Assembly (NCBI GenBank): GCA_903828955.1
Contig: CAIKOA010000005.1
Location: 1 to 45,884 of the forward strand
DNA from: an uncultured Microcaldota archaeon
GTDB lineage: Archaea > Micrarchaeota > Micrarchaeia > Anstonellales > Bilamarchaeaceae
Length of the DNA stretch: 45,884 nt
Direction of reading: 5' to 3'
Position 1 is the first letter of the stretch, and the number at the start of each line of letters is the position of its first letter. The translations under genes were made by a program, and so were the position numbers. Shown piece after piece: positions 1 to 45,884 of the stretch. Under the pieces are notes generated by a model. That model had not been told where the DNA came from. It did not search any database and worked only from the letters and a program-made list of their open reading frames with translations.

Positions 1-167
1 TCCTCTCGCGGAGGGTTGTGCGCCGCCCTAGGCGGCGCGCCCGCTACCCAACGAAAACTAGTTCTCAACAATTAGAAAATTATGCCCGATTCAACTGCTC
101 GGCTTAAGCCGGCAGTATTCTCGGGGGTGTTCACAATAAATAGAAAAAAATATAAAAAGGAAAAAAT
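1..167. other. Noncoding edge segment with two hairpins
   Basis: No convincing gene is visible. Two inverted repeats stand out: an 8-bp GC-only stem at 20-27/31-38 with a 3-nt loop, and a stem at 95-115 built around the 12-bp palindrome CGGCTTAAGCCG (100-111) extended by CTGC/GCAG. The last 30 bases are A/T-rich. The segment lies downstream of the lipoprotein gene on the minus strand, so the hairpins could be a 3' end or termination region, or the end of a feature lying left of the window. Function is inference only. Confidence 0.4.
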
Positions 168-1016
168 TTACTTTTTCTTCTTCGCGAAGAACGCCTTGTA
201 GAGCAGGTAGAGGACCGCAAGCACTATTAAGCCGGGGATTATGAACCCGAGTGCGCCTGCAATGATCATTATTGCCGCCCCCATTGCGCCGAAGAAGATT
301 GCGCCAAGCTGCTCAAGCGGGACGAAGAGGTCTTTTTCCACAGCGGGCTTCTCCTCCGTGAGGGTGACCGTTATCGTGGACTTCGCGGTGCGGCGCTGAA
401 GGTCCAGCTTCTGCTGCTGGTAGCCCTCGAGGTCGGTCTGCACGCGCGTAACTTCGCGCTCGATTGAGAGAATCTCGTCAACGTTCTGCGCCTGGTCGTA
501 AAGCGTGTTCAGCCTGTCCAGCTCCTTCTGGAGGTTGGAGATGTGGGTGTCGATGTCCGTATACTGCTCGGTCACATCTTCAAGCGAGGTGTCTATGCTC
601 TTTATTTCCCCAAGGTCCTTGAGGGAGTTCGTGAAGGAGTCGAATTTGTCCGGGGCAATTTTTATCGTAACCCAGTATTGGGTCTCGGTATCGTATTCAT
701 TGTAGCCGACATAGGCGACAGTTGCCCCGCTCTTCTTTATGAGGTCGGTGAGCTGGGCTTTCTTGTCTTCAAGGGTTCCCTGCGCGACTTTTACTTTGAT
801 GGAGCCTTCCTTGATCACCATGTTCTGGGTGCCTGAGGAGGCTCCCTGTGCAGAGGAGTAATCCATGGTAGGTGCAGAAGGGGCCATCTCGGAGGAGACG
901 CCCTTGTCGTACCCTCCAGTGCTAACAGGAGAGGATACGCCGCTGCCTTCCAGGGCTGTGCAGCCAAAGAAAAGGAAGGCAAAAACCAAAGCCAGGAGTA
1001 TTAGTTTTCCTTTCAT
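168..1016 (-). CDS. DUF4349-like exported lipoprotein
   Basis: A 282-aa envelope protein. The N-terminus is a lipoprotein signal: MKGK, a hydrophobic run, then the lipobox LFFGC around residue 18. A Ser/Gly/Pro-rich linker follows, then an alpha/beta domain (about residues 70-150) with the pattern of DUF4349 (IKEGSIKVKV, WVTIKIAPDKFD). A helical, probably coiled-coil stretch (about 150-215) carries many Glu, Gln and Leu. The C-terminus is a long hydrophobic segment ending in a Lys tail (FFAKKKK), so the protein is likely anchored at both ends. The frame stays open far upstream, but the ATG at 1016 is the only start that begins with a signal peptide. It is divergent from the DJ-1 gene across about 125 bp. 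The family's biochemical role is not established. Domain assignment is from pattern only. Confidence 0.8.
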   Translation of the reverse strand: MKGKLILLALVFAFLFFGCTALEGSGVSSPVSTGGYDKGVSSEMAPSAPTMDYSSAQGASSGTQNMVIKEGSIKVKVAQGTLEDKKAQLTDLIKKSGATVAYVGYNEYDTETQYWVTIKIAPDKFDSFTNSLKDLGEIKSIDTSLEDVTEQYTDIDTHISNLQKELDRLNTLYDQAQNVDEILSIEREVTRVQTDLEGYQQQKLDLQRRTAKSTITVTLTEEKPAVEKDLFVPLEQLGAIFFGAMGAAIMIIAGALGFIIPGLIVLAVLYLLYKAFFAKKKK

Positions 1017-1142
1017 GGGTTTGGTTGGGACTGCAAAAAATAAAAGGGGGGCGGGTTTGTTCGGGATTGCCCGAAACACAGGGTTTGCGATTTTGGGACA
1101 TGCGTTTGGGCATGCAAAGCTAATTAAAAATGAGCAATAAAT

Positions 1143-1799
1143 ATGCGCATGCGGAAACTTGCGGCGGTGTGTCTGCTGCTTTTGCTCTCTGGCTGCACCG
1201 GAGAGCAGGCTGGAATCGGCGGGCAGGGGGCTGCTTCCGCAAACGTAAGCAATGACGGTGGAAACATGAAAAAAATAGTGATGATAATTGCCCCGGCAAT
1301 GTTCAGGGATGAGGAATTGCTTGTTCCGAGGCAGTATTTTGAAAGCAGGGGAATGAAGGTGACGCTTGCGAGCACGAAGAGGGGCCCATGCAATGGTGCG
1401 CGGGGCGCGGTTGTGAATTCCGACTTGACGCTGAATGAAGTGAACGTATCCAATTTTGATGCGGTGCTTTTTGTGGGCGGAGGCGGAACCCCAACGATAA
1501 GGAAGGAGGCGCGTGCACTGGAGATTGCGCAGGAGGCGGTTGCGCAGGGGAAGGTGCTGGGGGCAATCTGCTGGGCGACAACAACGCTCGCAAAGGCAGG
1601 GGTTCTCGAAGGGAAGAATGCAACCGTGTGGGTTGGGCAGGATTCCGAATTCGGCATGGGTACTAATGAGTATATCGAGAGCATGGGCGCGACCTATGTT
1701 GCAAAGGGAGTAGTTGTAGATGGAAAAATAGCCACTGCAGACGGGCCTGCGCATGCACAAGAATGGGCAGAAGAAATTGAAAAGCTGCTTAAGCAATAG
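1143..1799 (+). CDS. DJ-1/PfpI family protein with lipoprotein signal
   Basis: A 218-aa protein of the DJ-1/PfpI (class I glutamine amidotransferase-like) superfamily. Residues 1-18 form a lipoprotein signal (LLLLLSGC), followed by a Gly/Ala/Ser linker; the Rossmann-like domain begins near Met42 (MKKIVMIIAP). The conserved acidic residue lies in FRDEELLVP (Glu57/Glu58). The nucleophile elbow is GAICWATTTL with Cys143, in the place of the usual AICHG: Trp replaces the His that normally follows Cys. Family members are proteases, glyoxalases or deglycases, and most are cytosolic, so export is unusual; a cytosolic start at Met42 is the alternative, but the signal peptide is complete. The next gene begins 29 bp downstream behind its own TATA-like TTTAAATG. 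Precise activity cannot be told from sequence. Confidence 0.85.
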   Translation: MRMRKLAAVCLLLLLSGCTGEQAGIGGQGAASANVSNDGGNMKKIVMIIAPAMFRDEELLVPRQYFESRGMKVTLASTKRGPCNGARGAVVNSDLTLNEVNVSNFDAVLFVGGGGTPTIRKEARALEIAQEAVAQGKVLGAICWATTTLAKAGVLEGKNATVWVGQDSEFGMGTNEYIESMGATYVAKGVVVDGKIATADGPAHAQEWAEEIEKLLKQ

Positions 1800-1828
1800 T
1801 TTTAAATGCGCTAAAGCAATAGCCCCCC

Positions 1829-2764
1829 ATGGACCTTGGAGACAGCTTAATGAGGGGATTCAGGCTTTCTGGAGAAGGAATAACCGAGGGCTTTGCGTTT
1901 GCGAAAACAAACTGGAAGAATGTTTTCTTTTATTATCTTGTTTCTTTGGCAGTAATTGCCCTGGCTGCCGTGGCAGGGGCGGCTATAGGCGGTGGCGTGG
2001 CGTATTTCACCTATCAGTCGATTGGGTGGATTGCGGCCTGCGCAATCGGGGTTGTCCTGTTCTTCATCCTCTTCATTGCAGGGCTTTCCTATGGGTATGC
2101 TTCTGTTTTTGGGGCGATAGAATATATTTACAACAACAAGAAGGCAGGGTATTTTGAATCCTCTAATGTCGGGACTGCATTCAAGTGGGCGGCCCTGGGG
2201 GTTGCCGTGATTGCTGCAATCGCGCTCGTCTTTGGAGGCGCGTTTCTGTCGCTGGCCGCGATACCCCTTCTTGGGATTGCCCTTTTCATGCTGTTTTATG
2301 TCTTATTCTTTATTGCAATGGTCATAATCGCAATAATCGCATACTATGCGATGTATGAGGGGGCAACAAGGAAAAGGGGCCCCATAGACGCGATATGCTC
2401 ATCTTACCGGCTGCTGAAGGCGAATTTCTGGGAAACGGTTGTTTTTGCAATCATGATGGGGGTGATAGGATACGCAACCGGGCTCGCGGTTGGTGCTGTG
2501 TTCTATGCGTTATACTTCCTGGCCCTGATTGCGATGATAGTAAATCCAATTGCGTCAATCGCATTAATTGCGGTTGCATTCGTGGTGTCCATCATTCTCC
2601 AGCTGGCGATATCCTGCTTCCTCCTGCCCATGCAGGTCCTCTTCTACAAGAAGATTGTCGAGGGAAAGGGAATGGAAACTCCTAAGAAAAAGGAGGGGCC
2701 AAAACCCGCAGGCGGAGTTGGGGCAGAGAAGAAGCCCGCGGCAATTGCAGCTAAAAGGAAGTAA
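1829..2764 (+). CDS. Polytopic membrane protein of unknown function
   Basis: A 311-aa protein with about six long hydrophobic segments (roughly residues 32-60, 64-92, 115-145, 148-172, 200-230 and 235-268) rich in Ala, Ile, Val and Gly, and a basic, Lys/Pro/Ala-rich cytoplasmic tail (GMETPKKKEGPKP onward). The N-terminal amphipathic part (GFRLSGEGITEGFAFAKTNW) resembles archaeal DUF4013-like membrane proteins, but I do not assign a family firmly. The start ATG follows a TATA-like TTTAAATG about 25 bp upstream, consistent with a leaderless or short-leader transcript. The 3' end overlaps the convergent htpX gene by 14 bp. No catalytic motif is visible. Confidence 0.7.
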   Translation: MDLGDSLMRGFRLSGEGITEGFAFAKTNWKNVFFYYLVSLAVIALAAVAGAAIGGGVAYFTYQSIGWIAACAIGVVLFFILFIAGLSYGYASVFGAIEYIYNNKKAGYFESSNVGTAFKWAALGVAVIAAIALVFGGAFLSLAAIPLLGIALFMLFYVLFFIAMVIIAIIAYYAMYEGATRKRGPIDAICSSYRLLKANFWETVVFAIMMGVIGYATGLAVGAVFYALYFLALIAMIVNPIASIALIAVAFVVSIILQLAISCFLLPMQVLFYKKIVEGKGMETPKKKEGPKPAGGVGAEKKPAAIAAKRK

Positions 2765-3707
2765 GCCTCTTTATTCTCTCTTCGATTGGCGGGTGCGTTG
2801 CGAACAAGCCAACTAACCTTTTTCCAATCGGGTCTGCAAAATACATCGGCGCGGTTGTCTCGGTTGCGGTGTGCACGCGCTGAGGATTGTTCTGTATCTT
2901 TATAAGCGCATTCTTGAGCCCATCTGGATAGCGCGTGAGCTGGACAGCGCTTGCGTCCGCAAGGTATTCGCGCTGCCGTGAGATTGCAAACCTCACCATC
3001 ATTGCGACTATTGGGGCAACGACTGCAAGAATGAGGCCAACGATCACTATTACCCCTCCGCCGCCCCTGCGTTCGTTTCTTCTTCCGCCGAAAACGAATG
3101 TGCGCACGATTATTTCGGAAAGGAAGCCTACCAGCCCCACCATCACTATTGTGAGCATCATGAAGCGGATGTCGTAATTTGCGATGTGGGACATCTCGTG
3201 GGCGATTACGCCTTCGAGCTCCTGCCTGTTCATCGCGTCGCGAAGGCCGCGCGTAACTACTATTACGGAGTGCTGCGGGTCCCGTCCGGTTGCAAAGGCG
3301 TTCATTGCAGGGTCTTCAATTATGTACGGCTTGGGCGCGGGAATCTGCGCTGCAAGGGCGAGCCCCTCAACTAAATTGTAGAGGTAGGGGTCGTCCTGCT
3401 TCTCCACGGGTTTTGCGCCGCTCAATGCGAGCACCATCTGCGAACCCAGGAAGTAGGAGAAAACCGCGTAAATTGAGGCGATGAATATTCCCAGAAAAAA
3501 GCCGTAATAGCCAATGTCCCAGATGTAGCCAAGGAACATGCAGAGCCCGGAGATTATCAGGCAAACCCCGATTATGAGGATCCAGGAGTTGCGCTTGTTC
3601 GCATTTATTGCGTCGAAGAAGCTCTGCTTGCGCTCCGGAGGGGCGTATCTGGATGGAACGTATTGGGGCGGCGCCCTGCTTGGGGGAGCCGCGCTTTCTC
3701 CGCTCAT
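2751..3707 (-). CDS. htpX: HtpX-like M48 membrane metalloprotease
   Basis: A 318-aa zinc protease of family M48, which degrades misfolded membrane proteins. Residues 1-40 are a Pro/Arg-rich cytoplasmic extension. Two membrane helices follow (about 42-64 and 68-95), then the catalytic zinc site GVIAHEMSHIANYD with His170, Glu171 and His174. A second hydrophobic pair lies at about 183-204 and 217-240, and the third metal ligand is expected at Glu247 in RQREYLADASA. Length and layout match HtpX. It lies 11 bp downstream of lemA in the same direction; a lemA-htpX pair is a recurring arrangement in bacteria and archaea. The 3' end overlaps the convergent membrane protein gene by 14 bp. Confidence 0.93.
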   Translation of the reverse strand: MSGESAAPPSRAPPQYVPSRYAPPERKQSFFDAINANKRNSWILIIGVCLIISGLCMFLGYIWDIGYYGFFLGIFIASIYAVFSYFLGSQMVLALSGAKPVEKQDDPYLYNLVEGLALAAQIPAPKPYIIEDPAMNAFATGRDPQHSVIVVTRGLRDAMNRQELEGVIAHEMSHIANYDIRFMMLTIVMVGLVGFLSEIIVRTFVFGGRRNERRGGGGVIVIVGLILAVVAPIVAMMVRFAISRQREYLADASAVQLTRYPDGLKNALIKIQNNPQRVHTATETTAPMYFADPIGKRLVGLFATHPPIEERIKRLTSF

Positions 3708-3718
3708 TCCTTACCACT

Positions 3719-4291
3719 CTAGAACTTCACTTGCGGGTTTTCCCTTTCCTTTCCCTCGATCTGGAAGTACGCTGCCTGCTTGTGGCCGAGGATTCCTGCG
3801 AGGAATACATAGGGGATTACCTGCTGGGTGTTGTTGTACTGGTAAACCGAATCGTTGTAGGCGGTCCTTGCGTAGGCAATCTTGTTCTCAATCCCTTCGA
3901 GCTCCTCCTGGAGCATCGCGAAGTTCTTGCTTGCCTCAAGCTTCGGATAGTTTTCCGCAACCGCAAACAAGGATTTCAAGGCAGCCGAGAGCTGGTTGTG
4001 CGCCTTTATCTTGTCGTCGACGGTTTGCGCGCCCATCATGGAGGCCCTTGCATTTGTTACGTCCTCGAAAACGGTCTTCTCGTGCTTCGCGTATCCCTTT
4101 ACGGTCTCCACGAGGTTCGGGACAAGGTCCGCCCTCTTCTTGAGCTGCACATCGATTTGCGCCCATGCGTTGTCAACCCTGTTTTTCCAGGTGACCAGGG
4201 TGTTGAAAATCATGAACAACGCGCCCAGCACCACAAGCGCTATCGCCGCGATGCATACTACTCCAATTAGCATTGTACCCATTCCGAGCAT
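3719..4291 (-). CDS. lemA: LemA family protein
   Basis: A 190-aa LemA protein: a single N-terminal membrane helix (about residues 7-29) followed by the family's helical domain, with the diagnostic start WKNRVDNAWAQIDVQLKKRADLVPNL and the later YARTAYNDSVYQYN. LemA proteins are membrane-anchored with an exposed helical bundle; their biochemical role is unclear, but they recur beside M48 proteases, as here with htpX 11 bp downstream. The ATG at 4291 gives MLGMGTML; a second ATG three codons later is equally possible. Upstream, in the minus direction, lies a T/A-rich stretch (TTAAAATACC) that may be the operon promoter. Family identity is clear. Confidence 0.93.
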   Translation of the reverse strand: MLGMGTMLIGVVCIAAIALVVLGALFMIFNTLVTWKNRVDNAWAQIDVQLKKRADLVPNLVETVKGYAKHEKTVFEDVTNARASMMGAQTVDDKIKAHNQLSAALKSLFAVAENYPKLEASKNFAMLQEELEGIENKIAYARTAYNDSVYQYNNTQQVIPYVFLAGILGHKQAAYFQIEGKERENPQVKF

Positions 4292-4324
4292 GGGTATAAA
4301 CGAAGAGTAAAGGTATTTTAATCC

Positions 4325-4642
4325 TTATCTCTCTTTGAGGGCCCGAAGGGTGCCGCTGGTCTTTTTTGCGATTATGCGCGCACTCTTTCCTCCAATCTCA
4401 CTAATTAAGGCGAGCATTCCGAGAAGGTTGTTTGCCGCGTCGCGGTTCACAAGAAGGATTCCTTCCTTTTTCTTTTCATCGAATTCAATCAGGCGGATTA
4501 TGTGGGTGGAGAGGCCCTGCTCTCCGAAGAAACGGAGCGAGTATTTGTAGATTCCGTTTGAGAGCTCATCCTTGCCCAGATCTCCCTTAAGAGTGAAGAG
4601 AACGTAGCGCTTCTTCATCCTTTCTGTGGGCTTGAGGGCCAT
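4325..4642 (-). CDS. RNase P protein component, Pop5 type
   Basis: A 105-aa protein of the Pop5/Rpp14/RNP2 family, a protein subunit of archaeal RNase P that binds the catalytic RNA and promotes 5' maturation of pre-tRNA. The family pattern is visible: MKKRYVLFTLKG at the first strand, NGIYKYSLRFFGEQGLS, then IIRLIEFDEKKKEGILLVNRD and a C-terminal strand/helix (RIIAKKTSGTLRAL). The frame remains open upstream, but the upstream residues have no family resemblance and overlap purE. The ATG at 4642 (MALKPTERMKKRY) or that at 4618 (MKKRYVLF) is the real start. It is divergent from purE; the interval of about 50 bp contains the AT-rich ATTATAAGTTTTG, which can serve as a promoter. Confidence 0.85.
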   Translation of the reverse strand: MALKPTERMKKRYVLFTLKGDLGKDELSNGIYKYSLRFFGEQGLSTHIIRLIEFDEKKKEGILLVNRDAANNLLGMLALISEIGGKSARIIAKKTSGTLRALKER

Positions 4643-4693
4643 GGGTAGATGATAAGGGTTTGGGATTATAAGTTTTGCACTTCTTATTTTTCC

Positions 4694-5134
4694 ATGGCAG
4701 AAAAAATACTCATACTCTCGGGAAGCAAGAGCGATGCGGAAATAGTGAAGAAAATAACTGATGTTCTTGATGAATTCAAGGTTGAATACAAATGCGAGGT
4801 CGCTTCCGCGCACAGGAACCCTGAAAAGGTGGAAAAGCTGGTGAAGAGCACCTTTGCAGAGGCGATTATAGCCGTTGCGGGGCTCTCCGCGGCGCTTCCG
4901 GGGGTTGTTGCATCGCACACCCTCATTCCGGTAATCGGGGTGCCCGTTTCCTCCAAATTGAGCGGGCTGGACGCATTGCTCTCGATTGTGCAGATGCCTC
5001 CGGGGGTTCCGGTAGCAACAGTAGGAATAGACAATGGGAAGAATGCCGCAATCCTCGCAATCCAGATTCTAGCGCTAAACGACAAGGGATTGGAAAAGAA
5101 GCTTCTTGAATACAGGGAGAAAAATAAAGGATAA
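4694..5134 (+). CDS. purE: PurE, 5-(carboxyamino)imidazole ribonucleotide mutase/AIR carboxylase
   Basis: A 146-aa PurE, which produces 4-carboxy-5-aminoimidazole ribonucleotide in purine synthesis, either from N5-CAIR (class I) or from AIR and CO2 (class II). Diagnostic motifs: [12 protein letters not shown] (phosphate binding, residues 7-18), [11 protein letters not shown] with the catalytic His40, [23 protein letters not shown], and [18 protein letters not shown]. Ser-Ala-His-Arg-Asn-Pro in place of the usual SAHRTP deviates slightly from typical class I enzymes; I cannot assign the class. ATG 4694 is preferred because the in-frame extension to 4649 is not PurE-like and runs into the divergent promoter. 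No other pur gene is in the window, so it is a solitary copy here. Confidence 0.93.
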
Positions 5135-5150
5135 AAATAAAAAATTAAAT

Positions 5151-6533
5151 TTAGTCGGACGGCTTCAGGCGGATGTTCGTTATTCCGCCTGTGCCAACCA
5201 CAACTTCTGAGCTGTAGATGACCCCGTTCAGGTTGGACTCGCTCCCGTTTCCGAGAACCGAGATCGCAAGCGGATCGAGCACCTTCACGTCCACCATGTC
5301 GTCGCCCTTGTTGTTGCTGAAGCGAACCGCATATGTCTTGTTGGTGTCTCCGGAAACAACGTTCACGTTGACCTCGTTCGGGTTCGCGGTCGCGGTTGTC
5401 CATATCTCCGCGGTTTCGTCCGGATCATATCCGTAGGAGAAGTCCGGGGCCTCGCCGTTGAAGCCGTTCAGGGTTATCCTGAGTTCGTCATTGGCAACCA
5501 TCGAGTGGCCCATCTGGAGGATTGCTACGCCGAGGTTTTCGGTTGCAATCTTCACTGTGCCTGCCTCTGCGTCCGCTTCGAGAAGGTCCACATCGAATGC
5601 CTGGAGCAGATTGTCCACCATCCTGTGCACCTTCAGCGCCTCTGCGCTCCCGATCAGGAGGTTGTTCCTTGAGCCGAGGGCCGAGGGAACACCGTCCAGC
5701 GTCTGGAAGCTGATGTACTGCTTATTGAGCGTTGTTACGTCGGGATCGCAGTCCTCGGTGTCACCGTCTTCTGCGAATTCCCCTGTGGAGCTTGTATTTG
5801 TTACGAGGACTTCCTGCAAATCGCCGTTAAGGTCCTGGTAGACCGGGACAGAGTCCGCGCCGCTGTCGACCGGGTCGCAGTGGACAAATCCGTTCTCCCT
5901 GTCTGTTGCAAGCCTGACCGCAACGCCTTCGCTTGAGCTTTCCTCGATTCCGCAGAACACGACCGTTTGGGTCCCTTCATCTGTTCCCACCTTCTTAGTG
6001 GCGTGGTCATTGTCGACCACCTCGTAGCCCGATCCCATGATCACGCCGTTAGGCTCATCGAATTCAAGGACCGCCTGCCCGATATCCTCGCTGACTTCCA
6101 ATGCCTTCACTGTGTTCTTGGCCTTTGTGAAAACTGCGCTTTTGCCTCCAACTGAGAGGAGCGCTTCGTTGTCCGCAACCGCGGAGCCTGCCTCACCGCA
6201 GAGGTCTAAATAAGTATCTGTGTCCGAGGAGTCGGTGTCTTCTCCGGCATCCCATCCCGCATCCGGGATATCGTTTGAACCTTTTCCCTTGTCGCAGCCG
6301 CCTATTGCAAATCCTGCCGCAGTAATCGCAAGAATGGTTCCTAATACAAAGCCTGCCCTCTTGGGTGCGGTGCTTGCCGCGCGGCCCAGAATCTGCTCGT
6401 CTGCGCCAACAAGCGGGTCTTTGTTCGAAAACCTTCCCTCGTTTGCAGGGCGAGGCTTCGCTCTGGAAGCTAAAAGCTCATCCCGTACTTCCCCACCCTT
6501 CATCTCAGTTCTTTCAACCATTTGATTCACCAT
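5151..6533 (-). CDS. Large membrane-anchored exported protein, unknown
   Basis: A 460-aa protein I do not recognise. The first 60 residues are polar with mixed charge; a hydrophobic segment AGFVLGTILAITAAGFAIGGC (about residues 61-81) follows and ends in a lipobox-like GGC. After it comes an acidic linker full of Asp, Ser and Thr, then about 370 residues of probably beta-rich, extracellular sequence with scattered Cys (LCGE, VFCGI, HCDP, EDCDP). The acidic composition and beta pattern suggest a surface protein. The long N-terminal tail before the anchor is unlike a normal signal peptide; a type II membrane protein is an alternative to a lipoprotein. ATG 6533 is chosen over TTG 6542. A TATA box on this strand (TTTATAAAC, near 6571-6579) sits about 40 bp upstream. 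Confidence 0.65.
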   Translation of the reverse strand: MVNQMVERTEMKGGEVRDELLASRAKPRPANEGRFSNKDPLVGADEQILGRAASTAPKRAGFVLGTILAITAAGFAIGGCDKGKGSNDIPDAGWDAGEDTDSSDTDTYLDLCGEAGSAVADNEALLSVGGKSAVFTKAKNTVKALEVSEDIGQAVLEFDEPNGVIMGSGYEVVDNDHATKKVGTDEGTQTVVFCGIEESSSEGVAVRLATDRENGFVHCDPVDSGADSVPVYQDLNGDLQEVLVTNTSSTGEFAEDGDTEDCDPDVTTLNKQYISFQTLDGVPSALGSRNNLLIGSAEALKVHRMVDNLLQAFDVDLLEADAEAGTVKIATENLGVAILQMGHSMVANDELRITLNGFNGEAPDFSYGYDPDETAEIWTTATANPNEVNVNVVSGDTNKTYAVRFSNNKGDDMVDVKVLDPLAISVLGNGSESNLNGVIYSSEVVVGTGGITNIRLKPSD

Positions 6534-6633
6534 AATACACAAAACTAGTGATTATAGTTGTAAGATAATGTTTATAAAGATGTGCTTTTTCGCACTTTCA
6601 CCTAAAAATGTGTCGGGGCCGGAATAGAGAGGC

Positions 6634-6643
6634 ATATAATATT
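6634..6643 (+). promoter_or_regulatory. TATA box of the TrmI-like gene
   Basis: The sequence ATATAATATT is centred about 26 bp before the ATG at 6665. Archaeal transcription starts about 25 bp after the TATA centre, so the transcript would begin at or next to that ATG. This supports a leaderless start at 6665 (6659 is also possible) and disfavours TTG 6650. Confidence 0.55.
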
Positions 6644-6664
6644 TACTAATTGAATAGAATGCTC

Positions 6665-7255
6665 ATGAGCAAAAAGAGGAGGGAGGGGCTTGCGATAAGG
6701 CTTGCGCCCATACTTAATGGCATGAAAAGGGGACCTGCGGTTATTCTTCCTAAGGACATAGGAACAGTTATTGGGTATACTGGAATTGGGAAGAAGAGCA
6801 TTGTTGTTGAAGCCGGGGCAGGTTCAGGTTTTGCGACCGTGATACTTGGAAACATGGTGAAGAAGATCACCTCCTACGAATGGAACGAGGAATTTGCAAA
6901 CATTGCAAAAGAGAATGCGAAAAGGGCGGGCTTGCGCAATGTGAAGATAAAACTGGGGGATGTCCGCGAAGGGATTGAAGAGAAAGAAGTTGATTTGGTC
7001 CTTCTGGACATGCCGGAAGCAGATAAGGTCGTCCCGCATGCGCACTCTGCATTGAAAAGCGGCGGATTCTTAGTCGGCTTCCTTCCGCATTTTGAGCAGG
7101 CAAAATCTTTTTGGATGGAATGCGAGAAGGCGGGCTTCGGGGATAAATTCATGCTGGAATCCATTGTGCGCGAATACGAAGTGCGGGAATTCGGGGTGCG
7201 GCCAAAGCACATCGGGCTCACGCACACGGCGTTCCTTGTGTTTGCGAGGAAGTAA
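6665..7255 (+). CDS. trmI: TrmI-like tRNA (adenine-58-N1) methyltransferase, short form
   Basis: A 196-aa SAM-dependent methyltransferase resembling TrmI/Gcd14, which makes m1A58 (m1A57/58 in archaea) in the tRNA T-loop. Seen: KRGPAVILPKDIGTVIGYTGI, SAM motif I VVEAGAGSGFATVILG (about residues 47-62), motif LVLLDMPEADKVV, and the family C-terminus EVREFGVRPKHIGLTHTAFLVFARK. Normal TrmI has about 100 residues before motif I, including a small beta domain; here there are fewer than 50, so that domain is absent or much reduced. The upstream region is promoter-like and cannot supply it. Start selection follows the TATA box at 6634-6643. Confidence 0.8.
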   Translation: MSKKRREGLAIRLAPILNGMKRGPAVILPKDIGTVIGYTGIGKKSIVVEAGAGSGFATVILGNMVKKITSYEWNEEFANIAKENAKRAGLRNVKIKLGDVREGIEEKEVDLVLLDMPEADKVVPHAHSALKSGGFLVGFLPHFEQAKSFWMECEKAGFGDKFMLESIVREYEVREFGVRPKHIGLTHTAFLVFARK

Positions 7256-7262
7256 ACAAACG

Positions 7263-7271
7263 TATTTAAAC
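7263..7271 (+). promoter_or_regulatory. TATA box, leaderless start at 7294
   Basis: TATTTAAAC lies about 27 bp before the ATG at 7294, and no Shine-Dalgarno sequence is visible before that ATG. The transcript is therefore probably leaderless. Confidence 0.5.
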
Positions 7272-7293
7272 ATAACTATACACAATTTATTAC

Positions 7294-7815
7294 ATGTCTC
7301 CAGTCAAATACACTCATGCCGAGCTAAAGGGCAATGGCTCAAATGAAAAAAAATTCCGGAGGAAGGAGCTTCCGCCTGACCGGCAATTTTCAGATACGCG
7401 GAAACTCATGAAGGTGCGAAGGCGGCTCGACGAGTACAACAAGATAGCAACACAGGTCAATTCGCTCGTGGAAAACATCGAGAACGGGCACGAGGGAACG
7501 AAGGCGATCGCAGAATGGGCGAAGAAAAACCGCGAATCCCTCTCCGCAAATGCGCACCCGATGCTGAAGTTCCTTGTCAGGGCATACGACTTGAATGACA
7601 CTAAGTTCCGCGAGATGCACACGAACTTTGTGGCGCTTTCCGAAATCATAGGAAAAATGAGCGATGGCGCGCACGTGGAAAACCCTGAGGTGCTCAACGA
7701 AGCAATAACGTGCGGAAAAGAGGTTGCGCGGCTCGGGGAGGTCCTTGTCCAGACCGGAGACGAGTTCCAAAGAAGGGTCGGGATCCTGCAGCGCAGGATG
7801 ACGGCCGCGAACTAG
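7294..7815 (+). CDS. Small helical protein, unknown
   Basis: A 173-aa soluble protein that I do not recognise. The first 35 residues are basic and polar (NEKKFRRKELPPDR). The rest is strongly helical, with regularly spaced Leu, Val and Ile and many charges (VRRRLDEYNKIATQVNSLVENIENG; LGEVLVQTGDEFQRRVGIL), compatible with a helical bundle or coiled coil. There is no signal peptide or membrane segment. It lies 38 bp downstream of the TrmI-like gene but has its own TATA box, and 46 bp upstream of tRNA-Ala. One Cys (ITCGKEVARL) is present, and no catalytic motif is visible. Confidence 0.6.
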   Translation: MSPVKYTHAELKGNGSNEKKFRRKELPPDRQFSDTRKLMKVRRRLDEYNKIATQVNSLVENIENGHEGTKAIAEWAKKNRESLSANAHPMLKFLVRAYDLNDTKFREMHTNFVALSEIIGKMSDGAHVENPEVLNEAITCGKEVARLGEVLVQTGDEFQRRVGILQRRMTAAN

Positions 7816-7822
7816 CGCGCAT

Positions 7823-7830
7823 CTTTTAAG
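7823..7830 (+). promoter_or_regulatory. TATA box of tRNA-Ala
   Basis: CTTTTAAG is placed about 35 bp before the mature 5' end of tRNA-Ala, giving a predicted 5' leader of roughly 8 nt for RNase P to remove. Confidence 0.45.
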
Positions 7831-7861
7831 TAGTTTCGGTATTAACTCTAACACTATTTTC

Positions 7862-7933
7862 GGGCTTGTAGCTCAGCAGTAGAGCGCCCGCCTTGCACGC
7901 GGGAGGCCAGGGGTGCGAATCCCCTCAAGTCCA
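7862..7933 (+). tRNA. tRNA-Ala(UGC)
   Basis: A 72-nt cloverleaf. The acceptor stem GGGCTTG/CAAGTCC contains the G3-U70 wobble that is the alanine identity element. The D-arm has GCTC/GAGC, the anticodon stem CCCGC/GCGGG encloses the loop CTTGCAC with anticodon TGC, and the T-arm is GGGGT GCGAATC CCCT-like with the usual GTTCRA variant. The discriminator is A at 7933 and CCA is not encoded. No intron. Confidence 0.95.
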
Positions 7934-7941
7934 TCACCACC

Positions 7942-7965
7942 CCTTTCTTTTTGAAAAAAGAAAGG
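7942..7965 (+). repeat. Perfect hairpin directly 3' of tRNA-Ala
   Basis: An 11-bp perfect stem (7942-7952 with 7955-7965) begins 9 nt after the tRNA 3' end. The arm CCTTTCTTTTT is almost the same as the arm of a palindrome just after tRNA-Lys (17216-17243). The flanks can add CCACC/GGTGG pairs. A role in 3' processing or termination is inference. Confidence 0.6.
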
Positions 7966-8028
7966 TCTGGTGGGACGCTAAAGAAAAACAGAATCCAGAT
8001 ATCATTCTTCGGGGAAAATTAGGTTATG

Positions 8029-8037
8029 TTTATAAAA
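8029..8037 (+). promoter_or_regulatory. TATA box of initiator tRNA-Met
   Basis: TTTATAAAA sits about 43 bp before the mature tRNA 5' end, predicting a start near 8056-8060 and a 5' leader of around 15-20 nt. Confidence 0.5.
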
Positions 8038-8075
8038 CCGTCCGCAATAAACTAAACAATATCTCATCCTTATAC

Positions 8076-8150
8076 AGCGGGATAGGGGAGTTTGGAGTTC
8101 CCGCCGGGCTCATAACCCGGAGGTCGGTGGTTCAAATCCACCTCCCGCTA
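8076..8150 (+). tRNA. Initiator tRNA-Met(CAU)
   Basis: A 75-nt cloverleaf with acceptor AGCGGGA/TCCCGCT, anticodon stem CCGGG/CCCGG with loop CTCATAA (anticodon CAT), T-arm GGTGG TTCAAAT CCACC and discriminator A. The three G-C pairs at the bottom of the anticodon stem and the A1-U72 end pair are typical of archaeal initiator tRNA. CCA is not encoded and there is no intron. A loose A/T hairpin (TTATTT/AAATAA) lies just downstream. Confidence 0.95.
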
Positions 8151-8190
8151 ATTTGTTTTCGCTTATTTTGAGAAATAAAGAAAAAATAAC

Positions 8191-8598
8191 TCAGAATGTA
8201 AAATCATCAGAGCTGTCCTCTATCTGCGGTGTTTTCGGAGCCTGGGCGCCCGAACTGCAGTTTATCAGCGTGTGCACATCGTACCTTCCTTTCTGGTCCC
8301 CGTTCTGGTCATATGGATACACTGTTACAAGGCAGCGGTAGAGCCCCGGCATCGTGCGGTTGTTCGCATAAACCTTTATCGCCTTGGAAAGGATGTCCCT
8401 TCCGTAGCAGATTCCCAGCCTGAACCTTCCTGAGGGAATGTGGCCTATCTCTTTAAGGGAAAGATGGCCTTCGAGGCGAATCTCCGCCTCAAGCCACAGC
8501 GGGTCTTCCCCGCTGGATTCAGCATGCACAATGAGGTTGACGTGATTGTCTTTCCGGTCCGTAAGTTTTTCAGGATTAGTTGAGAGCGAGATTTTCAT
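8191..8598 (-). CDS. Small beta-sandwich-like protein, unknown
   Basis: A 135-aa protein without signal peptide or membrane helix. Alternating hydrophobic strands (VNLIVHAES, WLEAEIRLEG, RFRLGICYG, AIKVYANN, YRCLVTVYPYD, YDVHTLINC) suggest a single immunoglobulin-like domain of about 110 residues, followed by an acidic, disordered tail (EDSSDDFTF). Its plan resembles the protein at 14483-14920: a short N-terminal strand, a mid-domain turn of the type IGHIPSG/LGELAPG, and a strand ending in TVYPYD/TAYAHY. They may be distant paralogues. ATG 8598 is chosen over TTG 8610. It is divergent from the wHTH gene across 44 bp. Function is unknown. Confidence 0.6.
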   Translation of the reverse strand: MKISLSTNPEKLTDRKDNHVNLIVHAESSGEDPLWLEAEIRLEGHLSLKEIGHIPSGRFRLGICYGRDILSKAIKVYANNRTMPGLYRCLVTVYPYDQNGDQKGRYDVHTLINCSSGAQAPKTPQIEDSSDDFTF

Positions 8599-8642
8599 GG
8601 GCCCACCCAAATGAATATTGTGGAGAAGGGATTTAATAATTA

Positions 8643-9101
8643 ATGATTGATATGTTGGCGATGATTCCGGAGGCAGAGCACATCAAAAAAGAAATGATAC
8701 TCCGCAACATGGCGCTTCCAGACGAAGTCAGGCTCACGAGAAAATCCCTTGTGCGCTGGATTGCGCTATCCTTGGGCTTGATTTCCCCAAATGAGACAAG
8801 GACGATTGTAATCGATGTATTGGATGTGCTCCTCGATGAGTTCTCGCGCGGGAAAAAACCCACTACAAAAGAAATCCATGAAGCAGTCCAGAAGAAAAGG
8901 AAGGACGGGGTCTGTGAGAAAACAATCTACTACCATCTGCAGAGGCTTGCCGCAATGGGGCTATTGCAACGCGAAAAAGGACAGTACTTCATTTCAAAGG
9001 ACAAGGAAAAGCTGAAGGATTCCATACGAAAGATTTATACGCGCGAATTCGACGAGGCTTTTGAGAAAATAGGGAAGGCGCTGGACACCATTGAGAAATA
9101 A
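8643..9101 (+). CDS. Winged-helix DNA-binding protein
   Basis: A 152-aa putative transcription regulator. The N-terminal half is helical (AEHIKKEMILRNMALP; LVRWIALSLGLISPNETR), and residues about 60-118 fit a winged helix: VLDVLLDEFSRGKKPTTKEIHEAV, recognition helix EKTIYYHLQRLAAMGLLQRE and wing KGQYFISKD. The C-terminus is an amphipathic helix that may mediate dimerisation. The similarity is to archaeal ArsR/PadR-like folds in general, not to a named regulator. Starts at Met1, Met4 and Met7 are all possible. It is divergent from the small beta protein with a shared A/T-rich promoter (TTTAATAATTAATG) in the 44-bp gap, so regulation of that neighbour or of itself is plausible. Confidence 0.75.
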   Translation: MIDMLAMIPEAEHIKKEMILRNMALPDEVRLTRKSLVRWIALSLGLISPNETRTIVIDVLDVLLDEFSRGKKPTTKEIHEAVQKKRKDGVCEKTIYYHLQRLAAMGLLQREKGQYFISKDKEKLKDSIRKIYTREFDEAFEKIGKALDTIEK

Positions 9102-9134
9102 AGGTAAAAAGGAAATTAAGAAAAAAAGAAAAAT

Positions 9135-9596
9135 CTATTTTCTTGAGATGAACAATGCGCCAGCGAGCACCGCCAGGAGCGCGAATGAAGGGAGGCACTG
9201 GGACCGCTGGGGGGTGTCGCCGCATTCTATTGCTGCCTGCGCAACGCAGGTGTCAGCGTTGGCATAGCATACTTGTAGCGGGCCTCTACTGCAGTCCTCC
9301 TTGTCATTCCCGGTTGAATATTGCGAAGTGCAGGAGCGAAGCTCCGATGCACAAACATCGATCTTAGGGCACTGGCCTAAGGCATATTTCCCTGCCGTTA
9401 TCGGGTAAGTGGTTGAAACGCAGGCCGTTCCGCTTGCCTGGTAGCCTGATGAGCACGACTGGTCGATCTTCCCGTTCGCGTCAAATGAGCATGAATAGCA
9501 TGCATCCTGGTATGCCTTCAATGCGCACCCCGCGAAGGAAACCCCCGCAAAGAGGAGCACAACAAACAATCCAAACATGATTCTGCTGAAGTTCAT
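9135..9596 (-). CDS. Cys-rich exported protein with C-terminal anchor
   Basis: A 153-aa protein with an N-terminal signal peptide (MNFSRIMFGLFVVLLFAGVSFAGC) and a C-terminal hydrophobic helix with a basic end (LPSFALLAVLAGALFISRK). The mature part holds 13 Cys, in patterns such as CYSCSF, ACVS, ECGD and SQCLPSF, suggesting several disulfides in a secreted or surface domain. The tail layout (short motif, helix, basic cap) recalls proteins processed by archaeosortase-like enzymes, but no such enzyme is in the window. A lipoprotein reading (FAGC) is the alternative. ATG 9596 is used because the upstream extension lacks a signal-like sequence. It is divergent from the HMG-CoA reductase gene. Confidence 0.7.
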   Translation of the reverse strand: MNFSRIMFGLFVVLLFAGVSFAGCALKAYQDACYSCSFDANGKIDQSCSSGYQASGTACVSTTYPITAGKYALGQCPKIDVCASELRSCTSQYSTGNDKEDCSRGPLQVCYANADTCVAQAAIECGDTPQRSQCLPSFALLAVLAGALFISRK

Positions 9597-9648
9597 GCCC
9601 GTATTTCCTATGCAAGCATAATAAAGGTTTTCGGGCATAAATGTGGGC

Positions 9649-10896
9649 ATGGAAAAATTCTCCGGCTTCTACAAGCTATCGATAGAAGAGAGAATGAAAC
9701 TGCTCAAAAGCGAGTGCGGAGTTACTGACGAGGAGGCGAAAACCCTCCTGGATTCCGGGGCGCTAACGCTTGAAACCGCAAACCGGATGGTCGAGAATGT
9801 GGTGGGCGCCACGCACATTCCCTTGGGGATTGTTCCGGGCTTCCTGGTAAATGGAAGGGAATACGTTGTGCCGATGGCGATTGAAGAGCCTTCTGTGATT
9901 GCGGCTGCATCAAAAGGCGCAAAGCTCGCGCGCGAATCCGGAGGCTTTTCCGCAGAAGCGGATGAGCCGGTGATGCTTGGGCAGGTGCAGATTGTAGGGG
10001 TTGGGAAGGACGCGCTCAAGAAATTCGAAGAGAACAGGGATGAGATTTACTCCGGCGCAAAGGAGCTCTGCTCCCAGATGGAAAAATACGGGGGAGGGTT
10101 GCGCGGAATGGGCGCACGCATCATTGAAAGTTCGCGCGGAAGCATGCTGATTGCGGAATTCGCGGTGGATGTGCGCGATGCGATGGGCGCAAATACCGTG
10201 AATACGATGCTTGAAGGGGTTGCGCCACTTATTGTTAGTAAATGCGGGGGGAAGGCCCGCCTGCGCATACTTACAAACCTAGCTCTTCTCCGCAAGGCGC
10301 GCGCAAGATGCACCTGGAAAAAAGGGATCTTGAGCGAAGAGGAAATCGAAGGGGTTCTCGATGCATACGAACTTGCCGCAAACGACATTTACAGGTGCTC
10401 AACCCACAATAAGGGCTCAATGAACGGAATTGACGCGGTCGCGGTCGCAACCGGAAACGACTGGAGGGCGGTTGAAGCGGGCGCTCACGCATTTGCCGCA
10501 ATGGGAGGGTATAAGCCGCTCACGCGCTTCTATAAGGATGCAAAAGGGAACCTGGTTGGTGAAATCGAGCTTCCCCTTGCAGTTGGAACCATTGGAGGCT
10601 CGATAAAAACAAACCCGGTTGCGCCAATTGCCCTCAAAATCCTCGGAGTTAAGGATGCCCGCGAACTCTCGATGGTTATGGCGGCAGTCGGGCTTGCGCA
10701 GAATTTTGCAGCCCTTCGCGCGCTTTCCACTGAAGGGATCCAGGCAGGGCACATGAAACTGCACGGCGCAAACATCGCGATAATTGCAGGCGCAACCCCT
10801 GATGAGGTAGAGGAAGTTGCAGCGCGCCTTGCAAAAGATAAGGAGTACTCAGTTGAAAACGCAAAGAAAATACTGAAGGAACTGCGGGGTGAATGA
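9649..10896 (+). CDS. mvaA: Class II HMG-CoA reductase
   Basis: A 415-aa hydroxymethylglutaryl-CoA reductase, which in archaea makes mevalonate for isoprenoid lipids. Class II features dominate: MVENVVGATHIPLGIVPGF with the catalytic Glu49, YVVPMAIEEPSVIAAAS, DVRDAMGANTVNTMLEGVAP, the catalytic Lys in HNKGSMNGIDAVAVA, the catalytic Asp in ATGNDWRA, and the His in IQAGHMKLHG. Most archaea use class I; class II occurs in bacteria and some archaea, so gene transfer at some depth is likely. A TATA-like element (CATAATAAAGG) about 27 bp before ATG 9649 supports a leaderless start over GTG 9643. The next gene starts on the base after the stop codon, indicating one transcript. Confidence 0.93.
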   Translation: MEKFSGFYKLSIEERMKLLKSECGVTDEEAKTLLDSGALTLETANRMVENVVGATHIPLGIVPGFLVNGREYVVPMAIEEPSVIAAASKGAKLARESGGFSAEADEPVMLGQVQIVGVGKDALKKFEENRDEIYSGAKELCSQMEKYGGGLRGMGARIIESSRGSMLIAEFAVDVRDAMGANTVNTMLEGVAPLIVSKCGGKARLRILTNLALLRKARARCTWKKGILSEEEIEGVLDAYELAANDIYRCSTHNKGSMNGIDAVAVATGNDWRAVEAGAHAFAAMGGYKPLTRFYKDAKGNLVGEIELPLAVGTIGGSIKTNPVAPIALKILGVKDARELSMVMAAVGLAQNFAALRALSTEGIQAGHMKLHGANIAIIAGATPDEVEEVAARLAKDKEYSVENAKKILKELRGE

Positions 10897-11895
10897 TTGG
10901 CAATTGCTCTTTTTAATTTGGGAAATTATTCCTATTTGCTGATATTCGTTGCCTCATTCATAATTTCTAACTTATCAATAAAACTCCTTGCCCCCAAATT
11001 GAAAGCCGCTGGAATGGTCGGGAAGGATGTGAACAAGGGGGGAAAGCCCGAAGTCGCGGAGATGGGCGGCCTTGCAATCGTAATCGGCTTTTCCGCAGGA
11101 ATACTCCTTGCAATTGCATTGAATACGTTCAACGGTATGGAATTCAATATCCTCTACATCCTCGCAGGCCTCGTAACGATCCACGCGCTCGCATTTATCG
11201 GAATACTCGATGATTTGCTCAGCATCCCGCAATGGGCGAAGGCGCTCATGCCGCTTCTTGCGGCAGTCCCGCTGATTGCAGTAACCGCTGCAGGAAGCAC
11301 CTCGATGGCAGTTCCCTTTATAGGGACGGTTGATTTTGGGGTATTCTACATACTTGTGCTAATCCCGATTGGGGTTGCGGTCGCATCCAACCTCACCAAT
11401 ATGCTGGCAGGCTTCAACGGAATGGAGGCGGGGATGGGCGCGGTGATTTTCTTCTTCATGATTCTGCTTGCGTGGAGCCAGGGAAATACCGAAATGCTTG
11501 TGTTCTGCCTGCCCATGCTGGGTGCATTGCTCGGATTCCTGCCCATGAACTGGTATCCTGCAAAGGTATTCCCGGGGGATGTGGGAACCCTCATGATTGG
11601 GGCAGCGTTAGCTACCGGGGTGATTATTGGAAATATGGAGAGCGCAGGGGCGCTCATGCTCATCCTCTTCGTGCTGGACTTTTTCATAAAACTTGCAAAT
11701 AAATTCCCGAGCAGCAAATGGTGGGGGGAACCAAGGGGCGGGAAGCTCTACCCGGTTGAAGGAAAAGCAAGGGGCCTCTGCCAGCTCATTATGAAGAAGG
11801 CAAATGGAATAAGCGAAAAGAACCTCGTTATGCTGATGATTTTTGCGCAGGCAATGGTCGGGCTTATCGTATTGATCCTATTCGTCAAGCCGTAG
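10897..11895 (+). CDS. GPT/MraY-type polyprenyl-phosphate sugar-1-phosphate transferase
   Basis: A 332-aa polytopic enzyme of the GPT family (DPAGT1/AglH/MraY), which moves a sugar-1-phosphate from a UDP-sugar to dolichyl phosphate at the start of lipid-linked glycan synthesis. Seen: about ten hydrophobic segments; the Asp pair in FIGILDDLLSIPQWAK; the Asn/Gly motif ASNLTNMLAGFNGMEAGMG; and FPGDVGTLMIGA, equivalent to the conserved GD-GS motif. It starts with TTG directly abutting the stop of HMG-CoA reductase; no better in-frame start is visible. AglB at 35.9 kb would use the product of such a pathway. The 3' end overlaps the convergent nucleotidyltransferase gene by 18 bp. The exact sugar is unknown. 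Confidence 0.88.
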   Translation: MAIALFNLGNYSYLLIFVASFIISNLSIKLLAPKLKAAGMVGKDVNKGGKPEVAEMGGLAIVIGFSAGILLAIALNTFNGMEFNILYILAGLVTIHALAFIGILDDLLSIPQWAKALMPLLAAVPLIAVTAAGSTSMAVPFIGTVDFGVFYILVLIPIGVAVASNLTNMLAGFNGMEAGMGAVIFFFMILLAWSQGNTEMLVFCLPMLGALLGFLPMNWYPAKVFPGDVGTLMIGAALATGVIIGNMESAGALMLILFVLDFFIKLANKFPSSKWWGEPRGGKLYPVEGKARGLCQLIMKKANGISEKNLVMLMIFAQAMVGLIVLILFVKP

Positions 11896-12615
11896 ATCTG
11901 CGATGCCTTTTGAAACCCCCACTTTTGGAAAAAGGCTGCGAACCCTCTCGTAATCTGAAACTCTTCCTATATCGAGCCAGTATTCCTTTTCCATTTCATA
12001 GGTTTGGAGCTTTTTGCCGGATTCCAGAATCCTAGGGAAAACGTCCTTCGCAAAATCCTCTTTCGGCTTTATGTATTCGAGAGCTTCAGGCTCGAGAATG
12101 TAAATTCCCGTATTTATGAGATTCTCAAGGATTGGTTTTTCCTTGAAGCCGGAGATCTGGCCTTTGGCGGAAACCTCGATTACTCCGTATTCAATCGGAG
12201 TTTGGATTGTTTTTGCCGCAATTGTCGCGACCGCTCCGCTCTTTTTGTGCACTTCTGCCATCCTCTTGAAGTCGATATTCGTTATCTGGTCGCCCATGAG
12301 AACCAGGAAGGTCCCCTTGAGCTTGCTTTTGTGCGGGTAGATTGCGCCTGCGGTGCTGAGCGCCTCATCTTCTAGAAAATAATCGATTTTAACGCCGAAT
12401 TTCTTCCCGTCCCCGAAATAGTTCATGATTTTTTCGCGCAGATAGCCCACTGAGAGCACTATATCCGTAATTCCGCTGCTCTTCAGGTGCTCAATTATGT
12501 ATTCAAGAAGAGGCCTTCCGCCAACCGGGAGCATGGTTTTTGGGAGAGTGTAGGTATACGGGCGAAGCCTTGTCCCTTCCCCTCCGCACAATATTATTGC
12601 TTTCAATTTTTTCAC
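11878..12615 (-). CDS. Sugar-1-phosphate nucleotidyltransferase
   Basis: A 245-aa nucleotidyltransferase of the RmlA/GlmU/mannose-1-phosphate guanylyltransferase type, making an NDP-sugar from a sugar-1-phosphate. Seen: the pyrophosphorylase signature ILCGGEGTRLRPYTYTLPKTMLPVGGRPLLEYI (residues 8-40), VLMGDQITNIDF (metal-binding Asp), GVIEV, FKEKP, NTGIYILEPEAL, and YWLDIGRVSDYERV at the C-terminus. It is the short form without a left-handed beta-helix acyltransferase domain. GTG is the start, overlapping the stop of the DUF92 gene in a GTGA arrangement, so the two are translationally coupled. Substrate specificity cannot be read from sequence. Confidence 0.9.
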   Translation of the reverse strand: MKKLKAIILCGGEGTRLRPYTYTLPKTMLPVGGRPLLEYIIEHLKSSGITDIVLSVGYLREKIMNYFGDGKKFGVKIDYFLEDEALSTAGAIYPHKSKLKGTFLVLMGDQITNIDFKRMAEVHKKSGAVATIAAKTIQTPIEYGVIEVSAKGQISGFKEKPILENLINTGIYILEPEALEYIKPKEDFAKDVFPRILESGKKLQTYEMEKEYWLDIGRVSDYERVRSLFPKVGVSKGIADLRLDE

Positions 12616-13232
12616 CTTATCAGGAAACCGAGCACCGCCCCAGTAACGGAGCAGAGCAGGTTCGTTGTTCCTTTAGTTCCGAAACCTTTTTCTTCAAGCA
12701 CCCCAAAGAGGGTGTCTGCAAAAGAGCCTGCAAACCCTGCAAATGCTATCATTAAGGCTACCGTTGGGGTTATCCCAAAGAGGAAAATGGAGATTACCCC
12801 GATTCCTGCAGCGCCTACAAGCGACATTATCGTGCCCGTTGGGCTAACTGCCCCGCTTGTTCCTGGCTTTACCTTCTTGAATCCATCCAGGGAGATTGGG
12901 TCCCCTCCCAGAACCCCGAGTTCGGATGCAAATTTATCCGCCGTGACTGCCGCAACCGAGCAAATGTAAGGGAGCGGACCAAAACCGAGGAAAAAACCGA
13001 CAACCGAAACAATTGTTGGCACAAGCCCATTGGAAAGGACGTTCTCCCAGCTCCGGTCATGTTCGTAGATGCCCATTTCCTTCTTTTCGTAATAGCCGAA
13101 GCGGGTTGCAAGGAGTGCAAATATCAAGAATGCAAAAATCAAGGCTAGGAACTGGAGCCCCCCTGTTGCAAATATTATTAGCGCAAGCAGGAAAGTAAGC
13201 AAAAGACCGGGCTTATCCAGCATCGCAACCAT
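12612..13232 (-). CDS. DUF92/TMEM19 family membrane protein
   Basis: A 206-aa membrane protein with five to six hydrophobic segments. Family hallmarks: LSNGLVPTIVSVVG, VTADKFASELGVLGGDP, and VKPGTSGAVSPTGTIMSLVGA, matching DUF92, which includes plant VTE6 (phytyl-phosphate kinase). A role in phosphorylating a prenyl phosphate is therefore plausible but unproved in archaea. ATG 13232 (MVAMLDKPG) lies 4 bp after the rtcA stop and is preferred over the upstream start that would overlap rtcA. It is in an apparent operon rtcA, this gene, then the nucleotidyltransferase. Confidence 0.85.
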   Translation of the reverse strand: MVAMLDKPGLLLTFLLALIIFATGGLQFLALIFAFLIFALLATRFGYYEKKEMGIYEHDRSWENVLSNGLVPTIVSVVGFFLGFGPLPYICSVAAVTADKFASELGVLGGDPISLDGFKKVKPGTSGAVSPTGTIMSLVGAAGIGVISIFLFGITPTVALMIAFAGFAGSFADTLFGVLEEKGFGTKGTTNLLCSVTGAVLGFLIR

Positions 13233-13236
13233 TTTT

Positions 13237-14205
13237 TCACTCGACCCATACTTCGTTCCCTTCTGTGAAAAACTTTTTCCCAAGGAACTTTTCTATGACG
13301 TAAATGCTCGTTTCTGTATGCTTTGAGAGGAGAGAGGTTTTAAACCTTGTTTTGCCCGCGAGTGCTGCGTATAGGAGCAGTTGGTCTGCAAGGTGACGGT
13401 CAACTTCCGCATCCCCTTCCCCTTCAAGATCCTCAATTGCAATCTGGGAGACCTCCTCCGAGCGCAAACCCTTCTCCCCAAGAACCGCACTTCCGCAGAA
13501 TCCTTTCCAGAGCAGGACCGCATTTCCCGGGTCGGTTGCCTCGTATTCCCTCATATATACTTCATTGATATCATTAGTGAGCAGTATTTTCTTTTCCCTT
13601 ACCGGGACCTTCAATGGAAGATTGGAGTAGATAAGCACTGCGCGCATGATTGATTCCCTTGGCCAGTAAGTTACCGGCTTAGGGGTTCCGGGATTCACTT
13701 CCAGGGTTATTTCTCCGCCCCCTCTTGGGAAAAAGCCCGCCCTTTCAATTGTGCACTTTGCCTCTAAGCCGAAAAGCGAGAGCGCGGGAAGGAAAACCTT
13801 CTCGAAATATTCATAAGTTGGCGCTTTGGGCACATGGGTGCCCCCTCTTATCTTGATTGTGCTCTTTTTGGAAGCGGCAAATAGGAGAGGAAGGATTGTC
13901 TGCGCAAGAAGTATTGTTGAACCTGCGGTTCCTATATCAAACTCATATTTCCCCCCGTAAATCTGCGCAGGGGAATACTTGAGCTCATCGCTGCCCTCTT
14001 CCGCGCCTTCCAGCGTTCCCCTTGCAATTGAGCGGACCGCCCTTGCGCAGGCAACGTGCTGGGGCTTGAGGCCAGGAGGGTCCCTGCCCGCCCTTATATT
14101 ATATATGCTAAGAGGCTTCCCGGTAAGCGCAGAAAGGGATAGGGAGGTGCGGACAATCTGCCCGCCGCCTTCGCCCAAAGAACCGTCGATTTCAATTGAA
14201 TCCAT
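13237..14205 (-). CDS. rtcA: RNA 3'-terminal phosphate cyclase
   Basis: A 322-aa RtcA, which converts an RNA 3'-phosphate into a 2',3'-cyclic phosphate through enzyme- and RNA-adenylate intermediates. Motifs: IDGSLGEGGGQIVRTSLSLSALTG at the N-terminus, RAGRDPPGLKPQH, the phosphate-binding DIGTAGSTILLAQTILP, RGGTHVPKAPTYEYFE, AGFFPRGGGEI, and the catalytic His271 in DRHLADQLLLYAAL. Length is slightly below the usual 340. A TATA box on this strand (TTCTTTATACC, 14228-14236) lies about 25 bp before ATG 14205, suggesting a leaderless transcript that continues into the DUF92 and nucleotidyltransferase genes. No RtcB was seen in the window. Confidence 0.95.
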   Translation of the reverse strand: MDSIEIDGSLGEGGGQIVRTSLSLSALTGKPLSIYNIRAGRDPPGLKPQHVACARAVRSIARGTLEGAEEGSDELKYSPAQIYGGKYEFDIGTAGSTILLAQTILPLLFAASKKSTIKIRGGTHVPKAPTYEYFEKVFLPALSLFGLEAKCTIERAGFFPRGGGEITLEVNPGTPKPVTYWPRESIMRAVLIYSNLPLKVPVREKKILLTNDINEVYMREYEATDPGNAVLLWKGFCGSAVLGEKGLRSEEVSQIAIEDLEGEGDAEVDRHLADQLLLYAALAGKTRFKTSLLSKHTETSIYVIEKFLGKKFFTEGNEVWVE

Positions 14206-14482
14206 GAGATATACCCGAGGTTAAGCGGTATAAAGAATTAGGCCAGCGCACGCATGCGCTGGCTGGCAAGGCGACCAATTTCCTCCCCAAAATACGCAAG
14301 GGAGTATTACATGGCGGGTCTATTTAAAGGTTTCTCCCTTAGACCGGTTTTGTGGAAGAGCGTGTTTTTTACCTCCATTTTCCCCCATAACCCTTACTTA
14401 ACCACTGCCTTCATAAAGATTGGCAAATTCTCCGACTGCAACCGTTTTAAACTTAATCATATACTCTTATTCCAGTGATTCT
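14206..14482. other. Noncoding interval with hairpin and possible pseudoknot
   Basis: This 277-bp gap holds the rtcA promoter on the minus strand and the promoter of the next plus-strand gene (GTTTTAAACTTA, 14443-14454). Between them lie a 9-bp perfect stem with a 4-nt loop (14242-14250/14255-14263) and two interleaved inverted repeats: AAGGGAG 14298-14304 with CTCCCTT 14334-14340, and GGTCTA 14317-14322 with TAGACC 14340-14345. These share one base and could form an H-type pseudoknot. TTTAAA at 14323-14328 is a TATA candidate on either strand, and a T6 run follows at 14365-14370. A small RNA gene is possible; the short plus-strand frame here (14254-14478) does not look like a protein. Confidence 0.35.
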
Positions 14483-14920
14483 ATGGGATTATTTGACTGG
14501 CTAGGTGGAAAAGGGGGGGAGCCTTCAAGCGAAATGCCCGCATCAAGCGGAAGCGGCACGCCTTTTAAGATAGCAACTAAGTTTACTCCAATGCGGCTGC
14601 AGGCCAGCAAGGAGTCGAAATTAACGATGAACGTCGTAGTCCAGAACCTCTCTGGAATGAAGCAGCTCGTTTCCGTTGATTTTGACATTGCTGCGGGGAA
14701 CAAGGTGGGTTTTGACGTTACCTGCGCAAAGAGGCACCTTGAGAACAGGCTCGGGGAGCTTGCGCCCGGGGCAACAAAGGAGATCAACACCACTATCTAT
14801 GGGAGTTCCATGTCCCGCGCAGGTGAAGTCGGGATGAAAGTAACAGCTTATGCGCACTACCAAGACTACAATAAAGTCCAGGGGAAGGCTGCAAAGGCAT
14901 TGACCCTCAGACTAGTGTGA
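14483..14920 (+). CDS. Small Ig-like domain protein, unknown
   Basis: A 145-aa protein. It starts MGLFDWLGG, continues with a Gly/Ser/Pro-rich linker (about 10-30), then about 110 residues of alternating hydrophobic strands (LTMNVVVQNLSG, VSVDFDIAAGNKVGFDV, TKEINTTIYG, VGMKVTAYAHY, TLRLV), typical of a CARDB-like immunoglobulin fold. There is no signal peptide, so it is probably cytosolic. A TATA box (TTTTAAACTT) about 33 bp upstream supports ATG 14483 rather than an upstream in-frame ATG. Its layout is similar to that of the protein at 8191-8598. The last 14 bp overlap the convergent MBL gene. Confidence 0.65.
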   Translation: MGLFDWLGGKGGEPSSEMPASSGSGTPFKIATKFTPMRLQASKESKLTMNVVVQNLSGMKQLVSVDFDIAAGNKVGFDVTCAKRHLENRLGELAPGATKEINTTIYGSSMSRAGEVGMKVTAYAHYQDYNKVQGKAAKALTLRLV

Positions 14921-15524
14921 GTTCCTTTAGGCGCGGGAGAAGCTCCCGCACATAATTTTCTTTTGAGAATTTGCCCCCATGGCCTGGGCAAAATGCCTTT
15001 ATTTCGTATTTTAGGAGCTTTTCATAGGAATCCAGCAGTTTTGCCGGGTTGCTTGTGGGGAGGGCTAGCGCAGGAAGGCTGTAATCCCCAAATACCGTAT
15101 CTCCGCTGAAAAGGGTTTTTTCTTCCTTGCAATAGAAACAGAGCGAGCCTTCGGAATGCCCGGGGGTCTCGATTACTTCCAGCGAGAACCCCTCTTCCTT
15201 CAGGATTTGCCCTTCCGTGAGGATTGCTTTCGGGTTCCTGTCCGGGATTCTTATGCCCAGGTGGCCGCAGAGCGTTGCCTCTTCCCTTCTTCCAACGATT
15301 GCGTCTGCGGTGAATTTTGAGGCTGCATAAGGGACGTTTGAGTAGGTTAAGCCCGCAATATGGTCGCAATGTTCGTGCGTGATAAGGATTATTGAAGGGT
15401 TTTCGTACTGGACGCCTTCCGGGGCGTCTATCGCAATGCTTCCAATCATGTAACCGGTTGCGAGCACTCCCCCTTCAAGCCTGCGCGGGTCTTTGCTCAG
15501 CCCCGGGAATTCCCGTATCAGCAA
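14907..15524 (-). CDS. Metallo-beta-lactamase fold hydrolase
   Basis: A 205-aa MBL-superfamily hydrolase. The zinc motif is seen as ITHEHCDHIAG (H-x-H-x-D-H), followed by ETPGHSEGSLCFY (third His), FSGDTVFGDY (bridging Asp) and CPGHGGKFS (last His). Length and motifs resemble glyoxalase II-like or general MBL hydrolases; the substrate is unknown. The predicted start is TTG, preceded by GAGGAGA about 3 nt upstream, and lies within the 3' part of the wHTH gene (50-bp overlap), implying coupled translation. It is the last gene of the TraB, wHTH, MBL operon. Confidence 0.85.
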   Translation of the reverse strand: MLIREFPGLSKDPRRLEGGVLATGYMIGSIAIDAPEGVQYENPSIILITHEHCDHIAGLTYSNVPYAASKFTADAIVGRREEATLCGHLGIRIPDRNPKAILTEGQILKEEGFSLEVIETPGHSEGSLCFYCKEEKTLFSGDTVFGDYSLPALALPTSNPAKLLDSYEKLLKYEIKAFCPGHGGKFSKENYVRELLPRLKELTLV

Positions 15525-15768
15525 ATCTCCTCTTTATCTCTTCTGCGAAGTTTGCTACTTCCTTCCCTTTTTCTGTGAGCTTAACCATCTTCTTCTTTCC
15601 TTCCTTTGCGGTTGTGATGAGGCCCTTCTTCTCTAATGCGGTTGCCAAATTTGTAATGTATACATAGGTTGTGCCGGTCTCTTTTGCGATTTCAGATAGG
15701 TATGCCTGCTCTTTTCCCTTTAGGAAGAGGAAAACCGCAGCCGGCTTGCTCCGCAGGAGTATTCCCAT
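15475..15768 (-). CDS. MarR-like winged-helix protein
   Basis: A 97-aa putative DNA-binding protein with a MarR/ArsR-type winged helix: AAVFLFLKGKEQAYLSEIAKETG (helices 1-2), TTYVYITNLATALEKKGLITTA (recognition helix) and KEGKKKMVKLTEKGKEVANFAEEI (wing and last helix). The Lys-rich wing suits DNA contact. ATG 15768 begins 5 bp after the TraB stop codon, and the AGGTGA overlapping that stop acts as its Shine-Dalgarno sequence, so the upstream TTG start is rejected. The C-terminal 50 bp overlap the MBL hydrolase gene. It may regulate its own operon. Confidence 0.8.
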   Translation of the reverse strand: MGILLRSKPAAVFLFLKGKEQAYLSEIAKETGTTYVYITNLATALEKKGLITTAKEGKKKMVKLTEKGKEVANFAEEIKRRFADTGIPGAEQRPAQA

Positions 15769-15772
15769 GCAT

Positions 15773-16462
15773 TCACCTTGCAACCTTTGCCTTTATTTCC
15801 CTTCCCCCCTTTTCTTCTGATTCTTTAGCGAGTTTGAGGAGGCCCGGGACGTGCGCAGCCCCTACGACCACCACTGCGCTCTCCGGCTCGACTTTCATCA
15901 GTTTTTCGAACATGTGCTTATTCCTTGAGGAAACGAACACCCGGTAGGTCGTTGGGAATTCCTTTTCCATTTTTGAGAGGAGGATTTCCAGGTTTTTGGG
16001 CTCCATTATTTTCTCAAGCGTCATCTTTTCCTTTCCCTGGCCGGGCATTCTGCCTCCCCCGAGAACCAGCCCTATTTTCTCCTTTAATGGAATTTTCTCA
16101 ATAAGTTTTGAAGTTAGGCGGATATCCTGGTCCAGAAGGAGCACCGGGCGCTGGATGTCCCGTGCGGTTCTCAACGCTTCCACCATTTCTTCCCCGGGCT
16201 TCAGGTTCCACCATTTCCCGAGGAGCTGCTGCGCCACGTACATTACCGCGGTCGTGGGGTGGCTTAATGCCATTGAAAGGGAGGGGCTCCTGCCTCCCCC
16301 CCGGACAAGCGCTTCGAGCCTCGGCCTGCACAATTCCAGCCCTATGTATTGCGGCATTTCCTTTTCAATTGTTTTTCTTACGAGCGCAGGGCTGCCCTTG
16401 GAAAGATGAGCTACTGGAACAAAGGTAATGCGTATTGGTTCTTTTTCTTCTCCCACGAACAA
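15773..16462 (-). CDS. TraB family protein, short form
   Basis: A 229-aa TraB/PrgY/TIKI-type protein, a family of possible metalloproteases. Family motifs: FVPVAHLSKGS near the N-terminus, PQYIGLELCRPRLEALV, RPVLLLDQDIRLTSKLI, VFVSSRNKHMFEKL, and VVVVGAAHVPGLLKLA at the C-terminus. Archaeal TraB proteins often carry a C-terminal membrane domain (total about 350-400 aa), which is absent here. The start TTG is supported by a TATA box (TTTATAAGAA on this strand) about 25 bp upstream; GTG two codons later is an alternative. It is the first gene of an operon with wHTH and MBL genes. Confidence 0.85.
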   Translation of the reverse strand: MFVGEEKEPIRITFVPVAHLSKGSPALVRKTIEKEMPQYIGLELCRPRLEALVRGGGRSPSLSMALSHPTTAVMYVAQQLLGKWWNLKPGEEMVEALRTARDIQRPVLLLDQDIRLTSKLIEKIPLKEKIGLVLGGGRMPGQGKEKMTLEKIMEPKNLEILLSKMEKEFPTTYRVFVSSRNKHMFEKLMKVEPESAVVVVGAAHVPGLLKLAKESEEKGGREIKAKVAR

Positions 16463-16518
16463 GTATTTGTGCGGCTATTCTTATAAAGGAAACATGTATT
16501 TTTGTAGAAACCGTTAAA
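16463..16518. promoter_or_regulatory. Divergent promoter between TraB and membrane protein genes
   Basis: A 56-bp gap contains TTCTTATAAAGG, which reads as a TATA box on both strands: TTTATAAGAA for TraB (about 25 bp before its TTG) and CTTATAAAGG for the gene at 16519 (about 30 bp before its ATG). The two genes are probably transcribed from one shared region. Confidence 0.5.
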
Positions 16519-17049
16519 ATGCTTGGTTGGAAAAAGGCTCTGGGCGCAGGTATGGACTGGACGATTTCAATTGCATGGACTTTCGGCATTCTCATGGTTA
16601 TTACTACTGCTTTCTGCCCGCTTCTGCGGAGGGAGTACGCATTCCTTCTTGGGGCGCTCCTTTACTCGCTTGTGGATGTAGTTATGGGAGCAGTAGGAGT
16701 CTGGACGATAATGTGCGCCCTTTCCTGGGGAATTGTAGGGATTCTATTCAACCGCTTTCAGCCTTCCGGGAGCCTGGTTAATTTCCTTGGGATGAGTTTT
16801 GCGGGGACGATTGCTTTCGATTTCCTTACCGGGGTAATTGGCGGGCCGCTCCTCTTTCCAATGAGCTTCACTGATGCATTCATCGGGCAGATTCCGTTTA
16901 CGGTTAGCCACCTGATTGGGAATCTAGTAATCGTAGGGATTCTTGCGCCCCTTGTTTATGCATACATAGCACTGAATCCATCAATAAAGAAAGCCCTTTC
17001 AGCGCGGAAAATCTATTCCCCCTCAATTTTTGTTAATAAGAAAGAGTAG
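16519..17049 (+). CDS. Integral membrane protein, possibly ECF S-component-like
   Basis: A 176-aa protein with about five hydrophobic segments (roughly 13-32, 39-60, 62-85, 95-118 and 135-160) and a short basic C-terminus. Size, the Gly/Pro-rich loops (LTGVIGGPLLFPMSFTDAFIGQIPFTVSHLIGN) and the single-domain membrane build recall substrate-binding S components of ECF transporters, but I cannot identify the family, and no ECF ATPase or T component is nearby. ATG 16519 (MLGWKK) is chosen from the promoter position; the upstream frame overlaps the TraB gene. Confidence 0.55.
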   Translation: MLGWKKALGAGMDWTISIAWTFGILMVITTAFCPLLRREYAFLLGALLYSLVDVVMGAVGVWTIMCALSWGIVGILFNRFQPSGSLVNFLGMSFAGTIAFDFLTGVIGGPLLFPMSFTDAFIGQIPFTVSHLIGNLVIVGILAPLVYAYIALNPSIKKALSARKIYSPSIFVNKKE

Positions 17050-17158
17050 TGCAAGGAGAAGTTCAAAGAGTTGCAAAGGCGACGTCAGGAGATGCACTAA
17101 GAGTTTCAAAAGGAAATTAGAACCAATATCCGATACTGCTTTTTCTTTGGGGGAACCT

Positions 17159-17211
17159 CGCAGTGTGTAGCTCTTAAGATATCACTCATTTAGCGCGAGC
17201 TACACGCTGCG
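17159..17211. repeat. 15-bp near-perfect inverted repeat, 23-nt loop
   Basis: Arms 17159-17173 and 17197-17211 pair over 15 positions with one G-U wobble. The stretch lies between a membrane protein gene and the hairpin 3' of tRNA-Lys. From 17050 to 17246 I see no protein gene. The arms may form an RNA stem at the 3' end of either flanking transcript, or be an independent small RNA or operator. Confidence 0.5.
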
Positions 17212-17215
17212 ACCG

Positions 17216-17243
17216 GCCCTTTCTTTTTGCAAAAAGAAAGGGC
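17216..17243 (-). repeat. 28-bp perfect palindrome 3' of tRNA-Lys
   Basis: The two 14-nt half-sites GCCCTTTCTTTTTG and CAAAAAGAAAGGGC make a perfect palindrome starting 3 nt after the 3' end of tRNA-Lys. It shares the CCTTTCTTTTT arm with the hairpin after tRNA-Ala at 7942-7965. Position relative to the tRNA is the same in both, suggesting a tRNA 3' processing or termination signal, or a small repeat family. Confidence 0.6.
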
Positions 17244-17246
17244 AGA

Positions 17247-17320
17247 CGGGCTTGGGGGGATTCGAACCCCCGGCAGACGGATTAAGAGTCCGTTGCTCTA
17301 CCAAGCTGAGCTACAAGCCC
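17247..17320 (-). tRNA. tRNA-Lys(CUU)
   Basis: A 74-nt cloverleaf with acceptor GGGCTTG/CAAGCCC, D-arm GCTC/GAGC, anticodon stem ACGGA/TCCGT with loop CTCTTAA (anticodon CTT), T-arm GGGGG TTCGAAT CCCCC and discriminator G. CCA is not encoded and there is no intron. A TATA-like AAATTTATGG on this strand lies about 25-30 bp upstream (near 17346-17356). Confidence 0.95.
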
Positions 17321-17413
17321 ACTGAATTAATCCTGATCCTCCCCCATAAATTTAGGTTTGGCTCAGAAGCATTAATGCAAGGGATAAAGATGGGGAAAAA
17401 GGAATAAAAAGGG

Positions 17414-18559
17414 TTATGCCGGCTGCACCGCTCCCCCGCTCACCTTAACGAAGCGGAAAGAGGCAACCCGGTCGCCGCTCTTGAAGTTTAAAGTCCCCCC
17501 GATTCCCATCCAGCTGTCAAGATTCGTCCAGTACTGCCTGACTTGATCGGAAGTCGGCTTGTAGCTGTAGAAACCCTCAGCCTGGGCAAGGAGGTACATT
17601 GCGTTCCTTGCGTTCCCCACAAGAATCTTGTCCTGCGGAACTCCATAGCTGGAGGTATAAGCGTTGAGGTAGAACGTCGCTGCCGGGTCGTTCTCATCAA
17701 ATTCCGGCAATACTCCGTAAACTCCCTCCGCATTTGTCCCCATCCCTGAAATCCCCCCGTTCGATACGAGAACCCAGTCGCCAAGTATTGGCGCAGTGAT
17801 TCCTGCATCGCGCAGCCCGTTCACAATTTTTGCCCCAATCACTGGGTCGGAAGCGAATACAACGACCGCTTCCGGAACTTCGCTCTTTATCTTGAGCGCG
17901 GTGGCTGCAAAGTTGGAATCGTATTTATCTGCAGGGAGGGCGCCCATCGCGTGCGCCTTTTCAGCCGCAGCGAAGAGGCCCGCCCTCTTGAGCGCATCCG
18001 CGCTCCCGTCCGTGACCACCATCGGCCGCCTCCATGAGCGGTCAAGGCAGAAAAGAGCCATCTGCTCCCCTAATGCATCAGGTGAGCCTGCAAAATTCAT
18101 TATGTATTCGTTATCCGTGCTTCCGGTGGAGAGGGAAATCAACATCATTCCATCCTGCTGCAGTTTCGGCGCCATGCCGTCAACTTCCTCAGGGCATACC
18201 CCTCCAACCACGGCACTTATTCCCTGTGCAGAAAGCGCATCGAGCGCGCCTGCCGCTACGCTTGCGTTGCAACCTCCATCCTGCGAAACAATCACGTACT
18301 CATACTTCTTGTCTGAAAGGTCTTTTGCGGAAAGCTTCAGCGAATTGAGCGCCTCTGTCCCTTCCTGCATATGGGCGCCGCTAAGCGGGCCAACAAAACC
18401 AATGTTGATTTTTTCTGCAGGCGCCTGCACGACCGGCTGCGCCACCGGAGGCACTACAACGGGCGCGGGCTCCTGCGTCTCTTCCGCGGGCGGCTGCTGA
18501 GCGCCGCAACCTGCAAAAAGAAGCAGGCCAATTATGAAAAATGCGAATATCCATTTCAT
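17414..18559 (-). CDS. Branched-chain amino acid-type substrate-binding lipoprotein
   Basis: A 381-aa periplasmic-binding protein of type 1 (LivJ/ligand-binding receptor family). A lipoprotein signal with lipobox LLFAGC (Cys18) is followed by a Pro/Val/Ala-rich linker (about 20-50) and the two-lobed domain: INIGFVGPLSGAHMQEGTEALNSLKLSA, GGCNASVAAGALDALSAQGISAVVGGVC, LISLSTGSTDNEYIMNFAGS, AVVVFASDPVIGAKIVNGLRDAGI and a C-terminal NLDSWMGIGGTLNFKSGDRVASFRFVKV. In transporters such proteins deliver a ligand to an ABC permease, but no permease or ATPase gene lies near, so it may be an orphan receptor. It follows cysS by 5 bp with a GGGTGA Shine-Dalgarno sequence inside the cysS end. Confidence 0.88.
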   Translation of the reverse strand: MKWIFAFFIIGLLLFAGCGAQQPPAEETQEPAPVVVPPVAQPVVQAPAEKINIGFVGPLSGAHMQEGTEALNSLKLSAKDLSDKKYEYVIVSQDGGCNASVAAGALDALSAQGISAVVGGVCPEEVDGMAPKLQQDGMMLISLSTGSTDNEYIMNFAGSPDALGEQMALFCLDRSWRRPMVVTDGSADALKRAGLFAAAEKAHAMGALPADKYDSNFAATALKIKSEVPEAVVVFASDPVIGAKIVNGLRDAGITAPILGDWVLVSNGGISGMGTNAEGVYGVLPEFDENDPAATFYLNAYTSSYGVPQDKILVGNARNAMYLLAQAEGFYSYKPTSDQVRQYWTNLDSWMGIGGTLNFKSGDRVASFRFVKVSGGAVQPA

Positions 18560-18564
18560 TCAAT

Positions 18565-19959
18565 TCACCCTTTGTATCTCCATCTGGGGCCTTTTGCAGT
18601 ATCCTCCAGTATTATGCCCATCTGGGCAAGCGTAGTCCTTATTTCATCGGAACGTTTGAAATTCCTTTCCTTCCTTGCCTTTTCGCGTTCCTCCACCAGT
18701 GCGTCTATCTCTTTTTCCTTGTGCGAAGAGAGCTTCTTCTCTTCTTTTTGCAATCCGAAAATCCAGAGCATCTTGGAAACCTCTTCCCTTGCCCTGTGGA
18801 TTTCCTCGAAATCCGGCTCCTTTTCCTGCATATTTGAGAAGCAGGCGCTAATTAATGCAAATAAGTGCGAAATCGCATCCGGAGCGTCCAAATCATTATC
18901 CAGCGCTGAATAGAAGGCTTCTTTTTCCATTTCAACTTTCTGCCGGAAATCCCTGTCGGCTTTTCCCCCTTCCTTTGGAAGCTCGCTTGAACGCTCAAGG
19001 AAGTTGAAGAGGCGCTCCGCGCTCTTTCCCGCGGCTTCAATCGCAACCTCGCTGTAATCCACCGGGCTCCGGTAATGGGACTGAAGGAAGAAAAGCCGCA
19101 GCGCATAGGGCGGGTGCTTATTGAGGAGGTCTCTAAGAATGATGAAATTGCCTAAAGATTTGCTCATCTTTTCCCCATTCACCGTTAGGAAGCCGGTGTG
19201 CACCCAGTATTTTGAGAATTGCCCGCCATTTGCGGCTTCAGCCTGCGCAACCTCGTTTTCGTGGTGGGGAAACACAAGGTCCCTTCCTCCCCCGTGCATA
19301 TCCAAAGTTCTTCCGTTTGTATATTTCATGCTCATTGCGGAGCATTCAATGTGCCAGCCGGGCCTTCCTATTCCCCAGGGGCTTTCAAAAGTAAGTACGT
19401 CCTCGCCTTTTTTCCAGAGCGCGAAGTCCGCAGGGTCTTTTTTCGTCTCATCCACATCCACGCGCGCCCCGCGGTTCACCTCTTCTATTTTCTGCCCTGA
19501 GAGCTTTCCATAGCCCGGGAAGGAATTAACATCGAAATAAACCCCGGTTTCGGTTTCGTAGGCGTGCCCTGCGGCAACAATGTCCGAAATCATTTCAATT
19601 ATTTCCGGGATGTGCTCGCTTACCGCGGGGTAGTGGTTTGCCGGGATTATGTTGAGCTTTTCGAATTCCTCCAATGCTTCTGTGTGGAATTTCTTAGAGA
19701 GTTCCAATGGAGAGATTCCTGTTTCCCTGCTTCTCTTGAATATTTTATCCTCTATATCTGTAATGTTCTGGATATGGAGGACCTTGAATCCCTTATACAT
19801 TAAATAGCGTTTTAGGAAATCCATTGCGATATAAGTTCGGGCGTGCCCAAGGTGCGCATGGTCGTAGGGGGTGAGCCCGCACACGTAGATGTATGCCTTC
19901 CCCTCTTCCACAGGCTCGAACTCCTCTAGTTTTCTTGAAAGCGAATTGTAAATCTTCAC
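18565..19959 (-). CDS. cysS: Cysteinyl-tRNA synthetase
   Basis: A 464-aa class I aminoacyl-tRNA synthetase charging tRNA-Cys. Motifs: HLGHART (HIGH signature, residues 36-42), LYVCGLTPYDHAH-like zinc-site start (YVCGLTPYDHAHLGH), WHIECSAMSMKYTN with the zinc Cys and the expected HGGGRDLVFPHHENEVAQAEA, and EKMSKSLGN (KMSKS at 264-268). The C-terminal helical domain is present and ends KGPRWRYKG. The start is GTG; the TATA box TTTTTATATTC lies about 20-25 bp before it, so the transcript is probably leaderless. It is co-transcribed with the binding protein gene downstream. Confidence 0.96.
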   Translation of the reverse strand: MKIYNSLSRKLEEFEPVEEGKAYIYVCGLTPYDHAHLGHARTYIAMDFLKRYLMYKGFKVLHIQNITDIEDKIFKRSRETGISPLELSKKFHTEALEEFEKLNIIPANHYPAVSEHIPEIIEMISDIVAAGHAYETETGVYFDVNSFPGYGKLSGQKIEEVNRGARVDVDETKKDPADFALWKKGEDVLTFESPWGIGRPGWHIECSAMSMKYTNGRTLDMHGGGRDLVFPHHENEVAQAEAANGGQFSKYWVHTGFLTVNGEKMSKSLGNFIILRDLLNKHPPYALRLFFLQSHYRSPVDYSEVAIEAAGKSAERLFNFLERSSELPKEGGKADRDFRQKVEMEKEAFYSALDNDLDAPDAISHLFALISACFSNMQEKEPDFEEIHRAREEVSKMLWIFGLQKEEKKLSSHKEKEIDALVEEREKARKERNFKRSDEIRTTLAQMGIILEDTAKGPRWRYKG

Positions 19960-20009
19960 GTTGAAAAATTATGAAAAAGAATATAAAAAGAGGTTGGTTG
20001 AAGGGAAGC

Positions 20010-22706
20010 CTACTTTCTCTTCTTCTCCTGTTTTATGGGCAGCTTGCTGAGAGCGTCGGTATACTTCTTTTCCTTTGAAGCCAGCATGTCGCTAGAAACT
20101 TTGTTTATGTCTGGATTTTCCTGGCCTCTCACCGCCTTTGCAATCTCGAACGCGGCAATCGCTATTATTTCCGGAGTTGGGTCGATATGCTTGCCTTCTT
20201 TGAGGTCGGCGTATCCCGCTGCCGCATCGTTGCTGAATTTCTGGATGAACATCACAAGTGCGTCCCTTGCCGCCACATACTCTTCGTGCGTAGTGAGGGT
20301 GTGGAGCGAGCGCGCAGTGTCTGCTTTGAACTTCGCCGCATTCCTTGCCTCTTCCCCTTCTGAAGGGAAAAAGCTCTCAAGGTCCTTGTCCATGAAGGTC
20401 TTCCATAATGCCCCGCGGTATCCGGTTCTTGCTTCAAAAGCCAGCCCGTTCGCCACTTCCTGGATTTCGCTCACGGTCATGGTGTCATCAACCATCGCAA
20501 GGATCTCCTGTGCGGCCCTCTGCCTGTACTCCCCGGTGAAGATGTCGTTGATTGCGTGGGCAAGCGCAAGCCGTTTCTCCGGAGTTTTTATTTTCTCCGC
20601 AAGCATACTGGATATGGGAGAGGTGTCAATCACCGATTTGCTGATGTCCGGGCGCAGCCACTCGGGGTGCATTGAGAGCACGCTCTTCACCCCTTCGTCC
20701 AGGCCTTCAAGTGTTGGCTTGTAGAGCATTACTTCGCTTGCCGCCATGAGCCACATCTTGGCCTTCTGCCTCTGCCCTGCCTCGTCTCCGGCCCATTGCC
20801 TCTCCTGCTTTATATATCTGGTAAAGAGCGCCAGCGTGTCGATTGCAGACCTGAGGTCTATGCCCCTCCCGGGCATCTCGTTCTGCAATCCCGGTTCCGA
20901 AGTTGCATACATGAGGATTGAAAGCGCCTCCAGATGCATGATGTACCTTTCCGGGACCGTAGTGGGGGCCCTGTCCCTTGGATTCTGCTCGAACCGCTGC
21001 TCCTTGTATGCGGTAGCCATTGCGCGCGCGACTTCTTCCCAGTCCTCCTTGCGGAAGTAGGCGCGTATCATGGCGGATGCGTCCTTTACGTATGGCTGGG
21101 TCTCATCGAAGCCCATGTCCTTAAATATCGGGAACGGCCTCTTCATCCACTCCTGAGTCATCTGCTTGGCATACTTGTCAAGAGCCTGGCCGATTGACTT
21201 CAGCATTGTTTCCGGCTCCATAAGGGCTTTCTCGACATCTGCCCTCGGGTTCCTGTTCAGGTATGCGACAAGGTCTTTTGCAACTTCGCCGTACACCTCG
21301 AGCTTGTAATATTTGATTATGCTGAACATCGCAGTTGCAAGGACTGCCGTATCAGCCTTTGACTTCTGGAGCTCTACAAGCGCGGCAACAAACTGCCCAA
21401 CGTCCTCAAGCTTCGCAATGAATTTCTGCGAACTTGACTTGAAGTCCTTGTTCCCGTTTATCATGTCGAGCAGGATGTCGAAACAGCGCTTCTGGGCGTT
21501 CTCATCGCCTTTGAGGGCTTCCTGGATTTTTTTGACTATCTTTAATTCACGCGCCGCCCCTTCCGTGCTTTCCATGAGGGGCTTGCGGATTCCGCCGCCT
21601 GCCATATATGCGAGCTCGTCCGGTATCCCCTTTGCGTCGTCCCTTCTGATTACGGGCTTGAGCGCCGGTGCGCCACCCTGAATTTCTTCTTCCTTACTCG
21701 GCACATAATGCCTGTACAACTTGTAAGTGAAATAGCCTGCGCCCGCAAGAATCGGAATCGCAAAAACCGCTTTCGGGGTCGCAAGCAAGCCTCGTTTGTT
21801 TGCAAAATCATCCAGCCACGGCTTGGTTCTGTTTGCCCAAACGTCCGTTCCGCGGATTGCATCATACGCTTTTACCGGGCCGACCGCGGATGCAGTAAAG
21901 AATAACGAAGTTATCTTGGCAGCCGGAAGCTGGTATGCCCAGATTGCAGCTCCAGCTGCGGTAAGTGCCCCCCTCACAGTCCTGTCAGGTGCGGCTTCGA
22001 AATGGTAAAGGTCCCTGCTGAGGGCAGTGGTGATTTGAAGTGCCTCATCTGCAGTAATGCCTGCCTGAAGGCGGGTTATGACTTTTTCGTCTACCCCTAC
22101 CTTCCTTAGCGCCACCCATAACTGGTCGATGCTTTGCCCTTCATTTAGTGCCCTGACTCCGGCCCGATATCTTTCCACCGTCATACTTTCATTGGATAGC
22201 AGCTTCTCAAATTTCTTGCATGCAGGAAGCACGTTGTTAGCCAACCATTCTTTCATCTCCCCCCTGACAATTATTTCCTGTTCAATTTCCTTGCGCGTAG
22301 GGATTTTCAATGTGGCGTCTTTTTTCTGTGCTTTCTTGAATTCTTTCTCCGCATCATCCACTAAGGGCTTCAAATCCCTTTCAAAATCAGTTATGCTAAG
22401 TGTCTTCAATCTCGCAAACTCCGTAGTATACTTCTTTGCAAAATCCGAATAAACCTCGTTGGCTGCGTCTGCAACTTTTGGCACAACCGGGCCGACAGGG
22501 CCGACAGAGCGGCCAAGTATCTCTTGCTTTATTTCATCACGGGTTGTGGTGGTGACGGCAAACCCGAACCGCTTATAGGCGGCTTCTCCCCGGGTAGCGA
22601 GGCTGTCCAGAGCCTTGGGCTGGTCCTTTACCGGAGTTTTCAGATAATCATCGACGAGCGAAGCCAATATTGCATCTTTAGACATTTTTGGTACTGGTCC
22701 TGCCAT
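20010..22706 (-). CDS. Very large helical protein, unknown (898 aa)
   Basis: An 898-aa protein that I do not recognise. It is overwhelmingly helical and charged. Residues 1-240 are rich in Lys, Glu and Asp (PTRKEIEQEIIVRGEMKEW). About 250-290 is a less charged Ala-rich segment (GALTAAGAAIWAYQLPAAKITSLFFTASAVG), and about 315-335 a clear hydrophobic helix (AVFAIPILAGAGYFTYKLY), which may span or associate with the membrane. Residues 345-898 form a long helical-repeat-like domain with spaced Trp, Tyr and Leu and no Cys cluster or nucleotide motif. It ends in basic KQEKKRK. A TATA box (TTTATAAATA, 22740-22750) and an AAGGTGT ribosome site precede ATG 22706. It follows the 1153-aa gene by 46 bp and is similar in style, so they may work together. 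Confidence 0.65.
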   Translation of the reverse strand: MAGPVPKMSKDAILASLVDDYLKTPVKDQPKALDSLATRGEAAYKRFGFAVTTTTRDEIKQEILGRSVGPVGPVVPKVADAANEVYSDFAKKYTTEFARLKTLSITDFERDLKPLVDDAEKEFKKAQKKDATLKIPTRKEIEQEIIVRGEMKEWLANNVLPACKKFEKLLSNESMTVERYRAGVRALNEGQSIDQLWVALRKVGVDEKVITRLQAGITADEALQITTALSRDLYHFEAAPDRTVRGALTAAGAAIWAYQLPAAKITSLFFTASAVGPVKAYDAIRGTDVWANRTKPWLDDFANKRGLLATPKAVFAIPILAGAGYFTYKLYRHYVPSKEEEIQGGAPALKPVIRRDDAKGIPDELAYMAGGGIRKPLMESTEGAARELKIVKKIQEALKGDENAQKRCFDILLDMINGNKDFKSSSQKFIAKLEDVGQFVAALVELQKSKADTAVLATAMFSIIKYYKLEVYGEVAKDLVAYLNRNPRADVEKALMEPETMLKSIGQALDKYAKQMTQEWMKRPFPIFKDMGFDETQPYVKDASAMIRAYFRKEDWEEVARAMATAYKEQRFEQNPRDRAPTTVPERYIMHLEALSILMYATSEPGLQNEMPGRGIDLRSAIDTLALFTRYIKQERQWAGDEAGQRQKAKMWLMAASEVMLYKPTLEGLDEGVKSVLSMHPEWLRPDISKSVIDTSPISSMLAEKIKTPEKRLALAHAINDIFTGEYRQRAAQEILAMVDDTMTVSEIQEVANGLAFEARTGYRGALWKTFMDKDLESFFPSEGEEARNAAKFKADTARSLHTLTTHEEYVAARDALVMFIQKFSNDAAAGYADLKEGKHIDPTPEIIAIAAFEIAKAVRGQENPDINKVSSDMLASKEKKYTDALSKLPIKQEKKRK

Positions 22707-22752
22707 GTTTACACCTTTTTAATCATATTTTCTCTGCTTTTATTTATAAATA

Positions 22753-25700
22753 TTACTCATGTGCCATGTTCCAGATGATGCTGCTCATCCTCTGCCTTGC
22801 GTTGCCTGCCGCTTCCCATATCCTATCCGTGGAAAGGTCTTCTCCGTATAATTGCCCCGCCATTAATGCAAGCTCGGTTGCGGAGTAATACTGCGCCATC
22901 CCCCTATCCATAAGCGCCTGAAAAATCATGGGGGATTCGTCCCGCGCCCATTCCACGCTTTTTCCGGAAATTGCCGCATAGTAATAGGCAGAAACCGCGC
23001 AGTTGAAAATGATGGGCTCGTTTCCCTTTTCCGTTGTGGATGCAATCTCAGGGAAGGCATTGATGAAGTCCTCCTCTTTTCCATTGAGCACAAGGGAGGC
23101 AAGAAGCGCAAGCCCGTCCAGCGGCGGAGTCTTGGGGGCGGGCGCTATTCCTGCTTTTTCCATGGCTTCATAGAGCTTTGAGGCAAGGGAGAGCATCTCC
23201 TTCTCCGTTACCGGCACCCCGTTCATGAGCAGCGCGGATGCGCATGCGAGCATGAACCGCTTGGATGTTTCCTCATTCTTAAATTCCGGGAATTTGGAAA
23301 GCGCGTAGTCGCCCTCGCTCACCCTCTTTCCCAAAGAGAATGCTTCCGAGGCGCCATCAAATAGTTTATCCTTATCTACCTGCACAAAGCCAAGCTCCCC
23401 GAGCGATGTTGCAAGAGACGCGCTGATGAAATGGCCTTCGGCATCCGTAAGCATGTTGGAGAGTTCCTTCCTGAGCGCTTTTTCCGGGGCAGACTTCAGT
23501 TCGATATAAGCAAGCGCACCGAGTGCGACGGCTTCGGCCCCGTATTTCTTTCCAAGCGAGGCTGCGCGCACAAGCGCCCTGTTTTTCTCCATCTTCTTCT
23601 CTGCATCTCTCCAGAATTCCTTTCCTGCGGCTGCCTTCTTGGCAAACGCGGCGCGCCCCTCTTCCCAGCTTTTTGAAACTTCCTTGGATATCTGAGCCGC
23701 TGCCTTCGCGCCTTCTTCACCTTCGAGCCCAAGCGCCTTCTGCACATACGCCGGGGAAACCTTTCCGCTGCTTCCATAAGCGATCTCAATAACGCGGGCA
23801 GCGGTTTCCCTATCGAGCGGCATTGGCTTCACTTTTCCCACTATCGCATAAATTTCATTGTCCAGCCCCTCCTCTTCCAAAAATTTGACATATTTCGCAT
23901 CCCTCCAGGGGACATTTATCCTGAAAGACTGGAGCTCCATTTCCCTGGGTATTCTTCCGAATGTGCTCCTGATGCCTGCTTTTCCCGCTGTTCCGACTCC
24001 TGTGAGCAAAAAGTCAAACCCGACCATCTGCCCGGTAACCTCACTAAAGCCTTTCCCGAGCGCGGTTAGCGCTGAATTCACGTTTCCGTGCTTAAGGGAA
24101 TAATAAATGTCTCCGGAACGGGTGCCTCCTCCGAAGAGCGCATTAATTGCAAACCATTTCGGGGAATACCCCGCTTCAAGCGGCCTTGCAAGGAAAGAGG
24201 AAACCTTATCGCTAAGCTTTGTGCTCGCAATCCCTGCGGAATCGGCAACGGTGAAGACGTCTGCCGCGCCCGCGCCCAGATTTAGCGGCCTGAACCCGCC
24301 CCAGAAGGTGCGCACAAAGCCCATCCCGCCAATCGCAATGAAAGCGACATCCGAGGGAATATTCATGTACTTGCTCGAGTCTCCGGACCTTAAATCGCTC
24401 TGGAGAAGAACCAGGCTGGAAGCCGCTGTTGCGCTCAAAACGATTGTGGAAAGGGGCTTGGCCAGCGCCTTTATTGGTCCGCCGCCTGCTGCGAACATCA
24501 TCAGGGCCGCCCCTGCCCTCAAATCCTCAATTGCCCTATCTGCCTCATAGCCTTCGGAAGTGAAATACCTGGAAAGGGCTTCTGCGGAAACGAAAATTGC
24601 GGCGCTGCCTACGATTGCGCCCCCTACGTTATAACCTGTTTCCGCGCCCCCCAAAATCCCGCCGGGGCCTCCCGCGATGCTTCCTGCCGCGCCCCCTATC
24701 ACCGTAGTGCCTATGATTAATGGGACGGAATACCTGAGCGCATACATTTTTGCGTATTCGGCGGTGCGCACAGACCAGGGATTTTTCGGGTTCTCCGCGC
24801 GCGACATCTCGTATCTTTCGCTGAGGGCAACCGCTGCTCCCTCGCCCATGTTTTTCAAGGAAGCCGAAGCCGCAGAAAGCGCATCAAGAGTGGTTGCTTT
24901 CTTTATTGAATCGCGCGCAGAATCGATTGCATCAAGGAATTCCTTCCTCTCCTCTTTCTGGAGCAACGGCGCGCCTTCGATAAGGTTTTTCATGTACCCG
25001 CAATACGCATCTGCCTTTGCAGCAAGCCGCTTCAGCTCTTCGGCAGGCTTCAGTTCCAGCCCTCCGTGTTTCTCAGGGGCTGCCAAAAGCCCGCTGCGGT
25101 AGTGCTCCAGGTCTGTTTTCCATGCGAGCGCCTCAAGAACCGCGACGAGGCTTAGCGCCTTTTCCATATCAGTGGAAACTTTCTTTGATTCCGCTCCCGG
25201 AGCCTTCATCTTGCTGAGCAGGGAATCCAGCTCCCCGGCTATTTGCTTGTATAGTGCTTCCTCAGGAGAGGAATAAAGGCCCCAGCTTATCCCCGCATCT
25301 ATCCTTTCCCTTGCATCAACGCCCGAAAGCTTGTGCAGGAGCATCAGCCATTTTGCTTCTGAAAGCTGTTCCTCCGTGTGGGCAAGCCAGTATTTGGCGC
25401 TTTCCACTTTCCTGCCTGAACTTTCGGGGATTTCGCCCGTTTCCGCAAGGGAAGAAAGCTGTTTTGCATATTCCGCCCCCAGCTCATTGTACTGCCCGTA
25501 TGCCTTCTCTGCAAGCGAGATTGTTTTTGAAACCCTCTGGAAGCCCTCGCTGACCGCGCAATACCTTGTTGCGTTCCTGTTGAACTGCGCAAGCCTTGTT
25601 TCGTAGTAGCCCTGCCTCCATTCCGCCGCATTCCTCTCTCCGGCAGCGAAAGCCTCCTGCATCGTGGTGTAGGCGCCAAGCGCCTTTGCAATCAGCCCCT

Positions 25701-26214
25701 CATCCGCAGTGGCCAGTATTTTTTCCATTGAGTCTGCGATGGAGGGCGCCACCTTCTGCATCTCGGGGGGCATGTACAAAATGTTTGTTGCGATCACGAT
25801 GCCTTCCTTCTCATAAACCTGAAGGCGGATGAAAGAGCGGTCTTCGTCGGCTTTGGCAGATTCTTTGTTGTAGGCTTCCCAAAAAATGTCTGCTTCCTTG
25901 CTCCCTTCAGGGGGGATTGCAAAAACCACTGCGCCTTTTTTGAAAGACATGAAGTCCTTATCAGGTATTATGCCCTTGAGGGCGGCGTAGGTTTCGTCTT
26001 CCTTGTCCGGCTTCATGCGGCCCTTCAGGAAATTAATTGCGTCTGAAAGCGCCTGGGAAGTGGGGCTTTTGAGAACTTCCATTATCTCTTCAATCGATTT
26101 TTCCGTTTTTACCGGAACCTGCTTGCCATGCCCCTGCTCGGCCCGTTGAGGCGCCGTGGATTGCGCTGGCTGTTCCTCAGGCTTCTCTTTTGCAGCATGC
26201 GCCGTGCCTTGCAT
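22753..26214 (-). CDS. Giant protein with central membrane segment, unknown (1153 aa)
   Basis: A 1153-aa protein that I do not recognise. Order of parts: a Gln/Glu/Ala/Pro-rich tail (1-38); a mixed alpha/beta region (40-170, with AVVFAIPPEGSKEADIFWEAY); a long helical region (170-510); a central Gly/Ala-rich hydrophobic zone (about 520-690) with LIIGTTVIGGAAGSIAGG and later hydrophobic helices that could cross the membrane two to four times; then another helical domain (800-1153) with VSPAYVQKALGLEGEEG and a C-terminal Ala-rich part. The glycine pattern resembles membrane helices packed through Gly zippers. There is no enzyme motif. The start ATG 26214 has an upstream CTTTTATTCC TATA-like element. 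It is in tandem with the 898-aa gene and close to two DUF4870-like membrane proteins. Confidence 0.65.
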   Translation of the reverse strand: MQGTAHAAKEKPEEQPAQSTAPQRAEQGHGKQVPVKTEKSIEEIMEVLKSPTSQALSDAINFLKGRMKPDKEDETYAALKGIIPDKDFMSFKKGAVVFAIPPEGSKEADIFWEAYNKESAKADEDRSFIRLQVYEKEGIVIATNILYMPPEMQKVAPSIADSMEKILATADEGLIAKALGAYTTMQEAFAAGERNAAEWRQGYYETRLAQFNRNATRYCAVSEGFQRVSKTISLAEKAYGQYNELGAEYAKQLSSLAETGEIPESSGRKVESAKYWLAHTEEQLSEAKWLMLLHKLSGVDARERIDAGISWGLYSSPEEALYKQIAGELDSLLSKMKAPGAESKKVSTDMEKALSLVAVLEALAWKTDLEHYRSGLLAAPEKHGGLELKPAEELKRLAAKADAYCGYMKNLIEGAPLLQKEERKEFLDAIDSARDSIKKATTLDALSAASASLKNMGEGAAVALSERYEMSRAENPKNPWSVRTAEYAKMYALRYSVPLIIGTTVIGGAAGSIAGGPGGILGGAETGYNVGGAIVGSAAIFVSAEALSRYFTSEGYEADRAIEDLRAGAALMMFAAGGGPIKALAKPLSTIVLSATAASSLVLLQSDLRSGDSSKYMNIPSDVAFIAIGGMGFVRTFWGGFRPLNLGAGAADVFTVADSAGIASTKLSDKVSSFLARPLEAGYSPKWFAINALFGGGTRSGDIYYSLKHGNVNSALTALGKGFSEVTGQMVGFDFLLTGVGTAGKAGIRSTFGRIPREMELQSFRINVPWRDAKYVKFLEEEGLDNEIYAIVGKVKPMPLDRETAARVIEIAYGSSGKVSPAYVQKALGLEGEEGAKAAAQISKEVSKSWEEGRAAFAKKAAAGKEFWRDAEKKMEKNRALVRAASLGKKYGAEAVALGALAYIELKSAPEKALRKELSNMLTDAEGHFISASLATSLGELGFVQVDKDKLFDGASEAFSLGKRVSEGDYALSKFPEFKNEETSKRFMLACASALLMNGVPVTEKEMLSLASKLYEAMEKAGIAPAPKTPPLDGLALLASLVLNGKEEDFINAFPEIASTTEKGNEPIIFNCAVSAYYYAAISGKSVEWARDESPMIFQALMDRGMAQYYSATELALMAGQLYGEDLSTDRIWEAAGNARQRMSSIIWNMAHE

Positions 26215-26337
26215 GCCTATTTTGGGTTGGTTTTGGAATAAAAGGCTTTCCCTCCATCCAAAAAACCGCGCCCGCCCGGGCTTTCCCCAACATTTAAAAA
26301 ACTCCTCTTACAACTAGAAGCGAAAAACGGTGAATAT

Positions 26338-26766
26338 ATGGCAGTTGAAAAGAAAGAAAAACCAGAACCGGCGGCAGCGGCTCCGGCAAAAAGCAGCGGG
26401 AATGACCAGAATCTCATCGCGGCGCTCTGCTACATCCCGATATTTGCAATCGGGTTCCTCGTGTCGCTCTACGTGCTTTTGACTGAAAAGAAGGAGAATA
26501 AGTTCCTCAAGTTCCACGCCATACAGGCGCTCATGTTCATGGTTGTCGGGGGAATAGTGTTCATCTGCCTCTGGATCGTGCTCGTGATAATCACCATGGT
26601 AATTTCCATGGTCACTTACGGCATCGGCGGCATCTGCATGATGGCAGTGATGGGAATCCTGCTCCTCCTGTACCTCGTGGCGTTCTTCTACCTGGCATGG
26701 CTGGCATACCAGGGCAAGGAGTACGAGATTCCGGTGCTCGGCAAGTTTGCAAGGAAATACGTATAA
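26338..26766 (+). CDS. DUF4870-like small membrane protein (copy 1)
   Basis: A 142-aa membrane protein. A charged Lys/Glu/Pro/Ala tail (1-22) precedes the conserved start NDQNLIAALCYIPIFAIGF, then a Lys-rich loop ENKFLKFHAIQALMF, two long hydrophobic stretches (about 65-120) and a family-type ending GKEYEIPVLGKFARKYV. This plan (hydrophobic hairpin, KFLKFHA-type loop, hydrophobic helices, amphipathic end) fits the DUF4870/Tic20-like family. A TATA-like CATTTAAAAAAC (26290-26301) and GGTGA before the ATG are visible. The next gene is a paralogue. Function is unknown. Confidence 0.8.
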   Translation: MAVEKKEKPEPAAAAPAKSSGNDQNLIAALCYIPIFAIGFLVSLYVLLTEKKENKFLKFHAIQALMFMVVGGIVFICLWIVLVIITMVISMVTYGIGGICMMAVMGILLLLYLVAFFYLAWLAYQGKEYEIPVLGKFARKYV

Positions 26767-26826
26767 GTTCCTTGAAACTTTTTTCTTTTATTTTAATTTT
26801 TAATTACTTAAGGATTAGTGGTATTT

Positions 26827-27264
26827 ATGGCTAATAAGGCAAAAAGAAAGGAAACGGAAGCGAAAAAGAAGCCTGAAACAATGAAGGCGAGCAAGGCCGA
26901 AGACCAGAACCTTATCGCGGCCCTTTGTTACATCCCATTTATGTGGATAGGGATTATTGCTTCCCTGGCAATACTGCTTACCAAAAACAAGGAGAATAAG
27001 TTCCTGAAGTTCCACGCAACGCAGGCAATACTGTTCTACATCATCTCCATATTCTTCTTTATGGCGCTAATGATTTGCGGGTGGATCCTTGCGATTGTTG
27101 CCGCGATATTCACTTACGGGCTGGGAGGGCTCTGCGTGGGGCTGTTTGTAGTCTTAATCGCGCTCGTTTGGATAGCGTTCATGTTCTTTGCGGCATGGAA
27201 GGCCTTCAATGGGGAAGAATACGAAATCCCGTTTGTGGGGAAGATTGCAAGGGAGCACATGTAA
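26827..27264 (+). CDS. DUF4870-like small membrane protein (copy 2)
   Basis: A 145-aa paralogue of the preceding gene: the shared core EDQNLIAALCYIPFMWIGI, ENKFLKFHATQAILFY and GEEYEIPFVGKIAREHM lie in the same order with the same spacing. The N-terminal 25 residues are Lys/Glu-rich and differ from copy 1. The start ATG 26827 is preferred over GTG 26818. The intergenic 60 bp are T-rich followed by TAATTACTTAAGG, so it may have its own promoter. Tandem duplication is the likely origin; protein identity is clearly higher in the loop and C-terminus than in the helices. Confidence 0.8.
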   Translation: MANKAKRKETEAKKKPETMKASKAEDQNLIAALCYIPFMWIGIIASLAILLTKNKENKFLKFHATQAILFYIISIFFFMALMICGWILAIVAAIFTYGLGGLCVGLFVVLIALVWIAFMFFAAWKAFNGEEYEIPFVGKIAREHM

Positions 27265-27293
27265 TTTTTATTTTTATTATTTCTTTATTGAAT

Positions 27294-30200
27294 TCACATA
27301 AAGTCCGAAAGCCCGGTCTGCTTTATTTTATCATCTTCGAAAACGCTGTGTATTTCCTTTTCAAGGAGCGCAAGCCTCTGCCCCAGGTAGGCGGGAAGTG
27401 CGTACTTCTCCACCATATTTTGCGAAATTGAGAGGTATTTGATTATTCCCCCCTTATTGATTGTAAGGAGGAGCTTCCCTCCGCACTTTGTGCATTTTCC
27501 TGCGAGCGGAACCCTCCTGTAAATAAGGTTGCAGTCGCTGCACCGGAAATTCTGCCTGGAAAAGGAGCGCAAATTTCCATAGAGGTCCGGGATGAAGTGG
27601 CTCAGGATGAGCCTTTCCGCAGTGTCCCGCAAATCCACCGGGCGCAATTTTGCATGCAGTTCGAACTCTGCCGCAATTTTCTCCGGGATTGAGCCCAGTT
27701 CCACATACATTGTTTTCATCGGCCCTTCGTTCAGGGTCGCGGTATCGTGGGTGAAGAGGAGGTCTCCATATTGCTCGTCTTTTCCGAGCAAATCCTTTAC
27801 GGTGGGCAATTTTACGTCTCCGGGGTACGCATTGCGCTCAGCCGCCTTGTAGAATTCCAGCGGATATTCATGGACCACTTCCATGCAATGCACTTCATCA
27901 TCCACTTCGCGCGGATCTATTTGGGGGGTAAGAGTCAGGGGTGCATCCATTGTTCCTCCGCGCTTATCCGAAAGGTAAGAGCGAGAGAAGTTCAGGAGGC
28001 AATCCAGCAAAAGCATGATGGAGTCTTCGTCTCCATCACATTGGTGGGAAACAAGCCCGGAAGCGACAACCGTGTGGTGGGGGGCGACCGTAACAGAATA
28101 GGTGTAATCCTCCTTTGCCTGGACTATTTTCTTGGAGATTATTTCATCGACGAAAACATCTCCTTCCACTTCCCTGCGTGCTGCGCGGGATTTTGAGGCC
28201 CATTCTGCAGCCTCCGCCTTTGCCTTTTCACCTTTTTGCAGGGCAAAACCGACCTTTTCTATAAATTCTGCTGCGGATTTCCCGTACATCCTAAGCTTGA
28301 ATGAGTGCAATCTTACGGGATGCCCATAAAATTCCGGAATGGGTCCTGTATTGATTTCTCGGTCGCTTTCGCTCCAGGAGTGGATTATTCCAAGCCTCCC
28401 CAGAAGGAAAGAGAATCCTTCCAGAAGTTCGCGGCTAACCGAAGTGCAGTTCACTTCCAGGGTTGAACCCAGTGAAGAGGAGCCGTCTCCGCTAAAGTAT
28501 CCGTTTAGGAAAGCGGCGATCTTGCGTTCTGGAAGCGATAAAACAAAGGAAGGAACGCGCTTCTTCTTTGCGCCTGCGCCAACCTTCAGCCCTTCAAAGA
28601 AAGAATAAACCAGCCTTGAGCAGATTGTAACTGAAGATGATGTTTCGTTTGGCTTTATCCCAAAAACGCGGTTTATTTTGGTTTTTATAAGGTTCCGCAT
28701 TTCTTTTTTGGAAGCGGCAAAGGAAACCTGGTAATGAGAGCCTGCCTTCCTCCTTGTGTGGCCTTCAGCCAGATAAAGGCCGAGTAAGAAGAGGAAATCT
28801 TCATCCACCGAGATCTTTCTTTTTATGGAAACAGTATCGCGTTTAGCGGCAACTTCCCATTCTTCATTATCCAAGCCCAATTTCTTCAGCAATGAAAGCG
28901 GATAGGAATTGCGGTAAACGTAATTTGTGAACGTTTTGTATCCCATTCCCGATTTTTTAGATAGGGATTTCAGATTCATTCCGGCAAATGGCTTTGATTT
29001 TGTTCTTGCAAAAACATCTTCGCTGTATTCGGAAACGTCAAAAGAATCCAAATCCTTTTCAGGAATTGAAATCTTTGCGGGAACATAAAGGCGCTCTGCG
29101 TCCATCGCCATCTTCTTCTTTCCGCAGTTGGGGAATGGGTGCTCCTTGGTAACGGTGATTTTTCTCCCGCTCTTGGTTGCTATCTCAAGCAGATGATCCT
29201 GCGTGATATGTTTGGAAATATGGGTTATTTCGGCAATCTCGAATTTCTTGGAATCCGGATTGAAAGCGAGGGTTTGAAGACCGGAGACAGAAGAGTATTC
29301 TGCGGTTCCCGCCTCGTCTTTCAGCGCATTCGCTCCCAAATTCTGTTCAACGAATTCCTTCAGTTTAGCCATTTTCCAGCTTCCGTTCTCCAGAATTGGG
29401 ATTGTGGTTTCACCTGAGAAGCAATTCCTCCTTTTTGCAGTATGGAAATAGGGGTGCCCATAGCCTACGTTTGCATTAGTGAATCCAATTATCCTGCAGA
29501 GGACCCCTGCGGAAGTGTGCGGGGAAAGCCCCACTGCAAGGTGCCCGAATAAATCCTCCCTATTCCTAAAATTGTAGAAAGGCGGCAGGCCGTAAATATG
29601 CACAAGCGAATCATCTACGAATGCTGCAATGCGCGCGATGTAGTCCATTCCATGCGAAGAGACCACTATATCCTGCTGGAAAAGCGCAACCACTTGATTT
29701 GCATTAGTGATCGGGGCGCCCTTGCAATCAGTAGTATAGCCGAGCGCCTTAATTCCCTCAGGAGTCTGCCCGATTTCTGAAATCCGGAAATGGGTAATCG
29801 GAGTATCGGTCGCATCAAATCTGCAGGTTCCGTCCTTGAAAACGAAAATGTCGTGCTTTGCGCGCAAAAAGCCTTTTTCCAGCCTTTCCGGAACCTTCCT
29901 ATGGCTGAACAATCCTTTCACTCCATTTACTTCCGAAGGAGTGAATCCGAGTTCCTCGCGCGCCTTCTCGAATAAATCCACGAGCGGAACCGGCCTGCGG
30001 TCATAAAAGAGGGCGGGCATGTCGCAGTGTTTCTTTTCAGTTGTCACTGCCCCGCATTTCTGGCATACCCTTTCCGGCTTTGCCTCCTCTCCGCAGGAAT
30101 GGCAGCGGGAAAAGAACGTGAGCGCCTTGCAGGAAGCGCAGCGGTAGCGTGCAACTTCCGCGTTTATGGATTGCTCGCCTTCGCGGGCTTTAAGCCCCCT

Positions 30201-32030
30201 GTACCTCTTGATTATGCTCCTATTCTTCTCTGAGGCGGTCGGGAAGAGGATGTGCGTTTTCCCTTCCATTGCGCGCTCCTTTGCTTTCTCAGGCCTTCCC
30301 ATGCGCCCGCCAATGTAGGTGGGAGCCTTATTCCGGATTGTAATCCCGGAAAGTTCAGAAATGTTTTCAAGAACCGAAAGAGAATCGTTTATTTGTGGGG
30401 GTGCCCCTATCTCTTTTCCTTTTAGCATCCCAAGCACAGAAAGGACGGAATATGCGTCATCCCCTCCAAGTTCAATCTTTCCTTCCTGGGAAACCGAATG
30501 CTCAACCAATAAATCCTCGAGAACCATTTTCCCTTCCGGGGAATTCGGAAGCGAAAGCCCGCTTATTTCCCCGGAATCCATCCTGAGCTCCCCTTTGGAA
30601 AGGAAAGAAGGAAGTATGCGCAACTGCTCAATCGAAATATCCCCCCAGTGATTGGTGAAATCCGGGTGCAGGGGAATCGAATATTTGCGCGAAAGCTCGA
30701 AGGCCTCCTTTGCGCCGAAGTTTCCTTCCGGAATTTCCGCGCCTCCTGCCTTCGCCTCCTGGACCCACCATTCCGAACAATAGCCGCAAGGCATAAGCGG
30801 ATGGTTGGTTTTGAGGAAATCCCCGAAAGTAATCAGCATGTCCCCGAGGAAAAGTATTTTGGAAACCCTTGGCTTAAGTTCCTCGGCCTGCGCGATTGAA
30901 TGGACTTTGAGCACCGAGCCATCCATCAATTTCACAACTGGGGGCTCAATGGTGTCGCAAACGGTCACCACGCAGCCTTTCCCGGGCCGCTCCACCTTCA
31001 TGTGCGTGCCGTTTGCAATGAAGGAATCCAGCAAAATCATTGTTGCTGGGTGAACATTCCGCGCCATGATTCCGTTTGTGCGGCTTCTCCCATAGCGGAG
31101 GCGGAAACCTCCCTTGGCCATCGGGTATGCGAATACGGGCCTTCCTGCAACAAGCCCTTCCAAATAAGTGGGGTCGGGCTTAATCTCCACTTTGTCTTCC
31201 TTCTTCTTTACCTTGATTACGTTCTGGAGCCAGTCCCATTCAAGTCCGAACTTCTTTGCATATTTCAAAACCTTGGGGGCTTTTGCGGCCATCCCTTCGC
31301 AAACTACCAGCGGAACCCCTCCGCGCACCCTGTTGCTCTTTATTCGCGCCAAGTCCCTGTGCACGGAAACTTCCGCATCTTCAGTTGGGTCCCCGTCTAT
31401 GCATACCGGGCAGTTCTTTATGATGTGCTCAACGTGCTCATCAGGGGGCTTATATTGGAGGTGGTGGCAGCGGTATTCGTAAACATTTACCTCTTCCACA
31501 TAGCGCGCAACTTCCTTGTCTGTAGGGCGGTAATCGCCAACCCCTGCGAGCTTGCGCGCATAATCTGCAAGCGCAACCGAAAGCGCGGCAACCGTTCCCC
31601 CTGCGCTCCGGATTGGGCCTGAGAAGAATACGGAAACATAGCTGCTCCCGTCCGGGTTCTCGTTTATGCGCACGTCCGAAATTCCTTCAGTTGGCGCAAC
31701 GAGCACTCCTTCGGTAAGTATGCTTACCCCTGTGCGCACCGCCTGCTCAATGAGGGTGCGTTGATCCCCTTGTATTATCTCCCCTTTTACGATTTTCTCA
31801 ACGACTACGAATGCGGCTTCGGTGCGGGGCATCCCTGAATGCTCAAGCTCGCGGATAATTCCGGAAATTCCGCGCGGGCCAACCAGTTCCTCAACGCGCG
31901 CGGCAACATCCTTTGCAATGGGAACTTCCACGTGCTTCTCCGGGTCAAATCCCTTTGCGCGGCATGCTTGAGCTAGGGAATATGCTTTTTCGAGTTCCGT
32001 TTTCAAAATCTCAAAGTATTCCTGGCCCAT
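27294..32030 (-). CDS. polC: DNA polymerase D large subunit DP2 with intein
   Basis: A 1578-aa precursor; 1117 aa remain after removal of the 461-aa intein (residues 870-1330). DP2 is the catalytic subunit of archaeal family D DNA polymerase and acts with DP1 in replication. Recognised parts: N-terminal EYFEILKTELEKAY; conserved IRSAGGTVAALSVALADYARK; RLRYGRSRTNGIMARNVHPATMILLD; Cys zinc modules CASCKALTFFSRCHSCG and VCQKCG; the active site just after the intein, CDGDEDSIMLLLDCLLNF, with Asp1332 and Asp1334; and a C-terminal zinc module CSDCNLIYRRVPLAGKCTKCGG. ATG 32030 follows the DP1 stop by 4 nt, and GAGGTGA at that stop is its Shine-Dalgarno site, so DP1 and DP2 are one operon. Confidence 0.96.
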   Translation of the reverse strand: MGQEYFEILKTELEKAYSLAQACRAKGFDPEKHVEVPIAKDVAARVEELVGPRGISGIIRELEHSGMPRTEAAFVVVEKIVKGEIIQGDQRTLIEQAVRTGVSILTEGVLVAPTEGISDVRINENPDGSSYVSVFFSGPIRSAGGTVAALSVALADYARKLAGVGDYRPTDKEVARYVEEVNVYEYRCHHLQYKPPDEHVEHIIKNCPVCIDGDPTEDAEVSVHRDLARIKSNRVRGGVPLVVCEGMAAKAPKVLKYAKKFGLEWDWLQNVIKVKKKEDKVEIKPDPTYLEGLVAGRPVFAYPMAKGGFRLRYGRSRTNGIMARNVHPATMILLDSFIANGTHMKVERPGKGCVVTVCDTIEPPVVKLMDGSVLKVHSIAQAEELKPRVSKILFLGDMLITFGDFLKTNHPLMPCGYCSEWWVQEAKAGGAEIPEGNFGAKEAFELSRKYSIPLHPDFTNHWGDISIEQLRILPSFLSKGELRMDSGEISGLSLPNSPEGKMVLEDLLVEHSVSQEGKIELGGDDAYSVLSVLGMLKGKEIGAPPQINDSLSVLENISELSGITIRNKAPTYIGGRMGRPEKAKERAMEGKTHILFPTASEKNRSIIKRYRGLKAREGEQSINAEVARYRCASCKALTFFSRCHSCGEEAKPERVCQKCGAVTTEKKHCDMPALFYDRRPVPLVDLFEKAREELGFTPSEVNGVKGLFSHRKVPERLEKGFLRAKHDIFVFKDGTCRFDATDTPITHFRISEIGQTPEGIKALGYTTDCKGAPITNANQVVALFQQDIVVSSHGMDYIARIAAFVDDSLVHIYGLPPFYNFRNREDLFGHLAVGLSPHTSAGVLCRIIGFTNANVGYGHPYFHTAKRRNCFSGETTIPILENGSWKMAKLKEFVEQNLGANALKDEAGTAEYSSVSGLQTLAFNPDSKKFEIAEITHISKHITQDHLLEIATKSGRKITVTKEHPFPNCGKKKMAMDAERLYVPAKISIPEKDLDSFDVSEYSEDVFARTKSKPFAGMNLKSLSKKSGMGYKTFTNYVYRNSYPLSLLKKLGLDNEEWEVAAKRDTVSIKRKISVDEDFLFLLGLYLAEGHTRRKAGSHYQVSFAASKKEMRNLIKTKINRVFGIKPNETSSSVTICSRLVYSFFEGLKVGAGAKKKRVPSFVLSLPERKIAAFLNGYFSGDGSSSLGSTLEVNCTSVSRELLEGFSFLLGRLGIIHSWSESDREINTGPIPEFYGHPVRLHSFKLRMYGKSAAEFIEKVGFALQKGEKAKAEAAEWASKSRAARREVEGDVFVDEIISKKIVQAKEDYTYSVTVAPHHTVVASGLVSHQCDGDEDSIMLLLDCLLNFSRSYLSDKRGGTMDAPLTLTPQIDPREVDDEVHCMEVVHEYPLEFYKAAERNAYPGDVKLPTVKDLLGKDEQYGDLLFTHDTATLNEGPMKTMYVELGSIPEKIAAEFELHAKLRPVDLRDTAERLILSHFIPDLYGNLRSFSRQNFRCSDCNLIYRRVPLAGKCTKCGGKLLLTINKGGIIKYLSISQNMVEKYALPAYLGQRLALLEKEIHSVFEDDKIKQTGLSDFM
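28041..29423 (-). other. Intein in DP2 with LAGLIDADG endonuclease
   Basis: A 461-residue in-frame insertion between Asn869 and Cys1331 of the DP2 precursor. It begins CFSGETTIPIL (Cys1 nucleophile, block A), has ITVTKEHPF (block B, with the usual T-x-x-H), and ends TVAPHHTVVASGLVSHQ followed by Cys+1 (blocks F and G). The final intein residue is Gln where most inteins have Asn; Gln has been described for PolII inteins of Pyrococcus. Two LAGLIDADG motifs carry acids Glu220 (LLGLYLAEG) and Asp313 (LNGYFSGDG), so a homing endonuclease appears intact. No frameshift was seen. Removal would recreate RN-CDGDED exactly at the polymerase active site. Confidence 0.95.
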
Positions 32031-32034
32031 TTTT

Positions 32035-33582
32035 TCACCTCGTAAAATCAAGCGTGCGCAGGCGCTTGCCCTTGAATTCGTAAAGCGGGACTTTTGCAGG
32101 GGTTGGAACGTGGCCCTGCTTTTGCTGGAAATCGGTCGTGTCCTGGAAAGTCCCGGAATTAATAATCAGCGTTCCGCGGTAGTTGCTGTACCCGTTCTTG
32201 TGCACGTGCCCGAAATGGACAATGTCCGGAACGCGTTCTATAACCATATAATCCAGTTTCTCCGGGACGATTGCATTCCCCCCGAACATTGGGGAAAGGT
32301 GCCTTCTTTTGAGGCATTCCTCCATCACTTTTTCAGGGTGGTTGTAATTCAGGTTGGAGAGGGTTGAAATCCAGCTGTCTGCGGAAGTGCCGTGGTAAAA
32401 GAGGTGCTCGAATCCATCTATTGAAACAACGGAGGGGCTTCCAACTTTGATTACGTCCCCGCGAAAAACCTCATCCGGAAGCGCGGGCATCGGCTCCGCG
32501 CGCCTTACCGCATCGTGGTTGCCCGGGGAAACGATTACTTCGATATAATCCGGGAGCTGGTCCACAAAATCCGAAAACATGGAGTATTGCTTGAAAATGT
32601 CAGAAACAACCAGGTCTTTTTCCTGCTCCGGGTAGATTCCGATTCCATCAACGAGGTCTCCGGCCACGAAAATGTATTTCACCCTTCCCGCGAGTTCGGG
32701 GTTCGCGCTTTTTCCGTTGATCCATTCAACGAACCGATTGAAATATTCGTCCAGGAAATGCCTGCTTCCAAAATGCAGGTCGGAGAGATATACTGCCGCA
32801 AGGTCGTGCGGGGATTCCTTGGGCTCGCGCGCAAGGGGGATGTCCGGCCACTCGAAATCCTCTGCGATGATGAATGCTTCTAGAACTTTTCCCTCTATTG
32901 CGATTGTGTCGTCGCGCACGATTTTCTTGGCGTTTTCGAAAACCCTCTCGTCCTTCTGGGAAAGTATTACCTTGAAATTGCCGGTGAGGTCCTCAACTTC
33001 CAGCATCAGGTTGCCGTTTTTCGTGGTGCGGATTTCGGAAACGAAAACGATTACGCGCACTTTCTGCTGAAGGAGGGATTTCATCGAGGAAAGGTCGGCT
33101 TCTGTATATTTTCCCGGATACGCGCGGAGCATCGCTGAAAGCCTTTCAAAACGGTTGCGGAAATATGCGACGAAATCCTCCACTTCGCCTTTTGTGCGGG
33201 AATTCCCGGTAACGTCCAGTTTTTCCCGGATTTCTATTTTTGCGGAGTATTCCTTTGCGAGTGGGTGGAATGAGGGCAACCCGGAAACCGCATGAGTGGG
33301 CTTCTCTTCCTGCATTGAAGGGGAAGGCTCATCGGAAATCGAGGATTCGATTGGAGATGGCTCGCTTTCCTTAATTTCTGAAACCTTCTGCGCCTGGTAG
33401 GAAAGCTCTTCTGAGGCAGCTTCTTCCTTCTTCTTGAGAATAAGGGAAACGTCTTCAATTGTTATGAATTTTTTTTCGAGTTGGAGGAGTTCTTCATCCG
33501 GGATTTTCTTTTCCTCTATGAGTTTTTCTGCATCAAGCGTGAGCCGTATGCCCTTCTTTTTCAGTTCTTCCATCCCACCCAT
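32035..33582 (-). CDS. polB: DNA polymerase D small subunit DP1
   Basis: A 515-aa DP1, the Mre11-like 3'-5' exonuclease subunit of family D polymerase. Layout: an N-terminal helical region (1-60), a linker rich in Ser, Glu and Pro (60-110), an OB-like domain (about 175-255, VRVIVFVSEIRTTKNGNLMLEVEDLTG), and the calcineurin-like phosphodiesterase domain with SDLHFGS (Asp268, His270), FVAGDLVDGIG, VSPGNHD, FYHGTS and HFGHVHKNG. All metal ligands look intact, so proofreading activity is expected. A TATA-like GTTTTATTCC about 25 bp upstream supports ATG 33582; ATG 33573 is possible. It is the first gene of the DP1-DP2 operon. Confidence 0.96.
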   Translation of the reverse strand: MGGMEELKKKGIRLTLDAEKLIEEKKIPDEELLQLEKKFITIEDVSLILKKKEEAASEELSYQAQKVSEIKESEPSPIESSISDEPSPSMQEEKPTHAVSGLPSFHPLAKEYSAKIEIREKLDVTGNSRTKGEVEDFVAYFRNRFERLSAMLRAYPGKYTEADLSSMKSLLQQKVRVIVFVSEIRTTKNGNLMLEVEDLTGNFKVILSQKDERVFENAKKIVRDDTIAIEGKVLEAFIIAEDFEWPDIPLAREPKESPHDLAAVYLSDLHFGSRHFLDEYFNRFVEWINGKSANPELAGRVKYIFVAGDLVDGIGIYPEQEKDLVVSDIFKQYSMFSDFVDQLPDYIEVIVSPGNHDAVRRAEPMPALPDEVFRGDVIKVGSPSVVSIDGFEHLFYHGTSADSWISTLSNLNYNHPEKVMEECLKRRHLSPMFGGNAIVPEKLDYMVIERVPDIVHFGHVHKNGYSNYRGTLIINSGTFQDTTDFQQKQGHVPTPAKVPLYEFKGKRLRTLDFTR

Positions 33583-33654
33583 AACGGAAATCCCGCTTTT
33601 CCGGAATAAAACGGATGCGCAGGGTGGCTTTCCGGTGCCGCCCTTTTTCCCGCG

Positions 33655-33900
33655 CTATTTCTTCATGCTTTCCAGCGCGCTCATTATGCTCCAGATCTGC
33701 ATGCGCGCGTGCGGGGGCATGTTCACGTCCTCGCTTACGGATTCGATCAGATAAATCGCGGCGCTCACTTTTACCGTGAGCTCGTCTTCGGATTGCAACC
33801 GGTCTTTTGACTCGGTAAGCGCCCTGCGTATATTCTTTGGAACTGAAGAATCTGAGATTACAGCATCAATAAGTTCCACAATCTCTCCAAGCTTTGCCAT
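33655..33900 (-). CDS. UPF0147 family protein
   Basis: An 81-aa archaeal protein of family UPF0147, whose function is unknown. The hallmark is VISDSSVPKNIRRALTESKDRL followed by VKVSAAIYLIESVSEDVNMPPHARMQIWSIMSALES. An upstream TTG at 33963 would lengthen it by 21 residues, but those codons lie inside the 3' exon and intron of tRNA-Arg, so they are a tRNA shadow. The GAGGT at 33909-33913 is 8 nt before ATG 33900 (and 2 nt before ATG 33906), favouring 33900. It lies 24 bp after the tRNA, so it may be transcribed with it or from AT-rich DNA inside the intron. Confidence 0.88.
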   Translation of the reverse strand: MAKLGEIVELIDAVISDSSVPKNIRRALTESKDRLQSEDELTVKVSAAIYLIESVSEDVNMPPHARMQIWSIMSALESMKK

Positions 33901-33924
33901 TTGCATCAACCTCTGCGAGTATAG

Positions 33925-34033
33925 CGGGCCCGACGGGACTTTCACATATTTTGGATTTTCCAAAATTAATGTTTTGAACCCGTGACCTACTGCTTAGAAG
34001 GCAGTCGCGCTATCCAGGCTGCGCTACGGGCCC
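33925..34033 (-). tRNA. tRNA-Arg(UCU) with T-loop intron
   Basis: The mature tRNA is 75 nt: exon 1 is 34033-33973 (61 nt) and exon 2 is 33938-33925 (14 nt). Acceptor GGGCCCG/CGGGCCC pairs perfectly across the intron. The D-arm is GCGC/GCGC, anticodon stem ACTGC/GCAGT with loop CTTCTAA (anticodon TCT), T-stem ACGGG/CCCGT, and spliced T-loop TTCAAAT. The discriminator is G; CCA is not encoded. Without removing the intron the T-arm cannot close, so ordinary scans may miss the gene. The upstream TATA-like TTTAATATTAAG (near 34050-34060 on this strand) fits the expected start. Confidence 0.93.
33939..33972 (-). other. 34-nt bulge-helix-bulge intron in tRNA T-loop
   Basis: The fold is canonical. 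The exon T-stem (GGG/CCC) is the outer helix. TTCA of the T-loop pairs with TGAA near the intron 3' end (4-bp central helix). The 3-nt bulge AAA holds the 5' splice site (AA|A), and the 3-nt bulge AGT holds the 3' splice site (AG|T). The inner part pairs CAT/ATG, then, after a 2-nt bulge, ATTTTGG/CCAAAAT. Splicing joins TTCAAA to T, giving a normal 7-nt T-loop; the site is between positions 59 and 60. Confidence 0.92.
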
Positions 34034-34043
34034 GCGTGGGGTT

Positions 34044-34060
34044 ATTTACTTAATATTAAA
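34044..34060 (-). promoter_or_regulatory. Promoter of tRNA-Arg
   Basis: The A/T-only stretch here reads TTTAATATTAAGTAAAT on the minus strand, placing a TATA-like core about 22-27 bp before the mature tRNA 5' end at 34033. The first copy of the 16-bp direct repeat (34061-34076) directly abuts it and may act as an upstream element. Confidence 0.45.
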
Positions 34061-34333
34061 TTAAAAGCTTTCCTTAGGGGAGGGGTATGTTTTCGGATAG
34101 ATAGGGAAACCGGATATGGGAGGTTGCTTGGGCTGAAGCACAAACCGGATTGCAATATTCATTAATACTATCAGGGGATGAGGGGGGTAGGTTCCACCAG
34201 GCGGTCAAATTGAGTAGCAAATAGACGAGTATCAATTTCCGACCTTCGGTCGGGTTTGCTACTCGATTTGAGGGGGAAACTTCCCCCTGCATGGTGTGCG
34301 CTCCTCCTGTTGGACTCTTAAAAGCTTTCCTTA
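34061..34333. other. Structured noncoding segment flanked by 16-bp direct repeats
   Basis: Exact copies of TTAAAAGCTTTCCTTA lie at 34061-34076 and 34318-34333, 257 bp apart. Between them the right half is highly structured: arms 34205-34221 and 34255-34271 pair over 17 positions with one mismatch or wobble, enclosing the hairpin CCGACC-TTC-GGTCGG (34239-34253), and a G5/C5 hairpin follows at 34272-34287. Terminal inverted repeats are not seen. It lies beside tRNA-Arg. It may be a small RNA gene, a nonautonomous element or a remnant of an insertion. The short frames on both strands (34074-34292 minus; 34291-34521 plus) do not look like proteins, although AGGAGGAG precedes the minus-strand ATG. 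Confidence 0.5.
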
Positions 34334-34427
34334 AGCGTATGTGTTTTGAAATAGCTATTGAGACGCCGTGGTTGCTATTATTGAAAAAAAGCGGCTGGAA
34401 AGTAAAAATAAAGATTAATGTGGGTGC

Positions 34428-34535
34428 TCAGAATTCCTCTTCCTCCTCTTCTTCTTCCCACTCCTCGTCATCAAAGTCATCGTCTTCCCAGTCTTCCTCT
34501 TCATCGAAAGGCAGCATGTGAATGCACCCAGCCAT
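34428..34535 (-). CDS. Ultra-acidic 35-aa micropeptide
   Basis: A 35-codon frame beginning MAGCIHMLPF, after which roughly 22 of 25 residues are Asp, Glu or Trp/Phe (DEEEDWEDDDFDDEEW, then Glu run, final Phe). The codon run is Glu/Asp only and would be accidental Ser-rich on the other strand. A TATA-like GGTTTTTATTTG on this strand (34552-34563) lies about 22-27 bp before the ATG at 34535, which suits a leaderless start; a second ATG at 34517 would give 29 residues. It is divergent from the 403-aa gene. Such acidic peptides could bind basic proteins or ions; that is inference. A repeat-only origin is the alternative. Confidence 0.5.
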   Translation of the reverse strand: MAGCIHMLPFDEEEDWEDDDFDDEEWEEEEEEEEF

Positions 34536-34617
34536 AAGGAGTTGGGAAACAAATAAAAACCTATCGTGCAACCGGCGAGCGAATGGGTTAAAAAGCGCGG
34601 GGAAGAGAGGGAAAACG

Positions 34618-35829
34618 ATGGCAGTCAGCAGGGAAGACCTTATGCGCATAAAACGGGAGCTCGCCGAAAAAAATGCCAGGGCGTTTGCGGCAGACTTCGC
34701 AAGATGGCTGCAGACAGGGAGCGGCGCAATCCCCTTTGAAGGCGCAGAGGGGAAGAAGGACGAACTCTTCTTCAGGCTCACGGACGGAGAAAAGAGGTGG
34801 GCCCGGGATGCATATTCTGCAGCCAAAGATGAGGAAATCGAACTCTTCACGGAAACGCTTTCGCAATTTATGTACTGGCTAGGCACGAAGAGGATTGGGT
34901 GCGAAAACCTCCTCTGGGTTCTGCGAAGAATGGCCCGCGACGGGGCGCGGATTGGGGAATTCTACGGATATCTCGTGCAGTATTCGGACGAAACGCTCCT
35001 TCACAAGCAGGTGCGCATGGGCTCAGTTGTCTCGATGATGCGGCAGCATGGGGGAACCGAGAAGAGGTATGCTGGATGGTTCTCTGAGGAATTCAGGATG
35101 CCCCCTGAGGGAAGCCATGAGGAAGACCCCCCTCTGCTCTTTAGCACAAAAAATGCGGAAGAGCTCGGGGAGCAGAGGAAAAATGTGGATGCGTCCGTCA
35201 TATACTCGATGTTCTCTGCGAAGGGGGTTTCGCACGTGGGGAACGCGGCCCTCGGAAGAATCTTTGATTATTTGGCGAATGGGGAAATCACAAGGCTCGT
35301 ATTTGAATCAAAAAACAGGGCGAACTGGATTGCAGGCCTCCTCTTTGAAACCGGAGTTGAAGACGTCATGGTTAGTGGAAGGAGCCTGACGCTGGGGCTG
35401 AAAGAGAGGATGTCTGCGGCAACATTCCTCCAGGAGCAGGCTTCGGAGATGCCTAGCGAAGAGGAAATAGGGTACGCATACCTGGATTATTTTTCAACGC
35501 ACGGGATTGGGGAAAAGGAAGGCTCGCAGATAAAGCAGCTCCTTGAAAGCGGGAAGGCAAGGGAAGCGCTGCGCGCAATGGGCCTTGCGGCAATAGAGAT
35601 GTGCAGGAACCAATACCTGGTTTTAGGGGAAAAGAGATACGCTTACGGGGAAGAGGGGGAAAAGATGGTGAGCGAATTCCGCGCCAAAGCGGGCGGGGAC
35701 GAGAACGCGTCCCTTCTGCGCGTCTCTGAGCTTGTGGAAAGGGGCGCATTCGTGCCCGCACTGGAAAGGCTTGGAAGGATAATTACTGCTGTGGAAAACG
35801 CGAAGGAAACCTATCCGCAATTATTCTAG
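34618..35829 (+). CDS. Helical protein, unknown (403 aa)
   Basis: A 403-aa protein that I do not recognise. It is soluble, mostly helical and rich in Arg, Glu and Leu. Sections: N-terminal VSREDLMRIKRELAEKNARAFAADFARWLQTG; a Trp/Tyr-containing part with FMYWLGTKRIGCENLLWVLRRMARDG; a middle region with ELGEQRKNVDASVIYSMFSAKG; and a C-terminal helical stretch that ends TYPQLF. There is no nucleotide, metal or membrane motif. ATG 34618 follows the TATA-like GTTAAAAAGC by about 27 bp, so it is probably leaderless; the upstream open frame overlaps the acidic peptide gene. The style (Arg/Glu helices) resembles the 272-aa protein at 44504-45322, but I cannot show homology. Confidence 0.6.
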   Translation: MAVSREDLMRIKRELAEKNARAFAADFARWLQTGSGAIPFEGAEGKKDELFFRLTDGEKRWARDAYSAAKDEEIELFTETLSQFMYWLGTKRIGCENLLWVLRRMARDGARIGEFYGYLVQYSDETLLHKQVRMGSVVSMMRQHGGTEKRYAGWFSEEFRMPPEGSHEEDPPLLFSTKNAEELGEQRKNVDASVIYSMFSAKGVSHVGNAALGRIFDYLANGEITRLVFESKNRANWIAGLLFETGVEDVMVSGRSLTLGLKERMSAATFLQEQASEMPSEEEIGYAYLDYFSTHGIGEKEGSQIKQLLESGKAREALRAMGLAAIEMCRNQYLVLGEKRYAYGEEGEKMVSEFRAKAGGDENASLLRVSELVERGAFVPALERLGRIITAVENAKETYPQLF

Positions 35830-35846
35830 TTTTTAATTTGGTTTTT

Positions 35847-35902
35847 TCCAGCTTTTATTCTGGACGGAATAGGAAAAGAAAAATGGCGCCCTCCCGAAGG
35901 GC
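35847..35902. terminator. Hairpins between convergent genes
   Basis: Two small stems: TCCAG/CTGGA at 35847-35851/35860-35864, and GCCCT/AGGGC at 35888-35892/35898-35902, with a T6 run just left (35842-35847). They lie in the 90-bp gap between the 3' ends of the unknown 403-aa gene and aglB, so a bidirectional termination or 3'-end role is likely. Confidence 0.4.
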
Positions 35903-35919
35903 AGGCTTCCCAAAAGAAA

Positions 35920-38871
35920 TCAGTTCATCTTATAGCACTTCACCGCGCCGTCGCTTGTCTGGTAGGCCTGGGTGAAGCCTTCAATGCCCTGGAGGACGAA
36001 ACCCTGGTAGAGCGTCGAATCGTAGAATTTTGTCGTGCGGTCCTCCCAGCCGGATTTCAGTTCGCCGTTCTCAAGCCAGACTGTGTCCTTGGTGTAGTAG
36101 ACGTCATATACGGTTGCGCTGCTGCTCTGGCTGACCTGCTTGAGGAGCGCCTTCTGCAATTTAAGGTCCCCGTTCGCATAGGTTTCGTTCAGCCTGTAGG
36201 GCGCGGATACGTTCTCCCCGGTGGCAAGCGTTGTCTGCCCAACGCAGTATTTGGGGGTGCCCGTGTACGCATCGTATGCAATCACCCCTGTTTTTCCTGA
36301 GATTTGCGAAATTGTGCAGGGCTGCACGCTCGTTGGGATTGCAAGCTCTTCCCACCTGTGGTTTGCTTCGCATTGCGACTGCCCTGGATCGTAGCTCACG
36401 TTAGTCTCGTTGTCGCGCGAGCAGGAGAGGTAGTTGAGCGCGTGGAATTTCCCTCCAAAGCTTCCGTCCGAATTGTAGAGAATCTCCCGGTCGTAGAAAA
36501 CATAATCTGAGCCGTACTGCTGCATCGTTTGTTTGAGCTCCGCCGGGGTCCCGTCAATGAACGCATGTGCGACTTCAAGGATCATGTCGTCATAGGCGTG
36601 GTCGTTCCTGAGCACGCTGTTCCTCTGGCCCCAGTAGTTTGTCCAGTGGCCGTAGTCCCACCAGGAGGTGAAAGTTGCATTCTTGGGAGACTGGTTGAAC
36701 TGCCATTCCGTGAATTCTATCCAGTACGCATCTAGCATGTTGCAGCGCAAAGAGGCCGCAAGCTGCTCGCTTTGCGTTGGCGCAGTTGGGTTCTGGAAAA
36801 GAGAATAAACGCAAAGGAGCTGGCTGTACTGCTCCGTGATTCCCTTGGAAGCGTATGCTTCGGGGTTTGCCGCAGCTTCGCACGCGGGCGCATAGTTGCT
36901 CGCCTTGCAAAGCGCTTCAATTCTTGGCTGGGCCTTTGCCGGGTCGTCCTGGAAACGGGTCTGGAACGAGCTATCGAAGAGGGCGCCCCCTATCCCGTTT
37001 GACCACTCAAACCATACGAAAAGGAAGCAGATTACCGTGAATCCGATGAATGCATAACTGAGGTATTCCTTCCTCTTATCCTCGTTTTCCATTTTCGAGA
37101 TTATGCCATTCACAGCTTCGAAAAGGCTTCCGAGCACAACTCCGATTGCAACCGCAACCGCGAACCCCATGTAAATTACGTATTTGGTTTTGAAGAGCCC
37201 GATTATTGAAACCGGGAAAACAAACGCAAGGAAAAGGATCGCTAGCCTCTGCTCCTTTGTCTTGAACATCGTATAAATGGAGTAGGCCATCGCTATTACG
37301 AAAAGGAAGAGGGCTGCCATCAGAATGCTGTTGTTCTTGGCCGAGTACACGAGGTCGGTTCCGAATATTTTATCCAGGATTGCAACCGTTACTCCTATGA
37401 TCATGTTGGCAAAGTAGGTAAATATTCCGCTAAAGAATGCAAAGAGGTGCTGGACTCCCCCAATAACCGGGTCCTTGCTGAGGTCCGGAAGGCTCGTGAA
37501 ATCCATCCCTGCGAATCCGAGTTCGCTTTCGAAGCTTGCGCCTGAAAGCCCCTGCTCTGCGATTGTTTTGTGGAGGGGCAGGTTGAACTGCGCAACGCCG
37601 AGCAGGCTCTTTCCCATGGAGAGGATTGGCGCCCCTACTGGGGTAAAGAAAATTGCGAGCAATGCGAGCAATGCCAGCGCACCGATGGGGACCGCCGCCT
37701 TTTTCAAATCCTCCTTCTGGAGGTTTGGCATTTTTTCGTTAAGTATGAATAATGCAATCAGGAAGAGATAGGAAATCTCAACCGTAAGCAATGACCCTGA
37801 AAATATTGCGAGGGGGGAGAAGCCACCGCTGAAAATGGCTGCCAGAACAGTTGCAAGCATCGCCCCTGCCAACACTATGCCGTTTATTATCGCATTCTGC
37901 TTCAGGTCCTCCTTTATCGCAAAAAGGAAGATTGCCTGCAATGGGATGAAAAGGAAGAGCGCGGTGAAAATAACGGAAGAAGAACTTGACATCAGGATTG
38001 CCGCAAAAAATGCGAGGCCCGCAAGGAATGCAAATGTGAGGTCTTTCCTCTTTATTGCGAGGGCATACATCGCGATGAAGAAAGCGATTCCGAAAAACCC
38101 GAAGGGCTGCACTTCGCTTTCCCCAGCCATCAGTTTCATCACGATCATGGGCATGAATGCGGCTACCCCTGCGGCCGCGATTCCGAACATTCTCTTGTAT
38201 TCGCTTGAAACCACAAGGTATACGAAGAATACGAAGAGGGCTGCGACTATTGGCGGAAGCATTCCCGCAACCGCGGAAAGCATATCCCTGTCGAATACGG
38301 TATTGGAATTGTAGAGGGCATAGGTAATTGCTTCCCCGTATGCTTTGAGCGGAACGGTGCGGTGGGAAACCATGTGGGGCCACCAGGCGGTCGCAGTCGT
38401 ATCCTCAAGTGGCGCGCCGCCCTGGGAAAGGATGAAGGCAGTATGCTGTATGTAGAAATACGGGTCCAGTTCCATAAAGACTGGCCCGTAGCTCTGCATC
38501 CTTATGTAGAATGCGAGGAAGATAACCAGTGCGAGCGCTGCTGAGGCGCCCCATGCATTGTAGTCTGAGGGGAGCTTCAAATGCGGAAGAATCCCTTCCC
38601 ATGCCTTTTCCTTTACGAACAAGGCAATCGAGATTAAGTAGAATAGAAGGACGCTTGCGACCGCGATTCCCTGGGTGAATGGGATTCCTGCAAGGAATGC
38701 AATGAATGCGAAGAGAGGGGGGAATACAAGCCCGATTGCAAACCCGGTCAAAACCTTGTCAAAAAGGGGAAGCTCTTTCTTGCTCAGGATTGCAAGGGAA
38801 AATATTGCCCCGGGTATGAAGAACCCAAGGAAGACCCAGAATACCAGTACGAATGGATCGAACACGAACAT
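35920..38871 (-). CDS. aglB: AglB/STT3 oligosaccharyltransferase
   Basis: A 983-aa membrane enzyme that transfers lipid-linked glycans to Asn of exported proteins. The N-terminal half has about 13 hydrophobic segments. The first acidic catalytic motif is MELDPYFYIQH (Asp136). The second half is extracytoplasmic and carries the hallmark WWDYG (737-741) in TSWWDYGHWTNYWGQ, which recognises the acceptor sequon. The C-terminal beta-rich domain ends VKCYKMN. The DK/MI-type motif was not identified with certainty. A TATA-like CATTTATATC on this strand (38903-38912) precedes ATG 38871. It supports protein N-glycosylation with sugar from the GPT-type and nucleotidyltransferase genes elsewhere in the window. 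Confidence 0.93.
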   Translation of the reverse strand: MFVFDPFVLVFWVFLGFFIPGAIFSLAILSKKELPLFDKVLTGFAIGLVFPPLFAFIAFLAGIPFTQGIAVASVLLFYLISIALFVKEKAWEGILPHLKLPSDYNAWGASAALALVIFLAFYIRMQSYGPVFMELDPYFYIQHTAFILSQGGAPLEDTTATAWWPHMVSHRTVPLKAYGEAITYALYNSNTVFDRDMLSAVAGMLPPIVAALFVFFVYLVVSSEYKRMFGIAAAGVAAFMPMIVMKLMAGESEVQPFGFFGIAFFIAMYALAIKRKDLTFAFLAGLAFFAAILMSSSSSVIFTALFLFIPLQAIFLFAIKEDLKQNAIINGIVLAGAMLATVLAAIFSGGFSPLAIFSGSLLTVEISYLFLIALFILNEKMPNLQKEDLKKAAVPIGALALLALLAIFFTPVGAPILSMGKSLLGVAQFNLPLHKTIAEQGLSGASFESELGFAGMDFTSLPDLSKDPVIGGVQHLFAFFSGIFTYFANMIIGVTVAILDKIFGTDLVYSAKNNSILMAALFLFVIAMAYSIYTMFKTKEQRLAILFLAFVFPVSIIGLFKTKYVIYMGFAVAVAIGVVLGSLFEAVNGIISKMENEDKRKEYLSYAFIGFTVICFLFVWFEWSNGIGGALFDSSFQTRFQDDPAKAQPRIEALCKASNYAPACEAAANPEAYASKGITEQYSQLLCVYSLFQNPTAPTQSEQLAASLRCNMLDAYWIEFTEWQFNQSPKNATFTSWWDYGHWTNYWGQRNSVLRNDHAYDDMILEVAHAFIDGTPAELKQTMQQYGSDYVFYDREILYNSDGSFGGKFHALNYLSCSRDNETNVSYDPGQSQCEANHRWEELAIPTSVQPCTISQISGKTGVIAYDAYTGTPKYCVGQTTLATGENVSAPYRLNETYANGDLKLQKALLKQVSQSSSATVYDVYYTKDTVWLENGELKSGWEDRTTKFYDSTLYQGFVLQGIEGFTQAYQTSDGAVKCYKMN

Positions 38872-38933
38872 CTATAGCACCCACAATCAAAATAGAATTA
38901 GAAAGATATAAATGAAAAAATTTAAAAAGAGGG

Positions 38934-40061
38934 TTAGAAGCTGATTACGGACTCCATCACCATTTCCTGCTTCTCTTTCTGGGGCTCGTCTCCGAAGAGG
39001 TGCGGGGCGCTCACCCCGGTAACCACTGCGATTACTTCAACGGAGTTGCCCAAGGATTCGTTCACCCGGGCACCCATCTTGATTTCAGCCTCATTGTCGA
39101 AATCTGCGGAAATGCCCTCGCAAATCCTGGTTGCGTCCCCTAGGCTCATGCTCGCGCCGCCTTCGACATGCAGAAGCGCGCCCTTTGCGCCTTCTAGCGG
39201 AACGCCTATTAACGGGCTGTGGCGCGTGCTCGTGACGGTTTCTTCAACCATGTCGGTGCCTTTCCCGGTCCCCTTTCCAATGGTAATCATTGCAAGGCCG
39301 CCGTTCTTCATCACTGATTTCACGTCAGCGTAATCTACGTTCATCATGCTCGGGAGCACAATGAGGTCGGAAATCCCGCGCACCGCCTTATTCGTGATTT
39401 CATCTGCAAGCGCAAATGCCTTGTCGAGCGGAAGGTTCGGCGCGTATTGGACGAGCCTGTCGTTTTCAACTACGATTACCGTGTCCGCCTCCTTCATGAG
39501 GCACTTCAGGCCCGCGCGCGCCCTGTGCATTCTTGAACGCTCTATCTTGAACGGGTAGGTAACTACTCCGATTACTGTTGCGCCCTGCTCCTTTGCGAGC
39601 CTTGCAACAATGGGGGCTGCGCCCGTTCCCGTTCCTCCGCCCATTCCTGCGCATACGAATACGATTTCATTTTCTCCGATTAATTTTGCGAGCGCGCCTC
39701 TATCCGCATCCGCGGCTTTTGCGCCGATGACCGGATCTCCTCCGCTTCCGAGGCCCTTCGTTACTGCGCGGCCGAGAAGGTGCTTGTGGTGCGCAGTCAC
39801 CATGTCCAGGTGAAGCTTGTCCGTATTGAGCGCGATTGTGCGCGCGCTTGTGATTCCTGCCTTTGTAAGGCGGCTCACCGCGTTGCATCCTGCGCCGCCA
39901 ACTCCTATTACCGAAATGCGCACTGCAGAGTTCTCATCAATCTCCTTCTGGGAGGATTCCACCGGGGGGGCTGTTGGAGTTTCTACGCAGCAAACTTCAT
40001 TTTTGGATGGAGCCGCCCCTGCCTTTTCATTTCTTACGTCATTGATAATGCCTTCAAGCAT
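38934..40061 (-). CDS. ftsZ: FtsZ cell division GTPase (copy A)
   Basis: A 375-aa FtsZ, a tubulin-like GTPase that polymerises at midcell. Residues 1-45 are a disordered extension. The GTPase core shows ISVIGVGGAGCNAV, GAGMGGG-type loop [30 protein letters not shown], and the catalytic T7 loop MNVDYADVKSV (Asn-x-Asp-x-x-Asp). A short C-terminal tail ends EKQEMVMESVISF. ATG 40061 is preceded by GGTGA with 5 nt spacing and is preferred over GTG 40070. It lies downstream of copy B on the same strand, but a hairpin lies between them. Many archaea have two FtsZ proteins; I do not assign FtsZ1 or FtsZ2. Confidence 0.94.
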   Translation of the reverse strand: MLEGIINDVRNEKAGAAPSKNEVCCVETPTAPPVESSQKEIDENSAVRISVIGVGGAGCNAVSRLTKAGITSARTIALNTDKLHLDMVTAHHKHLLGRAVTKGLGSGGDPVIGAKAADADRGALAKLIGENEIVFVCAGMGGGTGTGAAPIVARLAKEQGATVIGVVTYPFKIERSRMHRARAGLKCLMKEADTVIVVENDRLVQYAPNLPLDKAFALADEITNKAVRGISDLIVLPSMMNVDYADVKSVMKNGGLAMITIGKGTGKGTDMVEETVTSTRHSPLIGVPLEGAKGALLHVEGGASMSLGDATRICEGISADFDNEAEIKMGARVNESLGNSVEVIAVVTGVSAPHLFGDEPQKEKQEMVMESVISF

Positions 40062-40106
40062 ATTGGTCACCGCATAGAAATAGGAAATAAGAAATAAAAA
40101 GGGATA

Positions 40107-40134
40107 GGTCCGTTTCCCGAAGGAAAACGGATCC
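40107..40134. terminator. Hairpin between the two ftsZ genes
   Basis: The arms GGTCCGTTTCC (40107-40117) and GGAAAACGGATCC (40122-40134) pair with two one-base bulges around CGAA. T6 follows on the plus strand (40135-40140), and CTTTTTATTTC follows on the minus strand. This is a likely 3'-end signal of the upstream ftsZ gene, which would make the two ftsZ genes at least partly separate transcription units. Confidence 0.45.
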
Positions 40135-40154
40135 TTTTTTGGACGCGTGCGCGT

Positions 40155-41240
40155 TCAGCCGAGCATCTCAAGGTCGCCGCTGAATGCGGAGGCCCCCGAG
40201 GAGCTTTCGTTCTGCGCTTCGTAGTCGCGGCCGAGAATGGATGCGCCCTTCACGCCGGTAACGATGGCAACGATTTCGAGTTTGCCCTCGTAGTTCTGCA
40301 TTATGCGTGCGCCCCATTTCACGTTCGCTTCTGCATCCATCCGATCAGTGATGATCTCTCCCGCCTTGATTGCGTCACCAAGGGTGAGGTCGCTTCCACC
40401 GGAGATGTGGATGATTGCGCCGCGTGCGCCTTCGAAGTCAACGTCGAGCAGCCTGTTCTTGATGACTGCATCCGCTGCTGCGGTAACCTTATCGGTTCCC
40501 TTTCCTTCGCCGACTGCGATGAAGCCTACTCCTCCGCCCTGCATGATTGCGCGGACATCCGCGAAGTCGATGTTAATGAGGGACGGCTGGGTAATCGTCC
40601 AGACAAGGCCGCTGATTGCCCTTGCCAGGATTTCATCCGCAACTGCAAATGCTTCCGACATTGGGAGGTTGGGCACCAATTGCACCAGCCTGTTGTTGTC
40701 CAGGATAATGACTGAGTCGCAGTTTGCCCTGAGCTTTGCAATGCACTCGTCTGCTTTCTTCCTTCTTGCGCGTTCAAGGGCGAACGGGTAGGTGACCATT
40801 GCTACGACGATTGCGCCCTGCTCTTTTGCAATGGCTGCAACGACCGGGGCCGCTCCGCCTCCTGTTCCCCCTCCCATTCCTGCGCAGATGAATACAAGGT
40901 GTGCGCCTTCGAGTTCCCTCTCTATGAGTGGGCGGTCAACTTCCGCGGACTTTGTTCCAAGGTCCGGGTAGCCTCCTGCGCCTAGCCCCTTTGTGATGCT
41001 CCTTCCTATGAGCACGCGGGTCGCCTTCTCGTGGACCTGCTTAAGGTGCTGCTTATCGGTGTTGATTGCGACAAGTGCGCTTCCCTTTACTCCAGACTTT
41101 ATCAGCCTGTTAATGGTGTTGTTTCCAGCCCCACCTACACCGCAGGTCACGATTTTAATCGATTCAGAGCTGTCCGTTTCGTCCATGGCGTTCTTTTCGG
41201 GCGCCTTCTCTCCAACTACTGATTTTACCAAGTCATCCAT
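40155..41240 (-). CDS. ftsZ: FtsZ cell division GTPase (copy B)
   Basis: A 361-aa FtsZ. After a 26-aa acidic N-tail comes the GTPase core: [19 protein letters not shown], the G-loop [38 protein letters not shown] and the T7 loop [13 protein letters not shown] with its Asp residues. The signature differs from copy A (GGGTGGG against GGGTGTG). The C-terminal tail (about 15 aa) ends FSGDLEMLG and is unlike that of copy A, so the two probably bind different partners. ATG 41240 is preceded by AGGCGATATT, and a TATA-like TATTTAAAGC lies near 41275-41284. The two copies are neighbours, so they may be ancient paralogues. Confidence 0.94.
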
Positions 41241-41360
41241 AATATCGCCTGTAGGTAATTGGGCTGGCAGCAGCTTTAAATAGGCTTTTTTCTCTGACGA
41301 GCCTGAAAATACACATTGGTTGAGGAATTAATACAGGAGGGAAGGGGGAACGTCGGAAAG

Positions 41361-41382
41361 GATATAAATGTATGCACTGCAT
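41361..41382 (+). promoter_or_regulatory. VapBC promoter with operator-like palindrome
   Basis: GATATAAATG (41361-41370) is a TATA box about 25-30 bp before the VapB start at 41393. The 11-bp palindrome ATGCA-C-TGCAT (41372-41382) lies between them, where an antitoxin could bind to repress the operon. The same half-sites recur upstream of the RelBE-type module. Confidence 0.55.
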
Positions 41383-41392
41383 GTATTTACCC

Positions 41393-41629
41393 ATGGTGAA
41401 AGTAATCACCATCAGGGACGATGTTTACGAACGTCTGAGCGACCTGAAAAAGCGCAACCTGATGAGCTTCTCGGAAGCAATAGACATGCTGCTGAAAGAG
41501 GGAAAGGCAACCAGGGAGGGGCTCTTCGAGAAGGCCGGGATGCTCAAAGAAGGGGACATCGACAGGAATGTGCTGAGAAGGATGAGGAGTTGGGAGAATG
41601 CCGACCAAACCAACGAAACTATGCCTTGA
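41393..41629 (+). CDS. vapB: VapB-type antitoxin
   Basis: A 78-aa antitoxin of the archaeal VapB/UPF0330 (DUF217) kind. The N-terminus is VKVITIRDDVYERLSDLKKRNLMSFSEAIDMLL, a ribbon-helix-helix-like segment that binds operator DNA and dimerises. The C-terminal half (KATREGLFEKAGMLKEGDIDRNVLRRM) would wrap around the toxin. ATG 41393 fits the TATA position; the in-frame ATG at 41372 falls inside the palindrome. The reading frame overlaps the toxin gene by 32 bp, so translation is coupled. Family call is by pattern. Confidence 0.82.
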   Translation: MVKVITIRDDVYERLSDLKKRNLMSFSEAIDMLLKEGKATREGLFEKAGMLKEGDIDRNVLRRMRSWENADQTNETMP

Positions 41630-41987
41630 CACTGAAGTCGTCCTGGATTTCTTCCGCGGCGACCAGAAAACCGTGCAGAAGATACGGCAGGTTTCACAGA
41701 AGGAGATCATCTGCATAACCTCGCTTACCTACTTCGAGCTCCTTGTTGCGATAAGGGGGTCCGAGAAGTGGGATGTGATAAAGGCGGTAAATAGTTTTGA
41801 AATACTCAATTTCGACGGGCAGGTATCGGTAAAGGCATCCAGGATATATGAGCAGCTCAAAGATGCAAAAACCCAGATCGGGCTGCGGGAGATTATGACT
41901 GCGGCGACCTGCGCAGCGAACGATGCGGTCCTGTTCACGAAGAACAGGCAGGCATACGAGGGGATAAAGGGGCTGAATTTCGTATGA
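41598..41987 (+). CDS. vapC: VapC-like PIN toxin
   Basis: A 129-aa PIN-domain protein, normally a Mg2+-dependent endoribonuclease that cleaves tRNA or rRNA. The first acid is Asp11 (LCLDTEVVLDFF), the second Glu47 (TYFELLVAI). At the third site, canonical D-x-I/L-A-A is IGLREIMTAA with Glu98 replacing Asp. In the fourth region FTKNRQAYEGI, the usual Asp at Asn+3 is Ala119. Activity may therefore be altered, although Glu98 can bind metal and Glu121 is nearby. ATG 41598 lies inside vapB. A stem and T-run 65-95 bp downstream (42052-42082) form a probable terminator. Confidence 0.85.
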   Translation: MPTKPTKLCLDTEVVLDFFRGDQKTVQKIRQVSQKEIICITSLTYFELLVAIRGSEKWDVIKAVNSFEILNFDGQVSVKASRIYEQLKDAKTQIGLREIMTAATCAANDAVLFTKNRQAYEGIKGLNFV

Positions 41988-42051
41988 ATATCATGCTAAT
42001 TGAATGGGTTGGCAAAGCGACGAGGAAAAATAGGCAAGGACCAACGGGCTC

Positions 42052-42082
42052 TGCGCGTATGCGCATCCCCTCCTCTTTTTTT
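42052..42082 (+). terminator. Hairpin plus T-run after VapBC
   Basis: TGCGC-GTAT-GCGCA (42052-42065) is a 5-bp stem followed 10 nt later by a run of seven T (42076-42082). It lies between the VapBC and RelBE-type modules and probably ends the first transcript. Confidence 0.5.
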
Positions 42083-42130
42083 AATTAAGGAAATTATGAT
42101 TCACCCCTGTTTTTGAGGGAAAGGAAAGCT

Positions 42131-42171
42131 TTTTATGCACTATCTGTACATATAATGCACAGTGAATGCAT
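42131..42171 (+). promoter_or_regulatory. RelBE promoter with operator-like half-sites
   Basis: CTTTTTATGC (from 42129) and ACATATAATG (42148-42157) are candidate TATA boxes. ATGCA (42155-42159) and TGCAT (42167-42171) form an inverted repeat with a 7-nt spacer right before the antitoxin ATG; ATGCAC also occurs at 42135-42140. The half-sites match those of the VapBC promoter. Confidence 0.5.
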
Positions 42172-42402
42172 ATGAACATAAACCTGAAAGTAACCGGGGT
42201 GGCGGAGCAGGCAATCGAAAAGATGATATCCCAGGGCTATGCCTCGAATAAAACCGAAGCGGTCAGGCTTGCCCTTCTGGATTACGAGCACCACTATCTC
42301 GAAAAGGGAGAGGAGAAAATGGGGAAGGGCGATGTGCGCGACCTGCAGGAAGCAATAAAAGAGTATAAGGCCGGGAAGACTGTTTCGCTGGAGGGCCTCT
42401 GA
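42172..42402 (+). CDS. RelB-like antitoxin
   Basis: A 76-aa protein of ribbon-helix-helix antitoxin type. NINLKVTGVAEQAIEKMISQGYASNKTEAVRLALLDYEHH has the strand, helix, turn and helix order of RHH proteins, with the YASNKTEAVRLAL segment typical. The C-terminal 35 residues (MGKGDVRDLQEAIKEYKAGKTVSLEGL) should bind the toxin. The stop overlaps the toxin start by one base (TGATG). ATG 42172 or 42166 may be used; the promoter suggests a leaderless transcript. The operator-like ATGCA/TGCAT pair overlaps the start region. Confidence 0.8.
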   Translation: MNINLKVTGVAEQAIEKMISQGYASNKTEAVRLALLDYEHHYLEKGEEKMGKGDVRDLQEAIKEYKAGKTVSLEGL

Positions 42403-42659
42403 TGCTTGAAGTGCGCCTTGCAAAGCAGGCTGTGAAGTTCCTCAGGAGCCTTCCGGAGGATTACCGCGGAGCGGTTAAAGTGCGCCTGCGGCAGCTTGAA
42501 CAGAACCATTTTCCGCATGGGGCGCTGCAGCTTAAGGGGCATGAATCGTGCTTCAGGATACGGGTCGGCCCCTTCAGGATTCAGTACTATTTTATGGAAA
42601 AGGAAAAAGTTGTGCTTATCTATAAAATTTCAAAACGAGATGAAACAACCTACAAATAA
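42402..42659 (+). CDS. relE: RelE/ParE-family toxin
   Basis: An 85-aa RelE-type toxin, a ribosome-dependent mRNA interferase in the RelE branch. It starts MLEVRLAKQAVKFLRSLPEDYRGAVKVRL, with a middle turn HFPHGALQLKGHESCFRIRVGPFRIQYYF and the C-terminus VVLIYKISKRDETTYK. Arg and Lys in RIRVGPFRIQYY and the terminal KRDETTY fit RelE active-site positions. The gene overlaps the antitoxin gene and ends one base before the convergent ligase gene. Which RelE or ParE branch it belongs to is not settled. Confidence 0.85.
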   Translation: MLEVRLAKQAVKFLRSLPEDYRGAVKVRLRQLEQNHFPHGALQLKGHESCFRIRVGPFRIQYYFMEKEKVVLIYKISKRDETTYK

Positions 42660-44372
42660 TCAGGAAAACTTGTGCATTTCCTCTACTTCTTTTGTTGTTG
42701 TTGCGTCGAACGGGGCGCGGTCGTCCCTTATTCTCACCATTCTAGGGAACCTTAATGCGAATCCTTTCCCTTCTTCCCTTCCGCAGGTGTGCGTTGGGGA
42801 GCGCGTAATATTATCATATGCTATTTCCACTACATATTTGGGCTGGACCCAGAAATCGGGCTCCATTACGTAGTCTAGGTTGAGCGGGGCATGCTTCATC
42901 TTGTCCTTTTCGAGCATTTTCTGGAATTTTTCCATTTCTTCTTCTGTGAAACCGCTTCCGACCTTTGCGATTGTTTCGAACCTTGCGGTATCCTCATTGT
43001 AAACTGCTACAAGGAGGCCTCCAAAGCCGAATTTTGTCCTTGAGCCCTTTCCTCTGTAATATCCGACTACTACTGCATCAACAGTATCCATTTCCTTTCC
43101 ATAGGATTTCTTGAGTTTTATCCAGGCGAATTTCCTCTTTCCGGCTGTGTAGGGCGCGTTCAGGTCCTTGGCCATTATTCCTTCGAGGCGCATCCTGAGT
43201 GCGGCTTGGAATAAGGAGCTAACTTCTTCTGGAATACTAACTAAACGCATCTTGCTGAGTTCGATATTCTCCTGCGGAAGGAAGGATTCCAGTTTTTTCC
43301 TTCTTTCTGCATAAGGAAGCTGGGTGCAATCCTCTCCTTCCAGATAGTGGATGTCGAATGCGAATACGTAAAGCGGATATTTTTCAGATGCCTCCTCCAA
43401 TCCGTATTTCCTCCTCCTGTGCATTGTTTCCTGGAAGGAATAGAACCGTTTTTCCTCTTCGTTGTATGCGAGGGCTTCCCCTTCAAAAATTACTTCTTTG
43501 GGCGGGAGGGATTCGACCGCTTTTACTACATCCGGGAACATGTGCGTCATTTTTTCCAGCCTGCGCGAGTAGATTTCAACGCGGTTGTCCCGCTTGTGCA
43601 CCGCGATTCGGAACCCGTCGTATTTGTATTCAACTGCGCACTTGCCCAGTTTTGCAATAATTTCCTCGGAGGTGCGCAGGCGTTCGGCGAGTGCGGGCAT
43701 TATCGGCTTGAAAACTTCTATTTTGAAATCCGCAATTTTCTTCGGGTCTTCTTTGAATGCGCGCGCAACGTATCCAATATCCGAGCAGAGGTTGTAGGCG
43801 CGCTCAATGGATTCTCGCAGCGATTTGTCGCCGACGTGCGAAACGCTGAGTGCATCTAAAATTGTGGGGTCTCCAACCCCGAGGCGGAGCTGCCCGAGCG
43901 CAAACCTCGTAATATACCTTGCTTCAAGCGGGCTTGCATTATTGTAAAGTTCAACCAGCCTCTTGATTTTCATATCTTGCGAGCCTGCGCCTGCTGCGCG
44001 GGAGATTTTGAACATTGAATTGTATACGGAAACCACGCTAAGTGGAGAAGTGAAGAGGGACTGCTGCCTTTTATTTGAAAGGAGTTTTTCCGCAACTATT
44101 CCCAGGTCCCCTTCCTTCTCGAAGTCTTTTTCAACCTGGGAGTAAGGATAGCCGGAGGCCTGGTGGATTGCTTCAAGTACGAATTTTTCTCCCATTCCAA
44201 GGTCCACGCCTTCATAAGGAGGGCGGAGCTCGCCTTGTATTATGTAGGAAACCCTCTCCGCTTCTTCAGGGGTTGTTTTTTCGAAAAGCCGGGCCAGCAG
44301 ATCAGTCATTTCAAGGCGGCCGCTCTTCTGCTCGATTTGGTCGAAAGCTTTTGCAACCTCCCCGAAAAGCAT
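42660..44372 (-). CDS. lig: ATP-dependent DNA ligase
   Basis: A 570-aa replicative-type DNA ligase joining Okazaki fragments with ATP. The N-terminal DNA-binding domain covers about 1-230 (YITRFALGQLRLGVGDPTILDAL). The adenylation domain has the nucleotide-binding lysine in EYKYDGFRIAVHK (Lys250), IEIYSRR-like VEIYSRRLEKMTHMFPDV, FEGEALAYN, and EGIMAKDLNAPYTAGKRKFAWIKLKKSY. The C-terminal OB-fold follows with VDAVVVGYYRGKG. Length matches archaeal Lig. A TATA box (CCTTTTATTG on this strand, about 44394-44403) places the start at ATG 44372, rather than TTG 44396. The 3' end directly meets the toxin gene. Confidence 0.96.
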   Translation of the reverse strand: MLFGEVAKAFDQIEQKSGRLEMTDLLARLFEKTTPEEAERVSYIIQGELRPPYEGVDLGMGEKFVLEAIHQASGYPYSQVEKDFEKEGDLGIVAEKLLSNKRQQSLFTSPLSVVSVYNSMFKISRAAGAGSQDMKIKRLVELYNNASPLEARYITRFALGQLRLGVGDPTILDALSVSHVGDKSLRESIERAYNLCSDIGYVARAFKEDPKKIADFKIEVFKPIMPALAERLRTSEEIIAKLGKCAVEYKYDGFRIAVHKRDNRVEIYSRRLEKMTHMFPDVVKAVESLPPKEVIFEGEALAYNEEEKRFYSFQETMHRRRKYGLEEASEKYPLYVFAFDIHYLEGEDCTQLPYAERRKKLESFLPQENIELSKMRLVSIPEEVSSLFQAALRMRLEGIMAKDLNAPYTAGKRKFAWIKLKKSYGKEMDTVDAVVVGYYRGKGSRTKFGFGGLLVAVYNEDTARFETIAKVGSGFTEEEMEKFQKMLEKDKMKHAPLNLDYVMEPDFWVQPKYVVEIAYDNITRSPTHTCGREEGKGFALRFPRMVRIRDDRAPFDATTTKEVEEMHKFS

Positions 44373-44503
44373 GGGAGTGAATACGGCGAAAAACAATAAA
44401 AGGGCAACTGTCCGCCCAAAAAACCCCTACAAAAATGCTTGTACGCATATTAATAAATATTTGCGGAGAACAGTACCAAAAACAAGAGAGAAGTGTGCAA
44501 GCG

Positions 44504-45322
44504 ATGAGCGACCAACAGCAGGCAGAAGTCGGCCAAGGAGTAATCCACATAGACCATGAGAGGCTGAAGCAATTCCTTTATGATGACCGCGAACGCTGCC
44601 TGATTGCGTTCAAGGCCATGAACGAAATCTTCTTCGGAAACAAGTCTAATGCGCCCGAAATGCGGGAAAAAATGGTTGAAATGGTCTCTTCTTCTGCGGA
44701 AAAATACAGGGAACTCATACTCAGGCACGACGACCGCGCGGTGCAGACGCTCTCGCTCGCCTTTGCGGAGGTAATACTCAAGCAGGCGGGCAAGAAGGCC
44801 CCGGACTTTGCCGTTGAAGCATTCGAAGCCTCCCTGAACACCAGGAGCGTCGAGGCCTGCGAATACGCGGAGAGGATCGTACATGGTTATCTGTCCGATG
44901 CGGAAAAACGCGGTAAACTGATGGCCGCGCTTTCTTCCGAGGTAATGCTCAACCGCAGCTGGGAAAGGTGCAGGATATACAGGAGGCTCGCGACAGCGGC
45001 GCTCGGGTATGCGGATTCGCGCGAAACCGCGGTTAGCGTGCTGGGGAGCGTCCTTTCGTATCGGAATGCGCAGCCCAAGGAGAGGGAGAGCGCACTCATA
45101 AAGCTCTGGGACCAGCTCCTGAAAGGAACGGACATAAGCGTGGCTGAAAAGGACATCGTGAAGGTTGCGGCGAACAGGAACGATTTGCTTTTTGAGGCGG
45201 CAAGGGGGCTTCTTTCGGATGCGAAGAGGCTTGATTTCAACAGGCCCGAGCAGAAGACGCTCAGGATGCCTATTCCGGCGCAGGTTCCGCTTCGCCTTGC
45301 GCGCTCCGCGGCAACCGCTTAA
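44504..45322 (+). CDS. Helical protein, unknown (272 aa)
   Basis: A 272-aa soluble protein with a helical-repeat-like pattern (LKQFLYDDRERCLIAFKAMNEIFFG; EKYRELILRHDDRAVQTLSLAFAEVIL; RSVEACEYAERIVHGYLSDAEKR) that recalls HEAT or armadillo repeats, but no family is recognised. The N-terminus is Gln-rich (SDQQQAEVGQG) and the C-terminus basic (LRLARSAATA). ATG 44504 is chosen; a TATA-like GCATATTAATAAATA (44446-44460) is upstream. It is divergent from the ligase gene across about 130 bp and next to the IS200 element on the other side. Function is unknown. Confidence 0.6.
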   Translation: MSDQQQAEVGQGVIHIDHERLKQFLYDDRERCLIAFKAMNEIFFGNKSNAPEMREKMVEMVSSSAEKYRELILRHDDRAVQTLSLAFAEVILKQAGKKAPDFAVEAFEASLNTRSVEACEYAERIVHGYLSDAEKRGKLMAALSSEVMLNRSWERCRIYRRLATAALGYADSRETAVSVLGSVLSYRNAQPKERESALIKLWDQLLKGTDISVAEKDIVKVAANRNDLLFEAARGLLSDAKRLDFNRPEQKTLRMPIPAQVPLRLARSAATA

Positions 45323-45339
45323 GTAAAGCTTAACGCGCC

Positions 45340-45884
45340 TCGCCTATCCCCACAGCAAGCTATGGGGCATTACGGCTCGGCGAAATCAATCAACCTCAGC
45401 TGTTCCCCCTTTCCTCCCTGTTTCTTGATGTAGTTCCTGATTACTCCTGCATTCGAGCCTTCTCCTACTGTTGCGATATATCCGCCATCGCCCCAAAATT
45501 CTCCGCCCCACAGTTCCTTTTTTATCTCTGGGAATTCATTGAACATTTCTCTGGCAGTTATGCTCTTGGTGATCTGGATTACTCTTGACGGAGAGTATCT
45601 GGGGGCGGCTTGCACAAGTATGTGCACATGGTCTTCATCAAAGCCTATTGTTTCTGCTGAGATATAGTACCTTTTCTCTATTTCGAGCATGATTTTCTTA
45701 ATGTGCTCTGCATACTTCTCCTTCATGAAAATATCCTTCCTGTATTTCACTACGAAGCACATGTGGTACTTTATCTCGTACACCTTGTGGCAGGCACGTA
45801 TGACGTCACGCATGGTATAAAAACTACGCGAGGATTTATTTAGCCACTGCAAGCAGTGGGGAACTAACCCCAACTAGGATTAGA
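45340..45884 (-). mobile_element. IS200-type element (runs to window edge)
   Basis: A TnpA-only element of the IS200/IS605 class, which moves as single-stranded DNA. The tnpA gene is flanked by subterminal hairpins. On the left (right end by tnpA orientation) arms CCCCACAGC and GCTATGGGG (45348-45356/45359-45367) pair with one mismatch. On the right (left end) CCACTG/CAGTGG with loop CAAG (45844-45859) is followed by GGGG/CCCC (45858-45861/45868-45871). TnpB is absent. The exact right boundary cannot be seen and may lie beyond the window. Confidence 0.75.
45370..45813 (-). CDS. tnpA: IS200/IS605 family transposase TnpA
   Basis: A 147-aa Y1 HUH transposase. It begins MRDVIRACHKVYEIKYHMCFVVKYRKDIF. 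The HUH site is FDEDHVHILVQAAP with His62 and His64, and the nucleophile is Tyr128 in VIRNYIKKQGG, as in IS200 transposases (family length about 140-150). All expected parts are present, so the enzyme looks intact. ATG 45813 is used; the upstream frame through the hairpin is not family-like. It cuts and joins single strands at the subterminal hairpins. Confidence 0.94.
   Translation of the reverse strand: MRDVIRACHKVYEIKYHMCFVVKYRKDIFMKEKYAEHIKKIMLEIEKRYYISAETIGFDEDHVHILVQAAPRYSPSRVIQITKSITAREMFNEFPEIKKELWGGEFWGDGGYIATVGEGSNAGVIRNYIKKQGGKGEQLRLIDFAEP

Follow-up and report, generated by a model that had tools for sequence, protein, structure and literature searches.

The tRNA-Arg(UCU) gene of this Micrarchaeota genome is interrupted within the T-loop and is almost certainly a functional single-copy gene, whose bulge-helix-bulge (BHB) intron at the non-canonical position 59/60 is predicted to be removed by EndA and RtcB. 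The gene lies on the minus strand of the window, the term used here for the whole stretch of 45,884 nucleotides analysed. The gene, its parts and its surroundings are located as follows:

33925–34033, minus strand: pre-tRNA-Arg(UCU), 109 nt, 75 nt once the intron is removed (sequence, Rfam, ARAGORN)
33973–34033, minus strand: exon 1, tRNA positions 1–59, 61 nt, with the 3' end UUCAAA (sequence, survey-pattern coordinates)
33996–33998, minus strand: anticodon UCU (sequence, ARAGORN on the intron-less form)
33939–33972, minus strand: intron, 34 nt, between positions 59 and 60 (sequence, ARAGORN, alignment with five genus members)
33925–33938, minus strand: exon 2, comprising U60, the T-stem 3' strand CCCGU, the acceptor 3' strand CGGGCCC and G73 (sequence)
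34049–34067, minus strand: TATA-like AT-rich stretch about 25 nt upstream of the tRNA, a putative promoter (sequence)
33655–33903, minus strand: UPF0147 family gene, 21 nt downstream of the tRNA (Pfam PF03685, synteny)

Read on the minus strand from 34033 to 33925, the transcript begins with GGGCCCG UA GCGC AGCCUGGAUA GCGC G ACUGC CUUCUAA GCAGU AGGUC ACGGG UUCAAA, continues with the intron ACAUUAAUUUUGGAAAAUCCAAAAUAUGUGAAAG and ends with U CCCGU CGGGCCC G. The acceptor, D, anticodon and T stems are all complete, and the spliced product has a normal mature length of 75 nt and the T-loop UUCAAAU. ARAGORN made no call on the unspliced gene and reported tRNA-Arg(tct) after in silico removal of the intron; thus, a complete cloverleaf is restored by intron removal. 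The coordinates, strand and anatomy given in an earlier sequence-only reading, which had described a tRNA-Arg(UCU) with a 34-nt T-loop intron at 59/60, were right as judged from the sequence and from ARAGORN on the spliced form.

The missing ARAGORN call on the gene as it stands and its low score with the Rfam tRNA model (36.0 bits, with the T-arm unaligned) would also suit a decayed pseudogene carrying a chance insertion, another tRNA doing the work. This explanation is extremely improbable, since none of the stems is damaged and all have been preserved, with compensatory changes, across six divergent genomes. Moreover, among the tRNA genes found in the source genome (1.22 Mb in 35 contigs, of which the window is one, and 95.6% complete) there was no other UCU anticodon; an intact second tRNA-Arg(UCU), which would have spoken against the earlier reading, was thus not found, although a second UCU gene could lie in the unassembled part.

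The interrupted gene carries a strict hBHBh' motif in its sequence: two 3-nt bulges on opposite strands, a 4-bp helix between them and flanking helices. The outer helix is the T-stem ACGGG/CCCGU, the central four pairs are UUCA/UGAA, and the inner helix starts from CAU/AUG. EndA cleaves after the second nucleotide of a 3-nt bulge. The elements of the motif are:

33975–33978, minus strand: 5' strand of the central helix, UUCA, positions 54–57 (sequence, genus alignment, base 57 co-variation)
33941–33944, minus strand: 3' strand of the central helix, UGAA, within the intron (sequence, genus alignment, base 57 co-variation)
33972–33974, minus strand: 5' bulge AAA, formed by A58, A59 and intron nucleotide 1, with a predicted cut after the second nucleotide (sequence)
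33938–33940, minus strand: 3' bulge AGU, formed by the last two intron nucleotides and U60, with a predicted cut after the second nucleotide (sequence)
33945–33971, minus strand: inner intron stem-loop, starting with CAU/AUG (folding, genus alignment)

The whole precursor folded better than all of its 200 shuffled versions (z = -4.7), and the T-arm with the intron had a z of -4.1. In both cases the 4-bp central helix was not formed by the energy model, being left open in the minimum-free-energy fold; energy folding was therefore rejected as a proof of the BHB, and the support for the predicted central helix is comparative. In the alignment of six genomes of the genus, 100% of the cells were paired and no pair was broken, which bears out the perfect BHB claimed earlier. 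The T-stem formed across the intron differs between the window and the other genus members by two two-sided (compensatory) changes. Only one-sided changes, from U-A to U-G and from A-U to G-U, were present in the BHB helices, and the central helix is nearly invariant within the genus, with weak co-variation.

In the comparison of the locus in related genomes, proposed at the outset, each of the six genus members examined carried the UCU intron at the identical position. Since the neighbouring DP1 proteins of the window and the other members are only about 61–65% identical, the intron is an old feature of the genus. The UPF0147 gene is a conserved neighbour, and the interrupted tRNA lies directly upstream of it in all six. 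Outside the genus, three tRNA-Arg(UCU) genes (L037, L042 and L043) carry their intron at 37/38 and leave the T-loop intact, and a fourth (L045) has no intron; the uninterrupted T-loops of all four read UUCAAAU, the very junction predicted for the spliced product. The gene L051/L138 had been scored as intact by an anticodon-stem script because CATAT pairs at four of five positions with the T-stem; this call was rejected, as by eye the gene is interrupted. Outside the family, the T-loop of the tRNA-Arg(UCU) of genome G059 (L073) holds a longer intron whose motif is relaxed.

The intron sequence is partly conserved in the genus, including a UUUUGGA...UCCAAAA hairpin, which could mean that the intron has been retained because it has a role of its own, perhaps as a stable or circular small RNA, rather than merely tolerated. 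However, conservation falls on the segments that form the BHB and the inner stem, the length varies (the intron of L039 is much longer), and other 59/60 genes have introns with no sequence relationship to the UCU intron, so such a role is very unlikely.

Splicing of pre-tRNA-Arg(UCU) by the known EndA/RtcB pathway is very likely, judging from the encoded proteins. EndA (381 aa) matches the enzyme of ARMAN-2 (4fz2/9w2k) with 438 bits over 372 residues. It is a three-unit (epsilon) protomer in which the triad Y231/H245/K276 aligns to Y236/H251/K282 of ARMAN-2 (residues counted from the alignment) and the loop pair Y155-K156 occupies the positions of Y160-K161, so that both the triad and the ARMAN-specific loop residues are conserved. 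The roles of these residues have been described (PMC12397907, PMC6379350), and ARMAN-2 EndA, an epsilon2 enzyme, has broad specificity and cleaves introns at various tRNA positions (PMC12397907, PMC6379350, PMC4033280). The RtcB ligase is also encoded (573 bits). In the proposed pathway, the primary transcript would fold with the T-stem as the outer helix and T-loop bases 54–57 paired with the end of the intron, the EndA dimer would cut in both 3-nt bulges, and RtcB would join A59 to U60. Only after joining could the T-loop come together with the D-loop and receive its customary modifications.

The window also encodes a candidate enzyme for one such modification:

6650–7255, plus strand: TrmI-like tRNA m1A methyltransferase, 201 aa, lacking the N-terminal region (homologue alignment)

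The gene had been described as shortened, and indeed its match to 253-aa archaeal homologues sets in only at their residue 59, and in-frame stop codons lie a short way upstream; the protein does not correspond to a full-length tetrameric archaeal TrmI with an N-terminal domain. The suggestion that the intron splits the modified site, A57/A58, did not hold: exon 1 contains A57, A58 and A59 alike, the first of them paired with the intron and the second located in the 5' bulge. Archaeal TrmI has a preference for A57, and A59 governs which of the two sites, 57 or 58, is chosen (PMC7912444). It is plausible that T-loop modification would follow splicing. As an addition to the splicing pathway, the paired A57 and bulged A58 may act as a maturation gate, blocking TrmI and other T-loop enzymes so that modification comes strictly afterwards. 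The location of both bases within the BHB, the presence of a TrmI-like gene and the nearest published observation, that Pus4 of a red alga left precursors with a T-arm intron unmodified (PMC9602550), are consistent with a gate. On the other hand, archaeal TrmI accepts a T-branch minisubstrate (PMC7912444), and a fixed sequence of steps does not by itself show that a gate was selected for; we lean slightly against it.

The tRNA-Arg(CCU) gene of the same genome (start at C16:51163, minus strand) also has a 59/60 intron, with the T-stem GGGGG/CCCCC, the central helix UUCA/UGGA and the bulges AAU and UAU. This intron occurs in two of the six genomes of the genus, the other four sister genes being intron-less. 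The two carriers are not grouped together in the DP1 tree, with weak support, a pattern compatible with either gain or loss of the CCU intron. In 11 long ORFs of the window, AGA is used 41 times and AGG 157 times, and ARAGORN found no tRNA for either codon in the genome because tRNA-Arg(UCU) and tRNA-Arg(CCU) are both interrupted at 59/60. Another locus, L097 (G000:C6:18127-18225), was reported by ARAGORN as an intron-containing selenocysteine tRNA (tca); judged from its sequence, it would be a tRNA-Arg(UCG) whose intron lies in the anticodon loop.

Several other elements were noted in the window and genome. A palindromic repeat (GTAGGTTCCACYAGGCG...CCTGCATGGTG) is present at 34176–34305 on the plus strand of the window; the genome contains six exact and four near copies, several near tRNA genes and some with a nested hairpin of about 66 nt. 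Directly after one copy lies a tRNA-Lys-like 3' half (L081, G000:C6:50401-50459), with an intact tRNA-Lys(UUU) some 110 nt away. By eye, a 1585-aa ORF at 27294–32051 (minus strand of the window) looks like the large subunit of DNA polymerase D with an intein, and an ORF at 45370–45873 (minus strand) resembles an IS200/IS605-type transposase.

A survey with the pattern GGGTTCRAAN{10,40}YGRANNTCCC, using the reversed pattern as a control, showed that 59/60 introns are common in Micrarchaeota and in a second phylum, that of a Nanoarchaeota genome. The pattern matched 203 of the 301 Micrarchaeota genomes, the reversed one six. The fetched Micrarchaeota sites were tRNA-like (paired T-stem, acceptor stem, U8 and D-stem) in 59 of 69 distinct cases, versus 147 of 6900 random sites (2%), and spanned many amino acids. 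In the second phylum, 159 of 279 genomes were matched and nine of ten fetched sites were tRNA-like. The view that T-loop introns are rare and best known from Thermoproteales, held in the initial reading, is at odds with these matches.

Co-variation in the motif was tested more strongly on other genes and genomes than within the genus. Among 60 tRNA-like sites, drawn with a pattern in which the position and much of the BHB motif are set beforehand and counted without down-weighting of related genes, base 57 and its intron partner formed A-U 46 times, G-C 11 times, A-C three times and G-U never (Fisher p = 1e-9), and at 28 sites an exact 3-nt bulge was followed by three pairs of the inner helix, versus 3.7 expected from shuffling. 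Because the pattern fixes position and motif, the survey counts mean that 59/60 introns are common, not that this position is preferred over others. The chances seem about even that near-strict BHB introns at 59/60 form a common, repeatedly gained DPANN class affecting many amino acids, with 59/60 as a hotspot and splicing preceding T-loop modification; the prevalence was shown by the pattern and by sampling in two phyla, for this one position.

Non-canonical archaeal tRNA introns at 59/60 have reportedly been described by Marck and Grosjean and by Sugahara, and tRNA introns and the epsilon2 EndA of ARMAN-1 and ARMAN-2 (Micrarchaeota) are said to have been covered by Fujishima (2011) and Hirata (2012). 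The known 59/60 introns are identical to that of tRNA-Arg(UCU) in position and BHB architecture. Position 59/60 is listed among the known archaeal tRNA intron positions (PMC4090602, section 4), the T-loop has been named as an archaeal intron site (PMC6379350), and many tRNA introns of Asgard archaea are non-canonical (PMC11291895). ARMAN-1 and ARMAN-2 belong to the same phylum as the present host, with the same three-unit EndA and the ARMAN-specific loop residues conserved. Unlike in that comparison, the present genome adds a second EndA homologue (L098:3630-4112, minus strand), a single-domain protein of 160 aa about 2 kb from the three-unit EndA, with a weak domain match and a catalytic histidine seemingly absent in the alignment. 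The introns of Thermoproteales likewise have a non-canonical BHB and were gained repeatedly (PMC4090602), but there genes often carry several introns with relaxed motifs and EndA is of the (alpha-beta)2 type, whereas here the intron is single, the motif strict and EndA epsilon-type. Crenarchaeota and Nanoarchaeota are the groups named as rich sources of introns (PMC4090602), while our host belongs to Micrarchaeota; in the literature searched, which lay outside Fujishima 2011, no report of T-loop introns in Micrarchaeota was found.

The tRNA-Arg(UCU) locus is thus a well-made, conserved example of an already known class of archaeal introns, and the prevalence in two phyla is a more useful result than the locus itself. 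Because ARAGORN misses the 59/60-interrupted tRNA-Arg(UCU) and tRNA-Arg(CCU), the number of tRNAs counted in such genomes can be an underestimate; non-canonical archaeal introns are sought by tRNAscan-SE 2.0, but the BHB models it uses come from training on Crenarchaeota, Euryarchaeota and Thaumarchaeota (PMC8450103). The surveyed 59/60 introns, together with intron-less sister genes, provide material for studying how such introns are gained, how specific EndA is, and in which order splicing and T-loop modification occur. If the hotspot reading is true, splicing before T-loop modification would be imposed on many DPANN tRNAs.
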